64,000 nt of DNA from Lacipirellulaceae bacterium (GTDB lineage: Bacteria > Planctomycetota > Planctomycetia > Pirellulales > Lacipirellulaceae). Below are positions 1 through 64,000 of the stretch, piece after piece (position 1 is the stretch's first letter; every line of letters begins with the position of its first letter). The translations under genes and the position numbers were made by a program. The notes beneath the pieces are model-generated. The model saw only the letters and a program-made list of their open reading frames with translations, made no database searches and was not told where the DNA came from. Where the stretch lies: assembly GCA_040218535.1 (NCBI GenBank), contig JAVJRG010000006.1, positions 1 to 64,000 of the forward strand. Reading direction: 5' to 3'.

Positions 1-1
1 A

Positions 2-2950
2 GTGCATTGGATTACCAGACCCCAGCGGCATTCGCCGCCAGCAGGCTTGCTTCCGTTCGGCCTACGGCCTCACTCCAGCAAGCCTGCTGCAGTAACCCCG
101 ATTCTCTCACTTAGGCTGGTACTGAAAACGGGGGAAGGTCAGAATACGCTAAACATCGAGTACGTCCTGGGCTTCAACGAACCGGAACGCCCCGACCAGG
201 CGAATATGTCTGTTGCCCAAGCGATTGATGTCTGGGACATCATGGACGATCAGCTCTCTGGGGCTGGGTTGAAACTCGTTAGCCCTGGCGTCTCTGATAA
301 CCTGGCGGGGCGTGAATGGCTCGCAGACTTCATGTCTCAGGCCGCGGCGAACAATTTGATCGTTGATGAGATTGCCTTCCACTGGTATGGCGGAGTCAAC
401 CCGAATAATCCCGTAGGGTCGGCGAATGGATTTCTCAGTCGAGTCGACTCGTATTACAACACGTATGGACTTCCCATCTGGATTACCGAATTCGCAGGTC
501 TTGATTTTGGGAATACGGTGGGTAGTCCTGAACTGATAGCCGCGAATGCCGCGTTCCTTGAGGTTGCCATTCCGGGCCTCGAAAGTCGACCTTACGTGAA
601 TCGGTACTCTTGGTGGCAGTACGGTCAATCTGACAACGGAGAGCAAGACGATAGCCGACTCATCGAGCAGATCAACGGTGTCTGGACACCTACGGTCATT
701 GGAGATCCCTATCTGCCGACCTACGGTACGGGCGAGACGTTTGACATCGACGGTACCGACTACAGCAAAGATACGATCTACCTTAAGGGAGGGACGGTCA
801 CCAATACGGGCGCACCAATCACACCAGCAGTCGATTCGGTCTATGCACTAGAGAACACCAATGTCATGGGAGGAACCTCTGATTGGGCAATGGGAGAGGA
901 GGGGACCGTCGAAATCAACTCCGGCGCAACCCTTCAGAAGCAAGATACGAACACGATCCGTTTGCTTGGCACGCAAGTCAACAATCGGGGCACCTTTCAC
1001 CTATCGCAAGGGACCGTCTCTTTGGAAGATGGCGTTCAAGTCTCCGGGACAGGCAGTGTGCAACTTGATCCGGGCGCGACGATGAGTCTTGGCTCCGCAC
1101 CCGATCGAGCCGGTGTTGGCATTAGCCAACCTCTGGAACTTCATGGGGGAACGGTTGTCAGCAACCCCATCGCCGATGGCACGCACATCATCTCCGGAAC
1201 GAACACTACTCACGGAACTACAACGTTCGAAGGGAGCGGTCTGCTTGTGGTGACAGGGCCAATCGTGGCTCCAAGTGGCGGCGGTGGAGGTGGAATCACG
1301 AAAGCAGGCTCAGGGACGCTTTATCTAGCCAACAACAATACGTACGAGGTCGATACGACGGTCGAAGAAGGGACTCTGCGTTTAGCGAGCGGAGGAACCC
1401 TAAGCGGCTCGCAGAATATCGCAGCACGACCTTCTGGGACGCTCAACGTCACTGAGAAGCCAAGCGGCTATATCCTCTCGAACCAGAATCTGGCCCTCGA
1501 AGGGAAAGTCGTTGGCTCGATCCAAGCAACCGGCGGCAGTACGATCACGCCACTGGGTAGTTCGAATCTCATTGAAGGTAACTTGACGGTTTCGAACTCG
1601 ATGGTGAGTGTTGGTGGGGACGGTTTTAACGAGATGCAACCCGTGCCAACGATCGTGAGCACCGGTTTGCAGCTAAACTTCGACGCAGCGCTCGATACGG
1701 CAGGGGATTCCACTTGGACAAATGCCGCCAGCCCAGGCAGCGATGTTGCTTTCGCCGGTGGAAGTAGTCCCGCGGCGATCTCCGCTCCCAGCCATCCAGG
1801 TGTTACTGCCGCGTATCACATTCCCACGGTCGGCGGTGCGGAAGGGCTGAATCAGTACTTCGAGGGCCAATCACCTCAGCGAAGTCAGCGTGATGCTTCC
1901 TTTGAAGTCGTATTCCACGTCTCGGATACTTCAGCGGGCGGCGATCAAGTCCTCGCCAAAGTCGGCGGCACGGGGCGTGGCGTTTCCTTTCTGCTCAACG
2001 ATGGGTCGTTGAGCTTCAACGTCAACGGGGATGACACAGCGACCTCAACCTTGAGTACATCTCTCAGTCCTGGTTGGCACCATGCCGTCGGCGTGATCGA
2101 TTTGTCTGGCCAGGGTGACGATCTGGCAAACGATTCGATGTCTCTTTATGTGAATAACGTGCTCATCGGAACCCTTGAGAACTTGTTGATCGACGATTGG
2201 GCGGGAGGCAATCTTTCAGGCATTGGGGACACCGCAAGTGTGCTGGGAGCCGGCGGCACTCCAATACCCTATCACGACAGCATCGCGATTGTTCGCTATT
2301 ACAACGACATTGCTTTCGGCTCCACCGAAGTTGGCATCAACCACAACAACCTTGTCGGATCAGGAGTTGCTTTACCCACGCAGATGAATATCGACGGCGA
2401 CTACCTTCAACAAATCGATGGTACGCTGCAGATGGATCTCTTCTCGCCAAGCAGTCACGATGCTCTTGATGTGACAGGGACAGCAACGCTCGACGGCCTG
2501 CTCGACATTAACGAGGTTGATGGCTTGGCTCCTTCAGTCGGCGATACTTTCACGATCCTCTCTGCCGATGGCGGAGTTCAGGGCGAGTTTGACTCGGTCG
2601 AACTCCCAATCCTCTCCGGACTGCAGTGGTTTCTCGACTATTCAGCCAACGACGTCAGCCTCAGCGTGATCTACGGTGCGGACTTTGATGGCAGTGGCAC
2701 CGTCGACGGGGCCGATCTGATGATTCTGCAAAGAGGAATGGGACTCACCGGTCAGTTGGACAACTCCAACGGCGACGCCGACGGCAATGGCGTAATCGAC
2801 TCCAATGATCTGGCCATCTGGAAAGCCCAATACGGCACGAGTCCGGGCTTGCTTACAAGTTCACTGAAGGCAGTCCCCGAGCCGAGCTCGGCATTTCTTC
2901 TAACGGTGGTCGTACTCGGCTTGGTGTTCCAGCGACGCGGTAATCAATGA
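2..2950 (+). CDS. GH128-like beta-1,3-glucanase with LamG-like, dockerin-like and PEP-CTERM regions (5' end uncertain)
   Basis: Residues about 45-230 resemble the Glyco_hydro_cc core (PF11790, GH128, endo-beta-1,3-glucanases). The probable acid/base Glu lies in GFNEPE (E60) and the nucleophile in WITEFAG (E163). A repeat-rich beta region follows (about 250-550), with autotransporter-like GSGTLYLANNNTYEV segments. A LamG/concanavalin-like domain spans about 555-790, a dockerin-like pair of calcium loops (DFDGSGTVDGADL, DADGNGVIDSNDL) about 895-945, and the PEP-CTERM tail (VPEPSS, hydrophobic helix, QRRGNQ) closes the protein. The first 45 codons look non-native: they have no signal peptide and their DNA carries a 13-bp inverted repeat at 39-89. 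The true start is therefore either upstream of the window or was lost. Likely exported and surface anchored, acting on laminarin-type glucan. The family call is good; substrate is inferred. Confidence 0.75.
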   Translation: MHWITRPQRHSPPAGLLPFGLRPHSSKPAAVTPILSLRLVLKTGEGQNTLNIEYVLGFNEPERPDQANMSVAQAIDVWDIMDDQLSGAGLKLVSPGVSDNLAGREWLADFMSQAAANNLIVDEIAFHWYGGVNPNNPVGSANGFLSRVDSYYNTYGLPIWITEFAGLDFGNTVGSPELIAANAAFLEVAIPGLESRPYVNRYSWWQYGQSDNGEQDDSRLIEQINGVWTPTVIGDPYLPTYGTGETFDIDGTDYSKDTIYLKGGTVTNTGAPITPAVDSVYALENTNVMGGTSDWAMGEEGTVEINSGATLQKQDTNTIRLLGTQVNNRGTFHLSQGTVSLEDGVQVSGTGSVQLDPGATMSLGSAPDRAGVGISQPLELHGGTVVSNPIADGTHIISGTNTTHGTTTFEGSGLLVVTGPIVAPSGGGGGGITKAGSGTLYLANNNTYEVDTTVEEGTLRLASGGTLSGSQNIAARPSGTLNVTEKPSGYILSNQNLALEGKVVGSIQATGGSTITPLGSSNLIEGNLTVSNSMVSVGGDGFNEMQPVPTIVSTGLQLNFDAALDTAGDSTWTNAASPGSDVAFAGGSSPAAISAPSHPGVTAAYHIPTVGGAEGLNQYFEGQSPQRSQRDASFEVVFHVSDTSAGGDQVLAKVGGTGRGVSFLLNDGSLSFNVNGDDTATSTLSTSLSPGWHHAVGVIDLSGQGDDLANDSMSLYVNNVLIGTLENLLIDDWAGGNLSGIGDTASVLGAGGTPIPYHDSIAIVRYYNDIAFGSTEVGINHNNLVGSGVALPTQMNIDGDYLQQIDGTLQMDLFSPSSHDALDVTGTATLDGLLDINEVDGLAPSVGDTFTILSADGGVQGEFDSVELPILSGLQWFLDYSANDVSLSVIYGADFDGSGTVDGADLMILQRGMGLTGQLDNSNGDADGNGVIDSNDLAIWKAQYGTSPGLLTSSLKAVPEPSSAFLLTVVVLGLVFQRRGNQ
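39..89. repeat. Palindromic element inside or before the GH128 reading frame
   Basis: CAGCAGGCTTGCT (39-51) and AGCAAGCCTGCTG (77-89) are perfect 13-bp inverted arms around a GC-rich centre. A smaller hairpin GCGGC-ATTC-GCCGC (25-38) sits directly before it. The style matches the intergenic palindromes seen later in the window, so this may be an inserted element that displaced the front of the glucanase gene. Confidence 0.6.
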
Positions 2951-3143
2951 GAGCGACTCCTTGATTGCCTGAAGTACGAGTCGCTCTTTGTCGCTGGCAA
3001 GGAAACCAGACAGAAATTGCGTCCTCGCTTCTCCAGATTCGGTATCTCGTGCCGTTTTTTGGATTGCTTCTTGAGCGCAAAACGCGCTCAATGAATCGGG
3101 TAAGTGAGCCAGTTGCACTTCGTTGGCCACCGCGATCGATCCC

Positions 3144-3158
3144 AGGAGCAGTAATTTG
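3144..3158 (+). promoter_or_regulatory. RBS deciding a TTG start at 3156
   Basis: AGGAG at 3144-3148 lies 7 nt before TTG 3156-3158. Starting there gives MRFFSLFVFSWILF, a clean signal peptide. The earlier in-frame TTG at 3123 lacks a ribosome-binding site and adds a polar stretch in front of the signal peptide. Confidence 0.65.
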
Positions 3159-4655
3159 CGATTCTTCAGCCTCTTTGTATTTTCATGGATACTTTTTGCT
3201 CTCTCCCCGGTTAGCTTGGGCTCGGAACGAGTCACCGTCGCGTCGTTGGACGAGCTACGAGCCGCAATAAAGACAGCAAAGCCAGGCTCGATCATTGAGG
3301 TAGCAAAGGGCACCTACGAACTTCAGCGCGATCTTGAGCTCAAAAGACTCGTTGGCACGCCAAAATTGCCCATCACGATCCGCGCGGGATTTCTTCTACA
3401 GACAAGATTCATAGGAAGGCATGTCGTCAAAGTGCGAGATTCCCGGCATTTGGTCCTCGAAGGATTCCGCTTCGCGATGGATGAGGCTGCTGGTGGAAAG
3501 AATGGTTTGGTCAGTGTGCGCAACTGCCAAGACTGCCGCATCACCCGTTGTGACTTTTCCATGCGAGGTGCAGAGGACTCCGAGAAAAACCATACTTGGC
3601 TGACGCTTTACGGGGGAGCGAGCGCACACAATCAAGTTGACCATAATCGGTTCTCAGGGAAGCGAGGAAGAGGCTACTACCTCTTCATCACTGGCGAAGG
3701 AGATTATGTTTCGCAAGGCGACCTGATCCGGCGCAACCACTTTGTTGACCGAACCTACGGAAAGGACGAGAACGAGTTTGAAGCCATTCGTATCGGCGAA
3801 AGTCGCATCGGCAACGTGGGCGGAAAGTCGCATACGACCATTCGCGAGAATCTTTTCGAGCGGTGCCAAGGAGAAGACGAAATTGTTTCCTTCAAAGTAG
3901 GCGGGGGTAAGTTCCTCACCAACTCAGTGATCGATTGCCACGGCAGCATCGTGTTCCGTGACGGCAACGATGGTGTCTTCGCCGGAAACTTTGTCATTAA
4001 AACTTACCAAGAGAGACCGTTTGCAGACTTTCGCGCAGGTGGCGTGCGGTTTTACGGCTCTGGCCACCGGGTTTACAACAACTACTTCCAGGGCTTGGAT
4101 GGAACGTCCATGAAAGCGCCACTTGCAATCATGCACGGCGCCCCGGCGGGTAGCGGTGCCCAAGGAGTCGCCGACGGATTGCCCGCTTCGGACTGCCAAG
4201 TTGTTCACAACACTTGGGTTCGCTGTGCTCAACTGCGGTTAGGACATGCCTCGAAGAAACGCCCTTTGCCCCCCGAGAATTGCGAGTTCTCCGGAAACAT
4301 TGTCTGTGAGACCAACGATAGCCAGCTCTTGAATCTCTTTGAAGCGGATGGAATCTCGTTCTCTGGAAACATTCTCTACGCCAATCGCAGCAAGGAGACG
4401 GGAATCGAATCGCGAGAGTTTTCAGAACGAGAATTTCGAGTTGTTGACCCATTACTCAAGCAAAGCGAGGGGCTCTACCGACTGTCGACAGAATCGCCTG
4501 TAGTCGATGCGGCTCAAGCCAAGTATGAATTCCTTACCCACGATATCGACCAAGAAGCCCGTGACCTGAAGCCTGATGTCGGGGCTGATGAGTTGGGCAC
4601 TTCAAGCGTTAGGAAACCGCTAACACCATCCGAGGTGGGGCCTACCGCAAAGTAG
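3156..4655 (+). CDS. Polysaccharide lyase family 6 (chondroitinase-B/alginate lyase type)
   Basis: A secreted right-handed beta-helix lyase that would cleave uronate-containing polysaccharide by beta-elimination. After the signal peptide the protein begins with VASLDELRAAIKTAKPGSII, the usual PL6 opening. Parallel beta-helix coils follow (NHFVDRTYG, NLFERCQGEDEIVS). The catalytic pair expected for PL6 is visible as Lys in SFKVGG and Arg in VFRDGN, about 247 and 268 from the TTG start, 21 residues apart as in chondroitinase B. The C-terminus has the PL6-like end DVGADELG and no PEP-CTERM or dockerin, unlike the second PL6 at 19.4 kb, so this copy is probably periplasmic or freely secreted. The gene lies between the glucanase and the pectate-lyase-fold protein. 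Family is confident; alginate as substrate is inferred from the neighbours. Confidence 0.85.
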   Translation: MRFFSLFVFSWILFALSPVSLGSERVTVASLDELRAAIKTAKPGSIIEVAKGTYELQRDLELKRLVGTPKLPITIRAGFLLQTRFIGRHVVKVRDSRHLVLEGFRFAMDEAAGGKNGLVSVRNCQDCRITRCDFSMRGAEDSEKNHTWLTLYGGASAHNQVDHNRFSGKRGRGYYLFITGEGDYVSQGDLIRRNHFVDRTYGKDENEFEAIRIGESRIGNVGGKSHTTIRENLFERCQGEDEIVSFKVGGGKFLTNSVIDCHGSIVFRDGNDGVFAGNFVIKTYQERPFADFRAGGVRFYGSGHRVYNNYFQGLDGTSMKAPLAIMHGAPAGSGAQGVADGLPASDCQVVHNTWVRCAQLRLGHASKKRPLPPENCEFSGNIVCETNDSQLLNLFEADGISFSGNILYANRSKETGIESREFSEREFRVVDPLLKQSEGLYRLSTESPVVDAAQAKYEFLTHDIDQEARDLKPDVGADELGTSSVRKPLTPSEVGPTAK

Positions 4656-4736
4656 ACGCTCGTTCTTGGTGATTTTCCGGAAGTCACTCCGGCGAAAAAA
4701 GATTGCGGATTTCGCTACCTCAGCCAATGATAAATA

Positions 4737-7634
4737 ATGGCTTATCGCGTTACGGCACGCATCTTCATTCTTGCTTCTGCAGCTTCTACTCACATGCTAA
4801 GCGTCTTCGGAAAACTGATTTCTTCGCTGAGGGTCTGCGTAGTGGTCACTCTCTGTCTCATTACGAACCCCGCAGTAACGTCCGCCAACGAGAGCGCCTG
4901 GGTGAAGACCAGTTCCACGGGTCGATTGATGTATGTCCCTGATGCGGAAGGGGATCGCATTCTCGATTTCTCAGGAGTCGGGTATCGAGGCCAGGGTATT
5001 GAAGCGATCCCTGATAACGTCCCCAACGTGGTCACCCTCTCACCAGTTGCCGGAGACGATACGGGAAGTATTCAAGCAGCGATCAATCAAGTCGCCGCGA
5101 TGCCTTTAGGACCGGACGGGTATCGGGGGGCAGTATTTCTCAACGCTGGTGAATACGACATCAACTCACAACTTCTGATCAACGCCAGCGGGGTCGTGCT
5201 TCGTGGAGCAGGGCAGGGCACTAATGGAACCGTTTTACGTGCGAGGAACGTCGGCCCAGAGGGCACGAACCAACGTCCGCTGATCCAAATCATTGGCAAC
5301 GGCGGTCGGTCGAACGTTGGCTCCACCCGAAATCTGATCGACAAAACGGTACCGGCAGGAACGAACAGTTTTCGCGTTGATGTGCCGGGGGAGTTTTCCG
5401 TTGGCGATACGGTTCGGATCGAGCGTCCTAGCACTCAGGCTTGGATCAACGCGGTCGGGATGAACAACCCACCCAACGGCGACCCGCCGTGGCAGCCGGG
5501 CACCATGAACATTCGCTACGATCGCACGATCACTCGTGTCGAGGGAGATCGGATCTTCATTGACGAGCCACTAGGGAATTCGTTTGAGCAACAATACGGC
5601 GGAGGCACCATCCGCCGCTACGTTTGGAATGGTGCCATCAATAACGTCGGCATCGAGAACCTACGTGGCGATGCCGACTTCGATTCGCCGACCGATGAGG
5701 ATCACGCTTGGGAATTCATCGAGGTTGGCAATTCACAGAACAGTGACCGGGCCGAACATGTCTGGATTCGAGACGTCACGGCTTTGCACTTTGGGGATTC
5801 GTTGGTGGTTTCGAATCCTGGCTCGAAGTGGGTAACGGTCGCCAATGCGACGAGCCTCGAGCCCGTGAGCGAGATCACGGGAAGTCGCCGTTACACCTAC
5901 GACCTCAGTGGCGAGCTTGGGTTCGTCACGAACTCGACGGCCGACGAAGGGCGTCATGATTTTGTCACCAACAGCACGCGTCCTGCTGGCCCGAGTGTCT
6001 TTCACAACTCAACGGCAACGAATGCCAACAGCGACACGGGACCCCATCAACGGTGGTCAAGCGGAACGCTTTACGACAACATCACCGTCGAAGGAAACGC
6101 CATCAACGCTCGCAACCGCGGCTCATTCGGTACCTCGCACGGTTGGTCAGGGGCAAACATTACGGTTTGGAATTCTGAGGCTGACAGCTTTCGAATCCAA
6201 AACCCGCCTACCGCTCAAAACTGGCTGATCGGTTCCACTGGCACAATTGTTGAGGACACGACCTTTGGTCCGCAGCCTTCAGGAAATTACGATTCGCATG
6301 GCACGCCGGTCACAGCCGGGGGAACGACAAGCCTGTACGATGCCCAGCGAAATGACGCACGCGACATCAAAGAGTATCGCTTCACTGCGAGTTCAGGGGA
6401 TTGGAACACCGCTGCCAACTGGGGTCAGGAACTGGTCCCTACGGATGTCTTTACCGTTTCCTCTCGCGATTACTTGCAGGGTGACATCGACAATTACGTC
6501 GACGACGGCAGCGGTAGTGTCGACGAGCCGTTTGTCGATCCCGCATGGGAAGCGTTCATCCTTGGCTCATCGAGTCATCCCCTGGCCGGTTTCGACGAGG
6601 TTGCCACGAATCAAAACGTCGCCTTCACGATGCAGCACGCCTTGGATGCAGGCGAGCAAGTCATCCACGCCACACTCGCCTTAGCTCTGAAGCAAGGCGG
6701 AGGGGATGTGAATACGGACTTTATCCGTGTCGCAAATTCCGGTAACCGTTTCAATTTCAGCGATCTCGGCTGGGACACGCAGATCAATCCAACAGAATCT
6801 TTTGTCGGTGTCGTTGATCTCGCATCGATCCTTTCGGATCTGCAAACAGGGTCCGTAAACGTTCAAATCAATGACGATACGGGGGTCGACTGGGCGATGT
6901 ACACCATCACCGTTGCCACTCCTACTTCAAACGCCAACGATACGAAAGTGTTCGTCGAAAACGGCGGAACCGTCACCGTTAGTAACTCGGTGGCACCGAT
7001 CGGAGACCTCAGCATTGGGGAAGCGGGCAGTGGTACGCTTTCGCTTACCAGCGAAGGGACAGTTGAGATCTTCGGCGACTTCACCCAAACCGCCGCTGGT
7101 GGCTTAACCGTTGAACTTTCGAGCGCAAGCGATTTCGGTACTCTCGATATCGGCGGCACTGCCACGATCGACGGAACGCTAGAAGTGAACCTGGAAGGCG
7201 TATTCGATCCGAGCGCTGGAGACCTTTTCGAAATCATCTCTGCAAACAGCGTAGCCGGCGAGTTTGATTCGGTGAACTTGCCAAGCTTGGTCGGGGAACT
7301 CGCTTGGAGTGTGCAGTACAATTCCGCGAACGTTTCACTCGCGGTCCTATATTCTGCCGACTTCAACGAAGATGGCTCGGTCGACGACATGGACCTCACC
7401 CTCTGGAAAGCCGGATTCGGCACGACCGATGCCAGTCGCTTGGACGGCGATGCCAATGGCGACAGCCTGGTTGATGCGGCTGACTTACTGGCTTGGCAAC
7501 AGCAATTTGACAGCTCAGTCTCGCTCGCAAGCGCTGTCCAAATTCCGGAACCTTCTGCCGTTTTTTTGGCTCTCTTCGCGTTGGTGATGCCGTTATCCTA
7601 CAGGCATCGTCGTGTGCAGTTTCGTCACGGCTAA
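4737..7634 (+). CDS. Pectate-lyase-fold secreted protein with dockerin-like and PEP-CTERM tail
   Basis: A 965-aa exported protein. Its first third resembles the Pectate_lyase_3 superfamily: DDTGSIQAAINQV, then AVFLNAGEYDINSQLLINASGVVLRGAGQ-type coils, typical of right-handed beta-helix enzymes. The middle (about 550-740) is a beta-rich region of unclear type, followed by a short self-similar region GTVTVSNSVAPIGDLSIGEAGSGTL. Dockerin-like loops DFNEDGSVDDMDL and DANGDSLVDAADL precede IPEPSAVFLALF and a basic end. ATG 4737 gives a long N-terminus; Met20 (4794) would start closer to the hydrophobic signal segment, but neither has a strong ribosome-binding site. No specific lyase family or catalytic residues could be assigned. 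The location in the lyase cluster suggests polysaccharide degradation. Confidence 0.7.
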   Translation: MAYRVTARIFILASAASTHMLSVFGKLISSLRVCVVVTLCLITNPAVTSANESAWVKTSSTGRLMYVPDAEGDRILDFSGVGYRGQGIEAIPDNVPNVVTLSPVAGDDTGSIQAAINQVAAMPLGPDGYRGAVFLNAGEYDINSQLLINASGVVLRGAGQGTNGTVLRARNVGPEGTNQRPLIQIIGNGGRSNVGSTRNLIDKTVPAGTNSFRVDVPGEFSVGDTVRIERPSTQAWINAVGMNNPPNGDPPWQPGTMNIRYDRTITRVEGDRIFIDEPLGNSFEQQYGGGTIRRYVWNGAINNVGIENLRGDADFDSPTDEDHAWEFIEVGNSQNSDRAEHVWIRDVTALHFGDSLVVSNPGSKWVTVANATSLEPVSEITGSRRYTYDLSGELGFVTNSTADEGRHDFVTNSTRPAGPSVFHNSTATNANSDTGPHQRWSSGTLYDNITVEGNAINARNRGSFGTSHGWSGANITVWNSEADSFRIQNPPTAQNWLIGSTGTIVEDTTFGPQPSGNYDSHGTPVTAGGTTSLYDAQRNDARDIKEYRFTASSGDWNTAANWGQELVPTDVFTVSSRDYLQGDIDNYVDDGSGSVDEPFVDPAWEAFILGSSSHPLAGFDEVATNQNVAFTMQHALDAGEQVIHATLALALKQGGGDVNTDFIRVANSGNRFNFSDLGWDTQINPTESFVGVVDLASILSDLQTGSVNVQINDDTGVDWAMYTITVATPTSNANDTKVFVENGGTVTVSNSVAPIGDLSIGEAGSGTLSLTSEGTVEIFGDFTQTAAGGLTVELSSASDFGTLDIGGTATIDGTLEVNLEGVFDPSAGDLFEIISANSVAGEFDSVNLPSLVGELAWSVQYNSANVSLAVLYSADFNEDGSVDDMDLTLWKAGFGTTDASRLDGDANGDSLVDAADLLAWQQQFDSSVSLASAVQIPEPSAVFLALFALVMPLSYRHRRVQFRHG

Positions 7635-7688
7635 GCAAGCTGTGGTTGCTTTTCGCGTTAACTTCTCGTTCCTTAGAGCCTCAAATTC

Positions 7689-8636
7689 ATGTCTGATTCT
7701 ATGCCCCTCGATCGCCGCCGGTTCGTCTCCCATAGCCTCCGCACCGTTGGAGCCGCTGCTTTAGCCAGCCCACTTGCTCTGGCTGCAAAGACCTCCGTGG
7801 CGAAGGAAGCCGCCGCATCCGCTGCTGCATCGGCTGCCAGTACAAAGTACGAGATCATCGCTTTCACGAAGTTCTTGCAAGACCTCTCTTACGATGAGCT
7901 TGCCGATACCATCAAAGACCTCGGCTTCGAAGGAGTCGAGGCGACCGTTCGGAACAAAGGACACGTCTTGCCAGAGCGTGTGGAAGAGGACTTGCCGAAG
8001 CTGGTCGAAGCACTCGATAAGCGCGACTTAAAAGTCGTAACGATGGCTTCTGACGTGCTCAATCCTCAACAACCGCTGACGGAAAAGGTCCTCAAGACTG
8101 CGGTCAGCCTGGGGATCAAAAGCTACCGGATGGGCTTCTACAAGTACGATCTCAAAAAGCCAATTTTGCCACAGCTCGAAGAGATTCGCCCGCAGGTGGA
8201 AGAACTCGCGGCCTTCAACAAAGAACTCGGAATCGGTGCTCTTTATCAAAATCATTCCGACGCGAAATACGTTGGGGCCACGATCTGGGATTTGCATTGG
8301 CTTCTCAAAGACATCCCTGTTGATCAAGTTGGCAGCGCGTTTGATATTCGTCACACAACGATCGAAGCGGGGTTGTCATGGCCCGTGCTGTATGACGTGA
8401 TCAAGCCACACATTGGTGCGTTGTTTGTTAAGGACTTCAACTGGGACGGCAAGAAGGCCAAGCACGTGCCGCTTGGCACGGGCCGAGTCGATCCGAAATT
8501 CTTCGACCAAGTGAAGAAGGACGGCTTCTCAGGACCGATCTCGCTGCACGTTGAATACCTTGGCAAAGAAGGAACGCAGGCCAATATCGACGCACTTCGC
8601 AGGGACCTCAAGGTCCTGCGTGGGTGGCTTACTTAG
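7689..8636 (+). CDS. Sugar phosphate isomerase/epimerase-like protein (xylose-isomerase-like TIM barrel), Tat-exported
   Basis: The N-terminus has a twin-arginine signal (LDRRRFVSHS followed by an alanine-rich hydrophobic stretch). Residues about 55-310 are an AP_endonuc_2/TIM-barrel domain of the IolE/hydroxypyruvate-isomerase type: ELADTIKDLGFEGVEATV at the start, YQNHSDAKYVGAT, AFDIRHTTIEAG and HIGALFVKDFNW supply the expected metal-binding His/Asp/Glu. Proteins of this kind are frequent in planctomycete sugar clusters. The gene is followed at 55 bp by an SDR and then by two transporters, so it is probably the first gene of a catabolic operon. The reaction (isomerase or epimerase on a sugar or uronate product) is inferred. 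Confidence 0.8.
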   Translation: MSDSMPLDRRRFVSHSLRTVGAAALASPLALAAKTSVAKEAAASAAASAASTKYEIIAFTKFLQDLSYDELADTIKDLGFEGVEATVRNKGHVLPERVEEDLPKLVEALDKRDLKVVTMASDVLNPQQPLTEKVLKTAVSLGIKSYRMGFYKYDLKKPILPQLEEIRPQVEELAAFNKELGIGALYQNHSDAKYVGATIWDLHWLLKDIPVDQVGSAFDIRHTTIEAGLSWPVLYDVIKPHIGALFVKDFNWDGKKAKHVPLGTGRVDPKFFDQVKKDGFSGPISLHVEYLGKEGTQANIDALRRDLKVLRGWLT

Positions 8637-8691
8637 CCGGCGGCTACTCATCTGATCTTTCTAATCACCTCTTCAAAGCTTGAGAAACTCC

Positions 8692-9444
8692 ATGGAATTG
8701 TCCGGAAAGCGTGCCCTTATCACAGGCGGCACGAAAGGAATCGGCGAAGCAATCGTCCTCGATTTGGCGAAGCAGGGCGTGGACGTCGCCATAAATGCTC
8801 GGAATATTGATGACCAGGCAAAACAACTCGCCGAGCAGGTCGAAGCCCTCGGCCCTAAGTGTTGCCTCATCGCGGCTGACATGGCTGATCCGGCCGAGGT
8901 CCATCGCTGCGTCGAAGAGGCAGCCGCCCAACTTGGCGGAATCGACATCCTGGTCCACAGTGCAGGCGGCCCTTCCGGAGGGAAGCTTGAGGACATCTCC
9001 ACTGAACAATGGAACCACACGTTTCAGGTTCACGTTCATGCGGCGTTTCACCTTTGCCAAGCTGCCATGCCGCTGATGAAGCAAAACAGCGAAGGGGCGA
9101 TCATTTTCATCTCCTCGGCAGCAGGCATCCGAGGTTGCCCCGGAGCCCTCGCTTACGGCACCGTCAAAGGAGCGATTCTGCATTTCACGCGCATGCTCGC
9201 CCGTGACGTGGCAGATGACAATATCCGCGTGAATTGTGTGAACCCTGGCATCATTCGCACGCGTTTCCACGAAAACATGACACCAGAGCAACAGAAGCAC
9301 AATCTCGCCAACCGCATTCCACTGCATCGCGAAGGCACCGTGGAGGACGTTGCGCAAGCAGTCCAGATGCTGATCACCAATGAGTTTATGACCGGCGAAT
9401 CGGTCACGATCGATGGCGGAATGACCATGCAAATCGTTCGCTGA
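8692..9444 (+). CDS. SDR-family oxidoreductase
   Basis: A classical 250-aa short-chain dehydrogenase. The Rossmann nucleotide motif TGGTKGIGE lies at about 11-19, and the active site is Ser in FISSAAG with Y155-x3-K159 (YGTVK). The C-terminal GGMTMQ matches the family end. The usual NNAG is HSAGG here. ATG 8692 is preferred to the upstream in-frame TTG at 8680 because it gives the standard MELSGKRALITGG start. In alginate and pectin pathways, SDRs reduce the 4-deoxy uronate product (DEH) to KDG, or act on KDG-like sugars. This role fits the lyase neighbours but is inferred. Flanked closely by the isomerase-like gene and the first transporter. Confidence 0.85.
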   Translation: MELSGKRALITGGTKGIGEAIVLDLAKQGVDVAINARNIDDQAKQLAEQVEALGPKCCLIAADMADPAEVHRCVEEAAAQLGGIDILVHSAGGPSGGKLEDISTEQWNHTFQVHVHAAFHLCQAAMPLMKQNSEGAIIFISSAAGIRGCPGALAYGTVKGAILHFTRMLARDVADDNIRVNCVNPGIIRTRFHENMTPEQQKHNLANRIPLHREGTVEDVAQAVQMLITNEFMTGESVTIDGGMTMQIVR

Positions 9445-9483
9445 TTCTTCCCTTGGGTAGGGCGACATTTCTTTTACCCCCGG

Positions 9484-10737
9484 TTGCAGCCTTTGTTAGA
9501 AGCTCTCTCCCGCACCGTGCGCTCGATTCTCCCGGGACTGTTTCTCGTCGGGTTTACGATCGGCACCGGTAGCGTGACCTCGATGGTCAAGGCTGGGGCA
9601 GACCACGGCATGACTCTGTTGTGGGCGTTGCTACTTTCCTGTGTCGCTTCATACATACTTTTCTCAGCTTTCGGGCGCCTCACAGCGGTCAGCCGGCTGA
9701 CTGCCCTGCAAGCGATCAAGCTTCACATTCATCCAGCAGTCTCGCTGTTCATCCTCGTCGCACTGGTCGTTTGTGTGAGCGGCAGCATCATGGGCGTGAT
9801 GGGCATCATCGCGGATGTCCTTGCTGCCTGGTCGGATGGTTGGAGTTCGAGTCCCCTACCGCCTCTCGCCTGGGCCTCCCTGATCACCTTGCTGATTGTC
9901 GTTGCGCTGCTTCGCAACAATGTCCGAAGCTTCGAGAAACTACTGGCTGCACTGGCAGGCATTATGGGCGTTTGCTTCTTGCTGAACGCAGCGCTCACAC
10001 TTCCAGCCTTGAAGGAAATCGCCGGTGGACTCGTCCCCAGCGTTCCTAAGACGGGTTCGGGAGAGGACTCATCCTCGGGGTTCTTGGTTGTGGCAAGCAT
10101 GGTTGGAACAACCGTAGCGCCGATTGTCCTTTTCTTCCGCTCGATTCTGGTCGGGGAAGCAGAGTGGACAACCAGCGACCTACGGCAACAGAATCGCGAT
10201 GCCGCAATCTGTTCCGTGCTGATCTTCTTCATCAGTGCAGCAATAATGGCCAGCGCTGCAGGAAGTTTGCATGCTCGCGGCGAAACGTTGCAACATGCCA
10301 AGGAGATGATCCCGCTGCTTGAGCCACTGGCGGGCGTATTTGCTGTCGTCGTGTTCGTGCTTGGAATTACGGCGGCGGGGGTTTCTTCTCAATTCCCAAA
10401 CGTGGTCGCCTTCGCTTGGTTGCGTCGCGATTATCGCGGCGAGAGGGCGGCGATCAAGAGTTCCATCGATCGCGCGTTGGTGATCGGTATGGCGTTGCTG
10501 GGGCTTGTCGTTCGCCTGTTTGAGGGAAGACCGGTTTTCATCATGCTCGCTTCCCAAGCTCTCGGGGCGGTCCTGCTGCCGACTACCGTGATTTGCCTTT
10601 TCTACTTGCTCAACAGGCGCGAAGTGATGGGGGATTATCGCAATACCAAAGGGGAGAACATCACGCTGGGGCTGATCGTTCTGTTCTCGCTCGTTATGGC
10701 CGCTATTGGCGGTTATGGCTTATTCAATTCTCAGTGA
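9484..10737 (+). CDS. Nramp-fold transporter lacking canonical metal-binding motifs (1)
   Basis: A 417-aa polytopic membrane protein with about 11 hydrophobic segments. The first helix region LPGLFLVGFTIGTGSVTSMVKAG and the conserved following stretch GMTLLWALLLSCVASY align by eye with the start of Nramp (SLC11) transporters. The TM1 metal motif DPGN is replaced by IGTGS, and the TM6 MPH motif by VAPIVLFFRS. The Asp and Met that bind Mn/Fe in true Nramp proteins are therefore absent, and a different substrate is likely. No good ribosome-binding site is visible; TTG 9484 is the first usable start, with another TTG at 9493. It is 39 bp behind the SDR and 45 bp ahead of a second transporter of similar type. 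Confidence 0.65.
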   Translation: MQPLLEALSRTVRSILPGLFLVGFTIGTGSVTSMVKAGADHGMTLLWALLLSCVASYILFSAFGRLTAVSRLTALQAIKLHIHPAVSLFILVALVVCVSGSIMGVMGIIADVLAAWSDGWSSSPLPPLAWASLITLLIVVALLRNNVRSFEKLLAALAGIMGVCFLLNAALTLPALKEIAGGLVPSVPKTGSGEDSSSGFLVVASMVGTTVAPIVLFFRSILVGEAEWTTSDLRQQNRDAAICSVLIFFISAAIMASAAGSLHARGETLQHAKEMIPLLEPLAGVFAVVVFVLGITAAGVSSQFPNVVAFAWLRRDYRGERAAIKSSIDRALVIGMALLGLVVRLFEGRPVFIMLASQALGAVLLPTTVICLFYLLNRREVMGDYRNTKGENITLGLIVLFSLVMAAIGGYGLFNSQ

Positions 10738-10782
10738 AAGAGCCAATAGCTCGCCTGCTACTGTGCTACTCGGAGAAACCTG

Positions 10783-12510
10783 ATGACAGAGACAAATGAC
10801 ATTTCAACCCAGGTCGAAGCCGACAGGCAGACAATCCTTGCGGCCAAAAACCGCGGCAGAATGGCTACCTTGGGTGCTTACGTGAGGCTCTCCGGCCCGG
10901 GGTGGATGCAAAGTGCCCTCACACTCGGCGGTGGCACCATGGGGAGTAGCCTCTATCTTGGAATCCTGGCTGGGGTAAGCATGATTTGGCTGCAGCCTTT
11001 TGCGATGGCTTTGGGCGTCATCATGCTCAGCGCGATAAGCTACGTGACGCTCTCCACAGGGGAGCGTCCTTTCCGTGCGATCAACAAGCATATCAACCCT
11101 GTCCTGGGATGGTCGTGGCTCATCGCAGCACTGTTGGCCAATATGGTTTGGTCGATGCCACAGTACTCTCTTTGCTTCGCGGTGATCGAACAAAACCTGC
11201 TGCCAGAGGTCTTTACCGGAGAAGGTTTGCTTGCCCCGGGAGTGCAGGAATCGAAGTTAGGAACGTGGCTTGTTTCCATTGCCATCCTTGTCCTTTGCAC
11301 GCTCGTCACCTGGAGCTACGGAAGCGGAAGCCTAGGCATCAAAATCTATGAAGGGATGCTCAAAGCGGTTGTCGCCATCATTGTGCTTTCCTTTTTCGGC
11401 GTGGTGATTCGCATGGCGATGGTTGGCGAAGGCGTGGATTGGGCTGGTGTCTTGGGGGGAATGATCCCAAAACTCCACCATCTCTACGCGCCGTCAGATA
11501 CTTATAAGCCTTTGCTCGACGCTTTGGGCGACTCATCAGTGAGAAGCTATTGGAGCGATTACATCGTCAGTCAACAGCGCGACGTCATGATCAGTGCCGG
11601 CTCGGCTGCCGTGGGCATCAACATGACCTTTTTGTTGCCCTACAACCTACTCTCCAGAGGCTGGAATAAGGACTTCCGCGGCATGACGATCTTCGACATG
11701 TCGACCGGCACCTTCATTCCTTTTGTGCTTGCCACAGGCTGTATCGTCATTGCCGCGGCAACCCAGTTTCACGCTCAAGCGCCAGAGGGTGCGAGTGTCG
11801 TCGGTGAAACCATTGAAATGCCGAAGCACCTGACCGACAAGTATGAAGAAATCCTTGAGAGCCGCTCCCAGCCAGAGAAACTTCAAACCTACGACATTCC
11901 CGAGGACATCTCGCTCGCTGAAAAACAACTTGCTGCGGTGCTGATCAAACGCGACACCTACGATTTAGCGAAGTCTCTGCAAAATCTGTTTTCCGATAAG
12001 GAGGGTCGCGGCGGACGACTCTTCTCAAACTTCGTCTTCGGCGTGGGTGTTTTGGGAATGACGCTCTCTTCAATCTCGCTCATGATGCTGATCTCCGGCT
12101 TTGTCATTTGCGAAATCGCTGACCGCCCGGCACAGGGTTGGTTCTTTCGGATCGGCTGTCTCGCCTCAGCGAACGGTGTGCTGTGGCCATTGATCTGGAC
12201 GGGGAAAACGAAAGCGTGGCTCACCATTGTCGCCGGTGTCTATGGTGCCATGCTTCTGCCAATCGCTTACGTGACTTTCTATCTGATGATGAATCAGAAG
12301 TCGCTACTCGGGGATGAACGGCCCAAGGGTGTCGCCCGCATAGTTTGGAACCTGCTTATGATCATCGCTGTCCTTGCGGCGACAGGTGCTGGACTCTCAG
12401 CAATCCTCGACAAGGGAGGCTACTACGGCCTCGGCTTCGCGGGTGCCTACATCGCACTTGTTCTTATTGTGCAATTCAACAGACGTGGGGCGACAGAATC
12501 CACGGAATGA
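10783..12510 (+). CDS. Nramp-fold transporter lacking canonical metal-binding motifs (2)
   Basis: A 575-aa membrane protein, longer than the first copy because of a soluble insertion at about 340-405 (GASVVGETIEMPKHLTDKYE). The N-terminal region SGPGWMQSALTLGGGTMGSS resembles Nramp TM1, but DPGN reads GGGT. The TM6-like NMTFLLPYNLLSRGW has LPY where MPH is expected. The ATG has GGAG 7 nt upstream (10772-10775). It ends the probable operon 7689-12510. The pairing with a shorter relative suggests either a two-part transporter or two carriers for related products of the lyases. The family relationship is read from motif positions only; substrate unknown. Confidence 0.65.
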   Translation: MTETNDISTQVEADRQTILAAKNRGRMATLGAYVRLSGPGWMQSALTLGGGTMGSSLYLGILAGVSMIWLQPFAMALGVIMLSAISYVTLSTGERPFRAINKHINPVLGWSWLIAALLANMVWSMPQYSLCFAVIEQNLLPEVFTGEGLLAPGVQESKLGTWLVSIAILVLCTLVTWSYGSGSLGIKIYEGMLKAVVAIIVLSFFGVVIRMAMVGEGVDWAGVLGGMIPKLHHLYAPSDTYKPLLDALGDSSVRSYWSDYIVSQQRDVMISAGSAAVGINMTFLLPYNLLSRGWNKDFRGMTIFDMSTGTFIPFVLATGCIVIAAATQFHAQAPEGASVVGETIEMPKHLTDKYEEILESRSQPEKLQTYDIPEDISLAEKQLAAVLIKRDTYDLAKSLQNLFSDKEGRGGRLFSNFVFGVGVLGMTLSSISLMMLISGFVICEIADRPAQGWFFRIGCLASANGVLWPLIWTGKTKAWLTIVAGVYGAMLLPIAYVTFYLMMNQKSLLGDERPKGVARIVWNLLMIIAVLAATGAGLSAILDKGGYYGLGFAGAYIALVLIVQFNRRGATESTE

Positions 12511-12666
12511 ATTTGATTCGCGGCGGTCGGGGAATTAGCCTGGAAACAGCTGTCTGAAAAATCGGTACCAAACACCATTTTTTCGGATTGCCTGCTCATG
12601 CGAATTCGCCAAAATCCCTGTAACGGCTGACTTTTCTGTTCGTTCTCCTCAAGACCGTCTCGCTCG

Positions 12667-13836
12667 ATGAGCAAAGTTCCCCACGTTGCGCTCCTCGTTG
12701 AAACGTCCCGCGAATACGGTCGCGGGCTGCTTCGAGGGATTGCCCGCTACCACCAGGAGCATGGCCCGTGGTCGATCTACTTCGAACCGCACGGGCTCGA
12801 CCTCAAGGCACCTGTTTGGCTGAAGAATTGGCACGGTGACGGCATCCTGGTGCGTGTGAACGATCGTGACATGGCCAAGGCGATCGCCGAGACGGGCATC
12901 CCTGCAGTTGATCTACGAGGGCGTTTTCCTGACTTAGCAATGCCTTTCATTGGCGTTGATAACCGACCAGTTTCCGAACTCGCGTTTCGCCACCTGAAAG
13001 ATTGCGGGCTGAGGCATTTCGCCTTTTGCGGAACTCCCCGTGGTGAGAACCCCAATCAAGATCGGCGTTGCGACAACTTCGTGGCTCAAGTCGAAGAAGC
13101 GGGCTACGAGTGCGAGGTGTTCCTCGGCGAGCAGAAGTCAGGAAGTTCCAGCGATTGGGAGAAACAGCAGCAGCAAATTGCCGAGTGGCTCACGGAGTTG
13201 CCCAAGCCGGTTGGCATCATGACTTGTCACGACGATCGGGGCCATCAAGTGCTCGATGCGTGTCGTCGCGCCGAGTTACAAGTGCCCGACGAGGTAGCGG
13301 TGATCGGTGTCGATAACGATTCATTCTTCTGCAACATGTGCTCTCCGCCACTTACTTCAATCGACGTCAACCCGACACGGATTGGGTACGAAGCGGCTGC
13401 CCTGCTCGACAGTTTAATGAAAGGCGGATCTCAGCCGAAGGAACCTGTCCTGCTCGGCCCACCTCGCGGTGTGGCGGCTCGCCAGTCGACTGATATGCTT
13501 TCGGTTGAAGACCCCGAAGTCGCCAACGCGATTCGTTACATTCGCGAGAACGCAATCCGAGGCATCAAGGTGAGCGAGGTCTTGGCGAAAGCCTCCAAGT
13601 CGCCCAGTACGCTGGAACGCCGCATCAAGAAAATCCTGGGGCGAACCATCAAAGCGGAAATCACCCGTATCCGCCTCTCCCGTGCCAAGCTGCTTCTCTC
13701 AGAAACGGAACTGCCGATCTCAAAAATCGCCTATCGAACTGGCTTCTCTGAGCCAAAGTACTTCTGCGATGTGTTTCGGAAGAACGAGAACATGACGGCG
13801 ACCGCTTATCGGAACAAGTTCCGCGATATTGACTAA
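12667..13836 (+). CDS. XylR-like transcriptional regulator (sugar-binding domain plus AraC-type HTH)
   Basis: A 389-aa regulator. The N-terminal two thirds (VPHVALLVETSREYGRGLLRGIARYHQEHGPW, then DGILVRV, VPDEVAVIGVDNDSFFCNMCSPPLTSIDVNP) is the periplasmic-binding-like effector domain shared with LacI and XylR regulators. The C-terminal 100 residues are an AraC helix-turn-helix pair (ISKIAYRTGFSEPKYFCDVFRK). The architecture is that of E. coli XylR. It follows the transporters on the same strand at 156 bp and probably controls the degradation genes in response to a released sugar. The ATG lies in a weak ribosome-binding context. The effector is not known. Confidence 0.88.
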   Translation: MSKVPHVALLVETSREYGRGLLRGIARYHQEHGPWSIYFEPHGLDLKAPVWLKNWHGDGILVRVNDRDMAKAIAETGIPAVDLRGRFPDLAMPFIGVDNRPVSELAFRHLKDCGLRHFAFCGTPRGENPNQDRRCDNFVAQVEEAGYECEVFLGEQKSGSSSDWEKQQQQIAEWLTELPKPVGIMTCHDDRGHQVLDACRRAELQVPDEVAVIGVDNDSFFCNMCSPPLTSIDVNPTRIGYEAAALLDSLMKGGSQPKEPVLLGPPRGVAARQSTDMLSVEDPEVANAIRYIRENAIRGIKVSEVLAKASKSPSTLERRIKKILGRTIKAEITRIRLSRAKLLLSETELPISKIAYRTGFSEPKYFCDVFRKNENMTATAYRNKFRDID

Positions 13837-13895
13837 GCCTTGTGTGACCGCAGCCTTGCTCGACACGAATAGTGATTTCTCGTGCGCAAGAAAAA

Positions 13896-13923
13896 GCCTG
13901 CCTTCGGAAGTCCGAAGGCAGGC
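13896..13923 (-). terminator. Rho-independent terminator between convergent genes
   Basis: GCCTGCCTTCGG and CCGAAGGCAGGC form a 12-bp stem with a 4-nt loop. Read on the minus strand it is followed by TTTTTCTTG, so it mainly terminates the PEP-CTERM gene ending at 13954. The plus side has no U-run but would still be blocked by the stem. Confidence 0.8.
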
Positions 13924-13953
13924 GAAAACTGCAGCAATCCAACTCGACTCGAA

Positions 13954-15009
13954 CTAGCTGCGACGACGACCAGCAATCGCTGGAAGACCCATCAGCAGTA
14001 GTACAAAGCTGGTTGGCTCAGGAGTTGAGAATGTGACCGTGATATTCGTGAAGTTAATACCATTGTCATTCGTGAGAGTCGTTGCATCGTCGGCTGCATT
14101 TGACGAGCCAAATGTGTTGGAGTTCGCGTGAAAACCAAGGAAGCCGAAGTCACCCGCGTCGGTACTGCTTGTGAAGTTCGTGTAGGTGTGAATTGTCCCA
14201 CCTGGTTCTTCCAGAGTAGCCGTCAGCTTGAAACGATCACCTGTCCCCTTCGTGACAGAGAATGAGCCAACGTAGTCTGAATTTCCCACGAACACGTAAC
14301 CAGCATCAGGACCGCTTGGCGAAATATTCGTGAAGTTTCCGGTTGTCCCCATCAGGCGACCAGTACCTGTCAGCGTGTTGACGTTATGCTCGCGGAAGTT
14401 TAAGTCTGCCGATGCGGCGGTGGTAGGATTAACGTCCATGTCCAGCTGGAAACCAGGCAAAGAGAGCGAATCTGAAGCGTCAGGATTGTTGGAAGCGAAG
14501 AGCCCATGTCCATAGGCAACATTGGGGGATCCGCTGCTAGCGTTCACGGCAGCGTCCAGGCAGCACTCATCTCTGCGTGTATCGTTCGGGTCAATACCTG
14601 CGTTGGCAGGATTCGTCGTAAGGCGGTCCAGGTGATCGAATAATCCGACCTTGAACGCAGTTGTCCTATTCGTTCCAACAGTTGCTGGTGTTGTGAATGA
14701 ATAGGTCGCGGTGATCGTATCGCCAACATTGAGAAGAGACTGTGTCGCGAAAGTCGTATGCAAACCGCGGCCAGAAGTACCCGTGACAAGACCCATAGCA
14801 CCGGTGGTTACTTCATCAGCTGAACTAGAGCTTGAAGTCCACCAGGAGCTGTCGAGCTCGCCACCAGTGCCAGTCGCAGCGAGATCGCCATCAGCCCAAC
14901 TGTCGTTGATAATTACTGTAGTCGTGCCCGCCTGGAGAGAAGTCGCAAGCAGAGACATCACGATGCCCGTGCTTAGCGAAAAGATGAACCCTCTACTTTT
15001 CACAATCAT
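13954..15009 (-). CDS. PEP-CTERM sorting domain-containing protein
   Basis: A 351-aa exported protein: N-terminal signal peptide (GIVMSLLATSLQAG), a beta-rich body rich in Thr, Ser, Asn and Asp, and the C-terminal sorting signal STPEPTSFVLLLMG with basic end GRRRS. The mature N-terminus VIINDSWADGDLAATGTGG resembles VIYDGFGDGDVNNNGTAF in the divergent gene at 15617, so the two may share a domain. GGGGA lies about 9 nt upstream of the ATG. No enzymatic motif recognised; a surface or matrix protein exported for exosortase processing is likely. Confidence 0.8.
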   Translation of the reverse strand: MIVKSRGFIFSLSTGIVMSLLATSLQAGTTTVIINDSWADGDLAATGTGGELDSSWWTSSSSSADEVTTGAMGLVTGTSGRGLHTTFATQSLLNVGDTITATYSFTTPATVGTNRTTAFKVGLFDHLDRLTTNPANAGIDPNDTRRDECCLDAAVNASSGSPNVAYGHGLFASNNPDASDSLSLPGFQLDMDVNPTTAASADLNFREHNVNTLTGTGRLMGTTGNFTNISPSGPDAGYVFVGNSDYVGSFSVTKGTGDRFKLTATLEEPGGTIHTYTNFTSSTDAGDFGFLGFHANSNTFGSSNAADDATTLTNDNGINFTNITVTFSTPEPTSFVLLLMGLPAIAGRRRS

Positions 15010-15616
15010 TAAATCGTTCCCCGTTAATCAAAAGAAAATTGTTGAAGGAGATCCACCACGCACGGCTTGAGCAGATCGAAGATTGCCCACAGAACGTGGT
15101 CACAGATAAGCGTTAGTTCCATTAAGCCCTGCGACTACAGAAACAGCAATCCAATTTTCCGGACAATTTGTCCGTTTTTCTCGCCACTTACTCTTCTCAC
15201 GCTCTCAGGTACTCAGACAAAGTCGATGTAACATTGTTCCACGCATCACGCAGCCATGTGCTTGTAATGGCGAGTTATAAGTGCCAGCGACACGAGGATG
15301 GAAGAACCCAGGAACAACTGTTAGCGACAGCCAGCCTGTCTTTTCTCAAGACGCCTGTTCCCAGACTAAATGGGTCGTCGGATAGTCGGAACAGCACCCC
15401 GAAAACCCTGTAGAAATTTCGGAACACGAATCTGTGTAATTGGATTGCTGTAACTGCAACTATCAAGCAACCTAGATGTACAGATTAAAGCTCCTCTGGA
15501 ACAGACTTCTCAACTCAGAATTTTTGCGATTGGAACGGAGGGTGCCTCTCCCAAGGCAGCGAGTCTCCATCGCAGGTTTTCGAAACTATTCTTATTCGCT
15601 TCGAAAGGGTTCACTA
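15010..15616. other. Divergent intergenic region
   Basis: About 600 bp separates two PEP-CTERM genes pointing apart. Apart from the hairpin with a U-run at 15160-15179, no gene, tRNA or clear repeat is visible. An in-frame extension of the plus-strand gene to 15476 exists but lacks a ribosome-binding site. Confidence 0.4.
15160..15179 (+). terminator. Orphan terminator-like hairpin
   Basis: CGGACA-ATT-TGTCCG followed directly by TTTTT. It faces the plus strand, but no plus-strand gene precedes it between the divergent promoters. It could end a short untranslated transcript or act as a leader attenuator for the gene at 15617. Confidence 0.45.
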
Positions 15617-17287
15617 ATGAAACTTCTAGACTCCTATTGCGTTCCATTCGGACTGCTAAGGAAATCTCTCTTCGTAGCTGCGTTCGCTTCGGCTGTCACG
15701 ACCGCAGCGATTTCGAATGCAGTCGTCGTTATTTACGATGGCTTCGGTGATGGAGATGTGAATAACAACGGCACCGCATTCGAGGATAATGTTTTTGTCC
15801 AGAATGCCGCGATGGATGATGTCATTGTGGGTAGCGGTGACACGATCGACACTTACGAGCCGTTCCTGGATGGCAATGGCAATCGACGAGATTCACCCCT
15901 CCTCTATCCGCTCGGCACGATGATTCAGGAGCCCACGAATACAGATTCTGAATATGATCCCTCCGACGCAGGTATCCTTTGGGTCGCCACAGGTGGCATC
16001 ACGAATAATGGCTTGAACGGCGATCCCGCCGCCCGTCCGCGAATCATCAACGACACCACAGGCGCCCAACCCGAAACAGGGATCGGCTTCTTCAATTCGA
16101 TCGCCGGCGCAAACCAAGTTATTCCTGCACTCAACGACGGCTACGCACTGGGTATTGAATCCAAGGGCCGCACGCGTTCAGTTACCGGTTTTTTCGAACG
16201 TGACCAAAGCTATTCGGCTGCCACAGGAGGCAACGGCAAGCAAGATACCGTTGCAGTGGGACCGAACGTCGACGATACGCTCACCGTTAGCTTTGACTTC
16301 CGCGTTTGGATGAGTGCCCCCAACTACAACGAGGGTGATACGAACAACCACACGCCCAACCGGGGTGAACTACGCTTCGGCATCCATCAAGACGCCGACG
16401 ACGAATTAGGCGGGTCTCACATCGGTGCCGGACCAGTCATCGATGGTGTCCCCAACGCACGAATCTGGGGTCAAGAGCCTGGCTGGTTCCGAGGCGACCG
16501 TAACCCAGACCAACCTGACGCCAGCGGCGACCCGGGCTGGTTTGTGCGTCTCCCTTTGAAAGACCCCGCTGCTGCAGTTGACAATCTTTTCGGCCCATTC
16601 GCCGATGGCCGTGCTGCACGTATCAACGAAGAAACCAATCCCAACGCCGGGGATATCATTCTCCAGGGCAGTGGCACTGGCAGCGGCGGCGATGTCCAGA
16701 CCGTTGCACAACCGCAAGAGGATCCCCCACTGTCGGGCAACTTCGATTTCCAGAACATCGAGACCCAGAAGCGGTACCGAATTGAGTTTTCGCTGCGTCG
16801 CTTCGATGAAACAGGCGGCAGCACCGATCCCAATGATCTTGGAGACAATATCGAAGCGACAGTCACAGTCACGAACCTAGATGACGCAAACGAAACCTTT
16901 TCGCTCAGCGGTTTCGACGCCCTCGACCCCATGATGATGGACCCCGATGCGGGCTTCTCGAGCGATGCCTTTGATTACTTCACTATCAGCACCGGTGGTT
17001 CGTCCAACTCTGACGAGTTCGACTATGTCATCGACAACTTCACTGTCGAGCTTTTCGGTAGTAACGCGCCAGTGGCTGATGCTGATGTGAATGATGACGG
17101 CATTGTTGACGGCACTGACTTCCTAACGATCCAACGGACAGACTCATCGCTGGTTCCACTCTGGCAATCGACCTATGGCACGAGTGGGGCCTCGGCCTCC
17201 GCCGCAGCGGTACCGGAGCCTACGGCACTACTAAGTCTTGCTCTGGGAAGTCTGCTGGCGTTCGGCGTGCGTCGCCGTCAGTCCTGA
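15617..17287 (+). CDS. PEP-CTERM protein with partial dockerin-like loop
   Basis: A 556-aa exported protein. ATG 15617 is chosen because GAAAGGG lies at 15603-15609 and the resulting N-terminus MKLLDSYCVPFGLLRK is a normal signal peptide; the longer frame back to 15476 has none. The body begins VVIYDGFGDGDVNNNG and is rich in Asp, Asn and Gly, with no recognised catalytic motif. Near the end ADVNDDGIVDGTDFL is a calcium-binding loop, but the second dockerin loop is degenerate (LWQSTYGTSG). The tail is VPEPTALLSLALG with GVRRRQS. Probably a surface protein; it may share a domain with the divergent gene. Confidence 0.78.
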   Translation: MKLLDSYCVPFGLLRKSLFVAAFASAVTTAAISNAVVVIYDGFGDGDVNNNGTAFEDNVFVQNAAMDDVIVGSGDTIDTYEPFLDGNGNRRDSPLLYPLGTMIQEPTNTDSEYDPSDAGILWVATGGITNNGLNGDPAARPRIINDTTGAQPETGIGFFNSIAGANQVIPALNDGYALGIESKGRTRSVTGFFERDQSYSAATGGNGKQDTVAVGPNVDDTLTVSFDFRVWMSAPNYNEGDTNNHTPNRGELRFGIHQDADDELGGSHIGAGPVIDGVPNARIWGQEPGWFRGDRNPDQPDASGDPGWFVRLPLKDPAAAVDNLFGPFADGRAARINEETNPNAGDIILQGSGTGSGGDVQTVAQPQEDPPLSGNFDFQNIETQKRYRIEFSLRRFDETGGSTDPNDLGDNIEATVTVTNLDDANETFSLSGFDALDPMMMDPDAGFSSDAFDYFTISTGGSSNSDEFDYVIDNFTVELFGSNAPVADADVNDDGIVDGTDFLTIQRTDSSLVPLWQSTYGTSGASASAAAVPEPTALLSLALGSLLAFGVRRRQS

Positions 17288-17373
17288 TTTACGATTTACG
17301 TTTCTTTTCATAGTTCTCGGAGAACGCAGCTAGATTTGCACCCTCACCTAGGGATGCTCACAAAGGATTAGTC

Positions 17374-18375
17374 ATGAAGAAATCCAAAGGTTTTACGCTT
17401 GTCGAGTTGCTCGTTGTGATTGCGATCATCGGCGTACTCGTGGGCTTACTTCTACCCGCAGTGCAAGCCGCTCGCGAAGCCGCTCGGCGGATGTCGTGCC
17501 AGAATAATCTCAAGAACATAGGGCTGGCTGACCAGAGCCACCACTCGGCAGTCGGGCACTTTGTGCCTGCTAGGTCGGGGCCAGATAGTACGACCAAACA
17601 AGCACTTAGGCACTTACGCGAGCCGGAAGAGCGATCTGGGGCGAGTGCATTCGTCCATTTGCTTCCCTACATGGAACAACAAGCTCTCTATGATCGCTTC
17701 GATATCAATGACAATGAGGGACTTTGGACTGCGGGACTATTCGGTTCGACTTGGCGTACCGCTTACCCGGCTCGTGCTGAGGCGCTCGGCGTGCGACCTG
17801 AGGTGATGGTGTGCCCCTCTAGTGGTGATGAGCCCCAGACCACAGACCCTAGCAGGCAGGGCTTTCCGGCAATTCCTGCTACTGGGAATTATGCTTCGGT
17901 TGCGGGTCATCGAGGCCTTATCTTTGGAGGCTATGGCGTCGATGCATGCATGCTCAAGCACTACAACACGGGGGTGCACCTTTACCACACTCTCATTTCG
18001 ATCCGCCAGATTACTGACGGTACGAGTGCAACGATCTCGTTTGGCGAAGTCATCGATAGCCACACGCAGGAGAGCGAGAATATTTGGACCTATTGCGAAC
18101 GTTACCGTAGTACTTTCCGCATGACCGATGTCGCGATGAACACCCCGCCGGACATCGTGGGACAACAAGCGAATAGCACCTTCAATGTGAATGGAGCATT
18201 CGCCAGCCGACACGCTGGTGGCTCTCAGTTCGCGTACGCTGATGGCCACGTCGAATTCCTCTCTGAGTCTATTGACTTTGAAACCTATCAGGAGCTCTCA
18301 ACAATCGACGGCCCACCTGAGTTTTTAGATCAAGATGACGATAACAGTATTTGCATCTCAGCAAATGGCTGGTAG
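17374..18375 (+). CDS. DUF1559 prepilin-type protein with H-X9-DG tail
   Basis: A 333-aa protein starting with a type IV prepilin-like signal (GFTLVELLVVIAIIGVLVGLLLP, cleaved after Gly before Phe). The planctomycete DUF1559 body follows: VQAAREAARRMSCQNNLKNIGLA, PYMEQQALYD, CPSS. The C-terminal RHAGGSQFAYADGHV is the H-X9-DG signature. AAAGGA sits just ahead of the ATG. These proteins occur in large families in planctomycetes and are thought to be pseudopilin-like; the exact role is not known. The next two genes are small lipoproteins on the same strand, a common pairing. Confidence 0.9.
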   Translation: MKKSKGFTLVELLVVIAIIGVLVGLLLPAVQAAREAARRMSCQNNLKNIGLADQSHHSAVGHFVPARSGPDSTTKQALRHLREPEERSGASAFVHLLPYMEQQALYDRFDINDNEGLWTAGLFGSTWRTAYPARAEALGVRPEVMVCPSSGDEPQTTDPSRQGFPAIPATGNYASVAGHRGLIFGGYGVDACMLKHYNTGVHLYHTLISIRQITDGTSATISFGEVIDSHTQESENIWTYCERYRSTFRMTDVAMNTPPDIVGQQANSTFNVNGAFASRHAGGSQFAYADGHVEFLSESIDFETYQELSTIDGPPEFLDQDDDNSICISANGW

Positions 18376-18459
18376 GCAGAGTCTTGGAGCACCCTCGGCT
18401 TGGGACAATTTGTAGTCGAAACGGATCAGCTTATTCAAATCCCAAAAGGGTCTTCATTA

Positions 18460-18969
18460 ATGCGCAAAGAATACCATCTGGCTCAAATCGCTTATTGTGC
18501 TGCGATCTTACTATTCACTGGCTGTAGCGAGTCTACGAAGCACTATCCCATAGCGGGCCAGGTACTTATTGACGGCAAGCCAGTACCCGCGGGAACCATT
18601 CAGTTTGTCCCCGAATCTGGTCGTCCCTACTCAAGCAAGATTGACCAGGAAGGTTATTTCAGTCTGACCGACGACGTTTCCGGTGGTGCACAAAAGGCAG
18701 GTGGCGTCCCAGCAGGAAAATATCGCCTGGGAATCTCCTCAATGAGAGTAATTAATGAGGATGAAGGTGAAGTCGAACAGCATATTCCACCAAGTTACGC
18801 AGACTTTCGTAAATCCGAACTTGAAGTGCAGGTTACCGGTGAGGACAGGAACTTGGTGATTGAACTCACCTGGGATGGAGCGGAGAGAATGGATCACGAG
18901 AAGGCATCGACAGAGTCTGACAATGAGTCCGCCGTAGAACAGGATGATAAGGAAGGTGAGCAGGAATGA
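18460..18969 (+). CDS. Small lipoprotein, transthyretin/carboxypeptidase-regulatory-like (tandem copy 1)
   Basis: ATG 18460 follows AAAAGGG and gives a lipoprotein signal ending LLFTGC. The core reads IAGQVLIDGKPVPAGTIQF, then KIDQEGYF, then PAGKYRLGI, a beta-sandwich pattern common in planctomycete lipoproteins next to DUF1559 genes. The last 30 residues are acidic (ESDNESAVEQDDKEGEQE). The stop overlaps the next start by 4 bp (ATGA), so translation is coupled to the neighbour. An upstream TTG (18400) would hide the signal peptide and is rejected. Confidence 0.8.
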   Translation: MRKEYHLAQIAYCAAILLFTGCSESTKHYPIAGQVLIDGKPVPAGTIQFVPESGRPYSSKIDQEGYFSLTDDVSGGAQKAGGVPAGKYRLGISSMRVINEDEGEVEQHIPPSYADFRKSELEVQVTGEDRNLVIELTWDGAERMDHEKASTESDNESAVEQDDKEGEQE

Positions 18970-19430
18970 ATGGCACGACGTTAACGACCAAGGAAACTTC
19001 ATCCCACTCACTGTGCCGATCGAGACTAATTGCGTTGCTTTCTCTTGCGACTTTGGTTCCAGCATCGGGATGCAGCGACGGTCGACCCGAGCGAGTCCCC
19101 GTCTCAGGGCAAGTTCTCATCGACGGCAAACCACTCAGCTTTGGAATCGTGCAGTTCGTTCCCACAGGTGCCCGCCCCGCGGCCAGCAAGCTCGATCAAG
19201 AGGGCCGCTTCACACTCAAGAGCTACGATAAAGCCGATGGTGTTGTTCTAGGCACCCATAAAGTCATGGTGTCAGCAAAAGAGGTCATCGGTGAAAGCAA
19301 AGTGAGATGGCATGCACCACCCAAGTATGCTGACTACAAGAAATCGGGGCTCAGCTTCGAAATCACAGAACCAGTCGATGATCTTAAAATTGAACTCACT
19401 TGGGATGGCGGCAAGCCGTTCGTTCAATAA
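18966..19430 (+). CDS. Small lipoprotein, transthyretin/carboxypeptidase-regulatory-like (tandem copy 2)
   Basis: A 154-aa paralogue of the gene before it, starting in its stop codon. The lipobox is VPASGC and the body shares VSGQVLIDGKP, IVQFVPTGARP, SKLDQEGRF and the ending IELTWDGG. Both copies keep a Pro-Pro-x-Tyr-Ala-Asp motif (PPKYADYKKS here, PPSYADFRKS in copy 1), so they arose by duplication. Probably anchored in the membrane facing the periplasm. No enzymatic role is visible. Confidence 0.82.
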   Translation: MNGTTLTTKETSSHSLCRSRLIALLSLATLVPASGCSDGRPERVPVSGQVLIDGKPLSFGIVQFVPTGARPAASKLDQEGRFTLKSYDKADGVVLGTHKVMVSAKEVIGESKVRWHAPPKYADYKKSGLSFEITEPVDDLKIELTWDGGKPFVQ

Positions 19431-21754
19431 CAGAAAGTCTTTCCGGGTTGCAAACTGTCGAGCCACCACTGAACTTTCTAGCACGAGCCGCCCTGGGCGC
19501 CTTCGTGACGGTGTCTTGCGCATCAAGTGTCTTGGCCGCAGACTTTATGGTCTCCAGCGCCGCTGAAATCACCCAAGTTCTGCAAAACGATGCTGGTCCC
19601 GGTGATACGCTCATCATGACCAACGGCACCTGGACCAATCAGACGATTAACTTCTCTGACTTTGGGACCTCCACCAACCCGATCACCTTGCGAGCGGAGA
19701 CACCCGGGCAAGTGATTCTTAACGGGAATTCCACGCTCAACATCTCCGGCGACTGGCTGGTTGTGGATGGGCTGCGGTTTGAAGGCGGGTCGCTTCCCGA
19801 CGGGTCCAATGCGATTGTTGAGTTCCGGGGTTCCAACGGCAACGCCACCAACTCGCGATTCACCAACTCAGCGATCATCGACTACAGCGCCACGAACGTG
19901 GACGATCGCTACCACTGGCTAGAGATCTTCGGAACGAACAATCGGGTCGACAACAACTACTTCACGGGCCAGAACCATTCCGGCGTGACCGTGGTCGTGC
20001 GACGTGACAGCCCCACGGCAGACAACCATACGATCGATCGCAACTACTTCGCGGACCGTCCCGAGCCCGTGAGCCCCAGCAGTTCCAACGGTTTCGAGAC
20101 TATCCGCGTCGGCACCAGTACACAGTCGCTCAGTGATTCATTCACGACGGTGGAGAACAATCTGTTTGAGCGAGTCGATGGCGAGATTGAAATCATCTCG
20201 AACAAAAGCGGCAACAACACTTACCGTTACAACACGTTCCGTGACTCTGAGGGCACCCTGACCCTGCGACACGGAAACGATACCCTCGTCGAAGGCAACT
20301 TCTTCCTGGGAGAAAACAACAGCCGTTCCGGGGCAGTCCGCGTCATCGGCGAGAGGCAGACGATCGTCAACAACTACATTGCGAATGTTGACGATCGAGC
20401 CGGTGGCGCGATTTCTATTTCCGCGGGTGTCGATGGCTCGGCTGTCAATGAGTACTTCCAGGTGAAGGACGCGGTCATCGCACATAACACGATCGTCAAC
20501 ACGGCTGGCGTGCAGCTAACCTTCGATGATGGATTTGGCAGCAGTGGCCGCACTTTGCTCGCTGAAGACGTGACGATCGCAAACAACGTTTTCCGTTCCG
20601 ATGGGCCAACGATTTTCGAAGGAAATGAGGGTGCGAACTGGACCTGGGAAGGGAACATCGCCTTCGGTGGCAGCCTCGGACCGAAGGCTGGGGACTCGGG
20701 CATCACAAACGTCGATCCGCAACTTAGTTTGGGTACCGACGGGCTCTGGCGTCCGACCAACCCCTCAGGGCCGACGGTCGATACCGCGGTTGGCAACTAC
20801 AGTGGCATCCTCGTCGACGACATGGACGGCCAGCCACGAATCGGTGCCTATGACGTGGGAGCTGATGAGTTTTCGACAGCCATGATCGTCCGCAAGCCGC
20901 TCGAATCTGGCGACGTCGGACCAGCTTGGCTCGGCGACCCCATCGATCCGCCACCAGGCGGAGGCGGTTGTTTCGCAGACGGATGTGCCATTCAAGCGGA
21001 AGACTTCGACTCCGTGCTTGACCCCGATGGCAACGGGCTCACTTGGTCAGTTGACAACGTCGCAGAAGCTCTGGGTGGCCAAGTGATTGTGGCCCCCAAT
21101 GGCGACCGCATTGATCTGCCTGCAGACACGCAAGACACCATTGCGACCTACGATCTGACCTTCGACCAAGCAGGAACCTACCGAGCCTATTACCGTGCTC
21201 GCGGGTTCAGCGGCAGCACCGACAGTATTTTTGTGCCTGATGATTTTGAGACCGACCCCGACAATAACGAATCGCTCTCCTCAAACGGGGACTTTCGCTG
21301 GGAGAACGGCGGGACGTTTACGATTTCGGCAAGCGACGTTGGGATGCCGTTGGAATTCCGCATCGGTCGGCGCGAACAAATGGCCGAACTCGACGCCCTA
21401 GTACTGCACCTCGATCTCTCGCTCAACGACGCTGAACTCGATGCCCTGTTCGACATCGTTATCGAGCCGGCGGACTTTGACGAGGACGGCGATGTCGATG
21501 CCGATGATCTGATTGCTTGGGAGACTGGGTACGGCACTCTTTCAGGGGCCATCCACGCCGATGGCGACGCCGACGAGGATGGAAGTGTTGTTGGCAATGA
21601 CTTCCTGACTTGGCAGAACCAATACACCGGCACCAACGCCACCGCGTTCAGCACCCAAGTTCCTGAACCGTCCAGCCTCTTACTCGTGACACTCTTGTGC
21701 TTCGCTCCCGTAGTTCGAACTCGAACTCTTCGGTGTAGCAGCACTTCAGTTTAG
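19400..21754 (+). CDS. PL6 alginate/uronan lyase with dockerin-like and PEP-CTERM tail
   Basis: A 784-aa secreted lyase. After the signal segment (ALGAFVTVSCASSVLAA) the PL6 helix begins VSSAAEITQVLQNDAGPGDTLI. The catalytic Lys and Arg appear in SNKSGNN and LTLRHGND, 21 residues apart as in chondroitinase B. The PL6 domain runs to about 500 (DVGADEFS). A region at about 525-680 resembles a carbohydrate-binding beta-sandwich (CAIQAEDFDSV, FDQAGTYRAYYRARG). Dockerin-like loops DFDEDGDVDADDL and DADEDGSVVGNDF follow, then VPEPSSLLLVTLL. The start is uncertain: TTG 19400 overlaps the lipoprotein gene by 31 bp, and TTG 19448 is a non-overlapping alternative. Likely surface anchored, releasing oligouronides for the enzymes downstream. 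Confidence 0.85.
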   Translation: MGWRQAVRSITESLSGLQTVEPPLNFLARAALGAFVTVSCASSVLAADFMVSSAAEITQVLQNDAGPGDTLIMTNGTWTNQTINFSDFGTSTNPITLRAETPGQVILNGNSTLNISGDWLVVDGLRFEGGSLPDGSNAIVEFRGSNGNATNSRFTNSAIIDYSATNVDDRYHWLEIFGTNNRVDNNYFTGQNHSGVTVVVRRDSPTADNHTIDRNYFADRPEPVSPSSSNGFETIRVGTSTQSLSDSFTTVENNLFERVDGEIEIISNKSGNNTYRYNTFRDSEGTLTLRHGNDTLVEGNFFLGENNSRSGAVRVIGERQTIVNNYIANVDDRAGGAISISAGVDGSAVNEYFQVKDAVIAHNTIVNTAGVQLTFDDGFGSSGRTLLAEDVTIANNVFRSDGPTIFEGNEGANWTWEGNIAFGGSLGPKAGDSGITNVDPQLSLGTDGLWRPTNPSGPTVDTAVGNYSGILVDDMDGQPRIGAYDVGADEFSTAMIVRKPLESGDVGPAWLGDPIDPPPGGGGCFADGCAIQAEDFDSVLDPDGNGLTWSVDNVAEALGGQVIVAPNGDRIDLPADTQDTIATYDLTFDQAGTYRAYYRARGFSGSTDSIFVPDDFETDPDNNESLSSNGDFRWENGGTFTISASDVGMPLEFRIGRREQMAELDALVLHLDLSLNDAELDALFDIVIEPADFDEDGDVDADDLIAWETGYGTLSGAIHADGDADEDGSVVGNDFLTWQNQYTGTNATAFSTQVPEPSSLLLVTLLCFAPVVRTRTLRCSSTSV

Positions 21755-21766
21755 GAAGGATTAGCT

Positions 21767-23140
21767 ATGAAAGACTCAAAGCAGACCGCGAATCAGACGC
21801 CCAGTCGCCGCTCATTCCTGAAAACGGCCGCCGCAACCTCCGCGATGGCAGCTCCCTATTTTGTTCCCTCGAGCGTTTTCGGGTCCACTGCGCCAAGCAA
21901 CCGAGTCACCATGGCTTGCATTGGCGTTGGCAATCAGGGCTTCCCCGTAATGAAGCGGTTTCTTGGCTACGACGACTGCCAAATGCTGGCTGTGTGCGAC
22001 GTCAACCAAGGCAGCAAAGGATACAAGGACGACAAGCATTTCTACGGTCGCGAACCAGCCAAACAAGAAGTCGAAAAGCACTACGCGAAGTCGAAGGAGT
22101 CGGGAACTTATAAAGGTTGCGATGCCTACAACGACTTTCGCGAAATCCTCCAACGCGACGACATCGACACCGTCGTGATCGTCTCGCCTGATCACTGGCA
22201 CGCGGAAATGACCATCCGTGCTGCTGAGGCGGGCAAGGATATTTATGTTGAGAAGCCACTCGGCCTGACCATCAACGAACAACATGCGATGATCAAGGCA
22301 GTGCGTGATAACAATCGCGTGTGCCAGACGGGCAGCCATGAGCGTTCGAACCCAAACGTTTGGAAGATGATCGAACTCGTGAAGAGCGGTGCCATCGGCG
22401 ACGTCAAGCGAGTCATTTGCAATATCGGTCGCCACAACAAGATCGGCCCCGGCCCCGGCTGGGAAGAGATGCCTGTCCCCGAGGGCTTTGACTACGACAT
22501 GTGGCTTGGCCCAGCTCCGCACGCCCCTTACCACGAAGACCGCTGCTTGTACCGCTTCCGTTTCAATTCGGACTACGCCGGCGGACAAGTCACGAACTTT
22601 GGTGCCCACTCTTTAGACATGGCTCAGTGGGGTCTAGGGATGGATAAATCCGGCCCTGTGAAGGTGAATCATGTCTTTGCTGAATATCTCCCCAAAGGCA
22701 GCCTCTACAATGCTCCGACCTTCGCCCATTTCGAAGCGGAGTACGCCAATGGCGTGAAACTCGTTTGCCGCACCGCTGAGCCGTCCGTTCGTTGCGTCTT
22801 CGAGGGCACCGACGGAATCGTTCGCATTGAGAACCAAGGGCGGAACTTCATGACGATCCCCAATTCGATCAAGACCGATCGTTTCGGATCCGACGTGCCC
22901 GAGGTCTACAAAAGCAACGACGATCACCAACGCAACTTTATCGACTGCGTCAAGTCTCGCAAAGAGCCCGTCGCACCGATCGAAGTGGGACATCGCAGCG
23001 CGACAGTCTGCCACCTTGGCAACATTGCGATTCGCTTAAAGAAGGAGCTGCAGTGGAACCCAGAGACTGAGCAATTCGTTGGCAACGACGAAGCGACCGC
23101 TCTTATGAGCCGCCCCTCGCGGCAGACCTGGCAGGCGTAA
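21767..23140 (+). CDS. Gfo/Idh/MocA-family oxidoreductase, Tat-exported
   Basis: A 457-aa NAD(P)-dependent oxidoreductase. The Tat signal is SRRSFLKTAAATSAM. The Rossmann domain starts VTMACIGVGNQG and the family motif EKP is present in YVEKPLGL, after SPDHWHAEM. The second domain includes GAHSLDMAQWGLG, with the conserved His-x3-Asp. Exported members of this group are very common in planctomycetes; several act as glycoside-opening or sugar-oxidising enzymes in the periplasm. AGGAAGGA lies before the ATG. It lies 12 bp after the PL6 gene and before an enolase-superfamily gene, so processing of a released uronate or sugar is likely but not proved. Confidence 0.9.
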   Translation: MKDSKQTANQTPSRRSFLKTAAATSAMAAPYFVPSSVFGSTAPSNRVTMACIGVGNQGFPVMKRFLGYDDCQMLAVCDVNQGSKGYKDDKHFYGREPAKQEVEKHYAKSKESGTYKGCDAYNDFREILQRDDIDTVVIVSPDHWHAEMTIRAAEAGKDIYVEKPLGLTINEQHAMIKAVRDNNRVCQTGSHERSNPNVWKMIELVKSGAIGDVKRVICNIGRHNKIGPGPGWEEMPVPEGFDYDMWLGPAPHAPYHEDRCLYRFRFNSDYAGGQVTNFGAHSLDMAQWGLGMDKSGPVKVNHVFAEYLPKGSLYNAPTFAHFEAEYANGVKLVCRTAEPSVRCVFEGTDGIVRIENQGRNFMTIPNSIKTDRFGSDVPEVYKSNDDHQRNFIDCVKSRKEPVAPIEVGHRSATVCHLGNIAIRLKKELQWNPETEQFVGNDEATALMSRPSRQTWQA

Positions 23141-23175
23141 AAAAGAGAGTAGGTAGAAACAGTTCCAATAATACT

Positions 23176-23237
23176 TCAGCCGCCGGGCGTTAGCCCCCGG
23201 TTGCCCAGAGAACCGGACGCTAACGCGTTGCGGCTGA
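23176..23237. repeat. Nested palindromic intergenic element, copy A
   Basis: The outer arms TCAGCCGC and GCGGCTGA, the middle arms GCGTTAGC and GCTAACGC, and the inner CCGGTT/AACCGG build one long stem. A second, related copy lies at 55897-55970, sharing GGGCGTTAGCCCCCGG, the AACCGG segment and GCTAACGC. This marks a dispersed REP-like family in this genome. Confidence 0.75.
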
Positions 23238-23344
23238 TATTCTGAAACGGCCCCTAGTAGAAAAAAGAGAGTAGAACTCGCGAGATTGCACCTCCGCGAG
23301 CACCCATGCGACCAAGAATCGAGACTTGAAGGAAGCGAAACCAA

Positions 23345-24829
23345 GTGAACCCCCAGCCGCTAGAAATCAACGCCCACACAAAGAACTTTGGTTCGAAGGC
23401 TACCGATGTGCAACTGCGCGGCGCGGAACTCTACTTCCTCCCCGTCAAGACACGCGTGCCGCTAAAGTTCGGCACGGAGACGCTTACCTCAGTGACGTGC
23501 GCTCGCGTTCAAGTCGAAGTTGCAGATCAACATGGCAACACGGCTACCGGCTGGGGTGAGGTGCCCCTGAGCGTGCAATGGGTGTGGCCGAGTGAGATGA
23601 GCTACGAGGCTCGACACACAGCGCTCAAAGATTTTTCCGAGCAGCTTACCTCTGCCTGGGCAGGGTTTCACGCTACGGGCCACCCCATGGAAATCGGCTA
23701 CGATTTTCAGCAGCAAGTCCTGCCGACACTCCTTGCCGGGTTCAACCGTGATTGCCAACCACATGAACGCATGCCCAAATTGGCCTCTCTGGTCTGCTGT
23801 TCGCCGTTCGACGTCGCACTCCACGATGCCTACGGCAAGCTGCATGAGGTTCCCGTTTATTCAACCTACAACCGGCAATACATGAATCGCGACTTGTCCG
23901 CGTTCATGCAGGGTGCCAGCCAAAATGACAATTCTGGCAGTGCTAATGGCGAGAGCATCAGTTTCACCGGAAAATATCCTGAAGACTACCTCTCTTCCAA
24001 TCGCGAAGATCACTTACCAGTTTGGCACTTGGTGGGCGGGCTCGACCCCTTGGATCGATCACAACTGAACGGCCAAGCGGTGGGCGACCAGGAACCGGAG
24101 GTCCTCGACGAGTGGATTTCGCGAGACGGTCTCGACTGCTTCAAAGTGAAGCTGCGTGGCAACGACGAACCCTGGGACTACGACCGTCTCGTCCAAGTCA
24201 GTCGCATTGCTGCTACGCAGGGCGATTACGTCCTGACGGCTGATTTCAACTGCACCGTGACCGAGCCGGATTACGTCAACAGAATTCTTGATCGCCTGAA
24301 AGAAGAGCAGCCAACGGCCTACGATTCAATTCTGTATGTCGAACAGCCTTTCCCCTACGACTTGGAAGCACACCAAATCGACGTGCGTAGCGTCTCACAG
24401 CGGAAGCCGTTGCTGATGGATGAAAGCGCCCATAGTTGGGAATACGTCCGACTGGGCCGTTCGCTCGGTTGGACTGGGGTCGCACTGAAGACTTGCAAAA
24501 CGCAGACCGGTGCGCTGCTTATGCACTGCTGGGCGAAGGCTCACGGCATGCATGTCATGGTCCAAGACCTCACGAACCCAATGTTGGCACAGATTCCCCA
24601 CGTGCTTCTAGCTGCCCATGCTGAAACCATGCGAGGAGTCGAGTCCAACGCAATGCAGTTCTATCCACAAGCTTCAGTAGTTGAGGCGAAGGTCCATCCT
24701 GGGATTTACCAGCGTCGCAACGGGCAACTTGATTTGACTTCAATCCAGGGGCCCGGCTTCGGTTATCGGCTCGATGAAATCGACCGCGACTTAGACGAAC
24801 CTGTAGAACGCTCGGGTAGCCTCTCGTAA
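23345..24829 (+). CDS. Mandelate racemase/muconate-lactonizing (enolase superfamily) enzyme
   Basis: A 494-aa enolase-superfamily protein; usual members are about 370-420 aa. The extra length includes an insertion around 190-235. The barrel residues are visible: K267-x-K269 (FKVKL), metal ligands D300 (TADFNC), E333 (YVEQPF) and D359 (LLMDES), and K382 (LKTCK) on the opposite face. This Lys/Lys arrangement is MLE-like. GTG 23345 has GAAGGAAG upstream. Enzymes of this superfamily dehydrate or epimerise acid sugars, which fits uronate catabolism. No signal peptide is seen, so it is cytoplasmic. The specific reaction cannot be read from sequence. Confidence 0.85.
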   Translation: MNPQPLEINAHTKNFGSKATDVQLRGAELYFLPVKTRVPLKFGTETLTSVTCARVQVEVADQHGNTATGWGEVPLSVQWVWPSEMSYEARHTALKDFSEQLTSAWAGFHATGHPMEIGYDFQQQVLPTLLAGFNRDCQPHERMPKLASLVCCSPFDVALHDAYGKLHEVPVYSTYNRQYMNRDLSAFMQGASQNDNSGSANGESISFTGKYPEDYLSSNREDHLPVWHLVGGLDPLDRSQLNGQAVGDQEPEVLDEWISRDGLDCFKVKLRGNDEPWDYDRLVQVSRIAATQGDYVLTADFNCTVTEPDYVNRILDRLKEEQPTAYDSILYVEQPFPYDLEAHQIDVRSVSQRKPLLMDESAHSWEYVRLGRSLGWTGVALKTCKTQTGALLMHCWAKAHGMHVMVQDLTNPMLAQIPHVLLAAHAETMRGVESNAMQFYPQASVVEAKVHPGIYQRRNGQLDLTSIQGPGFGYRLDEIDRDLDEPVERSGSLS

Positions 24830-24854
24830 TAGCCGATTCGCCAGAAGACTTTCC

Positions 24855-26090
24855 ATGCGTTTTTCTCTTCTCGCAATTTTTTTTGCTGCGGCTCTCTCGA
24901 CTACTTCCTGCCAGGCCGTTCCTGCTGAAAACGCCAAACCAGAACCGGTCTACTGGGAGTTGGATCAGTTAGCAAAGATTCGTGGCACCGTTCGAGGGAC
25001 GACGAGAGAATCGGGGCCTGAGCTTGAAGAGCAAATTGACCGCCTGCGGAAACTGGCAGACCAATCTCTGGCCCGCGGTCCTTATTCCGTCACTTTTAAG
25101 GAAGAAGTTCCCCCGAGCGGCGATAAACACGACTATTTGAGTTTCAGCCGCTACTGGTGGCCCGATCCTGCCAAACCCGATGGGCTACCCTACATCCGAC
25201 ACGACGGCAAGGTGAACAACGCGCTCCGGCGGCGCGGTGATCGTGACCAGATAGGGAAGCTCTCCCTGAGTGTTGAAGTTTACGCACTGGCTGCCTATCT
25301 CTTCGATGAGGAGAAATATGCTAACCACGCTGTGAAGCTGATTCGCACATGGTTTCTTGATCCCAAAACGAAAATGAACCCGCACATGAAGTTCGGTCAA
25401 GGTGTCCCAGGGCGAGCGGACGGACGCGGGGTTGGGATCCTCGATTCACGTGGTTTCATTCGTGTGCTTGATGCCGTTGATTTGCTAACCTCTGAGGGGC
25501 GGTATCCGCAAAAAGATCTAGAAGACCTAAAAAAGTGGTTTGCCGAGTATCTGATCTGGCTACGTACCAGTGACTTGGGGAAGGACGAAGCAAACGCGAG
25601 CAACAATCACGGCTCCTGGTATGCCGCCCAGACGGCAAGAATCGCTCTGTTCGTCGGCGAAACTGAGATCGCGCGAGACATCGTGGAGCAGGTACAACAG
25701 CAACGAATTCCCGAACAATTCATGAAGGATGGTAGCCAACCTGCGGAGCTGAAGAGAACCCAGTCGCTGCACTATAGCTTCTTTAACCTCGAAGCCCTTT
25801 CAGTGGTTGCTCGGATTGGAGAGAAGATTGGGGTCAATCTGTGGGAGTCGACCGATTCGAACCCAGGACTTCGCCCAGGAATCGACTTTCTCATGCCCTA
25901 CGTTCTGAAGCAAAAAGAGTGGACCTACCAACAAATGCAGGAGTTCTCCCTATCCAACGGTACGGTCTACTTGCTACGGATGGCTTCTGTCCGTTACGAG
26001 GACGCCAAGTATTTAGACCCGATTGGCAAGTACCCACACCGTCATCCTGAACTCGATCACGCCCTACTTCTATTCCGGGCGACAGAGTAG
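24855..26090 (+). CDS. Alginate-lyase-domain protein (PF05426; PL5/PL38-like)
   Basis: A 411-aa secreted alpha-barrel lyase. The signal sequence ends near TTSCQA, which may be a lipobox. The family core is present: YWWPDPAKPDGLPYIRHDGKVN, then ASNNHGSWYAAQT, whose Asn-His and Tyr are the catalytic region of PF05426 enzymes, then LKRTQSLHYSFFNLEAL. The best match by eye is the PL38/PL5-type group that cleaves uronans such as alginate or glucuronan. It is the last gene of the cluster on this strand, 25 bp after the enolase-superfamily gene, and is followed by a hairpin terminator. It complements the PL6 lyases, probably acting on oligomers. Exact substrate unknown. Confidence 0.85.
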   Translation: MRFSLLAIFFAAALSTTSCQAVPAENAKPEPVYWELDQLAKIRGTVRGTTRESGPELEEQIDRLRKLADQSLARGPYSVTFKEEVPPSGDKHDYLSFSRYWWPDPAKPDGLPYIRHDGKVNNALRRRGDRDQIGKLSLSVEVYALAAYLFDEEKYANHAVKLIRTWFLDPKTKMNPHMKFGQGVPGRADGRGVGILDSRGFIRVLDAVDLLTSEGRYPQKDLEDLKKWFAEYLIWLRTSDLGKDEANASNNHGSWYAAQTARIALFVGETEIARDIVEQVQQQRIPEQFMKDGSQPAELKRTQSLHYSFFNLEALSVVARIGEKIGVNLWESTDSNPGLRPGIDFLMPYVLKQKEWTYQQMQEFSLSNGTVYLLRMASVRYEDAKYLDPIGKYPHRHPELDHALLLFRATE

Positions 26091-26112
26091 CCTAAGCGGC
26101 TAGAAAACGAGA

Positions 26113-26142
26113 AGAGGTCATCCCGCATGTGGGATGACCTCT
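26113..26142. terminator. Bidirectional terminator hairpin
   Basis: AGAGGTCATCCC and GGGATGACCTCT form a perfect 12-bp stem with a 6-nt loop between the convergent genes ending at 26090 and 26172. On the minus strand it is followed by a short U-rich tract (TCTTCTCGTTTTC). Confidence 0.75.
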
Positions 26143-26171
26143 CGATAGTATCACTTGGAACAGAGCCGCAC

Positions 26172-26789
26172 CTAGCGACGGCGTCCGCAACCAACCAACA
26201 ACCCGGCGAAACCAAGTAGGGCGAGACTTGTTGGCTCTGGTACGCTGATCGTGTCAAAAATCACCCAACGTGGGTCGGCGTTAACGAACACGACCTCGAA
26301 ACGTTCTGAATCAGGATTAGGTATGATTCGGTAGTCGTCCCACCGATGATAAATATTCCCAGAAATATTTGTCGGCGGCGTCGAGTTGACTAGCTGAACC
26401 GCTCCACCGGGGCTCGGAAGAATCGCTTGCGCAAAAGCATCTGCCCCCTGGGAAGGTAAGCCGAACCAACTGTACTGAATGCGAATGAGCTTTAGGGGCT
26501 CTTGATCGATATAGTTCGGTAAGGCGATTGGGTAGAGAATTCCATTGGTGCTTGATTGCGCAGGACCGACCATCGGCTGCAAAGCATCAAGCGGATAGGT
26601 TGGATTCGCCCCAGTCGCAAATTGACTCGGTCCCCCGGGCACTTGGCCACCGAACAAATCGAATTTCGCCATCACGGTGTTCGGTGCGCCCCGATACGGC
26701 GCCGGTGCCAAGTCGTCTGCTTGAACAACTGTGCAATAGCAGGCCAACAAAAAGCCAACGCAAGCAAACAGGCAGTTGAACTTTCTCAT
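26172..26789 (-). CDS. Small PEP-CTERM protein
   Basis: A 205-aa protein from the Met preceded by GGGGGATG; a Met 5 codons earlier has no ribosome-binding site. The signal peptide (CLFACVGFLLACYCTVVQA) is followed by a short body with no recognised domain, rich in Pro and aromatic residues (QYSWFGLPSQGADAFAQAIL). The tail is VPEPTSLALLGFAGLLVG with CGRRR. It is probably an exported surface protein and lies convergent to the PF05426 lyase. Confidence 0.8.
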   Translation of the reverse strand: MRKFNCLFACVGFLLACYCTVVQADDLAPAPYRGAPNTVMAKFDLFGGQVPGGPSQFATGANPTYPLDALQPMVGPAQSSTNGILYPIALPNYIDQEPLKLIRIQYSWFGLPSQGADAFAQAILPSPGGAVQLVNSTPPTNISGNIYHRWDDYRIIPNPDSERFEVVFVNADPRWVIFDTISVPEPTSLALLGFAGLLVGCGRRR

Positions 26790-26804
26790 CACCACATCCC
26801 CCAT

Positions 26805-27330
26805 AGAAAAGAGTGAAGCATTTCAGACGCCCAACCGCAGACGTCTGCAGTCAACCCAGCAAAGGCGACAGCCCTCGCACACTCCAGCCACCCGCAAGAA
26901 TACTGCGGACTACCGCATCACACCATACTCCGTTCTGGTGGTAGGGAAGCAGGATGAATCACTAGCCTTCTTCCCTAAGGAATCGAGTGGCATCGCACAC
27001 AACTCCCTTCCTTAAAACGGCTTATGTCATTTACGGCAGCCCTGAACTAAGAATGAATCTCGCAGACCGATAATTTCATAAAATCCTGGCCGAGCCTCTG
27101 GTCATGCAGGTTGGTCGGACGTGCAATCGATAGAGTCCGCAATATCGGTCGTGAAAACCTGTTACGAGAGATGATCTGCTCCCCCTTGCCGAGCCATGTT
27201 TGACCGTCACAGGGGGCAATCTATGTTTTCCTATTAGTCAGAACTACGCCTCTAGCGTTGCTGCCAACGTGGCCTGGGAAATCTGCCTAATGTTGATCCT
27301 GCCCCAAATGAGATTTCACCCGGAGTCCTT
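26805..27330. other. Intergenic region upstream of the diguanylate cyclase
   Basis: About 525 bp with no supported gene, RNA or repeat. It would hold the promoters of the divergent PEP-CTERM gene and the GGDEF gene, but no clear -35/-10 pair stands out. Confidence 0.4.
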
Positions 27331-28809
27331 GTGTTACTTCTCGGCGCTTCTTTTTCGAGCATCCTGATTGATGTCGGGCTAGCACTGATTGCGCTGGTGG
27401 TAGGCTTCTTTGGTGCCTACTTTTACTTGCAATTCGCCAGCGAAGACTCGCTGCCCAACGGGGAAGCGGAGCCTTCCGAAGAAGACATCGTGCGTGAAGC
27501 GAACAAGGCTGAACGTGCCAGCATGGCAGTTGATCAAGTACGCGACCTGACTCGTGGTGTCGTCAGCGATGTTGGCCAACACAATGCGGTCGTCGAAGGC
27601 ATCAATGACGAACTGAACGCGATCGATCAAAACAGTGCAGGCTCCGGCGATGCTGTTGCCGCCGCGATTGCCAAGATGCTGGACGCCAATGACAAGCTAC
27701 AAGCTCGCCTGGAAGAGGCTGAGCTGAAGATACAGTCGCAGGCAGAAGAGCTTCGCACCCAGGAAACAGAAGCCCGCACGGATTCACTCACGAAACTGGC
27801 CAATCGTCGAGCGTTCGACCAATCCATCGAGCACAATCTTGAGAAGTTCCGCAAAGAGCGCGTTCCCTTCTCGATGATTCTCCTAGATGTCGATCACTTC
27901 AAGAAGTTCAACGATACCCATGGCCACCAAGCGGGTGATGAAGTGCTTCGCGTGGTCGGCCGCACGCTTAAGAACGTCGTGAAGAAAACTGACGCGCCAT
28001 GCCGTTACGGAGGTGAGGAGTTTGCGATCGTGCTGCCATGCACGAATGCCTCCCAAGGACGAATTGCAGCCGAAAGAGTACGCAAAGCCATCGAGGCAGC
28101 AGTGGTCTCTTTCGAAGGGAAAGACCTCAGAGTGACTGCCAGTGTTGGCTTGGCCGAAGTCGCCGGTGGCGAAAAAGCGGACCTCCTGATCCGCAGAGCC
28201 GACGATGCCGTCTATGCAGCCAAAGACAACGGGCGAAATCGGAGCTATTGGCAGGATGGCGTCGACTGCTTACCCATCGATCAAGACAGCAAGCAAGCAT
28301 CTCCGGCAGAGCAACATCAAAAGCCTGTCAAAGAGCCCGCATTGCCTGATAATTCCCTGCCCTCAGCGGCAACTTTCAGCGACGAACTAAGCCGTCGTGT
28401 AGCCGAGAGCCACCGGTATGGCGTTTCGCTTTCGGTGATGCATCTGGCTATTAAGGACTTCGATGATCTCAATGGAAAGTTTGGAGAAGCCGTCGGCAAA
28501 CTGCTCACCGATTCCGTTGGTGGCTATATCAAGAGCACCCTCCGCGAGATGGACCTGCTAGGAAGCCTCGGAGAAGGTCGCTTCGCGGTCATGCTTCCCG
28601 GAAGTAGCGAGAATGAAGCCAAATTGGTCGGCAAACGAATCCAGACGGCAATCTCTAACTGCGCAATCCCGATGGGCAAGGACCAACTCCGTCTGGAGAT
28701 GCACCTCGGCGTAGCCAATGTCGAGCCGGACGACGATGCGAATTCGATGATGAGTCGAGCGAAGTCGCTAATGGAACGCGTTGCCAAAGGCCTGCCCGTC
28801 GAGGTTTGA
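27331..28809 (+). CDS. Diguanylate cyclase with a second, degenerate GGDEF domain
   Basis: A 492-aa membrane-anchored regulator that would make cyclic di-GMP. One transmembrane helix (about 8-32) is followed by a coiled coil (about 105-150). The first GGDEF domain includes DSLTKLANRRAF, DVDHFKKFNDTHGH and the active motif GGEEF (227-231). The inhibitory RxxD site five residues upstream is altered to KKTD, so product inhibition may be weak. A second GGDEF-like domain (about 345-490) has GEGRF instead of GGDEF and is probably inactive or a binding module. GTG 27331 follows GGAG. It may control matrix or surface production, a general role of c-di-GMP; no partner is visible here. Confidence 0.9.
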   Translation: MLLLGASFSSILIDVGLALIALVVGFFGAYFYLQFASEDSLPNGEAEPSEEDIVREANKAERASMAVDQVRDLTRGVVSDVGQHNAVVEGINDELNAIDQNSAGSGDAVAAAIAKMLDANDKLQARLEEAELKIQSQAEELRTQETEARTDSLTKLANRRAFDQSIEHNLEKFRKERVPFSMILLDVDHFKKFNDTHGHQAGDEVLRVVGRTLKNVVKKTDAPCRYGGEEFAIVLPCTNASQGRIAAERVRKAIEAAVVSFEGKDLRVTASVGLAEVAGGEKADLLIRRADDAVYAAKDNGRNRSYWQDGVDCLPIDQDSKQASPAEQHQKPVKEPALPDNSLPSAATFSDELSRRVAESHRYGVSLSVMHLAIKDFDDLNGKFGEAVGKLLTDSVGGYIKSTLREMDLLGSLGEGRFAVMLPGSSENEAKLVGKRIQTAISNCAIPMGKDQLRLEMHLGVANVEPDDDANSMMSRAKSLMERVAKGLPVEV

Positions 28810-28824
28810 GCGACAACTTTCCGA

Positions 28825-28846
28825 GCCGAGAGGCGTAAGCCCTCGG
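28825..28846. repeat. Short palindromic intergenic element
   Basis: CCGAGAGG-CGTAAG-CCCTCGG lies just after the diguanylate cyclase stop. The AGGCGTAAGCCCTCGG core resembles the short palindromes common between planctomycete genes. Confidence 0.45.
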
Positions 28847-28920
28847 GTGGTACTCTCACCAGCTTCCTCATGGCGGCTCGAAACTTTTCTTGCTGAACTC
28901 AAGGCTGCTACAATCGAGAT

Positions 28921-29388
28921 ATGCCTGATCAGCAAGAAGCTCCGCCGTCATTTCCCATGGAATCAGAGGGCAATGGTCATCAAAGTGTGACACGGTTTCG
29001 ATTTAGCCTGCGGAGTCAGCTATTCCTAATGACGGCTCTCGGCCTGCTGTGTGGTCTCGCACAGCTCTTGCCTCTGGGCTTCAGCCTATTTGTGCTTAGC
29101 GTACTCAATCTTGCGATCACTTCAGTCGCAGCAACAGGGCTGTTATTCGCCAAAGGGCAGCGAAGAGCATTCTGCCTAGGTGCCTTGCTAACAGTTGGCT
29201 ACACCTGGACAACTGGCGGCGGAGTCATGCTGCAGCAGGCGATCAGTTCTTATCGATCTTCAACTTCAGCGATCTGGCTCTGGTTCAAGTACGCCGTCTT
29301 GGTCGCGGCCGCTATCGCCAACGGCCTCCTCTGCATCTATGCCAGGCGCTACTTCGAACGCACTGATCCGGCCTCCAAGGACATGTAA
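28921..29388 (+). CDS. Small polytopic membrane protein
   Basis: A 155-aa protein with a polar 25-residue N-terminus, then RFRFSLRSQLFLMTALGLL, a start typical of planctomycete small membrane proteins. Three or four hydrophobic helices follow (about 35-50, 52-75, 85-100, 122-140). No known domain was recognised. It is 110 bp after the cyclase on the same strand and is followed by the 23S promoter region. Function unknown. Confidence 0.6.
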   Translation: MPDQQEAPPSFPMESEGNGHQSVTRFRFSLRSQLFLMTALGLLCGLAQLLPLGFSLFVLSVLNLAITSVAATGLLFAKGQRRAFCLGALLTVGYTWTTGGGVMLQQAISSYRSSTSAIWLWFKYAVLVAAAIANGLLCIYARRYFERTDPASKDM

Positions 29389-29641
29389 AAGCTTGCCACC
29401 TTTGCCAAGCCGAACGCCCGAGCAGGACGAATTCACAAATTCTTCACGCCTCCCCTTGATCCGGGCTAAGTCTGCCCTACAATTCGAGCCGATGAGTTGG
29501 GAACGCTAGCAGTAATGCCCATGGCAAGATTGCTCGTTCTCGAAACTCGCTGGCTCGGAAGCCTTTCTTTTGGCCAACGACCTGTTTACCTCAGGTCGAT
29601 CTATGCCAAGAAAGATTCTCGCAAATCCTCAATTTGGGGCT

Positions 29642-29669
29642 TTGACAGCTAGCCTGCCATCGCTATGAT
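29642..29669 (+). promoter_or_regulatory. Strong sigma-70-type promoter of the 23S-5S operon
   Basis: TTGACA (29642-29647) and TATGAT (29664-29669) with a 16-bp spacer. The -35 is consensus and the -10 matches five of six positions. It lies about 355 bp upstream of the mature 23S 5' end and 60 bp upstream of a boxA-like element. Confidence 0.75.
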
Positions 29670-29728
29670 TTAGGATTCCCACCAAGTGATTGGAGGGAAC
29701 AGTAACGGCCCTCTCTGAGAGCCGCACG

Positions 29729-29740
29729 ATCTTTGACAAT
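29729..29740 (+). promoter_or_regulatory. boxA-like antitermination element in the rRNA leader
   Basis: ATCTTTGACAAT resembles the boxA of bacterial rRNA leaders (GCTCTTTAACA in E. coli). Usually this precedes 16S; here it precedes a solitary 23S. The next bases TTTGGTGTTTT (29740-29750) are the exact reverse complement of AAAACACCAAA at 33013-33023, between 23S and 5S, and may form an outer stem. Confidence 0.55.
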
Positions 29741-30004
29741 TTGGTGTTTTAAGCAAGAGTGGCATCTGATTTTCACTGATGTTCCTCGGCCAGCGACACG
29801 TATTCATTTGAATACAGTGCTTAGCCGTGAAACATCCTGTGATTTTCCTTTGTCCTTAGACAAGATATTTGAAGCGTTACTCAAGAGATCAACGGTTGGG
29901 TTACTTTTGTGGCCTAACCGCCAACATCTCTTTGTGGTCATTCACATGTATCTTTCGCTTCTTGTGAGTTCTGGCGAAGCCTCCGTGGCAAAGTCAGTTG
30001 GATC

Positions 30005-30023
30005 GAGAGCTTTTGATAAATGT

Positions 30024-30031
<8 letters not shown>
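30005..30031 (+). other. 5' half of the 23S processing stem
   Basis: The 27 nt at 30005-30031 (ending TGTGGTCAAGC) pair with 32940-32966 (starting GCTTGACCGCA). 25 pairs are Watson-Crick, with one G-U and one mismatch. This encloses the whole 23S and is a likely RNase III-type processing stem. Confidence 0.8.
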
Positions 30032-32949
<2,918 letters not shown>

Positions 32950-33062
32950 ATTTATCAAACGCTCTCAAACAATGTTTGAGGACAACGGATAAGCAGGTCC
33001 TCTCTTGCAACCAAAACACCAAAACGTCAGGGAGTGTCGGTCGACAGGTCGGCACTTCCTTT

Positions 33063-33171
33063 TCTGGCGACCATATAGTCGTGGAAACACCTGTTCCCAT
33101 TCCGAACACAGTAGTTAAGCACGCCTAGCCGATGATAGTGAGAGCACTCGCGAAAGTAGGTATCGCCAGGT
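33063..33171 (+). rRNA. 5S ribosomal RNA
   Basis: The helix I arms TCTGGCGA (33063-33070) and TCGCCAGG (ends 33170) and the conserved TCCCATTCCGAACACAG and GTTAAGC segments identify a roughly 109-nt 5S. It begins about 115 nt after the 23S 3' end with no tRNA between and is transcribed with the 23S. Confidence 0.93.
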
Positions 33172-33177
33172 TTTATG

Positions 33178-33212
33178 AACCCCGCTCGGGAGAAATTCCG
33201 AGCGGGGTTTTT
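33178..33212 (+). terminator. Rho-independent terminator of the rRNA operon
   Basis: AACCCCGCTCGG and CCGAGCGGGGTT form a 12-bp stem with an 8-nt loop, directly followed by TTTCTTG. It starts a few bases after the 5S. Confidence 0.9.
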
Positions 33213-33402
33213 CTTGCGCTACCCTTTTTTGACCGGCCGCTTGCCGGCTTAGCCATGGATGAAGAAATTCGGTCGCGAATGAAGAAATCACTTCTTCAGC
33301 AAAACAACTGAGCCTGCTTAAGGTCCAAATTTGCCCATCGCACTATGATCTGATAAGCTCTGCTTTATTGGAGAAGCTACAACTCGGAAATTCAATCGAC
33401 CC

Positions 33403-33415
33403 AGGAGCGCTAATG
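33403..33415 (+). promoter_or_regulatory. RBS and ATG upstream of the pentanucleotide repeat
   Basis: AGGAG (33403-33407) lies 5 nt before ATG (33413-33415), the best start signal in the region. The reading frame it opens passes straight into the TCCAG repeat. Confidence 0.7.
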
Positions 33416-33475
33416 TCCAGTCCAGTCCAGTCCAGTCCAGTCCAGTACGTAAGCTACGTGCTCTGGTTGCTGTAG
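33413..33475 (+). other. Short out-of-phase leader reading frame
   Basis: From ATG 33413, six TCCAG units are read as MSSPVQSSPVQ, and the frame then ends at TAG 33473-33475 after 20 codons. With one repeat unit fewer, the same ATG would instead read RKLRALVAVACLSALVLG, an ideal signal peptide, and run on into the 34644 stop. Confidence 0.7.
33416..33445 (+). repeat. (TCCAG)6 pentanucleotide tandem repeat, probable phase-variation switch
   Basis: Six uninterrupted TCCAG copies at 33416-33445 lie between a start codon and the main reading frame. Because 5 is not divisible by 3, gain or loss of a unit changes the frame: 5 or 8 copies would join the ATG to the gene; 6 copies do not. A tract of this kind can vary by slipped-strand mispairing. 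Confidence 0.85.
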
Positions 33476-33480
33476 CTTGT

Positions 33481-34644
33481 TTGTCGGCGCTGGTTTTAGG
33501 CTCAAGCAATGCCACAGGAGATGAATTCTCGGCGTCGATGGACCTGAACTTCGACTACACCACGTATCTCCACTCATTCGAGAATGCCGGGGTATTCGAT
33601 GACCCAGTCTCGATAGGAGTCAAGTACTGGATTCCAACGCAGCGAAATGTCGAAGGCGTCGTTACCTACCGCTTTCCGACTTCTCAGTTTGTCGACTCTG
33701 CCTACTTGTTCGGTGAGGTAGCAGCTTTCAATATTTTCGACTCGGGTGCACGAGCCTACCTGGATATTTCTGCGAATGGAATAGACTGGACGAATCTTGA
33801 TCTTGAAACCCAGCAAAGCTCGACCAGTTTCAATAGTTTTGCAAAGTACGATGGGGATATTACCCCGCACGTCCTTGGCAGCCAGGACATTTGGGTACGA
33901 GCCCGCTTGCTCTCTACACGCACGCATTCATCGGGACAGTCTTTCTATGCGCAGTTCATGCGGGCAGATCAAGATGGCAGCTTTGAACCGAAGCTGATCG
34001 TTCAAGCAGATACCTCCGACACCACTACAGGTTTCCCAACTCCTGGAAGCCCGCGGACGACATCATTTCTCGTCACGGAAAGCCTTACTACGAATAGTGC
34101 ATCCTCTGGAGGAGCTGAATATGACTTCGCTTCGATCACTGTCGATATCGATCCTGCGAATACCGAGTGGATTGCCTGGAATCAGGGCTCACCAGGTTTG
34201 GTTGAGAACGCGACTCGTCCCGGCGAGAAATTCTTCGGCCAACTCAACTACGGAACCGATGACTTCATCCGCATGACAATCACCGATCCGAATGGCGAAT
34301 CGCTGACGGTCGACATCGACCAAAACAACGCCGCAGGTACTTCCTTTGGTCCTCAAAATGTCCTGTTCGGTGAGGCTGAGTCCACTCCCGATGCTATGAG
34401 ATTCGCCAGACACTTCACAACGGATCCTATCTTCTTCGATGAAGCCGGGGCATTCAATTCGATCTTTACGATTGAGGGCGAATACAAATTTGACTTCTCC
34501 TTCCGCAATCAATTTTCATCAGCAGCCGGGCATACTGCACCGATTTATCTGATCGTAGCCGAGATTCCCGAGCCAAGTGCGATTCTCATACTGGGGATTG
34601 GTTGCTTCTCATTAATACGTGTGCGTTATCTTCCAACGGAGTGA
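33481..34644 (+). CDS. PEP-CTERM surface protein, probably phase-variable and in the OFF frame
   Basis: The frame shown begins at TTG 33481 inside what should be the signal peptide. In-frame codons upstream (to 33445) encode VRKLRALVAVACLS, the missing positive and hydrophobic part, but no start codon exists in that frame. The only good start (AGGAG-ATG 33413) is separated from it by the (TCCAG)6 tract and is out of frame. The body is about 370 residues of beta-rich, Ser/Thr/Asp-rich sequence with no recognised enzyme motif. The tail is IPEPSAILILGIGC with a basic end. The whole gene would be 33413-34644. Expression from TTG 33481 would give a truncated signal peptide and poor export. Confidence 0.75.
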   Translation: MSALVLGSSNATGDEFSASMDLNFDYTTYLHSFENAGVFDDPVSIGVKYWIPTQRNVEGVVTYRFPTSQFVDSAYLFGEVAAFNIFDSGARAYLDISANGIDWTNLDLETQQSSTSFNSFAKYDGDITPHVLGSQDIWVRARLLSTRTHSSGQSFYAQFMRADQDGSFEPKLIVQADTSDTTTGFPTPGSPRTTSFLVTESLTTNSASSGGAEYDFASITVDIDPANTEWIAWNQGSPGLVENATRPGEKFFGQLNYGTDDFIRMTITDPNGESLTVDIDQNNAAGTSFGPQNVLFGEAESTPDAMRFARHFTTDPIFFDEAGAFNSIFTIEGEYKFDFSFRNQFSSAAGHTAPIYLIVAEIPEPSAILILGIGCFSLIRVRYLPTE

Positions 34645-34682
34645 AAAACGCGATAAGTGCTTTGGCTGCCCTTTCTGACAGC

Positions 34683-34711
34683 TTGACAGCACCAAGTCCT
34701 GATCCAATGAT
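34683..34711 (+). promoter_or_regulatory. Possible promoter of the antitoxin remnant
   Basis: TTGACA (34683-34688), a 17-bp spacer and AATGAT (34706-34711). The -35 is consensus, the -10 four of six. It lies immediately ahead of ATG 34718. Confidence 0.45.
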
Positions 34712-34717
34712 TGCAAC

Positions 34718-34876
34718 ATGCGAACCACCGTCACCCTAGACCCCGATGCCGAGCAACTCCTGCGTCAAGCAATGCAGCAGACCGGCGAAAGCTTCAAAGC
34801 GACGCTCTACCTAACACCAATAAGCCGGTCGGAACTGCCTTGGTCTACCAGGTGGATTTCAGTGTTGAAACCCTAG
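34718..34876 (+). pseudogene. Truncated type II antitoxin (VapB-like) remnant
   Basis: ATG 34718 opens MRTTVTLDPDAEQLLRQAMQ, followed by QTGESFKATL, the standard N-terminus of VapB/ribbon-helix-helix-type antitoxins. After about 30 codons (34807) the similarity stops; the frame continues with unrelated residues and stops at 34874-34876. The remaining half of the antitoxin and any toxin gene are missing. The point of loss coincides with the start of PEP-CTERM-like coding sequence in another frame, so a deletion or recombination joined two genes here. Confidence 0.7.
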
Positions 34877-35343
34877 CAGTCTTTCCTGGCGAGCTTGGCT
34901 TCGCCAATGTCGGCTTCAGCATCGCCACGGACAATCTTGATACCACGGATTCCGATTGGACTCCTTCGGCGGTAGCCGCGTTATTGCTGGAGACCAACCT
35001 CGACGCCGGAATTCCCGACGATCTGGAAGGGATCCTCGCCTCGATCACTGGCGGCTTGGACGACCCAAACGACATCCGCACTCAGATCGGACAGAACGGA
35101 CCAACCGTTATCGGCTCGATCCTCGTCGAATGGGATGGCGTAACGCCCGCTTCGCTTTCCACCGAGGACGTCTTGTTCTCCGCAAACTCCGCCAGCGGCA
35201 TGTTCCTGGCTGCCCAAAGTGGTGGTTCAAGCTTGCTTCAGTTTGGCAATGTCCCTGAGCCGGCAACCTTGGTGCTTTTAGTGGCAGGCGCCTCAATTTT
35301 CTTCGCCAATCGACGTCGGATTGAGTACATTAAGCAACATTGA
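34808..35343 (+). pseudogene. Headless PEP-CTERM protein fragment fused to the antitoxin remnant
   Basis: From about 34815 the frame encodes VYQVDFSVETLAVFPGELGF and continues to a proper PEP-CTERM end, VPEPATLVLLVAG with FANRRR, followed by a stop at 35343. No signal peptide or start with a ribosome-binding site precedes it; the apparent start at 34711 reads through antitoxin DNA in the wrong frame and gives a nonsense N-terminus. A former exported protein of about 170 or more residues has lost its 5' end. It may still be translated at a low level but could not be exported. Confidence 0.65.
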
Positions 35344-35408
35344 GGACCACTGGCTCACCAGATTTCCCTTTAGAAAACTTAGACACTGTTCACTTCGAGG
35401 CTTGGCCG

Positions 35409-37493
35409 ATGCGTTGTCTCTCTTCGCGTTATCAACGAATTCTACTATTTGCGGGCCTCCTTAGCCTGACCTATGAAGCCAGCCAAGCACAGGTGATGCT
35501 TGACCCGAATTTTGGCAATTCTGGGATCGCACGATTCGATTTCGGTGGTGCCTATGACGATCTCGAAGGACTGTCGGTAGGTAGCGACGGAAATATCTGG
35601 GCTGTTGGCACCGGCGGCACCTCCAATCGATTTGCTGTGGCGCGCCTCTTACCCAATGGCCTCTTCGACAACAGTTTCAACGGCTCAGGTAAGCTCATTA
35701 TTTCGAGCTCAGGTGGCTCGCCAGCGGTACAGGCTTTGGATGATGGCAAGGTGATGCTCGGCGTGCCAAAGTTTACTCAACCTCGCGCATTCAGGGCCAT
35801 TCGATTGAACGCCAACGGTACTTTCGATTCGTCATTCGGAATTGGCGGGCAAGGTGAGATCGAATCGCCGTCGCAAGTCTACATCAGAGATCTGATGATC
35901 CAACCCGACAATAAGATTCTGATCGGTGGGTACGACATCTTCTCAAGCGATTGGAACTTCATGTTGACTCGGTTTAACGCCGACGGAAGCCCCGATTTGA
36001 GCTTCGGAAACAACGGACGAGTCGTTACTGCCTTCAACCGGCCTAACCTCAGTAACCCTGATGACTTTTTGCAAGCGATTGAATTGCAACCCGACGGCAA
36101 GATTCTCGTCGGAGGGCATACGGAGACTTTCTTCAGTAGCACTAGCTTCACACCCTACACTCATGCCTTGGCGCGTTATCATCCTGACGGATCACTCGAC
36201 ACCTCCTTTGGGAATCAGGGGCAGAGCGTGCTGCGATTTTCCAACAATGCTTTCGATCTGGAACAGGTAACCGACCTCAAATACCTCGCGAACGACAAGA
36301 TTCTCGCGACGAGTGGCTCCCGAAGCGAAACTGCTTTACTGCAGTTGAACCTCGACGGTTCGCTCGATACAAGCTTTGGAAGTAATGGTCGGATCGTCGC
36401 TCCAAGCAATGCCCCTTGGAAGGACCCAAACGCCATGCTGCAGGACTCACAGGGACGCCTGTTGCTGGCCAATGCAGACTCGTTCTCGGTATCTCGCTTG
36501 ATGCCAGATGGCAGCCTGGATACTTCCTTCGGAAACAACGGAACCTTTGATATCGATGTCGGAGCTAGCTTTCGAACCGATACCACCAGCCTGCAGTGGG
36601 CTCCCAATGGTGACTTGATCGTTGGTGGCTATTCCGTTGTAACTGCGAATGCCGACTCAGACTGGCATATCGCGCGGTTGCAGATCGGACCTCCCGCGCC
36701 CACTCAAACCGTTTCCTTGACTCCAACTTTTGACGTGAAGTCGATACCGGGCTCCACACCCTCAATTACCGACGGTGAGACAAGTCTCACTGCGGGTCTT
36801 GGGTTCAATGCGGAAAACCCTGAAGAACGACCGATTCTAGAATTCTCCATCGAAGGCATTCCTGCTGACGCCACAATCACGGCAGCTTCTTTGTCACTCG
36901 ACCCAGTAGTCAGTTCAGGCTCGCCGAGAATTGAAATCTTAGGCTACGCGGGCGACGGGCTGGCATCGCTTTCAGATATCGATGCCGCAGGTGAAGTTCT
37001 GGCCACGACAGGGGCAGTCAATGCCGGCATGCCTGCGATAGAGGCAGCACTCGACACCTCGTTTATTCAATCGCTCCTGGGAGAGAGCTCGCACATCGGA
37101 CTGCGATTACGTAGCCTCGACCTGCCGCTCTATGTTGGTTTCCGCTCAGAGGAATCGTCTTTCGGACTGCCGCCGCAATTGACCCTAACCTACACCATCT
37201 CCGGCGGGCCTGCTGACATGAACCAAGATGGTTTCGTCGACGAACTTGATCTGGCCGCTTGGGTCGCTGCCTATGGTCAAACGGCTGAGGGAGACGCAAA
37301 CGAAGATGGAGAAACAAGCGGCCTGGACTTCCTGATGTGGCAGTCCGAGTACTCGCAAGCGTCCAGCGCTACGAGCGGCGTAGTGGCAGCACCGGAGCCA
37401 AACACGCTTGCACTTGCTCTTTTGGGAGCGACATTTGCCATCGCCACTCGACGACAGCCCAATCACACAAAATCGAAAACGAAGCTGCTCTGA
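35409..37493 (+). CDS. Delta-60-repeat beta-propeller protein with dockerin-like and PEP-CTERM tail
   Basis: A 694-aa exported protein. ATG 35409 is preferred to TTG 35340 because it opens directly on a signal peptide (ILLFAGLLSLTYEASQAQ). About seven copies of a 55-65-residue repeat follow, each with the form LDPNFGNSGIARFDF or DPDGSLDTSFGNNG and a QPDGKILVGG strand, matching delta-60/DUF5122 repeats that build a beta-propeller. A beta-sandwich region (about 440-605) precedes dockerin-like loops DMNQDGFVDELDL and DANEDGETSGLDF, then APEPNTLALALLG and ATRRQ. Function is unknown; the propeller suggests binding of a surface partner or polysaccharide. Confidence 0.82.
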   Translation: MRCLSSRYQRILLFAGLLSLTYEASQAQVMLDPNFGNSGIARFDFGGAYDDLEGLSVGSDGNIWAVGTGGTSNRFAVARLLPNGLFDNSFNGSGKLIISSSGGSPAVQALDDGKVMLGVPKFTQPRAFRAIRLNANGTFDSSFGIGGQGEIESPSQVYIRDLMIQPDNKILIGGYDIFSSDWNFMLTRFNADGSPDLSFGNNGRVVTAFNRPNLSNPDDFLQAIELQPDGKILVGGHTETFFSSTSFTPYTHALARYHPDGSLDTSFGNQGQSVLRFSNNAFDLEQVTDLKYLANDKILATSGSRSETALLQLNLDGSLDTSFGSNGRIVAPSNAPWKDPNAMLQDSQGRLLLANADSFSVSRLMPDGSLDTSFGNNGTFDIDVGASFRTDTTSLQWAPNGDLIVGGYSVVTANADSDWHIARLQIGPPAPTQTVSLTPTFDVKSIPGSTPSITDGETSLTAGLGFNAENPEERPILEFSIEGIPADATITAASLSLDPVVSSGSPRIEILGYAGDGLASLSDIDAAGEVLATTGAVNAGMPAIEAALDTSFIQSLLGESSHIGLRLRSLDLPLYVGFRSEESSFGLPPQLTLTYTISGGPADMNQDGFVDELDLAAWVAAYGQTAEGDANEDGETSGLDFLMWQSEYSQASSATSGVVAAPEPNTLALALLGATFAIATRRQPNHTKSKTKLL

Positions 37494-37691
37494 GCGCAAC
37501 TTCGTCTTGTCCAAGAGTTCAATAGCTTTCGAATTTCGAATCCTCGCTCTGGAATCAATAGGTGTCTCCATTCAACCAGAGCAAGGGCTTTAGAGCTGTT
37601 TGCACCTAGTCACGCACGGTAATTCCAGCTACAGTGGACACTAGGCGCAAATCAATGCGGCCAGCCACACATCACATGATCGGGATTCGCC

Positions 37692-39014
37692 GTGAGAAAA
37701 TACGCTCAGAGAAGCACTCTCTCTATCTGTTGTTTGCTAACTCTGTTAATCGCACTCCCTGAAGGTTTCGCACAGGGTTTCGAAAGCCAGATTTCAATCG
37801 CTAGAAAGCAAGAGCCCAACTGGACGCCGCTCTGGAACCTGGCTCCTTACCGATCCGGTACGACCCGTCGTATTAATTGGCGTCGCGGGGGTGGTCTGAG
37901 CGGCTCTATCACCATAACAAACCCCTTTCCCCCGCCAAAGCCTTGGCAAATCGATGCGCAAAAGCCGATCGAGTTGATTTCCCTGAATCGTGGCTATGAA
38001 AGAGACAACTGGGTTGACGTGAGAGCCGGTAATGAGCTTGTCGAGATCAGTAGCGACCCCTACACGTATTCCTCGAATAGTATCGGCTATTCCAAACACT
38101 ATCGGTCGACTTACGCGAGGGTGATTGATCTGGATGACCTTACCGTAGGCAAGGCCGAATCACTGATGGGACAGACCTCGTATGTCGACGACAACTCGTT
38201 TCAAAATGCCTATCAGCTTTCGACTTCGGCCATCTTAGACCCATTGATGAACGCCGGCTCGCAGGCTTCCTCCAATGGCAGCTTTCATTTCTCTGCCTCC
38301 TATCGAATCCATGAGCCAGCCCAGTTTAACTTGCGTGGCTCAATCGCAGGTTCAGAGAGTCTGTCCGGCACGTTTAACTTCAGTAAGCGAAACAGCAGTC
38401 AGTCGATTTACCAGACAAGTCTGGATGAGCTTATCAGCCCCGAAGGCTCACTTAGCTTCGCTTTGGAAGGAATCCTAGAGCCCGGCATTTACGACTTTGA
38501 TTTTGAAGCAGACTCTTCAGTCACGATTTCGCCACTGGCAGCTCTTGATGCGTTTGGCCTAGCGTCCACCAATGAGATGGGCGAGTTTATTTTTGACTTT
38601 GAGGCCTCGACTCTTTCCGAGTTGCAGTATCCCCTCGCCGACCTTAACCATGACGACAGCGTTGATCACCAGGACTTGCTTGCTTGGGAATCTTCGCTAA
38701 CACAGCCCGATGCTCAAGCCGACATCAATCAGGATAGCAACATTGATGGAAGCGATTTTTTGAAAATGCAGACAGCCTTAGAGCCTTCGCAAGCGGCCAG
38801 TGGCTTGATACGGAATTGGGGCGAGCAGTACCAGGCAACGCACGAAAAACTTCTTGGTCTCGAGCCTGGGCAAAGCTTCCTGAATTGGCAACGATCCTTT
38901 GGCCGCCTTCAAGGTTCAGCCGCGTCCCTTGCCGCAGTTCCTGAAATGAACTCATTGCTGACTCTCTTGTCAGGCTTCATCGCTAGTGTTGCTGTCCGGC
39001 GTCGATCGCGATAA
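37692..39014 (+). CDS. Dockerin-like surface protein with variant PEP-CTERM (PEM) tail
   Basis: A 440-aa exported protein starting at GTG 37692 with GGGA upstream and signal peptide SICCLLTLLIALPEGFAQG. The body is beta-rich with no known enzyme motif. Two dockerin-like loops occur at about 316-360 (DLNHDDSVDHQDLL, DINQDSNIDGSDFL). The end has the layout of a PEP-CTERM (hydrophobic LLTLLSGFIASVAV, basic RRRSR), but the motif reads VPEMNS, so Pro is replaced by Met. Exosortase recognition may be reduced or altered. It ends the PEP-CTERM run after the rRNA operon. Confidence 0.75.
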   Translation: MRKYAQRSTLSICCLLTLLIALPEGFAQGFESQISIARKQEPNWTPLWNLAPYRSGTTRRINWRRGGGLSGSITITNPFPPPKPWQIDAQKPIELISLNRGYERDNWVDVRAGNELVEISSDPYTYSSNSIGYSKHYRSTYARVIDLDDLTVGKAESLMGQTSYVDDNSFQNAYQLSTSAILDPLMNAGSQASSNGSFHFSASYRIHEPAQFNLRGSIAGSESLSGTFNFSKRNSSQSIYQTSLDELISPEGSLSFALEGILEPGIYDFDFEADSSVTISPLAALDAFGLASTNEMGEFIFDFEASTLSELQYPLADLNHDDSVDHQDLLAWESSLTQPDAQADINQDSNIDGSDFLKMQTALEPSQAASGLIRNWGEQYQATHEKLLGLEPGQSFLNWQRSFGRLQGSAASLAAVPEMNSLLTLLSGFIASVAVRRRSR

Positions 39015-39263
39015 AGCCTCGAAATGTTGCGAATGAGTATTGCCCGTGCATGCGCATGTTCCACTCCTCTGAGTTTGTTCTAGCTCGCTCAAGTACTTGC
39101 GCTTGCTCTCCCTATCTCGATAGCGATGGGAGAACCGGAATGGCACGGTTGTATTGGTTCTATCGTCTCTCGAATCAAGGTTTGGGCGTAAAAGGCAATT
39201 GGCGTTTGAGGTCTTCTGCGAGGTAGATTTAGGGGTCTCCAATTCCTAACAATCACCTCCAAA

Positions 39264-40448
39264 ATGATTCAACTTCAGACCGAATTACTTGCCGGCCGCG
39301 ATGCCCTCCTCGCCGCCACAGACTCCTGGAACGACCTCTGGGAACGCAGCTACGCGCGGCAATCCACCGTCCGAGCGGAGGGAATCGCTGCTTGGTTGAA
39401 GCATTTCGCGGACGGTCGCGAGTTCGTTGGTGTCTGTGTTCACGACGAGGATCGACTAATTGCAGCTCTGCCTTTGGTTGTTGATCGGAGCGTCGGTTTC
39501 CTCCGAACCTACAAACTGCCGGTCAACTGCTGGGGAAACGCGGCTGACCTTCTAATTGATCGCGACGTTGACATTCAAAGTGCCACTGCCGCTTTGGTAG
39601 GCGCAATGCAAAGTTTGCCCAGCGGCATATTCTCCTTCGAGGAAATCTCTTTGGGGGCGCCGCAGTGGAGGGAGTTTCGCCAAGTGCTGCAGGATCAAAG
39701 AGGACGAAGCTACGCGACGGCGCTCTCGCCCGTCGGTGTCATTGATATTCGCGGCAATTGGGAAGCGTATGAGAAAAGCTGGTCTGGTAACCACCGCGGA
39801 GCAGTCAAACGCAAATTAAGAAAGCTCGAAAAGCAAGGCGAGCTCCGACTGGAACGGCATCGCACGAACGACGAGCAGCTCCAGCGCCTCCTAAGAGTCG
39901 CTTTTGAGATCGAAGACCGAAGCTGGAAGGGCTCTGAAGGCACTTCAGTACTGAAAGTGCCTGGTGTGTTCGATTACATCCTCGACGAAGCGCGAGCGGT
40001 CGCACAAAGAGGCAGCCTCGACGTTTGGTTTCTCTACTTGAACGACCAGCCGATAGCGTTTGAGTATTGCCACTTCGCCAGAGGGACCTGCTTCTCGCAC
40101 AAGATTGGCTACGACCCCGATTTTTCTAAATACGGTCCGGGGCGTTTGCTTCGCTACCTGCAATTGCAGGAGTACCATGACGATCCTGATTGCCAACTGT
40201 TCGACATGCTCGGGACGCTCTGCCACTCGAAAGCGAAATGGGCTACCCGAACCTACGAGAGCGGTCGACTCATTGGCTCTGCCGGGCATCCGCTTACAAA
40301 TGCGATCATCAGCGGCTACGCCTGGGCCGCGCCAAAGTTGCGAGCGATTCGCGGCACGACTGCAGAAGAGGCTCCTAAGCTTGGAGCTGAGAGCTATCTT
40401 GCTAACTCTGAAGCTGCAGAGGAAGCGGCTGTACTGGAAGTCCTTTAG
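39264..40448 (+). CDS. CelD/BcsL-family GNAT acetyltransferase
   Basis: A 394-aa cytoplasmic protein with the Acetyltransf_6/CelD-type GNAT fold at about 160-310. SGNHRGAVKRKLRKLEKQGEL and the later FEIEDRSWKG and YGPGRLLRYL motifs are characteristic of this family, found in exopolysaccharide and cellulose loci. The ATG opens directly on the family sequence. The substrate, probably a sugar or peptide amine destined for the cell surface, is not known. It is a single gene flanked by non-coding stretches of about 230-250 bp. Confidence 0.82.
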   Translation: MIQLQTELLAGRDALLAATDSWNDLWERSYARQSTVRAEGIAAWLKHFADGREFVGVCVHDEDRLIAALPLVVDRSVGFLRTYKLPVNCWGNAADLLIDRDVDIQSATAALVGAMQSLPSGIFSFEEISLGAPQWREFRQVLQDQRGRSYATALSPVGVIDIRGNWEAYEKSWSGNHRGAVKRKLRKLEKQGELRLERHRTNDEQLQRLLRVAFEIEDRSWKGSEGTSVLKVPGVFDYILDEARAVAQRGSLDVWFLYLNDQPIAFEYCHFARGTCFSHKIGYDPDFSKYGPGRLLRYLQLQEYHDDPDCQLFDMLGTLCHSKAKWATRTYESGRLIGSAGHPLTNAIISGYAWAAPKLRAIRGTTAEEAPKLGAESYLANSEAAEEAAVLEVL

Positions 40449-40584
40449 GGCCATCGAGCTGATCTAAGCACCCAGGCAGTCCGTGGTTTCACTCCGCAAC
40501 TCTACAAACGCTAGCGTCCACCTTGTTAAAATGTAGCGATTAGTCAAGACCTGCCATGCATCTGCCGATGACTGCATGTGTGTT

Positions 40585-40644
40585 GAGAGGAGGCTTCCTC
40601 TCACTGATGCTGCTGAGCCCTCACATCTGGTTACAGCATCAGTG
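40585..40644. promoter_or_regulatory. Pair of inverted repeats upstream of a lipoprotein gene
   Basis: GAGAGGA-GGCT-TCCTCTC (40585-40602) is a short hairpin. It is followed by an 11-bp inverted repeat CACTGATGCTG (40602-40612)/CAGCATCAGTG (40634-40644). Both lie within 100 bp ahead of the ATG at 40676, so they could be an operator or a 5' leader structure. Confidence 0.4.
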
Positions 40645-40675
40645 AAGAATAAACGCTGCAGGTGCTGAGGAAATC

Positions 40676-41170
40676 ATGCTTCACTTCTGGAACAAATACT
40701 TACTGTTAAGCTTGCTCTGCACGACTTCGCTGACTGGTTGTACATCCGTTATCGGCGGGCCTTACGCCGATGTGACGATCACGAGCAATCCTCCTCAAGC
40801 GGGTGTATCCGTAATGAATCAGAAAGGCGAGCTTGTTGCTAGGGGCACTACTCCAATGAAAGCCTCCCTGAATAGAAGTGGCGGCCTGCTTAGGACTCCC
40901 CCTAAATACACTGCAATTCTAGAAAAAAAGGGGTATGAATCAGAAAGCGTTGCTATCGATGCCAAACTGAGCCCCTGGCTTGTTGGCAATTTGGCAATCG
41001 GAAGCCTCTTCGGTCATGCTGCTGAATCAGCAAATGAAGCCATGTGGAATCTCGAACCAAGTAGAATTGAACGCCGACTGACTCCCATGTCCTCGCAACA
41101 GCTTGCAGGCCATAATGGGCATGAAGCAATGCAAGTGACGTTTGTAAGTGACGCGAAGAATAAGCGCTGA
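40676..41170 (+). CDS. PEGA-like lipoprotein
   Basis: A 164-aa lipoprotein: ATG preceded by AGGAAATC, lipobox LTGC after LLLSLLCTTS. The body ADVTITSNPPQAGVSVMNQKGE, then ARGTTPMKASL and AILEKKGYESESV, is a PEGA-like beta unit often found in envelope proteins. A hydrophobic segment VGNLAIGSLFG follows. The C-terminal 40 residues look disordered. It lies 33 bp ahead of the dehydrogenase on the same strand; no functional link is apparent. Confidence 0.75.
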   Translation: MLHFWNKYLLLSLLCTTSLTGCTSVIGGPYADVTITSNPPQAGVSVMNQKGELVARGTTPMKASLNRSGGLLRTPPKYTAILEKKGYESESVAIDAKLSPWLVGNLAIGSLFGHAAESANEAMWNLEPSRIERRLTPMSSQQLAGHNGHEAMQVTFVSDAKNKR

Positions 41171-41203
41171 GATGGCTTTCTCCAGCCCCTTAACTGCCCA
41201 ACA

Positions 41204-42250
41204 GTGCAAGCTCTCTCATACAACCAATTCCGCGGCCCGCTCGAAATCGGCGACTTTCCCGATCCCACGCCGCCTGCTGACGGTGTCGTCATCGAAGTTC
41301 GGGCCACGGGCGTTTGCCGTAGTGACTGGCACGGTTGGCTGGGTCACGACCCCGACATCAAAACGCTACCGCACGTACCCGGACATGAGTTCGCCGGCGT
41401 GGTTGCTGAAGTTGGTAGCGAAGTTAAAAATTGGCAAGCGGGCGATCGTGTCACGATGCCTTTCGTCGCGGGTTGCGGACGCTGCCCCGAGTGCGAATCG
41501 GGCAACAGCCAAGTTTGCGACAACCAGTTCCAACCCGGATTTACCGCCTGGGGTTCATTCGCCGAGTATGTAGCCGTTCCCTACGCCGATGAGAACCTCG
41601 TCCGTCTCCCCGACGACCTCGACTTCACCAAGGCAGCCAGTTTGGGATGCCGTGTCGGAACCGCGTACCGTGCGGTGGCTCTCCAAGGGCAACTACAGCT
41701 CGGTCAGTGGGTAGCCATTCACGGTTGCGGCGGACTGGGGCTTGCTGCCGTAGCAATTGCGTCAGCGTTCGGTGCAAGAGTCATTGGTATCGATATCCGA
41801 AAGGACGCGCTACAACTGGCCAGATTGCTCGGGGCCGAGGAAACACTCAACGCGACCGAAATCGAGAATATCCCTGCGACGATCCGTTCAAAAACCCAAA
41901 GGGGTGCCCACCTTTCGGTAGACGCCCTTGGCTCACAAGTTACCTGCGAGAACTCGATTCGCTGCCTTCGCAAACGCGGAAGGCACGTACAAGTCGGCCT
42001 GCTCACCGGAGACGATGCCTCGCCGCGGGTTCCCTTAGAACTTGCCCTTTCTCACGAACTCGAAATCGTGGGTAGTCACGGGCTGCAAGCCAGTTACTAT
42101 CCCCAACTCCTGGACATGGTTTCCTCGGGACGGCTGGATCTGTCCCCGCTGATAGAGCGGCTGATATCCCTTTCCGAAGCGCCTGAAGCACTTCGTGGCA
42201 TGGGCAACTTTTCGCATAGCGGAATGCAGATTATCGATCGAATCTCTTGA
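41204..42250 (+). CDS. Zinc-dependent alcohol dehydrogenase (MDR superfamily)
   Basis: A 348-aa medium-chain dehydrogenase. Catalytic zinc ligands lie in TGVCRSDWHG (C38) and PGHEFAG, and the structural zinc Cys cluster in GCGRCPECESGNSQVC. The Rossmann motif GCGGLGLAAV binds NAD(P). GTG 41204 is used because MQALSYNQFRGPL is the usual MDR start. It may oxidise an alcohol or reduce an aldehyde; substrate unknown. Confidence 0.92.
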   Translation: MQALSYNQFRGPLEIGDFPDPTPPADGVVIEVRATGVCRSDWHGWLGHDPDIKTLPHVPGHEFAGVVAEVGSEVKNWQAGDRVTMPFVAGCGRCPECESGNSQVCDNQFQPGFTAWGSFAEYVAVPYADENLVRLPDDLDFTKAASLGCRVGTAYRAVALQGQLQLGQWVAIHGCGGLGLAAVAIASAFGARVIGIDIRKDALQLARLLGAEETLNATEIENIPATIRSKTQRGAHLSVDALGSQVTCENSIRCLRKRGRHVQVGLLTGDDASPRVPLELALSHELEIVGSHGLQASYYPQLLDMVSSGRLDLSPLIERLISLSEAPEALRGMGNFSHSGMQIIDRIS

Positions 42251-42277
42251 AGCGTTGCTTCGACCAAAGAGAATACT

Positions 42278-42808
42278 CTAGCTTGTGGGCACGCTCGCTT
42301 CCGACGCCTGCAAGCTAGCTAAAAACTCAGGCGAGCAACCCGATAGCCAATACATTCCATGCTTATATTTCACGATCTTCAGCGGCCTGGAATAGAACGC
42401 CAACCCAAGAAAACCGCCATAGAAACCAATCGGGAAGCAAAGCCACCCCAAGCCAGCATATCTCGGTTCGGGTAGGGCCAGTAGGACGAATGGCAAGGGC
42501 AATGAAATCGCAATCATCGCTCCGAAAATGAGCTTTCTGAGCAACAAGCGACGACGAACCCTAGCAGCGATACCTGCTTTCAAAAAGCAATGTCTTCTTG
42601 CCAGCAACGGAGCCAGAACAAGCAGATTAGGCGCAACGAATAGGAACAATTTGAATCCGTGTGAGTAGTGGGGAATCCTTTCCACCTGGCATTTTCGAGC
42701 ATCGAGCGACACGTTCGTCCTAATACACCTCTCTGGGAGTGCGGTCTTGTCGGGGACGACAAGCAACTCACCTTCCACACGCGGGATTTGGCTAGGCTCT
42801 GAACTCAA
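42278..42808 (-). CDS. Small membrane protein of unknown function
   Basis: A 176-aa protein with three to four hydrophobic stretches (KLFLFVAPNLLVLAPLL, LIFGAMIAISLPLPFVLLAL, GWLCFPIGFYGGFLGLAFY). TTG is chosen as start because AGGAGG lies 6 nt upstream, a very strong site. No family recognised. Convergent with the alcohol dehydrogenase. Confidence 0.55.
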   Translation of the reverse strand: MSSEPSQIPRVEGELLVVPDKTALPERCIRTNVSLDARKCQVERIPHYSHGFKLFLFVAPNLLVLAPLLARRHCFLKAGIAARVRRRLLLRKLIFGAMIAISLPLPFVLLALPEPRYAGLGWLCFPIGFYGGFLGLAFYSRPLKIVKYKHGMYWLSGCSPEFLASLQASEASVPTS

Positions 42809-42968
42809 GCTCTGCCTCCTGATTGGTGATTCTGATTGCTAGCAACTAGACTCTGCTACTTTTAACTGTTTCGCCAAACGCGTGATTCTAGCAGAAACAC
42901 GACAGTGTTCGTACGTCCACCTAAGTTTCGCTATCATCTGTGATCAATCTCGCCGATCAAATAACCAT

Positions 42969-43715
42969 ATGCCGCTCAACCCACTCAGCCCCGTCACGGA
43001 TTACCAATCGATGCTCAACCGCATCTTTTGGTTTACGTCGGCGGCTGCGCTGGTGGCGGTCTGGTTGCTGCGGACGAACCTGCCATGGCTTGACGAAACC
43101 CTGACGAGAATCGATTTCACGCTGGAGTTCGGTGGCGACAAAATCCTTCCAGTGGCAGGGGGCTACCTCTTTCCCGCCCTTGCGGTGGGACTCGCTTCGA
43201 GAATTTTCCGCATCCACGGCAAACTTGCCGATTGGTTGGGCATTCGCGAACGATTTGACGTGGATGTCATCATCCGAGAACTAGCTCAGCGTACAGGCTA
43301 CGACTTGTCCCTGATGACTGACGAGCAGTTAACCCAATCACGTCACGAACTGATGCGACAGGCGTTCTATCCCTTCGTTAGCGGCCGCGATCCGCAAATT
43401 GACGAATCACTTATTCACCGTGCACGTGATTTGTGGTCTTGGTTATGGATCGGTCTCGAAGCAACCACCGTTTTCGTGTTGACCGGTCTTGCACTCGTTG
43501 CATCCGGAGCTCAACAACCGGGGATCACCGTGATGTTGACAGCACTTGCCTTGGCGTTCTTGGGGTTGCCGGCGGTTCGCAACGAATGCCGTCGGCACGC
43601 GGTGGCACAAGTTCGTGAAATCACCCGAAGTCCTGAGAGGTCGAGCCTCGTTTCACAGGCGTTTGATGAAATCCTAGGTGGGCGGTCGGTTGAGCCAATG
43701 CGGATGGCTGCGTAA
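42969..43715 (+). CDS. Membrane protein of unknown function
   Basis: A 248-aa protein from ATG 42969, with a 29-codon in-frame extension upstream that lacks a start signal. Four hydrophobic segments are visible (about 20-35, 55-75, 157-177, 183-200). A charged soluble loop containing FDVDVIIRELAQRTGYDLS lies between them. No known domain recognised. Convergent with the PQQ-propeller gene, with 21 bp between stops. Confidence 0.6.
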   Translation: MPLNPLSPVTDYQSMLNRIFWFTSAAALVAVWLLRTNLPWLDETLTRIDFTLEFGGDKILPVAGGYLFPALAVGLASRIFRIHGKLADWLGIRERFDVDVIIRELAQRTGYDLSLMTDEQLTQSRHELMRQAFYPFVSGRDPQIDESLIHRARDLWSWLWIGLEATTVFVLTGLALVASGAQQPGITVMLTALALAFLGLPAVRNECRRHAVAQVREITRSPERSSLVSQAFDEILGGRSVEPMRMAA

Positions 43716-43736
43716 CCATCGACTCGCCTCAGGCTT

Positions 43737-44993
43737 CTACTGCCCAATGGCAGCTAAAAACTCTTGCCGCCCGCCGGCGGTCGCCTTTGAATACCGGTGG
43801 TAGAGCCGACCATCCAAGGGAGTCGGTGTCGCGAAGGCCTCGTCGCCGAGTTGGTTTTCGCCCAACGCTTGGAATCGCTCAGGGTTGGCTGCAAACACGA
43901 ACGTCGTTCCCGCTTCGCTGGTCGCATAGATCTTGCCATCCACAAGAAGCGGCGAAGAACTGAAACCGCCGCCTAGACGCTGTTTCCACATCTGCTTACC
44001 GGAGCGGCAGCCCCAGCAGTATGCAATCCCGCGATCCGTGATTGTGTAGAGGAACCCATCCACAACCAGCATCGATTGCTCATAGCTCTTCGCTTGGTTC
44101 TTCCAAACAATGTTGTGCTGCCCGCCCGTCTCAACCGCGAGAGTAAACACTTCAGGGTATCCGCCGCTCGCGAAAGCGAGTTGACTCTCGGGATCGTAAG
44201 CCATGGTTCCACAAGTCGCTTGCGTCGTCCCCGACTTCGACCAATTCTCCTCACCGGTATTTGGGTCATAGCTAGCAAGCTGATAGTTTCCACTGATGAG
44301 GAGTTGAATTCTGCCATTGATCTTGGCTCGCGCCACCGAAGAGTAGGAGAGCTTCTGCGGACGTTTTGCTTTCCACTCACGCTGACCATTAGCTGTATTG
44401 AGCGCCACGATTCCGCTCTCATTGCCATCGTACTCGCTGGTGACGATGACCTTGTCTCCAACAACCACCGGTGACGATCCAAAACCAAACTTGTACTGCT
44501 GAGGATCAAACCCAATGGCTCGTTCTTGCCAAAGCTGCTCACCCTCAAGATCGAAAGCCGTCAACCAAGCGGCATCTTGATTCAGAAACAGAGTAAAAAC
44601 ACGCTGCCCGTCGGAAGCCACCGTCGGGCTCGCGTGGGTGTTATTGGGGTGAAGATTCTTCTCTTCGATCAGTCCGCCTCGATGAACGATTTGCTCCTTA
44701 AGCAACCTGCCGGTCTCTCGATCAAGGATTAAAAGCGACTGCGTCTGGGCGGCCTTATGAGCCGTCGTCAGATAGATGCGATTCCCGACGATCGTTGGCG
44801 AAGAATGACCACGTCCCGGCAAGGGAGTATTCCAGGCCAAGCCGGAGGCTTCACTCCACTCGACAGGAGCGGTCGCCCCAGCGGCAGCATGGTTGTCGCC
44901 GTTCGGACCACGCCACTGCTGCCAATCCTCGGCGAGTGCGGCAGGAAAACTGACCGCGAAACATAGGGCAGTCAAAATGGGGAGTTTCAACAT
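43737..44993 (-). CDS. PQQ-like beta-propeller repeat protein (BamB-like)
   Basis: A 418-aa exported protein with signal peptide ALCFAVSFPAALAE and mature start DWQQWRGPNGDN, the classic opening of planctomycete PQQ-like propellers. Repeats include VGNRIYLTTAH, SDGQRVFTLF, GDKVIVTSEYDG, VDGFLYTITDRGIAYCWG and VDGKIYATSEAGT. PQQ-like propellers include quinone enzymes and BamB-type scaffolds; no PQQ-enzyme active site is evident, so scaffold or sensor is more likely. Monocistronic. Confidence 0.88.
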   Translation of the reverse strand: MLKLPILTALCFAVSFPAALAEDWQQWRGPNGDNHAAAGATAPVEWSEASGLAWNTPLPGRGHSSPTIVGNRIYLTTAHKAAQTQSLLILDRETGRLLKEQIVHRGGLIEEKNLHPNNTHASPTVASDGQRVFTLFLNQDAAWLTAFDLEGEQLWQERAIGFDPQQYKFGFGSSPVVVGDKVIVTSEYDGNESGIVALNTANGQREWKAKRPQKLSYSSVARAKINGRIQLLISGNYQLASYDPNTGEENWSKSGTTQATCGTMAYDPESQLAFASGGYPEVFTLAVETGGQHNIVWKNQAKSYEQSMLVVDGFLYTITDRGIAYCWGCRSGKQMWKQRLGGGFSSSPLLVDGKIYATSEAGTTFVFAANPERFQALGENQLGDEAFATPTPLDGRLYHRYSKATAGGRQEFLAAIGQ

Positions 44994-45278
44994 GTCGGTT
45001 CTTCCTCTGCTCGGTTCCCGTGACTTCTCGGTTCTAACCCGCTAGCAACTAGAAAGCTAGACCTGCCAACGACTTGCCGCCCCGCGAATATCGCAAACCT
45101 AAAGAAACTGCTATATTGCTGCGTTCAAGACGTGAGGCCCTTCGGGATATTCAGATTTGCTAGCAAGAGGTGGTAAATGACCTTGAGCCCCCGAACCGAA
45201 TCGTCTTGAATCTCGTCTGATTCGCGTTGCCGATGCGTATTCGGCGTCAGCGATCCGTCAAACCCCAAGAAGCCTCCG

Positions 45279-45884
45279 ATGTTCCCCTCCGCCGTACAAT
45301 CACTGTACGTGGCTACCCGGCCACAGTTGTCTCGTGCTATTCGTTTCGTAGTGTTTTCCGCGTTGATCGTTGGTATCAGCGCTGCGCCGTCTCTCGCTAA
45401 AGAGGGCCAGAAGCCCACACCGAAGCAAGAGAGCCAGGACGCTACGAAGACTCAGCAGGAAACACGACGCGAGAAGCAGGTCATTGGCGCTGTCGCTAGT
45501 GTCGAGGAAAAGCAGAGCGACCTGGTTTTCACCGCTCGTGTCGACACGGGCGCGACGACTTCGTCGATTCATGTTGAGGATTGGAAAATCGCGGATCAAG
45601 CCCAGGAAATGACGAAAAACCTCGGCAAGAAGATTCGCTTCCTGATTAAAAACGAACAGGGCAAGAGTAAGTGGCTTGAACGCAAGATCACCGAGATTTC
45701 CGTCATCAAGACTTCCGAACGGGAAGAAACTCGCTACAAGGTACCCGTCACGCTCGTCTGCAACGGCGTGAAGAAAAGAGTGCTCGTCTCGCTCAACGAT
45801 CGCTCTCACATGAAGTATCCGATGCTGCTTGGTCGCAACTATCTCGAAGGCGACTTTCTCGTCGATGTCGAAATCGACGAGTAA
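45279..45884 (+). CDS. Retropepsin-like ATP-dependent zinc protease family protein (PF05618)
   Basis: A 201-aa protein with a hydrophobic export segment (AIRFVVFSALIVGISAAPSLA) and a retropepsin-like domain. The active-site Asp is in ARVDTGATTSS (D89), with the matching LGRNYLEGDFLVDV strand near the end. PF05618 members occur in a RimK-associated group and in many envelope proteins. No RimK is seen nearby. A hairpin terminator follows the stop. Confidence 0.82.
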   Translation: MFPSAVQSLYVATRPQLSRAIRFVVFSALIVGISAAPSLAKEGQKPTPKQESQDATKTQQETRREKQVIGAVASVEEKQSDLVFTARVDTGATTSSIHVEDWKIADQAQEMTKNLGKKIRFLIKNEQGKSKWLERKITEISVIKTSEREETRYKVPVTLVCNGVKKRVLVSLNDRSHMKYPMLLGRNYLEGDFLVDVEIDE

Positions 45885-45909
45885 ACGATAACCGAAAGAA
45901 TCTCTCATA

Positions 45910-45959
45910 CCCGTTTCGACGCGGTGCTTGCACCGCGCTGACACGGGGTTTTCTTTTTG
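45910..45959 (+). terminator. Rho-independent terminator
   Basis: The outer CCCGT/ACGGG and inner GCGGTGC-TT-GCACCGC pair, followed by TTTTCTTTTTG. It ends the retropepsin-like gene at 45884. Confidence 0.8.
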
Positions 45960-46192
45960 TCCTGTGTAAAAATAGGCAGCATTGGTTATCCTCGACGGTT
46001 CTTAGGGTCGCAACACGATCTCCGAAAAGTTCGGAAATTCCTCTCCTGATCGTCGATGCGGTAATTACGGCCACCCGATACGGCCCACGCAACTCGCAGA
46101 GCAAACTGGGTCTTCACTCGGAGACTTGAAGTCGAGGCTCGTGAGTTTTTCCGCTCGCTAAGCCGCCGCATTCGTTTCTGGAGAAGAAATCG

Positions 46193-47413
46193 ATGACAGT
46201 CCCAAGAATCACTCAATTGGCTCGCGCGATCGCTCCCATGGCGATTTCCGCTGCGACTTTGGTATCTCCGGTTATCGCCCAGGAGGCATTCTCCTTTCCC
46301 GATTCGGAACCGGCCCTAACGGCTGAAGAAGAAGCGCTCGGCTACGACACGATTGATGACAACTACGAGGCGAGAAGCCTTCGCTCAGCGACCCAGGGTG
46401 AGATCGAAACTTTCACGGAACGCTACCCCGATGGGAAGCCTTACATTCAGCGTGAAGTGACACTTGACGAACAAGGCAACTACATCAACCACGGCGAGTG
46501 GAAGATGCTCAACCGTGATGGTGCCGTCGTCGCTGAAGGACGCTACGACATGGGCAGCCGTACCGGCGTATGGACGAAATGGCAGGATCGCAAGTCGTCG
46601 CCCGTGTTCTCTCAGGCCCCATTTAATCGCTTTAAGGCTCCGTTCCTCTCCCAAGCCACTTTCAACAATGGCCAATTGGATGGTGAGTGGGTCATTTTTG
46701 ATTCGAACCAGCAGAAGTGCAGCCAGGTCTCGATCAGCAACGGCAAACGCAACGGAATCGCCGTGTTGTGGGATACCAACGGCAAGGTCGTTCGCCAAAC
46801 ACAATACAAGCAGGGCGTTCCCGTTGGCGACGTCCTACAGCTTGATCCCCAGACTGGTCAGCCTAAGAAGGTTGCCTCTTACCTCGATGGCCGTCAAATC
46901 GTCTCGAAGAAGTCGAACTTCTCGCGACGCGGAGGCAAAAAGACGGAAGCTCAGTACCTTGCTCCCAAAACGGTCGTCACTACCGCTGACGATTTCTGGG
47001 GCATGCAATTCGCCAAGTACGAGAATACTGGCGAGCCTCTACGTCATGGCAAATCGATCGCATGGCACGCGAACGGCCAAACTCAGCTAGAAGGCCAATA
47101 CAAATACGACAAGCGCACCGGCCACTTCACTTACTGGCATCCCAATGGCCAGAAAGCGGCTGAGGGTGACTTCCAGGACGATGTGCACAACGGCACCTGG
47201 GTTTGGTGGCACGAGAATGGTCAGAAAGCTGCCATCGGCCATTACCAAGAAGGTGCCCTCATCGGTCAATGGCGGTGGTGGAAAGAAGACGGCAAACTCG
47301 CCAAGCAAAAGACCTATGAGTCCCCGCAACAGATTTCTGCTGCTGAAAGAGAAGAGATCGAACGCTTCGACGTTGGCCAGCTACCAAGTAACGAACTCCG
47401 AATGGTTCGGTAG
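46193..47413 (+). CDS. MORN-repeat exported protein
   Basis: A 406-aa protein with signal peptide SAATLVSPVIAQE and GGAGAAG ahead of the ATG. The rest is a chain of MORN_2-type repeats, each of about 23 residues with G-x-W or N-G-x core: NHGEWKMLNRDGAVVAEG, LDGEWVIFDSN, RTGHFTYWHPNGQKAAEG, HNGTWVWWHENGQKAAIG, LIGQWRWWKEDGKL. Such repeats form extended beta surfaces for binding. A degenerate middle (about 200-270) separates the repeat groups. No known partner. A strong terminator follows. Confidence 0.82.
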   Translation: MTVPRITQLARAIAPMAISAATLVSPVIAQEAFSFPDSEPALTAEEEALGYDTIDDNYEARSLRSATQGEIETFTERYPDGKPYIQREVTLDEQGNYINHGEWKMLNRDGAVVAEGRYDMGSRTGVWTKWQDRKSSPVFSQAPFNRFKAPFLSQATFNNGQLDGEWVIFDSNQQKCSQVSISNGKRNGIAVLWDTNGKVVRQTQYKQGVPVGDVLQLDPQTGQPKKVASYLDGRQIVSKKSNFSRRGGKKTEAQYLAPKTVVTTADDFWGMQFAKYENTGEPLRHGKSIAWHANGQTQLEGQYKYDKRTGHFTYWHPNGQKAAEGDFQDDVHNGTWVWWHENGQKAAIGHYQEGALIGQWRWWKEDGKLAKQKTYESPQQISAAEREEIERFDVGQLPSNELRMVR

Positions 47414-47440
47414 CGATTTACTAGCGTTCTTGAATAGCGA

Positions 47441-47482
47441 AAGCCTTGTTGAGTGCACGACGCGCTCAACAAGGCTTTTTTT
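47441..47482 (+). terminator. Rho-independent terminator
   Basis: AAGCCTTGTTGAG and CTCAACAAGGCTT form a 13-bp stem followed by TTTTTTT, 28 bp after the MORN gene stop. Confidence 0.92.
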
Positions 47483-47499
47483 GCTTCAAGTGAGTCCGA

Positions 47500-48918
47500 C
47501 TAATCTAGCACCGCTTTCGAGACTCTTTCAAATTCCCCTTCACTCATTGCCGCGCTTTCCTGATACTGCGCAGGAGAGGGCAAGTCTTCGTACTCAATCA
47601 CGCCGTGATTGGCGACCACGACACGCCAAATATCATCGCGATTAACTCGGAAAAAATCCTTTGTGAAGTCAACGCGATTGACCCGAGTGCTATGCAAGGC
47701 CTCGTGAATAAGTCCCAAGAGTTCCGCGGCGCGTTCGCTGGAAACAAGCATATGCAATTCAAATGGAAAGGGCGTCGCTTGTTTAGAGAGTTCTTCAATC
47801 ACTCCGTGTGGGTCGCTGCGGCTTGTCATATTGATCTTGAAGATGCCTTCCCCAAAGGTGCCAATATTCGAGGCGACGTAAATATGGCCCTTTTCTCGAT
47901 CTCTCCAAAGATCCGACGTATGTGAGGCCTCAGCCTCAAGGTCGGCAAGTTGCTTCTTGAGCTTTTCAAGAACCGTATCGTCACCAACCGACGTTTCACT
48001 AGCGCTCGCTAGCTTGTCGCGGATCGCTGACTTTTCTGATTCAATTCGGGAAAGCTCAGCTTCCAACTCTTCTTGCCGACGCCTCTCTTCCTGAATCTGC
48101 TTCGCGACTGCATGTCGCTGCATCCTGTTTCGCTTACGACGGACCTCCTCGTGGTAACGCTGCACGAGCTCGCGATTGAGCTCTTCCTCTCGACGATTGA
48201 GGATGTGGCAGTCATTCCGTCGGCAGAAGTCGATCGCCTCTTTTAGACGCTGCTTTGAACCCTCAAGGTTGGTCGCCGTGACATCCAGGAGGATCGCCTC
48301 AAATCGATCTTCGAGGAATCGATTCCCAAGTCGCTTGAGGCGAAGATCTTGCTCATCGGCTTTGCGGATTCTCCCCTCAGCATCCTTCTTGGCCTCGTCA
48401 ATGCGTTCGACGATTTTCGCATTTTGCACGTTGAGTTTAGCGGCTTCGTCTTTGACAAGCTGATCGAAGTTTTTCTTAAAGCCTTGGTTGATGTTTGCTG
48501 CCGTGGTGATCTGAGCATTGCTGAGCACCAGTGCGCGCTCGGTCCGCTTGCGAGCCTCGTCCGCGTGTAACTTATCGCGTTTAAGCCGTGCGATCTGAAA
48601 CAAAGCCGCACCTGCCGCGACGACTGCTCCAATCGAGCCCCAGGTCGAATTGCTCACATTGCCGTTGAGCAAACCGAGCAAAGTGATGCCGATAAGCGCA
48701 ACACCACAGCCAATCAAGACCTGAAGAAGACGGTCTGCCCAGGTAGGGGTTGGCTTACCTTTCGGTTTGGGAGGGGCGGCAATCGCCTCATGAGCGTAGT
48801 CGACGAAAACAACTTTCTGCTCGCAACTGGGACAAGCAATAGCATCGGCGAACTGCTCTGCCTGCCCTTGGGCGGCGGAGCCACACTTGGGGCAATACAG
48901 TTTGATGATCTTCGACAT
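47500..48918 (-). CDS. Zinc-ribbon membrane protein with coiled coil and T5orf172 (GIY-YIG-like) domain
   Basis: A 472-aa protein from the Met at 48918 (an open frame extends back to 49143 but does not look native). A zinc ribbon (C9-x2-C12, C29-x2-C32) is followed by two hydrophobic helices (about 62-82 and 92-108), then a long coiled coil (about 110-370), which resembles DUF4041. The C-terminus (about 375-465) is a T5orf172/MUG113-type GIY-YIG domain: GHIYVASNIGTFGEG, IFKINMTSR, FPFELH, HEALHSTRVN. The catalytic Tyr and Arg positions look kept; the second Tyr of GIY-YIG is Phe. Cytosolic DUF4041-T5orf172 proteins are known from phages and mobile islands; the membrane anchor here is unusual. 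Function not known; a nuclease or defence role is possible. Confidence 0.7.
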   Translation of the reverse strand: MSKIIKLYCPKCGSAAQGQAEQFADAIACPSCEQKVVFVDYAHEAIAAPPKPKGKPTPTWADRLLQVLIGCGVALIGITLLGLLNGNVSNSTWGSIGAVVAAGAALFQIARLKRDKLHADEARKRTERALVLSNAQITTAANINQGFKKNFDQLVKDEAAKLNVQNAKIVERIDEAKKDAEGRIRKADEQDLRLKRLGNRFLEDRFEAILLDVTATNLEGSKQRLKEAIDFCRRNDCHILNRREEELNRELVQRYHEEVRRKRNRMQRHAVAKQIQEERRRQEELEAELSRIESEKSAIRDKLASASETSVGDDTVLEKLKKQLADLEAEASHTSDLWRDREKGHIYVASNIGTFGEGIFKINMTSRSDPHGVIEELSKQATPFPFELHMLVSSERAAELLGLIHEALHSTRVNRVDFTKDFFRVNRDDIWRVVVANHGVIEYEDLPSPAQYQESAAMSEGEFERVSKAVLD

Positions 48919-49180
48919 TGAAGAGACAACTGTGGTCTGAAGGGATACAAGCCGCTGCCGAGACACTCTTGCCAGATGCCGGGAAAGCTTTCCTGAAAGC
49001 TTTTGCAGTTGCACTGACTGGCATGCGGAACGCCACCACACACGAAGGCTCCCCGCTAAAGAACTATTTTGACCTGCTACAGGCCCCCAATCAAGCCGAG
49101 CGTCCCCAGTCAGCTGGGATTTTCCAAGCAGTTGGGCATTCACACCACTACTACCGGAAAAGCCCTAGATGGTTACTTGG

Positions 49181-50194
49181 TCATTTCTTGACTAGAACCC
49201 ATCGCGTAAGAATCCCCGAGGCATCCTCAAAATAGCGCCATGAAGCGGCAAAGAACGTGATGTAGCGGTTATAGGTTTTCACGTCGACGAGCTTCAATGC
49301 GGCTTCTCGATTTTCGACAAGCCGCTCGAACCAGGCCCGTAGCGTCGGGCGATAATCATGCACCGAACAATGCGAGATTCTAAAGCCGGCTGCCTCAAAA
49401 GCATCGCGGTGATGACGAAACGAAGCCCCCATCGAACCGGGAAAGTAAATCTGCGACGCTGCTGCCCCGGCAATCAGATGCTCCTGAGTTCGGCAAAAGA
49501 AGTGATGCACCATCCGTCCATCAGGTTTCAGTGCCCCATACAATTTCTTTACAAGCATGGGAATCTCATCTTCGCGGACGTGCTCCCACGCGCCAATCGA
49601 ATAGATGGCGTCATACGCCCCTTGCTCATAGTCTCGCGTCACAAAGTTGTCGTACTTCACTTGGAAACCGTTATGGCTTTCGTTGTACTTCACTTGTTCC
49701 TGCGATAGTGTCAAACCGTGCAAACCTTGCTTGTCCCCGGTCTCCTCGTAAATCCGCTTGAGCATTGCACCCCAGCCACAGCCAAGCTCCAAGATCTGCT
49801 CACCCGGCTGGGGAGCAATCAAGTTCAGGATAAAGTCGGCTTTGTGCTGCTGAGCTTCTTCGATGGTCTCCTCAGCGCTATGGAAGTCCGCACACGTGTA
49901 AAACATGTACTTTCTGTCCAAGAATAGCTCGTAGAACTCGTTAGAAACATCGTAATGCTCAGCGATGCCCAGCGCGTGATCCTGCTTCATTTTCGCGCGG
50001 ACGAGTAGCCGCCTGAGCGGTCGAATCGGCCACGCCGTCCGAATCCATTTGAGTCCGCGAGGCAGCTCGTCGGTCAGATTCTTCCAAGCTTGCTCTTCAT
50101 CCAAAGGCTTGGGGGAACGAATGTGGAACTGCAGGTAGGCGTAAGAAATACCGTAGACAAACCATTCGATGAAAAACAACGGCACGCGCAACAT
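49181..50194 (-). CDS. SAM-dependent methyltransferase of the cyclopropane-fatty-acid synthase family
   Basis: A 337-aa protein starting at ATG 50194 (MLRVPLFFIEWFVYG); the open frame before it has no start signal. The N-terminal helices FIEWFVYGISYAYLQ may bind the membrane. The methyltransferase includes LGIAEHYDVSNEFYELFLD, YTCADF, the SAM motif LELGCGWGAM, LTLSQEQVKY and SIGAWEHV, typical of CFA synthases and related lipid methyltransferases. Shorter than classic CFA synthase (about 380 aa). It probably modifies unsaturated fatty acyl chains or a similar lipid substrate. Confidence 0.82.
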   Translation of the reverse strand: MLRVPLFFIEWFVYGISYAYLQFHIRSPKPLDEEQAWKNLTDELPRGLKWIRTAWPIRPLRRLLVRAKMKQDHALGIAEHYDVSNEFYELFLDRKYMFYTCADFHSAEETIEEAQQHKADFILNLIAPQPGEQILELGCGWGAMLKRIYEETGDKQGLHGLTLSQEQVKYNESHNGFQVKYDNFVTRDYEQGAYDAIYSIGAWEHVREDEIPMLVKKLYGALKPDGRMVHHFFCRTQEHLIAGAAASQIYFPGSMGASFRHHRDAFEAAGFRISHCSVHDYRPTLRAWFERLVENREAALKLVDVKTYNRYITFFAASWRYFEDASGILTRWVLVKK

Positions 50195-50410
50195 AGATAA
50201 CCCAACTTCTCGTGAGTGGAGAGTCCGCAGGCGAGCGATTAGTATGGTTCGGCCAACCGCACACGACAAGTCCGTTGGGCGACTCAAGCGGGAGTTGTTG
50301 AATGCGCTTGCAAGAAAAAAGTTTGACGACTCGTCTTTAACCTGCCACATTGCACGCTCCCCCTCGACAGATTGGGCGATCAACGTCGATACAAAAAGGG
50401 CACACAGAGA

Positions 50411-50791
50411 ATGAGCACCCCGAAGAATGTTCTCGGCGAGGACCTTCAACCTTGCTGCACTGACCCCATGACGGGCTTCTATCGTGATGGCACTTGTCGC
50501 ACCGGGCCAGGCGATATGGGAGTGCACACCGTCTGTGCGGAAATGAACGCCGCCTTCCTCGATTTCTCCAAGTCACGCGGCAACGATTTGTCGACGCCAC
50601 AGCCCCAGTACCAATTCCCCGGCTTAGAGCCCGGCGACCGTTGGTGCCTCTGCGCACAACGCTGGCAAGAAGCGTTCGAAGCGGGAATGGCACCAGCAGT
50701 CATCTTGGCCTCAACGCACATGTCGACACTTGAGTTCGTCGATCTCGACGACCTCAAAGAGCACGCCCTCGACGCAGAATCGCATTTCTGA
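50411..50791 (+). CDS. DUF2237 family protein
   Basis: A 126-aa protein. ATG 50411 is chosen because NVLGEDLQPCCTDPMTGFYRDG is the family start; an upstream in-frame codon at 50372 adds unrelated residues. The conserved VCAEMNAAFLDFSKSRGNDL and PGDRWCLCAQRWQEA segments confirm DUF2237, a small Cys-containing family of unknown function. Divergent from the CFA-like gene. Confidence 0.9.
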   Translation: MSTPKNVLGEDLQPCCTDPMTGFYRDGTCRTGPGDMGVHTVCAEMNAAFLDFSKSRGNDLSTPQPQYQFPGLEPGDRWCLCAQRWQEAFEAGMAPAVILASTHMSTLEFVDLDDLKEHALDAESHF

Positions 50792-50813
50792 GGTTCTTTG
50801 CTCATGATCCGAT

Positions 50814-50860
50814 GCGTAAGCGAGGGACTACTCCAGGAGAGTATTCTCCCTCGCTTACGC
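50814..50860. repeat. 14-bp perfect palindromic element
   Basis: GCGTAAGCGAGGGA and TCCCTCGCTTACGC with a 19-nt loop lie between the DUF2237 gene and the cytochrome gene. It may act as a terminator for the DUF2237 gene, but no U-run follows. Confidence 0.7.
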
Positions 50861-50917
50861 TTCGGGTTATGATTCTTGTGCTGCTCTCAACGACTCACTC
50901 ACAGTACGAGCTCCCAA

Positions 50918-53386
50918 ATGCGACTGCCATTTCTCATTGCATCGATCCTTGCTGGAATCCTTTCATTAAACGCTTCAAGCCTCGCCGCCCCCCCGCGCGT
51001 CCTTCTCGAAGGCTTCGAGCTTGAGCAAATCGCCAAAGAGCCAGAAATCGTCACTCCCGTCGGCATGACCTTCGACGACCAAGGCCGCATGTTCGTCATC
51101 GAGTCACACACGCACCAACGTCCCGACGATTACGAAGGACCGAAGGGCGACCGCATCCTGATGTTCGCCGACAAGGATGGCGACGGCTCTTTTGAGAAGC
51201 CAACCGTATTTGCGGAAGGATTCCAGCAAGCCATGAATACCATGGCCACTGGTGAGTGGCTATACGTCGTGACTCGCCGCGAAGTAACAAGGATTCGTGA
51301 CACCGATCTCGATGGCAAAGCGGATGAAACGAAGAACGTACTAACGTTGGAAACCGAAGCGCAGTATCCGCACAATGGGTTGAGTGGGATTGCCTTATTC
51401 GGACTCGATGAGGCCCTATTGATTGGGTTGGGTGAAAACTTCGGCGGTGATTACACACTCGTTGGCAGCGACGGAAGTCGCGACTCAGGGGAGGGCGGCG
51501 TCGGCGTCATCTATGAATGTCTCCCCGACGGCAGTGAACTGGGCAGGCTAGCTGCAGGTTTTTGGAATCCCTTTAGCATTTGCGTCATCAACGATCTACC
51601 TAGGCAGATTCCCTTCATCTTCACCGTCGACAACGACCCCGACGCAAGCCCGCCGTGCCGGCTGATCAACGTCGTTCCCGAAGGCGATTACGGACACCGC
51701 TGGGAATACGGTCGTGCCGGCCTCCATCCTCTGCAGGCTTGGGATGGAGAACTCCCTGGCACGCTGCCAATGATGTGCGGCACCGGCGAAGCTCCGACGG
51801 CGATCATCCCTCACCGTGGTTACCTCTGGGTCACAAGCTGGGGTGACCACCGCATCGAAAGGTATCGGATTCAGCAGAAGGGAATGTCGTTCACGGCTAC
51901 TCAGGAGATCGTCATCCAAGGAGACGCCGACTTCCGCCCTACCGGCATGGCGGTCGGTCCCGACGGGCACCTGTACTTCGCTGATTGGGTCAGCCGAAGT
52001 TACCCGGTCCACGGCAAAGGTCGGATCTGGCGTCTGAAGCTTCCCTCTGTGAAAGAGGGAGAGGAGGAAACTTTCGGCGACTTCCTCGCTCCCGAACTGG
52101 AGGTCACTTCTGACGATCCCTTCACACGACACCTAGCTCACTACTCCAGCAACTACCTTCCGGCGGAGCCAAACGATCAAGACAATTCGCTGGCAGTGGT
52201 GTTTTCCGAATACACGCTTGCAGAAGAGCGTCTTGGTTTCCTCGCACAGTATCGTTGGGGTTATCCCGAGGCAAAACCGCTCGCCTTGTTAAAGAGAGCG
52301 CTTGGCGACGCCTCCCCCGATGTCCGGCTCTACGCCGTCCGCTGGATCGCCGACGAGAAAATCACCGAACTCCGCGACGAAGTCGCCAAACTTCTCGAAG
52401 GTGAACTTCCCACCGAGCGTTACTATCTAGCCGTACTTGCCGCCGTCGATTGGCTCGATGGTAACGGCGGGCCGCATGATAAAGCCGTGGCGGATCGGGT
52501 GTTGGTCAGCGAACTCAAGAACACCAACCGACCACCCGCGATTCATGCCCTGGCACTCCGTCTGCTCTCGCCCAATCACGAATACCTCAATCCCAATACG
52601 CTCGCGAAGCTGCTCGACTCGCCCCACGCGGAAGTGCGGACCGAAGCGGTGCGTACGCTCGCCCAACAAGAAGCAGGCTATCGCTTCGTCAAGCTTTCCG
52701 AGATCGCTAGCGACACGAACAGCGATAGCAAGTTGCGCTGCGAAGCGATCGTTGGCCTTTCGGGGTCGGCCAAGAGGCACGAAGAGTTACTTCAGAAGCT
52801 TGCTGCAGACTCTGATCGAAACGTTGCGAGCGAAGCTGCGCGTACTCTCAGACTAGCCGGGTTGACGGCGAAACCGGCAAGCGGCACAGACGCGAAACCG
52901 CCAGCGGACGATCTGACGGCTTGGAGTGAACTTCTCGACGCATCCCCAGGCGACGCTGATTCGGGGCGGCGACTTTTCTTCAGCAAAGTTGGCCCCCAGT
53001 GTGCCGCCTGTCATCAGCATGGCGGCCGCGGAGCCAGGGTAGGGCCTGACCTGACTCGACTCTCGACTTCCACGAGCCGCGAGAAGATTCTCGCTTCAAT
53101 CCTGCAGCCCAGCCAAGAAATCGCCCCCCGTTACGTCCCGTGGGTGCTCTCCACCGACGACGGCAAGACGCATCTCGGCCTCAAGATGCCGCAAGGGGGC
53201 GATGGCGGTGCGTGGAACTACAGCGACGCCAACGGGAAAATCTTTCGCTTACGGAATGAAGAAATCGAAATGCGCGAGCCCTCAGAGATCTCCATCATGC
53301 CGGCGGGGCTTGAAAAGACCTTGTCAGTACAAGATTTCAGAGACCTCTTGGAATTTCTCGCGCCAGCTCCAAAACCGTCAAACTAG
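50918..53386 (+). CDS. Planctomycete PVC-type propeller/HEAT/cytochrome c protein
   Basis: An 822-aa exported protein from ATG 50918 with a good signal peptide (FLIASILAGILSLNASSLAA). A six-bladed glucose-dehydrogenase-like propeller (PVC membrane-bound dehydrogenase type) starts LLEGFELEQIAKEPEIVTP and includes GMTFDDQGRMFVIE, HNGLSGIALFG and TDLDGKADE. HEAT-like repeats (about 435-660) follow, then a haem-binding domain with C695-x2-C698-H699 in CAACHQHGG and an apparent axial Met in LKMPQGG. This architecture is common in planctomycetes and is thought to oxidise sugars or similar in the periplasm, passing electrons to the cytochrome. No operon partner. Confidence 0.9.
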   Translation: MRLPFLIASILAGILSLNASSLAAPPRVLLEGFELEQIAKEPEIVTPVGMTFDDQGRMFVIESHTHQRPDDYEGPKGDRILMFADKDGDGSFEKPTVFAEGFQQAMNTMATGEWLYVVTRREVTRIRDTDLDGKADETKNVLTLETEAQYPHNGLSGIALFGLDEALLIGLGENFGGDYTLVGSDGSRDSGEGGVGVIYECLPDGSELGRLAAGFWNPFSICVINDLPRQIPFIFTVDNDPDASPPCRLINVVPEGDYGHRWEYGRAGLHPLQAWDGELPGTLPMMCGTGEAPTAIIPHRGYLWVTSWGDHRIERYRIQQKGMSFTATQEIVIQGDADFRPTGMAVGPDGHLYFADWVSRSYPVHGKGRIWRLKLPSVKEGEEETFGDFLAPELEVTSDDPFTRHLAHYSSNYLPAEPNDQDNSLAVVFSEYTLAEERLGFLAQYRWGYPEAKPLALLKRALGDASPDVRLYAVRWIADEKITELRDEVAKLLEGELPTERYYLAVLAAVDWLDGNGGPHDKAVADRVLVSELKNTNRPPAIHALALRLLSPNHEYLNPNTLAKLLDSPHAEVRTEAVRTLAQQEAGYRFVKLSEIASDTNSDSKLRCEAIVGLSGSAKRHEELLQKLAADSDRNVASEAARTLRLAGLTAKPASGTDAKPPADDLTAWSELLDASPGDADSGRRLFFSKVGPQCAACHQHGGRGARVGPDLTRLSTSTSREKILASILQPSQEIAPRYVPWVLSTDDGKTHLGLKMPQGGDGGAWNYSDANGKIFRLRNEEIEMREPSEISIMPAGLEKTLSVQDFRDLLEFLAPAPKPSN

Positions 53387-53389
53387 CTC

Positions 53390-53451
53390 ATTTCGCCGCT
53401 GAGCTTGCTCCGCGCTCAAGGACCTACGCGGAGCAAGCTCAGCGGCGAAAT
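53390..53451. repeat. 25-bp perfect inverted repeat
   Basis: The 25 nt at 53390-53414 (starting ATTTCGCCGCTGAG) are the exact reverse complement of 53427-53451, with a 12-nt loop. It is the longest perfect arm in the window. It begins 3 bp after the cytochrome stop. Confidence 0.85.
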
Positions 53452-53544
53452 ACTGCTGGCCCGTTGAGGGATGCACCCGCGCGGAATAGAATTGAGCGCT
53501 CAAGGACGTTTTCTTCCCGCCTGGCCTCGGTTTGACTCTCCCGC

Positions 53545-55155
53545 ATGAGCGAATTGCACCACGAATGTGGCGTTGCCGCGATCTATCATCTTCGTAGCAA
53601 CGTTGAGGGAGCTGCCGTCAGCGACCTTTGCCCCTCGCAAGGGCCAGAGGAAATCTCGCGTTTGATGCCGCGGATGCTGCTCGACATCCAAAATCGCGGG
53701 CAGCTTTCAGCGGGGATGACTAGCTACAACCCCGTCCGTCAGCAACTGATCGATACCTATCGCAAGCTGGGTACCGTTAGCGAGGCTTTCCGCTTGAACC
53801 ATCGCGGCAAGTGCGAAGCCCTGATGCGGGAATATGCCGGCTGTGCCGCCATTGGCCATGTTCGCTACGCTACCTGCGGCAAAGAAGACGCCAGCTACGC
53901 CCAGCCGTTCGAGCGACATCACCTCCAGAAACACAAGTGGTTCAGCTTCGCCTTCAATGGTCAGCTCGCCAACTACGCCCATTTGCGCGAAAAGCTGCTC
54001 GCAGAAGACAATCACCATCTGGCCCGCACGACGGACACCGAGATCATCATGCACGAGATCAGCCGGGAACTCTCCGGCGATCGTCGCATGCCGCTGATTG
54101 ATGTGATGCGGCACTTGGCGACCCGCTTCGACGGGGCTTACAGCCTGGCGATGCTCAACGCGCTCGGCGAGATGCTCATCGCTCGCGACCCGCTCGGCGT
54201 GAAACCGATGTGCTACGCCATCGAAGGCCCGCTGCTAGCCGCCGCAAGTGAGAGCGTCGCCCTGCTGAATCTCGGCTTCCAAGCAGAATCGATCAAGTCC
54301 CTGGAACCCGGCACGGCAATCATTGTCAGCAACAACGAAATCAGCATCGAGCGATTCAGTGACAATCCCCGCCGGGCACATTGCTTCTTCGAGTGGATCT
54401 ACTTCGCGAACGTCGCTAGTACGATGGACGAGCGAAGCGTTTATCTCTCTCGGAAAGCGTTGGGGGAAGAACTCGCCGCACTGGAAGATGTCCCTCGAGA
54501 CGAAGACACGATCGTCGTCCCCGTACCTGACACAAGCAAAGCCGCCGCGGATGCGATGGCCTTCAAGCTGGGCGTCCCGAGCATCGAAGGACTCATCCGC
54601 AATCGCTACTCGGGCCGCACATTCATCGAAGGGGGCGCGAACCGTAAAGCGAAAGCCGCCTCCAAGTACACGCCGCTGCCCGAAGTCCTCGAAGGGAAGC
54701 GTGTTCTGCTGGTCGAAGACTCAATTGTTCGCTCAACGACCATGCGGGTGCTGATTTCAAAAATTCGCGACGTGGGCCGCGCCAAAGAAATCCACGTCCG
54801 CGTCGCCTGCCCACCGATCACCGCCCCCTGCTTCTACGGCATCGACATGTCCACGATCGGCGAACTCTTCGCACCGCCCTTTTTCGCCCGCGGCAATAGT
54901 AGCGTCGCTGAAGGCGAAGATGAAGAAACGATGTTCGCCAGAATGGCCACGGAACTCGGGGCCGACTCGCTGCGTTTCCTCCCAGTCGAGTCGATCGCCA
55001 ATGCCATCGAGAAACCCGCCGACAGCCTCTGCCGAGCGTGCGTTACCGGCGAGTACCCCACGCCCTGGGGCCAGAAGCTCTACAACATCGCCCTCAACCA
55101 AGAAGAGCAGGGCGGCTGCGAAGCAGGGCGGACTTACGAAGCGGCTGCGACTTGA
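53545..55155 (+). CDS. purF: Amidophosphoribosyltransferase-type enzyme (PurF)
   Basis: A 536-aa class II glutamine amidotransferase plus phosphoribosyltransferase, first committed step of purine synthesis (PRPP to phosphoribosylamine). The catalytic Cys is C8 in HHECGVAA, so a 7-residue propeptide must be removed, as in B. subtilis-type enzymes. Glutaminase motifs include [24 protein letters not shown] and DPLGVKP. The PRPP loop is [13 protein letters not shown] (Gly usual, Ser here). [12 protein letters not shown] near the end matches the region of iron-sulphur cysteines in PurF. Length is slightly above the normal 460-510. A second purF elsewhere in the genome is possible. Confidence 0.9.
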
Positions 55156-55170
55156 GAGTTCTCCAGGGGA

Positions 55171-55238
55171 TTAGCCGCCGACCTTGGTCGGCGCTAGTAA
55201 GGAGTACGAGCCCCGCGCTGACCAAGGTCGGCGGCTAA
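55171..55238. repeat. 24-bp inverted repeat between purF and trmB
   Basis: The arms 55171-55194 (TTAGCCGCCGACCTTGG...) and 55215-55238 pair over 24 bp with one G-U. The right arm overlaps the trmB stop (55235-55237). Placed between convergent genes, it probably terminates both. Confidence 0.8.
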
Positions 55239-55876
55239 CTTTTCACAAACTCAGCCCGAAAAATCGGCTTGTCATCCTGCCGTTTCCGTCGCTCGAAGTG
55301 CGTGCGGTAGTCCATGTCGTGTTCGGGTTTTTTTTCTGCTACTTCGATTGGCCCTTCTAAGTCGATCTTCTCAGCGATCAGTTCCAAGGTGCTGACGAAG
55401 TACTCTTCAACATCTGTCCAAAAATGCAATCGTCCCCCAGTTTGCAGCGTGCGGACGACATCGTTTAGGAACGGTTCGTTCAGCACCCGGCGCTTTCGGT
55501 GACGTGCCTTCCACCAGGGGTCGGGGAAGTAGACATGCACCGCGGCAAGTGAGGCCTCAGGGATACATTCGCGAAACATCCGCAGCCCATCGCCGTGGAC
55601 GGAAAGGGCGTTGTCCAGTTCTCGCTGGGCGAGCTTTCCGGCAATGTACTCCGCGTACTTCCGACGGACTTCGACGCCGAGGAAATTCCGCTCAGGATGA
55701 TCCGCCGCCGCGGATTGCAGGAACAGGCCCTTCCCGCTGCCGACTTCTACCTCGAGCGGCTGTTCGACGACAAACAGCTCCGCGGGATTCCAGGGGGTCG
55801 GCAACTGCTCAACGGTCGTGAAGTGCCGCGACGTGTCGAGCCCGGGAGGGAGTTTTTTGAGAGCACGTCGGCCCAT
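55235..55876 (-). CDS. trmB: tRNA (guanine-N7-)-methyltransferase
   Basis: A 213-aa TrmB that methylates G46 in the variable loop of tRNAs. The SAM motif is VEVGSGKGLFL, then FLGVEVRRKYAEYI, and the family signature VYFPDPWWKARHRKRRVLNEPF is complete. HFWTDVEEYF and the ending follow normal length. It is followed at 111 bp by the FabZ-like gene on the same strand, with a REP-like element between. Confidence 0.95.
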   Translation of the reverse strand: MGRRALKKLPPGLDTSRHFTTVEQLPTPWNPAELFVVEQPLEVEVGSGKGLFLQSAAADHPERNFLGVEVRRKYAEYIAGKLAQRELDNALSVHGDGLRMFRECIPEASLAAVHVYFPDPWWKARHRKRRVLNEPFLNDVVRTLQTGGRLHFWTDVEEYFVSTLELIAEKIDLEGPIEVAEKKPEHDMDYRTHFERRKRQDDKPIFRAEFVKS

Positions 55877-55896
55877 GGGTTAATACTTCTCTCGAA

Positions 55897-55970
55897 TCAG
55901 CCGCAGGGCGGCCGCAGGGCGTTAGCCCCCGGGTGCCCTGAGGAACCGGATGCTAACGCATTCCGGCTAT
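55897..55970. repeat. Nested palindromic intergenic element, copy B
   Basis: Matches copy A (23176-23237) over GGGCGTTAGCCCCCGG, TGCCC, GAACCGGA, GCTAACGC and CCGGCT. The unit GCCGCAGGGCG is duplicated at its left side (AGCCGCAGGGCGGCCGCAGG). Confidence 0.75.
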
Positions 55971-55987
55971 TGTCCACGCAGCATCCT

Positions 55988-56485
55988 CTACATATTGTCC
56001 ACCGGCAGCGGAATGCCGCTCAGTTCGCCGTCGCACTTGAGGTCCGTGCCGACGAAGCACTGAAAGCGACATGTGATCATCCGCCCGCGACGTAGTTTCA
56101 GCTTCTCGCACATGACCAGTAAGCGATCACCCGGACGAACCAGCCCGCGGAATCTTACTTTGTCGAGCCCGCCAAAGCCGACCATCACGGCTCCTAACAG
56201 ATCGTGCCGCTGCGTGTGGAACGAGCATACTTGCGCCGCGGCTTCGCACATCACCACACCCGGCATCAGCGGCATCCCTGGCATGTGGCCGGGTACCCAG
56301 AACTCCTCGGGCGTCAGGTCGCGATACCCCGCACAGATGTTTGCTTCCGGGTCGTCGTAGACGATTGCCGTGAGCTGCTCCATCAAGTAACGCTGTGGAT
56401 TGTGCGAGCGAATCTCGTTGATGTCCGCCACGACCGTGTCGTAGTCGATCTCCGCAGGGTCGAGAATGACATCACGAATGGGCAA
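55988..56485 (-). CDS. FabZ-like 3-hydroxyacyl-ACP dehydratase
   Basis: A 165-aa hot-dog-fold protein. The active-site region FWVPGHMPGMPLMPGVVMCEAAAQVC has the FabZ His and Glu in FabZ-like spacing, followed by KVRFRGLVRPGDRLL. It would dehydrate beta-hydroxyacyl-ACP in fatty acid or lipid A synthesis. It differs from the standard FabZ (H-x-P-G-x-P-x-M-P-G is kept) by a longer N-terminus, so a paralogue with another acyl substrate is possible. Confidence 0.8.
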   Translation of the reverse strand: MPIRDVILDPAEIDYDTVVADINEIRSHNPQRYLMEQLTAIVYDDPEANICAGYRDLTPEEFWVPGHMPGMPLMPGVVMCEAAAQVCSFHTQRHDLLGAVMVGFGGLDKVRFRGLVRPGDRLLVMCEKLKLRRGRMITCRFQCFVGTDLKCDGELSGIPLPVDNM

Positions 56486-56526
56486 AACGAAAAGCTCTGA
56501 GAAGGAGCGAACTTCTGTAAAGCCGG

Positions 56527-56613
56527 GGTGCCACTGGCTCTACCAGTGGTTCTCCCGGGAATCCGGCACGATAAGACGGGTAAACTCGACAACACTGGCG
56601 GAGCCAGTGGCAC
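56527..56613. repeat. Inverted repeat CCACTGG-type element
   Basis: GTGCCACTGGCTCTACCAGTG near 56527-56551 is itself palindromic and pairs with the AACACTGGCGGAGCCAGTGG arm at 56590-56613. It lies between the FabZ-like and bL37-like genes. Confidence 0.65.
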
Positions 56614-56624
56614 ACAGTTACTGA

Positions 56625-56723
56625 TCAGGTCTTGATCTTCTGACGGCGGTTCTTGCGAGGACGGCTGCACGCGGGGCGCTTGCCGTGGTTAGCTTTTTTC
56701 ACTTTGCGGCCTGGCTTAGCCAT
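56625..56723 (-). CDS. 32-aa basic protein resembling ribosomal protein bL37
   Basis: A short gene below usual ORF cut-offs. ATG 56723 is preceded on its strand by GGGAG at a suitable distance. The product starts MAKPGRKVKKANHGKRP and continues CSRPRKNRRQKIKT. MAK-x-GRK and KANHGKRP match the mycobacterial bL37 pattern (MAKRGRKK...KANHGKRPNA) as I recall it. Almost half of its residues are Lys/Arg, fitting an rRNA-binding peptide. It is a single gene between two palindromic elements. The call rests on the short motif and needs database confirmation. Confidence 0.65.
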   Translation of the reverse strand: MAKPGRKVKKANHGKRPACSRPRKNRRQKIKT

Positions 56724-56818
56724 GAGAAGGGTCTCCCTATTGCTGTGATGCTGGTGTCTCTAATCGCGTTAGTATACCAATTTCAATGCCAGCGGAAAAG
56801 GCTGTGACGAGGAGCCTT

Positions 56819-56898
56819 TCGTAGGACGGCCACTCCTGGCCGTCGCTTGAACTCGCGTCGTATCAGTGCATTAACGGGCAGGAGTGCCCGTTCTACGA
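56819..56898. repeat. Imperfect inverted repeat
   Basis: The TCGTAGGACGGCCACTCCTG arm (56819-56843) and the ACGGGCAGGAGTGCCCGTTC arm (56874-56898) pair with a few mismatches. It lies between the bL37-like and TraB-like genes. Confidence 0.65.
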
Positions 56899-56914
56899 TT
56901 TGGCTTGGCGAGCC

Positions 56915-57970
56915 TCACTTCTCGCGTAAGTCCCAGGTATCGACCCACTCGACGCTCACTGGCACAAGTTTGAAACGCTTCTCGAGCCGCTCGTGCATGT
57001 CAGGATAGTGGCCTGCACCGTAGAAAATCGCAAGCTTCTCCTTGCCAGCCGCGAGTTGAGTTTCGAGCACGTCGAGAGCCCGCTTGTTGCGTCCGCTGAT
57101 CAGCGTCGAACCGTCAGGGCCAGAAAGAACCGCCGTGATCGCCTCGACGTCGAGAAACTGCTTCGCGAGAGCCACTTTCAGTCCGCGAGCACGATCGTCC
57201 GACATGAAGGCCTTCACAATATCCACCTCAGCCTCAGATACCTGCAGTCCGGCGGGCAGGGCATTAGAGGCGATCTCGAGCAACTTACTCGTAAAGTCTC
57301 CTTCCCCCTTCTTGGCTTTCGCCTTCTGCTTCTTCACCCGCTGGGCTTCCGCCGCCTTGAGCATGTCCATGTACATCTTGAGCAAGCTCTCATCGCGGTC
57401 ACGCATTGTCTGCCACAGTTCCTCCGGCGAGAGGTCCGCGTGGATGAAGTTCTTCTTCGTGTAATCAATCTGCTCTAGTTGATGCTCAAGTTCCAGCAGG
57501 CTGCCCATACCGTTTTGTAGAGCGCCCAATGGATTGGTGTTTGAGGTGCCGCGTCCCTTGGGAACCTTCGTCCCTTTGTCCGCTACGAGTTCGTAGAGCA
57601 CGGCCTCGTATTTCTCGAAACGAGAGTTGAGTGTGTCGTAGTAAGCCTTGTCTCCGATATGAATAGCACTGACCAGATCGACATACCGCGAGGGAGTTCC
57701 GCCGCGGGTGACCCTGGCCTTCTCGGCCTCTGGCACGTAGCGGACGATCGCTGTCTGAAGTGCTAGCGGCTTACCCTGTTTGTCTTCATCGATTCGAAGC
57801 CACGTCGAACCCGGAGAATCGGCTTCGGCCTCGTTCGCTTGGTTTGCCTGCGGGCGTTCGAGCACTGCCGGCTGCGCTGTTGATTTCCTTGCCAAGACCG
57901 CGAACGAAAACGCGATAAGCAGCGCAGCACCGCGTGCTAGCAAGTTCGAAAAACGATTCGAAGCCATCAT
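56915..57970 (-). CDS. TraB/TIKI-like (ChaN-superfamily) exported protein
   Basis: A 351-aa protein with signal peptide LLIAFSFAVLARKSTAQ. The conserved motifs of TraB/GumN-type proteins are visible: VSAIHIGDKAYYDTL (His), YEAVLYELV (Glu), ISGRNKRALDVL (Arg-Asn) and IFYGAGHYPDMHERL (terminal His), which form a metal site in the TIKI proteases. A charged middle (KKQKAKAKKGEGDF) lies at about 215-225. It may be a metalloprotease or an envelope factor; substrate not known. Confidence 0.75.
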   Translation of the reverse strand: MMASNRFSNLLARGAALLIAFSFAVLARKSTAQPAVLERPQANQANEAEADSPGSTWLRIDEDKQGKPLALQTAIVRYVPEAEKARVTRGGTPSRYVDLVSAIHIGDKAYYDTLNSRFEKYEAVLYELVADKGTKVPKGRGTSNTNPLGALQNGMGSLLELEHQLEQIDYTKKNFIHADLSPEELWQTMRDRDESLLKMYMDMLKAAEAQRVKKQKAKAKKGEGDFTSKLLEIASNALPAGLQVSEAEVDIVKAFMSDDRARGLKVALAKQFLDVEAITAVLSGPDGSTLISGRNKRALDVLETQLAAGKEKLAIFYGAGHYPDMHERLEKRFKLVPVSVEWVDTWDLREK

Positions 57971-58284
57971 TAAAGGCCTTTGGGAGCAGTCAGAAACAGG
58001 GATTCGGGAACTTGGGGAAGTATACCGCTGGCAAAAGGCTGAAACAAATCACCACCCGCCGCTTGCGGATTAGCCCGGCTTGCAAGCGGAGGCCAACGCT
58101 AGCACCTCACGGCCAGAAAAACCGTTATTTCCGTTAGAGTTTACCACGTTTCCTCAACCGGTGCTTCCAGAGAGGACGATACTACCGGCACAGACGATCC
58201 TGTTCTCACTTGGAGGACGGGAGCTGACTAACGTTTCGCAGCCGGTTCCACCAGTTGCGTCCACGAGGGGAAGCTGAGAATCCT
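57971..58284. other. Divergent intergenic region with palindrome
   Basis: About 310 bp between the TraB-like and BBP7 genes, holding the promoters of both and a palindrome at 58059-58089 (CCGCTTGC/GCAAGCGG). No gene or RNA is supported. Confidence 0.45.
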
Positions 58285-59877
58285 ATGACTGCTCGAATGA
58301 CAAAGTTTACCGTTGCCTGCTTGTTGCTCCTGTGCGGAAGTGTTGCCCAGGCACAGGTGGAAGATCCGTTCTGCAATATCTGCTGCAACGACTTCGATTC
58401 GCAGTACTTCGCGCCGGTCGACTTCGACTTCGATTGTCGTCCTATTCGCAAGGACTGCGGGTTCTTCTTCAACTACGATCGCATCGCCTGGGTGACTACC
58501 GGAGAACGGCATCCGCTTGGACTGCAAGGTGGAACAGCCGCTGGATCGCTTAATGCTTTCCGAGTTTTCGACTCGGGAGGAATCATCGTGCTTTCTGATC
58601 CTACGGACCCCGATAGTGACGAAATCTTCGTCCCTGGCGACGAGTTTATCATCCCAGCTCCCCTACGCCCGAACGGAATCATGAATGCCGCACCGCGGGC
58701 AAGCGTCGGTTACGGCCATCGTTATGAAGGTGGATACTTTCACGGCAACGCTGGTTGGCTGGTGGGTGTCTTGGATGGTTTTGACAGCATCTCCGCCCAG
58801 AACTTTGGGTTCGGGTTCACTCCTCAAGACAATACGAACGGTGGTGCCTTGGGACTCCCGAGCGGTATCCCAAATAACCCCAATAACCAACTCCTAAGTC
58901 CTCTTGGGTCGGTACCCATCGCTTTTGAAGACCCGGGGCTGACCGTTGTTCTGCCTGGGGCTGCCCCAGGTGGTGGCCCTCTGACAACCACCATCCCCTT
59001 TATGTCGGGCTTCATTGATGTCCGCACTGGCGCGACCGGAGGAGTCCCCGGCGGCAGCCTTGAAGCCGATAGCAACGGAGATGGTGTCCTCGATGGTGAT
59101 GGACTCGCTGACGACATCGACCGCGACGGGCAATTCGGTCCAGATGGTCTCGAAGGTGGCGATCCGGGTGAGGTCCCCAACGTGATTGGTGGTGGTCTTC
59201 CGCACGACTTTGGCGACCTCGTGGAACTCCCAACATCTTGGCAGTCTATCCAAATCCGCAATCGCACGCGAATTGACGGTGTCGAGCTGATGCGAACCCA
59301 CGTGCTCGACAACCGCCATAAAATGGCCACAAAGCAGAATAGCTTCCTGCAAATGGGCTACGGTGTAAGGTTCTTCCAACTCGACGATAACTTTCGCGTC
59401 GATGGCCAGGGCGGGGTCTTGGGCGACAGCTTCTGGGACACCTCGATCGTCAACAACATCGTGGGACCGCAAATCGCCTTAGCCTATAAGAGCCAGCGGG
59501 GTCGCTTCCTGTTCGATTTCAATGGCCGTTTCATGTTTGGTTACAACATTCAGAACATGGATCAAACGGCAGCTCTTGGCGAAGACCTGATTCCTGGGCA
59601 GCACAATCATCCTTTGTATTTCCCACCTACGGTTTCCAACCACGGTCGTCAAGAAGAGGACTTCGCCCCATTGGTCGAAATCCGTGCTAATGCCAGCTAC
59701 CAAGTGACCAAGGCACTCGCTTTGAAGCTCGGATACACGGGCACCTTCGTTGACAACATCCGACGGGCTTCGCAGCACGTCCGCTACCGTCTACCGGATA
59801 TGGGCTTCCGCGACGACGCCGGAACGCAGAATATCTTCGTCAATGGCGTGAACGGTGGCTTCGAGGTCGTTTATTGA
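58285..59877 (+). CDS. BBP7-type outer membrane barrel protein
   Basis: A 530-aa exported protein starting at ATG 58285 with signal peptide FTVACLLLLCGSVAQAQ. A Cys-rich mature N-terminus (FCNICCNDF) leads to FNYDRIAWVTTGERHPLG and alternating beta-strand sequences resembling the planctomycete BBP7 outer-membrane barrel family. A calcium-loop-like acidic insertion (DSNGDGVLDGDGLADD) lies near 265. The protein ends with the aromatic Tyr of an outer-membrane barrel (GFEVVY). Likely a porin-like or structural protein of the outer membrane. Monocistronic. Confidence 0.75.
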   Translation: MTARMTKFTVACLLLLCGSVAQAQVEDPFCNICCNDFDSQYFAPVDFDFDCRPIRKDCGFFFNYDRIAWVTTGERHPLGLQGGTAAGSLNAFRVFDSGGIIVLSDPTDPDSDEIFVPGDEFIIPAPLRPNGIMNAAPRASVGYGHRYEGGYFHGNAGWLVGVLDGFDSISAQNFGFGFTPQDNTNGGALGLPSGIPNNPNNQLLSPLGSVPIAFEDPGLTVVLPGAAPGGGPLTTTIPFMSGFIDVRTGATGGVPGGSLEADSNGDGVLDGDGLADDIDRDGQFGPDGLEGGDPGEVPNVIGGGLPHDFGDLVELPTSWQSIQIRNRTRIDGVELMRTHVLDNRHKMATKQNSFLQMGYGVRFFQLDDNFRVDGQGGVLGDSFWDTSIVNNIVGPQIALAYKSQRGRFLFDFNGRFMFGYNIQNMDQTAALGEDLIPGQHNHPLYFPPTVSNHGRQEEDFAPLVEIRANASYQVTKALALKLGYTGTFVDNIRRASQHVRYRLPDMGFRDDAGTQNIFVNGVNGGFEVVY

Positions 59878-59913
59878 TTGCGGCCTGACAATCTAGTGAT
59901 TCTAATAGTTCCA

Positions 59914-59941
59914 GGCCTTGCCGGTTTCGCCGAGCAAGGCC
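59914..59941 (+). terminator. Hairpin after the BBP7 gene
   Basis: GGCCTTGC (59914-59921) and GCAAGGCC (59934-59941) are perfect 8-bp arms with a 12-nt loop, followed by TTGGAGCTTTTA. The stem covers the TTG at 59918, arguing against that codon as a start of the flippase. Confidence 0.55.
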
Positions 59942-60004
59942 TTGGAGCTTTTATGGGCCTTTAATTCATTCAATTACCAAGTCGCCGAGCCTGCGACACT
60001 TCTA

Positions 60005-61609
60005 ATGCCTTGCACTTCCGCAAGGACCAACGGCAAGAAATCGCGTCACGAGCGCCACGGCCAAAAAGAGCCTGACACTTTGAAACAACCGATCGACTAC
60101 TTCTCGAGCGACCAGCTTCGCAAAGACCTCAAGGGCAAAACGGTCCGCGGAGGTGTTGTTACCGGTGTGGCTCAGTGTGTACGAATCTTTGTTGGCTTCG
60201 CGACTATCCCGATTCTTGCCCGTTTACTCCAGGCAGAAGACTTTGGCTTAGTGGCGATGGTTGGTTTCTTTACCAACTTCGCCGCGATGTTCGTGGATGC
60301 GGGTCTGTCAGCCGCCACGATCCAGAGCAAGTCGTTGACAACACAGCAAGCGACAAACTTATTCTGGATATCTGCCTTGCTAGGAGCATGTGTTGCGGTG
60401 GCCAGCGCAATACTCGCACCCTTTGTTAGCTGGTTCTACGAAGAGCCCCGATTGACGTCCATTATGCTCGTTTTGTCGATTACTTTTCTGATAAGTGGGC
60501 TGAGCATACAACACCAAGCGATGCTCAAAAGAAGCATGGACTTTAGATCACTAGCCGTCTTGGATCTCGGATCCTTCATCGGTGCACAGATTATTGGCAT
60601 CTCCTGTGCAGCTATCTGGCGTGGCCAGCCATGGGACTACTGGGCTTTAGTTGTCATCCCCGTCGCAATGAGTTTGTTTCGCATGCTTGCCCTCTGGCGA
60701 TTCTGTCATTGGAGGCCAAGCTTTCCTGTCAAGAGGAGCGGAACGCGAAGCTTGGTGGTCTTCGGTGCCAATCTTACCGGCTTCAACTTCATGAATTATT
60801 TCGTAAGAAATGCAGACAACTTAATCATCGGAAAGTCATGGGGAGAAGAGCCACTAGGCTACTACGAACGGGCTTACAAACTATTTCTTTTGCCTACGAG
60901 AAGCATTAGCGTTCCGTTATCGGGCCTTATGGTCTCCACCTTAAGCCGACTCGTTGACGAACCAACCCGCTACAAGAACCTGTACGTAAACGTTGTCAGC
61001 AAACTATCTTTGGTAACGATGCCAATTGCTGCCTTTACGTTTGCCGTATCCGAGTCGATCGTTGATGCAGTGCTGGGCGACGGTTGGTCCGATGTCGCCC
61101 CAATACTTCGCGTATTATCACTGGTCGCGATCTCGCAATCGATCGGATCGACCCTAGGGTGGCTCCTGGTTTCTCAAGGCCGAACTGCCGATAGCCTGCG
61201 ATGGATTCTTTTTGCTGGGCCAATCATTGTTCTTAGCTTCTTAGTTGGCAATCGGTGGGGACCCTTAGGTGTCGCTATTGCCTATTCCGCGACTTCATGT
61301 CTAATCATTTTCCCCTGCAATGTGTGGTATACCTGCAGACGTGGACCAGTTCAGGCGAGAGACATCTACCGACTGTTTGCTGACCCTATTGTCGTCTCGA
61401 CTCTCGTCGCCCCATTGGCATGGTATTGCCAAGAACTTACTGCAGACCTAGAACCGGGTATGAGGCTGCTGGTGATTACTGGTTCCTGCCTGACTGCCGT
61501 CTCTGCGTTTGTCCTCATCTACCCGAGTACGCGCAAGAGCATACTCGATCTCTTGCAGCTATTTCGCGAATTGCGTGATGGAAAACTCAAGAAAACGACC
61601 GAGTTTTGA
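60005..61609 (+). CDS. Lipopolysaccharide/oligosaccharide flippase (Wzx-like)
   Basis: A 534-aa polytopic protein with about 12-14 hydrophobic helices of the MATE/MOP exporter superfamily. The start of the membrane part TVRGGVVTGVAQCVRIFVGFATI, then ILARLLQAEDFGLVAMVGFF, is typical of WzxC-like polysaccharide flippases, as is NLIIGKSWGEEPLGYYERAY. ATG 60005 is chosen because the longer frame starts inside the terminator stem at 59918; a TTG at 60080 is also possible. It would move lipid-linked oligosaccharide repeats across the inner membrane. The three genes downstream fit surface polysaccharide synthesis. Confidence 0.88.
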   Translation: MPCTSARTNGKKSRHERHGQKEPDTLKQPIDYFSSDQLRKDLKGKTVRGGVVTGVAQCVRIFVGFATIPILARLLQAEDFGLVAMVGFFTNFAAMFVDAGLSAATIQSKSLTTQQATNLFWISALLGACVAVASAILAPFVSWFYEEPRLTSIMLVLSITFLISGLSIQHQAMLKRSMDFRSLAVLDLGSFIGAQIIGISCAAIWRGQPWDYWALVVIPVAMSLFRMLALWRFCHWRPSFPVKRSGTRSLVVFGANLTGFNFMNYFVRNADNLIIGKSWGEEPLGYYERAYKLFLLPTRSISVPLSGLMVSTLSRLVDEPTRYKNLYVNVVSKLSLVTMPIAAFTFAVSESIVDAVLGDGWSDVAPILRVLSLVAISQSIGSTLGWLLVSQGRTADSLRWILFAGPIIVLSFLVGNRWGPLGVAIAYSATSCLIIFPCNVWYTCRRGPVQARDIYRLFADPIVVSTLVAPLAWYCQELTADLEPGMRLLVITGSCLTAVSAFVLIYPSTRKSILDLLQLFRELRDGKLKKTTEF

Positions 61610-61705
61610 TCCATTTGACTTGCCTATTCCTAGCCTCCTCGCAAGGAAGTCATCCCCTATCACGATCACGCATTACTCTCTCATCCCTCGCAAAGCCTAA
61701 ATCGA

Positions 61706-62632
61706 ATGAAACCAGTACGCGTCTTTGTCGTGGGTTGTCCCCGCAGCGGCACAACTTTGGTCCAGTCGCGGTTGTCGGCGCATGGCGGACTAAGCACTTT
61801 TCCGGAAACGCAGCTAATGCCACAACTTGTCGGTATGCAGCGACTGCGTGCTGGACTTGCAAAGTGCCGCTCGCCGAGGGAGAGTTTCGCAGATACGGTT
61901 ATAGGTCTTTTATCAAAATTCGGTTATGGACGCAGCACGAAGGCTGCTTATCAAAGGCGTCTACTGGAAATCGGCCAACACATCGACTCTCCCGAATTCC
62001 GCGAGTGGCAATTCCCGGCAACAAGAGCCATCGGACCAAGAATCGATTATGCTATTCGTCAGTTTGACGCGATCTCAAGACGGGAAGGGACACTTGGTTG
62101 GATCGAGAAGTCTCCTACTCACCTGCGGTATATCGATCTGATCCAGAAACACGTTCCAGATGCTCTTTTTGTCCATGTCATCCGTGATGGCAGGGCGACC
62201 GTTGCCTCAATTTGGGAGGCTGTTAAGAAAGACTATCATGCCTGGCGAGCTGCTTTTCCTACGATCGATTCGTGTGTGACGACTTGGAATAACGACTTGA
62301 ATCGCACGCTCCAGCAAGAAGCACACCCGCACCATCTGGTGCTGAATTATCACGAATTCTGCGAGCAGCCAGACAGCTATCTTGAAACTGTATGGCGTTG
62401 GCTCGGCTTGCCCGAAGCAAAAGTACTCGAAGCCCCAGTAAATAGCACTGGGCAAAGTGGAGCAACTCAAACGGTCTTGCCTTATGAGAAATGGAAAGCT
62501 TCGACAGAACAGAGCATCAAGGACTATGGGTTGGAGAAGTACATGAAACTTTTCTCTGAGGAAGAACAGGTGACGATCGCCAAGCAACTTACAAACAATG
62601 GTGATGTGAGTTCGTTAGGTAAGCTAGAATAA
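61706..62632 (+). CDS. Sulfotransferase family protein
   Basis: A 308-aa PAPS-dependent sulfotransferase. The 5'-phosphosulfate loop is VVGCPRSGTTLV (8-19), and the 3'-phosphate-binding region is HVIRDGRATVASIWE. It would sulfate a carbohydrate or similar surface molecule, which fits the flippase and methyltransferase beside it. Close to the flippase, 96 bp downstream on the same strand. Confidence 0.9.
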   Translation: MKPVRVFVVGCPRSGTTLVQSRLSAHGGLSTFPETQLMPQLVGMQRLRAGLAKCRSPRESFADTVIGLLSKFGYGRSTKAAYQRRLLEIGQHIDSPEFREWQFPATRAIGPRIDYAIRQFDAISRREGTLGWIEKSPTHLRYIDLIQKHVPDALFVHVIRDGRATVASIWEAVKKDYHAWRAAFPTIDSCVTTWNNDLNRTLQQEAHPHHLVLNYHEFCEQPDSYLETVWRWLGLPEAKVLEAPVNSTGQSGATQTVLPYEKWKASTEQSIKDYGLEKYMKLFSEEEQVTIAKQLTNNGDVSSLGKLE

Positions 62633-62782
62633 GAATAGTCAACACTGCTCGCGACTAGCTATTGCCGGCTGCCGTCTTTTTCAACGGTTAGAAGTACGGA
62701 AGCACCTATCCTAATAGCACTACTAGAAAGCAAGCAGAGTCTCGAAGAACTCCAGAATCGCAAATCAAAACAAGAGATCTCT

Positions 62783-63622
62783 ATGTCTACCTCCTGCCGT
62801 CTCTGCAAGAGTTCTACGGAACTGCAATTCAAAAAGACTATCCTGGGAAAGTATGAAATTGGGTTCTTCCGGTGCAATGAGTGCAGGTCGCTTCAAACGG
62901 AAACTCCTTACTGGCTTGACGAGTCCTACGGTGACAATCGCAGACACCTTGACGTCAATGCAGCATCCCGAGCGGTAGCCTGGCAACGTCTGCTGTTCAT
63001 GATCTATCGTGCATTCCAATTAGACTCCACTGCCAAATTACTCGACTGGGGTGCCGGAGACGGATTGCTTGTACGACTTCTCAGAGACGTCGGAATCGAC
63101 GCCTACTATCGCGATCCGCTGGCTACAAACAATTACGCCAACGGCTTTGAGGCAGACGGTGTTGAGGGCACGTTCGATGTGGTCACTGCTTTCGAGGTTT
63201 GGGAACACCTACCCAACCCAGCAGGAGAAATTGCGAATTCACTGTCTGAACAACCGAAACTCTACATCGCTTCTACAGAGATTTTCTCGGGACAGGATGA
63301 TTCCTGGCAATATCTTAACCTGATGACAGGGAGGCACGTATTCTTCTACTCCGAAGAAGCTGTTCGATTTATTGCCGAATCTCACGGTTACGCTTACAAG
63401 ATCGCTGCTGGCAAACGCATCATGCTCTATAAACCAGAATTCACTGACCGTCAGGTTTCACGAGCTACGCGATTGCTCTCGAAAGGAAATTCACGCCTTC
63501 AGCAGGCATATTTCTCAATACTCAAGAAGCGCTCGCTTGCTCTAGCTGACAGAAGAAAAATGAACACGCTCGTGCAACAAGCCATTGAGCAAGCCAACGC
63601 TAGTCGCGAGGGAGCGCACTGA
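62783..63622 (+). CDS. Class I SAM-dependent methyltransferase with Cys-rich N-terminus
   Basis: A 279-aa enzyme. The first 40 residues carry a CRLCKSS and RCNECRSL zinc-ribbon-like pair, typical of sugar C- or O-methyltransferases. The SAM region LLDWGAGDGLLVRLLRDVGID and FDVVTAFEVWEHLPNP follow as in Methyltransf_23. It probably methylates a nucleotide sugar or nascent polysaccharide. Same strand as the flippase and sulfotransferase, but 150 bp downstream. Confidence 0.85.
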   Translation: MSTSCRLCKSSTELQFKKTILGKYEIGFFRCNECRSLQTETPYWLDESYGDNRRHLDVNAASRAVAWQRLLFMIYRAFQLDSTAKLLDWGAGDGLLVRLLRDVGIDAYYRDPLATNNYANGFEADGVEGTFDVVTAFEVWEHLPNPAGEIANSLSEQPKLYIASTEIFSGQDDSWQYLNLMTGRHVFFYSEEAVRFIAESHGYAYKIAAGKRIMLYKPEFTDRQVSRATRLLSKGNSRLQQAYFSILKKRSLALADRRKMNTLVQQAIEQANASREGAH

Positions 63623-63697
63623 TCCTGGAGCCTGGATTGTCCTGTGGACGCCATACTTTGCAGCCGTGGGTTCTTCCGTCCGACGGTGCGAAATCGG

Positions 63698-64000
63698 TCA
63701 GGTGTTTGGGATTGGAGACGAGCGGTAAAGGGCTGCCGTCTTTTGCCCAATAGCTTCCCATCCTAGCGAATCTCTTGCGTAGCGATAGTTGCTCTCGCCA
63801 ATCGCAGCTAAGTCCTCAGAATGGTCAATCGCATACTGCAACTTCTGTCCTAAATCATCTGGCAGGTCGCTTTGGTAGACTAACTCTGGTTGTGTCTGAA
63901 GGGTTTCAGGCAGGCAGCCTAGCGACGGCACGATGCAAGGTAAACCATTAGAAATAGCTAAAATCACACTGCCCGACGTCAAAACCTCTGTGAACGGAGC
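63698..64000 (-). CDS. C-terminal part of a glycosyltransferase (family 4-like), partial
   Basis: Runs off the right edge on the minus strand, so only the C-terminal about 100 residues are present. The frame reads PFTEVLTSGSVILAISNGLPCIVPSLGCLPET, the sugar-nucleotide-binding motif of GT-B glycosyltransferases (GT4). It ends LGWEAIGQKTAALYR. It probably adds a sugar to the polysaccharide made by this cluster. Convergent with the methyltransferase gene. Confidence 0.75.
   Translation of the reverse strand, partial: APFTEVLTSGSVILAISNGLPCIVPSLGCLPETLQTQPELVYQSDLPDDLGQKLQYAIDHSEDLAAIGESNYRYARDSLGWEAIGQKTAALYRSSPIPNT

Follow-up and report, generated by a model that had tools for sequence, protein, structure and literature searches.

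A (TCCAG)6 tract separating an ATG from a signal peptide: a possible slippage-prone frame switch in a planctomycete PEP-CTERM-like protein gene

Contingency loci controlled by simple sequence repeats (SSRs) have been described mostly in host-adapted bacteria. In the opa genes of Neisseria, pentamer (CTCTT) repeats lie just after the start codon, within the leader of a surface protein, and a change in the number of units shifts the reading frame (PMC3745409). The opa tracts vary at approximately 1e-3 per cell per generation and are carried by approximately 11 paralogues. PEP-CTERM proteins, which are sorted by exosortase, carry signal peptides in 97% of cases (PMC1569441). Here, we describe a locus that combines elements of both systems. 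It lies in the window, the 64,000-nucleotide stretch of planctomycete DNA that was analyzed, where an ATG runs directly into six TCCAG units. The features of the gene are as follows.

33403-33407, + strand: Shine-Dalgarno-like AGGAG, 5 nt upstream of the ATG (sequence)
33413-33415, + strand: ATG start codon of the tract frame (sequence and translation)
33416-33445, + strand: (TCCAG)6 tract, read in the ATG frame as SSPVQSSPVQ
33448-33513, + strand: signal-peptide codons of the main frame, RKLRALVAVACLSALVLGSSNA, without a start of their own (translation; alignment to the homologue L116)
33473-33475, + strand: TAG closing the ATG frame at six copies, leaving a 20-aa peptide (translation)
33481-34644, + strand: PEP-CTERM-like protein frame as given by ORF finders, TTG start, 387 codons
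33559-34011, + strand: N-terminal domain, residues about 27-177, common to proteins across the order
34564-34641, + strand: PEP-CTERM-like sorting tail, comprising PEP, a hydrophobic stretch and a basic end (profile scores)

The sequence spanning the tract reads AGGAGCGCTAATG...GTACGTAAGCTACG, and TRF called the repeat at 33415-33446 with a 100% match. At six units, the 387-codon PEP-CTERM frame is a different frame from that of ATG 33413. The main frame is open in translation from 33349 to 34644, and the only ATG, GTG or TTG that it contains before the protein body is TTG 33481; the other conceivable in-frame start codons are CTG 33463 and ATT 33367. With 2, 5, 8 or 11 TCCAG units, the ATG, the signal peptide and the protein fall into a single frame, the product of which consists of MSSPVQ... 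repeats, then RKLRALVAVACLSALVLGSSNATG, then the complete protein, with a total length of 408 aa at 5 units and 413 aa at 8 units. With 3, 4, 6, 7 or 9 units, the ATG frame terminates within 25 codons. The positions that an earlier note had assigned to the AGGAG-ATG, the (TCCAG)6 tract and the stop codon were all exact according to sequence, TRF and translation. The translations also bore out its description of a separate main frame whose signal-peptide codons lack their own start, as well as its proposal that 5 or 8 copies are in frame and 6 are out, to which 2 and 11 copies can be added. A slippage-capable ON/OFF start is well supported as an architecture.

We tentatively interpret this arrangement as a slippage-prone frame switch with which a gene for an exported PEP-CTERM protein begins, a reading to which we give slightly less than even confidence. 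A ribosome would bind AGGAG, initiate at ATG 33413 and translate the TCCAG units. With 2, 5, 8 or further suitable numbers of units, reading would proceed across the signal-peptide codons and enter the protein, and the joined protein would be exported and then sorted by exosortase. With six units, as assembled, translation would stop after 20 codons and no exported protein would be produced. Slipped-strand mispairing would add or remove units and make the ON/OFF change reversible, similar to that of the CTCTT tract in Neisseria opa. The lack of a usable start in the main frame and the position of the signal-peptide codons, which adjoin the tract, are evidence for a switch, as is the 387-codon protein frame, which is still intact and shows coding bias. 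Six units, however, are short, which weakens the case. The anatomy of the start, its frame logic and the exceptional character of the tract are demonstrated; the use of ATG 33413, for which support is good, slippage at a useful rate and a selected benefit are steps that we infer.

The codon-usage score of the protein frame was +68.6 bits in total and was positive over most of its length. The N-terminal domain (approximately 150 residues) is approximately 30-38% identical to proteins across the order, among them the C-terminal parts of Ser/Thr-kinase-like proteins and one small PEP-CTERM protein (loci L116-L134). No Pfam family was found for this domain, and its profile matched only a carbohydrate-binding protein, faintly (E = 0.004). 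Single-sequence structure prediction gave a mean pLDDT of 33. The 3' end of the gene encodes a PEP-CTERM-like sequence, EIPEPSAILILGIGCFSLIRVRYLPTE. This tail scored 13.8 bits against TIGR02595 (cut-off 16) and 12.9 against PF07589 (cut-off 20.7). The identification of the protein as PEP-CTERM in the earlier note agrees with the pattern of the tail, but the scores fall just short of the curated cut-offs. The genome contains at least 148 PEP-CTERM matches above cut-off and one exosortase (PF09721, E = 2.7e-51, C12:1443302-1444069). Further, a DUF1559 protein and the PEP-CTERM matches constitute a gene content consistent with a planctomycete host.

The signal-peptide codons align with the signal-peptide region of L116, a homologous PEP-CTERM protein whose own start and signal peptide occupy the equivalent position ahead of the shared domain, in agreement with ATG 33413 as the real start. 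When signal peptides were called using a simple n-h-c rule, one was present in the protein frame only when the frames were joined (2, 5 or 8 units); at six units, it was without a start. In the 46% of the genome that was sampled, 99 of 104 PEP-CTERM-like ORFs possessed, by a simple rule, a start and a signal peptide. Because of this frequency and the 97% reported for PEP-CTERM proteins, a signal peptide without a start is abnormal, and its position points to the tract as the cause. The five exceptions were the tract ORF, its neighbor, L039, L201 and L170. We discounted L039 and L201 as PEP-CTERM genes lacking a signal peptide, as they look like false positives. L170, a 674-codon open frame on the minus strand, is a real PEP-CTERM candidate in which the start and signal peptide are unclear, and it is possibly another truncated or frame-shifted gene. 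As a separate observation, near-identical signal-peptide starts (MRIIPASLLVFCFISD...) are present in three genes (L197:17113-19455, L198:5754-7288; contig C12), and T10 and T11 runs lie just outside two of the three.

The high proportion of intact ORFs also bears on the accuracy of the unit count. Some long-read assemblies are known to be unreliable in the number of repeat units, and if the true copy number were 5 (or 8), the gene would be an ordinary one. However, any ordinary short read spans the 30-bp tract, and frame errors are uncommon in this assembly, given that 99/104 PEP-CTERM-like ORFs are intact. We consider an assembly or consensus error decidedly improbable.

The protein might instead be produced at six units by another route, namely from a rare start (ATT 33367 or CTG 33463), by restart at TTG 33481 or by frameshifting. 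All three codons are in frame, and TTG 33481 lies just past the TAG that closes the short ATG frame. However, initiation at TTG 33481 would not yield a functional signal peptide, and initiation at CTG 33463 would remove the basic n-region. ATT 33367 would add a long extra stretch before the signal peptide, and this stretch scored as non-coding. Frameshifting is disfavored by the lack of a slippery heptamer at the junction (by eye) and of a significant RNA fold; the fold of the start region was no better than that of shuffled sequences (z = 0.37), and we rejected a structural attenuator on the same grounds. Production by one of these routes is improbable. Codon-usage scoring favored the protein frame from the end of the signal peptide onward and indicated that the frame upstream of the tract is non-coding; the signal-peptide stretch itself was too short to be informative. 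A consensus scan upstream of the ATG detected no sigma-70-like promoter, which counts against the frame switch.

The tract and its start site are both rare, which speaks for the frame switch. In a 2.46-Mb sample, taken in stretches and covering 46% of the genome, there were six perfect pentamer runs of at least 3 copies, five of them with 3 copies and one with 6. The tract is thus the sole pentamer run of more than 3 copies in this sample, in which a perfect 32-bp period-5 run is expected by chance approximately 2e-10 times, given the base composition. TCCAGx4 occurs once in the whole genome, and 396 further genomes of the order lack it. AGGAG-N4-8-ATG sites account for 0.4% of the ATGs in the sampled genome, with approximately 0.002 expected per random 40-nt stretch. 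With six units, the tract lies above the SSR cut-off for pentamers, which is at least 5 copies (PMC5953494).

Other coding SSR switches were not found in the sampled 46% of the genome. Two tandem AGTGGGC heptamer tracts on contig C12 (L065:1372-1423 and L068:7103-7147; 7.4 and 6.4 copies) were ruled out as coding switches because they lie outside likely genes. Shorter related GGCAGTG/GGCAGTA arrays are present at L167:10054-10080 and L170:3065-3091, and all of these arrays apparently belong to a dispersed short-repeat family of the genome. A GAACCT repeat was also ruled out, because it encodes an in-frame PEPEPE stretch. It lies in L048:9106-9786 (contig C5), which encodes a pilus-assembly-like N-terminus and a long PEPEPE repeat at its end; the perfect GAACCT run there has 5.3 copies, and changes in its length maintain the frame.

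The n-region of the signal peptide hints at the history of the tract. In this genome, the median length of the n-region preceding the hydrophobic core is 5 residues, and the 95th percentile is 13. In the tract gene, it would comprise 9 residues at two units, 14 at five and 19 at eight. The two-unit length fits this distribution and the five-unit length already exceeds the 95th percentile, which suggests that the tract derives from a two-unit ancestor and expanded later, rather than being a tuned switch.

The genomic context was defined by comparison with a congener (G001). The tract gene sits 3' of the 23S-5S rRNA genes, within a segment that replaces 1118 bp of congener sequence. The features of the segment and its right flank are as follows.

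33255-34817, no strand assigned: strain-specific segment, 1563 bp (blastn breakpoints versus congener G001, L157)
34718-34807, + strand: first 30 codons of a VapB-like antitoxin, cut at the right edge of the segment (homology)
34711-35343, + strand: resident PEP-CTERM gene, headless and preserved only in its 3' part, from about 34818 (homology to G001)

The congener alignment stops at 33254 and restarts at 34818, and the GC content of the segment is 0.505 versus 0.553. Besides the tract gene, the segment carries at its right edge a promoter-like region and the start of the antitoxin gene. This vapB fragment is 69-90% identical to intact antitoxin-like proteins of relatives, of which four were examined in full (96-104 aa); in the relatives, a PIN-domain toxin gene comes next to the intact antitoxin gene, downstream of it and overlapping it. 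At the same site, the congener possesses an intact PEP-CTERM gene of approximately 485 codons (L157:14442-15899). Over 160 aa, the remnant at 34711-35343 matches the C-terminal part of the encoded protein with 79% identity, and it lacks a start and a signal peptide. Relative to the congener, the exchange removed the beginning and most of the length of the resident PEP-CTERM gene and left the 3' part. Lying in a strain-specific segment and flanked by remnants, the tract gene probably arrived recently.

Full-length relatives of the protein were found neither in the congener, the family (E <= 1e-3) or 397 genomes of the order nor among GTDB contigs, and 392 genomes of the phylum yielded only domain matches. 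A search of GTDB contigs for the flanks, allowing any number of units between them, detected no locus with another copy number. The known sample of the tract is thus one genome and one copy number.

These results raise the possibility of an accidental knock-out by slippage, in which an exchanged PEP-CTERM gene lost its frame as a short TCCAG repeat grew to six units. The gene would then be a young pseudogene in a decaying segment, and switching would not have been selected. This is a serious rival because the gene shares the exchanged segment with two broken genes, and we regard it as quite possible, at roughly one chance in three. The segment has no counterpart in the congener, and two broken genes, the vapB fragment and the headless resident gene, lie within it or result from it. 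Further, the gene is found in no relatives, and the sampled genome harbors no other coding SSR switch. On the other hand, the protein frame shows no decay: it has no internal stop, and it retains its coding bias and its tail. Both neighbors were broken by the exchange itself and not by drift, and a frameshift caused by a repeat stays revertible. A selected switch and an accidental knock-out would leave identical sequences, and only the variation of copy number within the population would tell them apart.

Under the reading that we prefer, a slippage-prone frame switch, an evolved contingency locus is a plausible interpretation. The earlier note had called the layout that of a classic contingency locus. 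The arrangement, which is that of a translational SSR switch, and the pentamer cut-off agree with this description, and the word classic is weakened by the presence of only six units, the lack of another coding SSR switch and the location in an exchanged segment with broken genes. The note also knew of no such locus described for PEP-CTERM proteins in planctomycetes; a title and abstract search of open-access text found no description of SSR phase variation for planctomycetes, Rhodopirellula or PEP-CTERM. The fullest version of the proposal, a working and reversible pentamer-slippage switch by which a free-living planctomycete controls a surface protein sorted by exosortase, its gene acquired by recombination beside an rRNA operon, is rather unlikely as a whole. 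If it is true, bet-hedging of the cell surface, perhaps in response to phages or grazers, may extend to free-living biofilm bacteria. As a caution, a PEP-CTERM gene that seems to lack its head need not be mis-annotated or dead; it may be a phase variant that is out of frame, and these cases can be told apart in raw reads.

Compared with known systems, the locus resembles Neisseria opa in its pentamer repeats placed just after the start and in the shift of frame with unit number. In contrast to the multiple, rapidly varying opa tracts, it is single, with six units in the sequence of one genome, and both the protein (PEP-CTERM/exosortase) and the host are unrelated. The joined frame resembles PEP-CTERM/exosortase proteins in its predicted signal peptide, its PEP-CTERM-like tail and the presence of an exosortase in the host; unlike them, its tail scores just under the cut-offs and a frame-shifting tract splits the start from the signal peptide. 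The small PEP-CTERM protein L116 (G145) shares the N-terminal domain at approximately 30-38% identity but starts normally and lacks both a pentamer tract and a second domain. The kinase-like proteins of the order carry the same N-terminal domain in another architecture.
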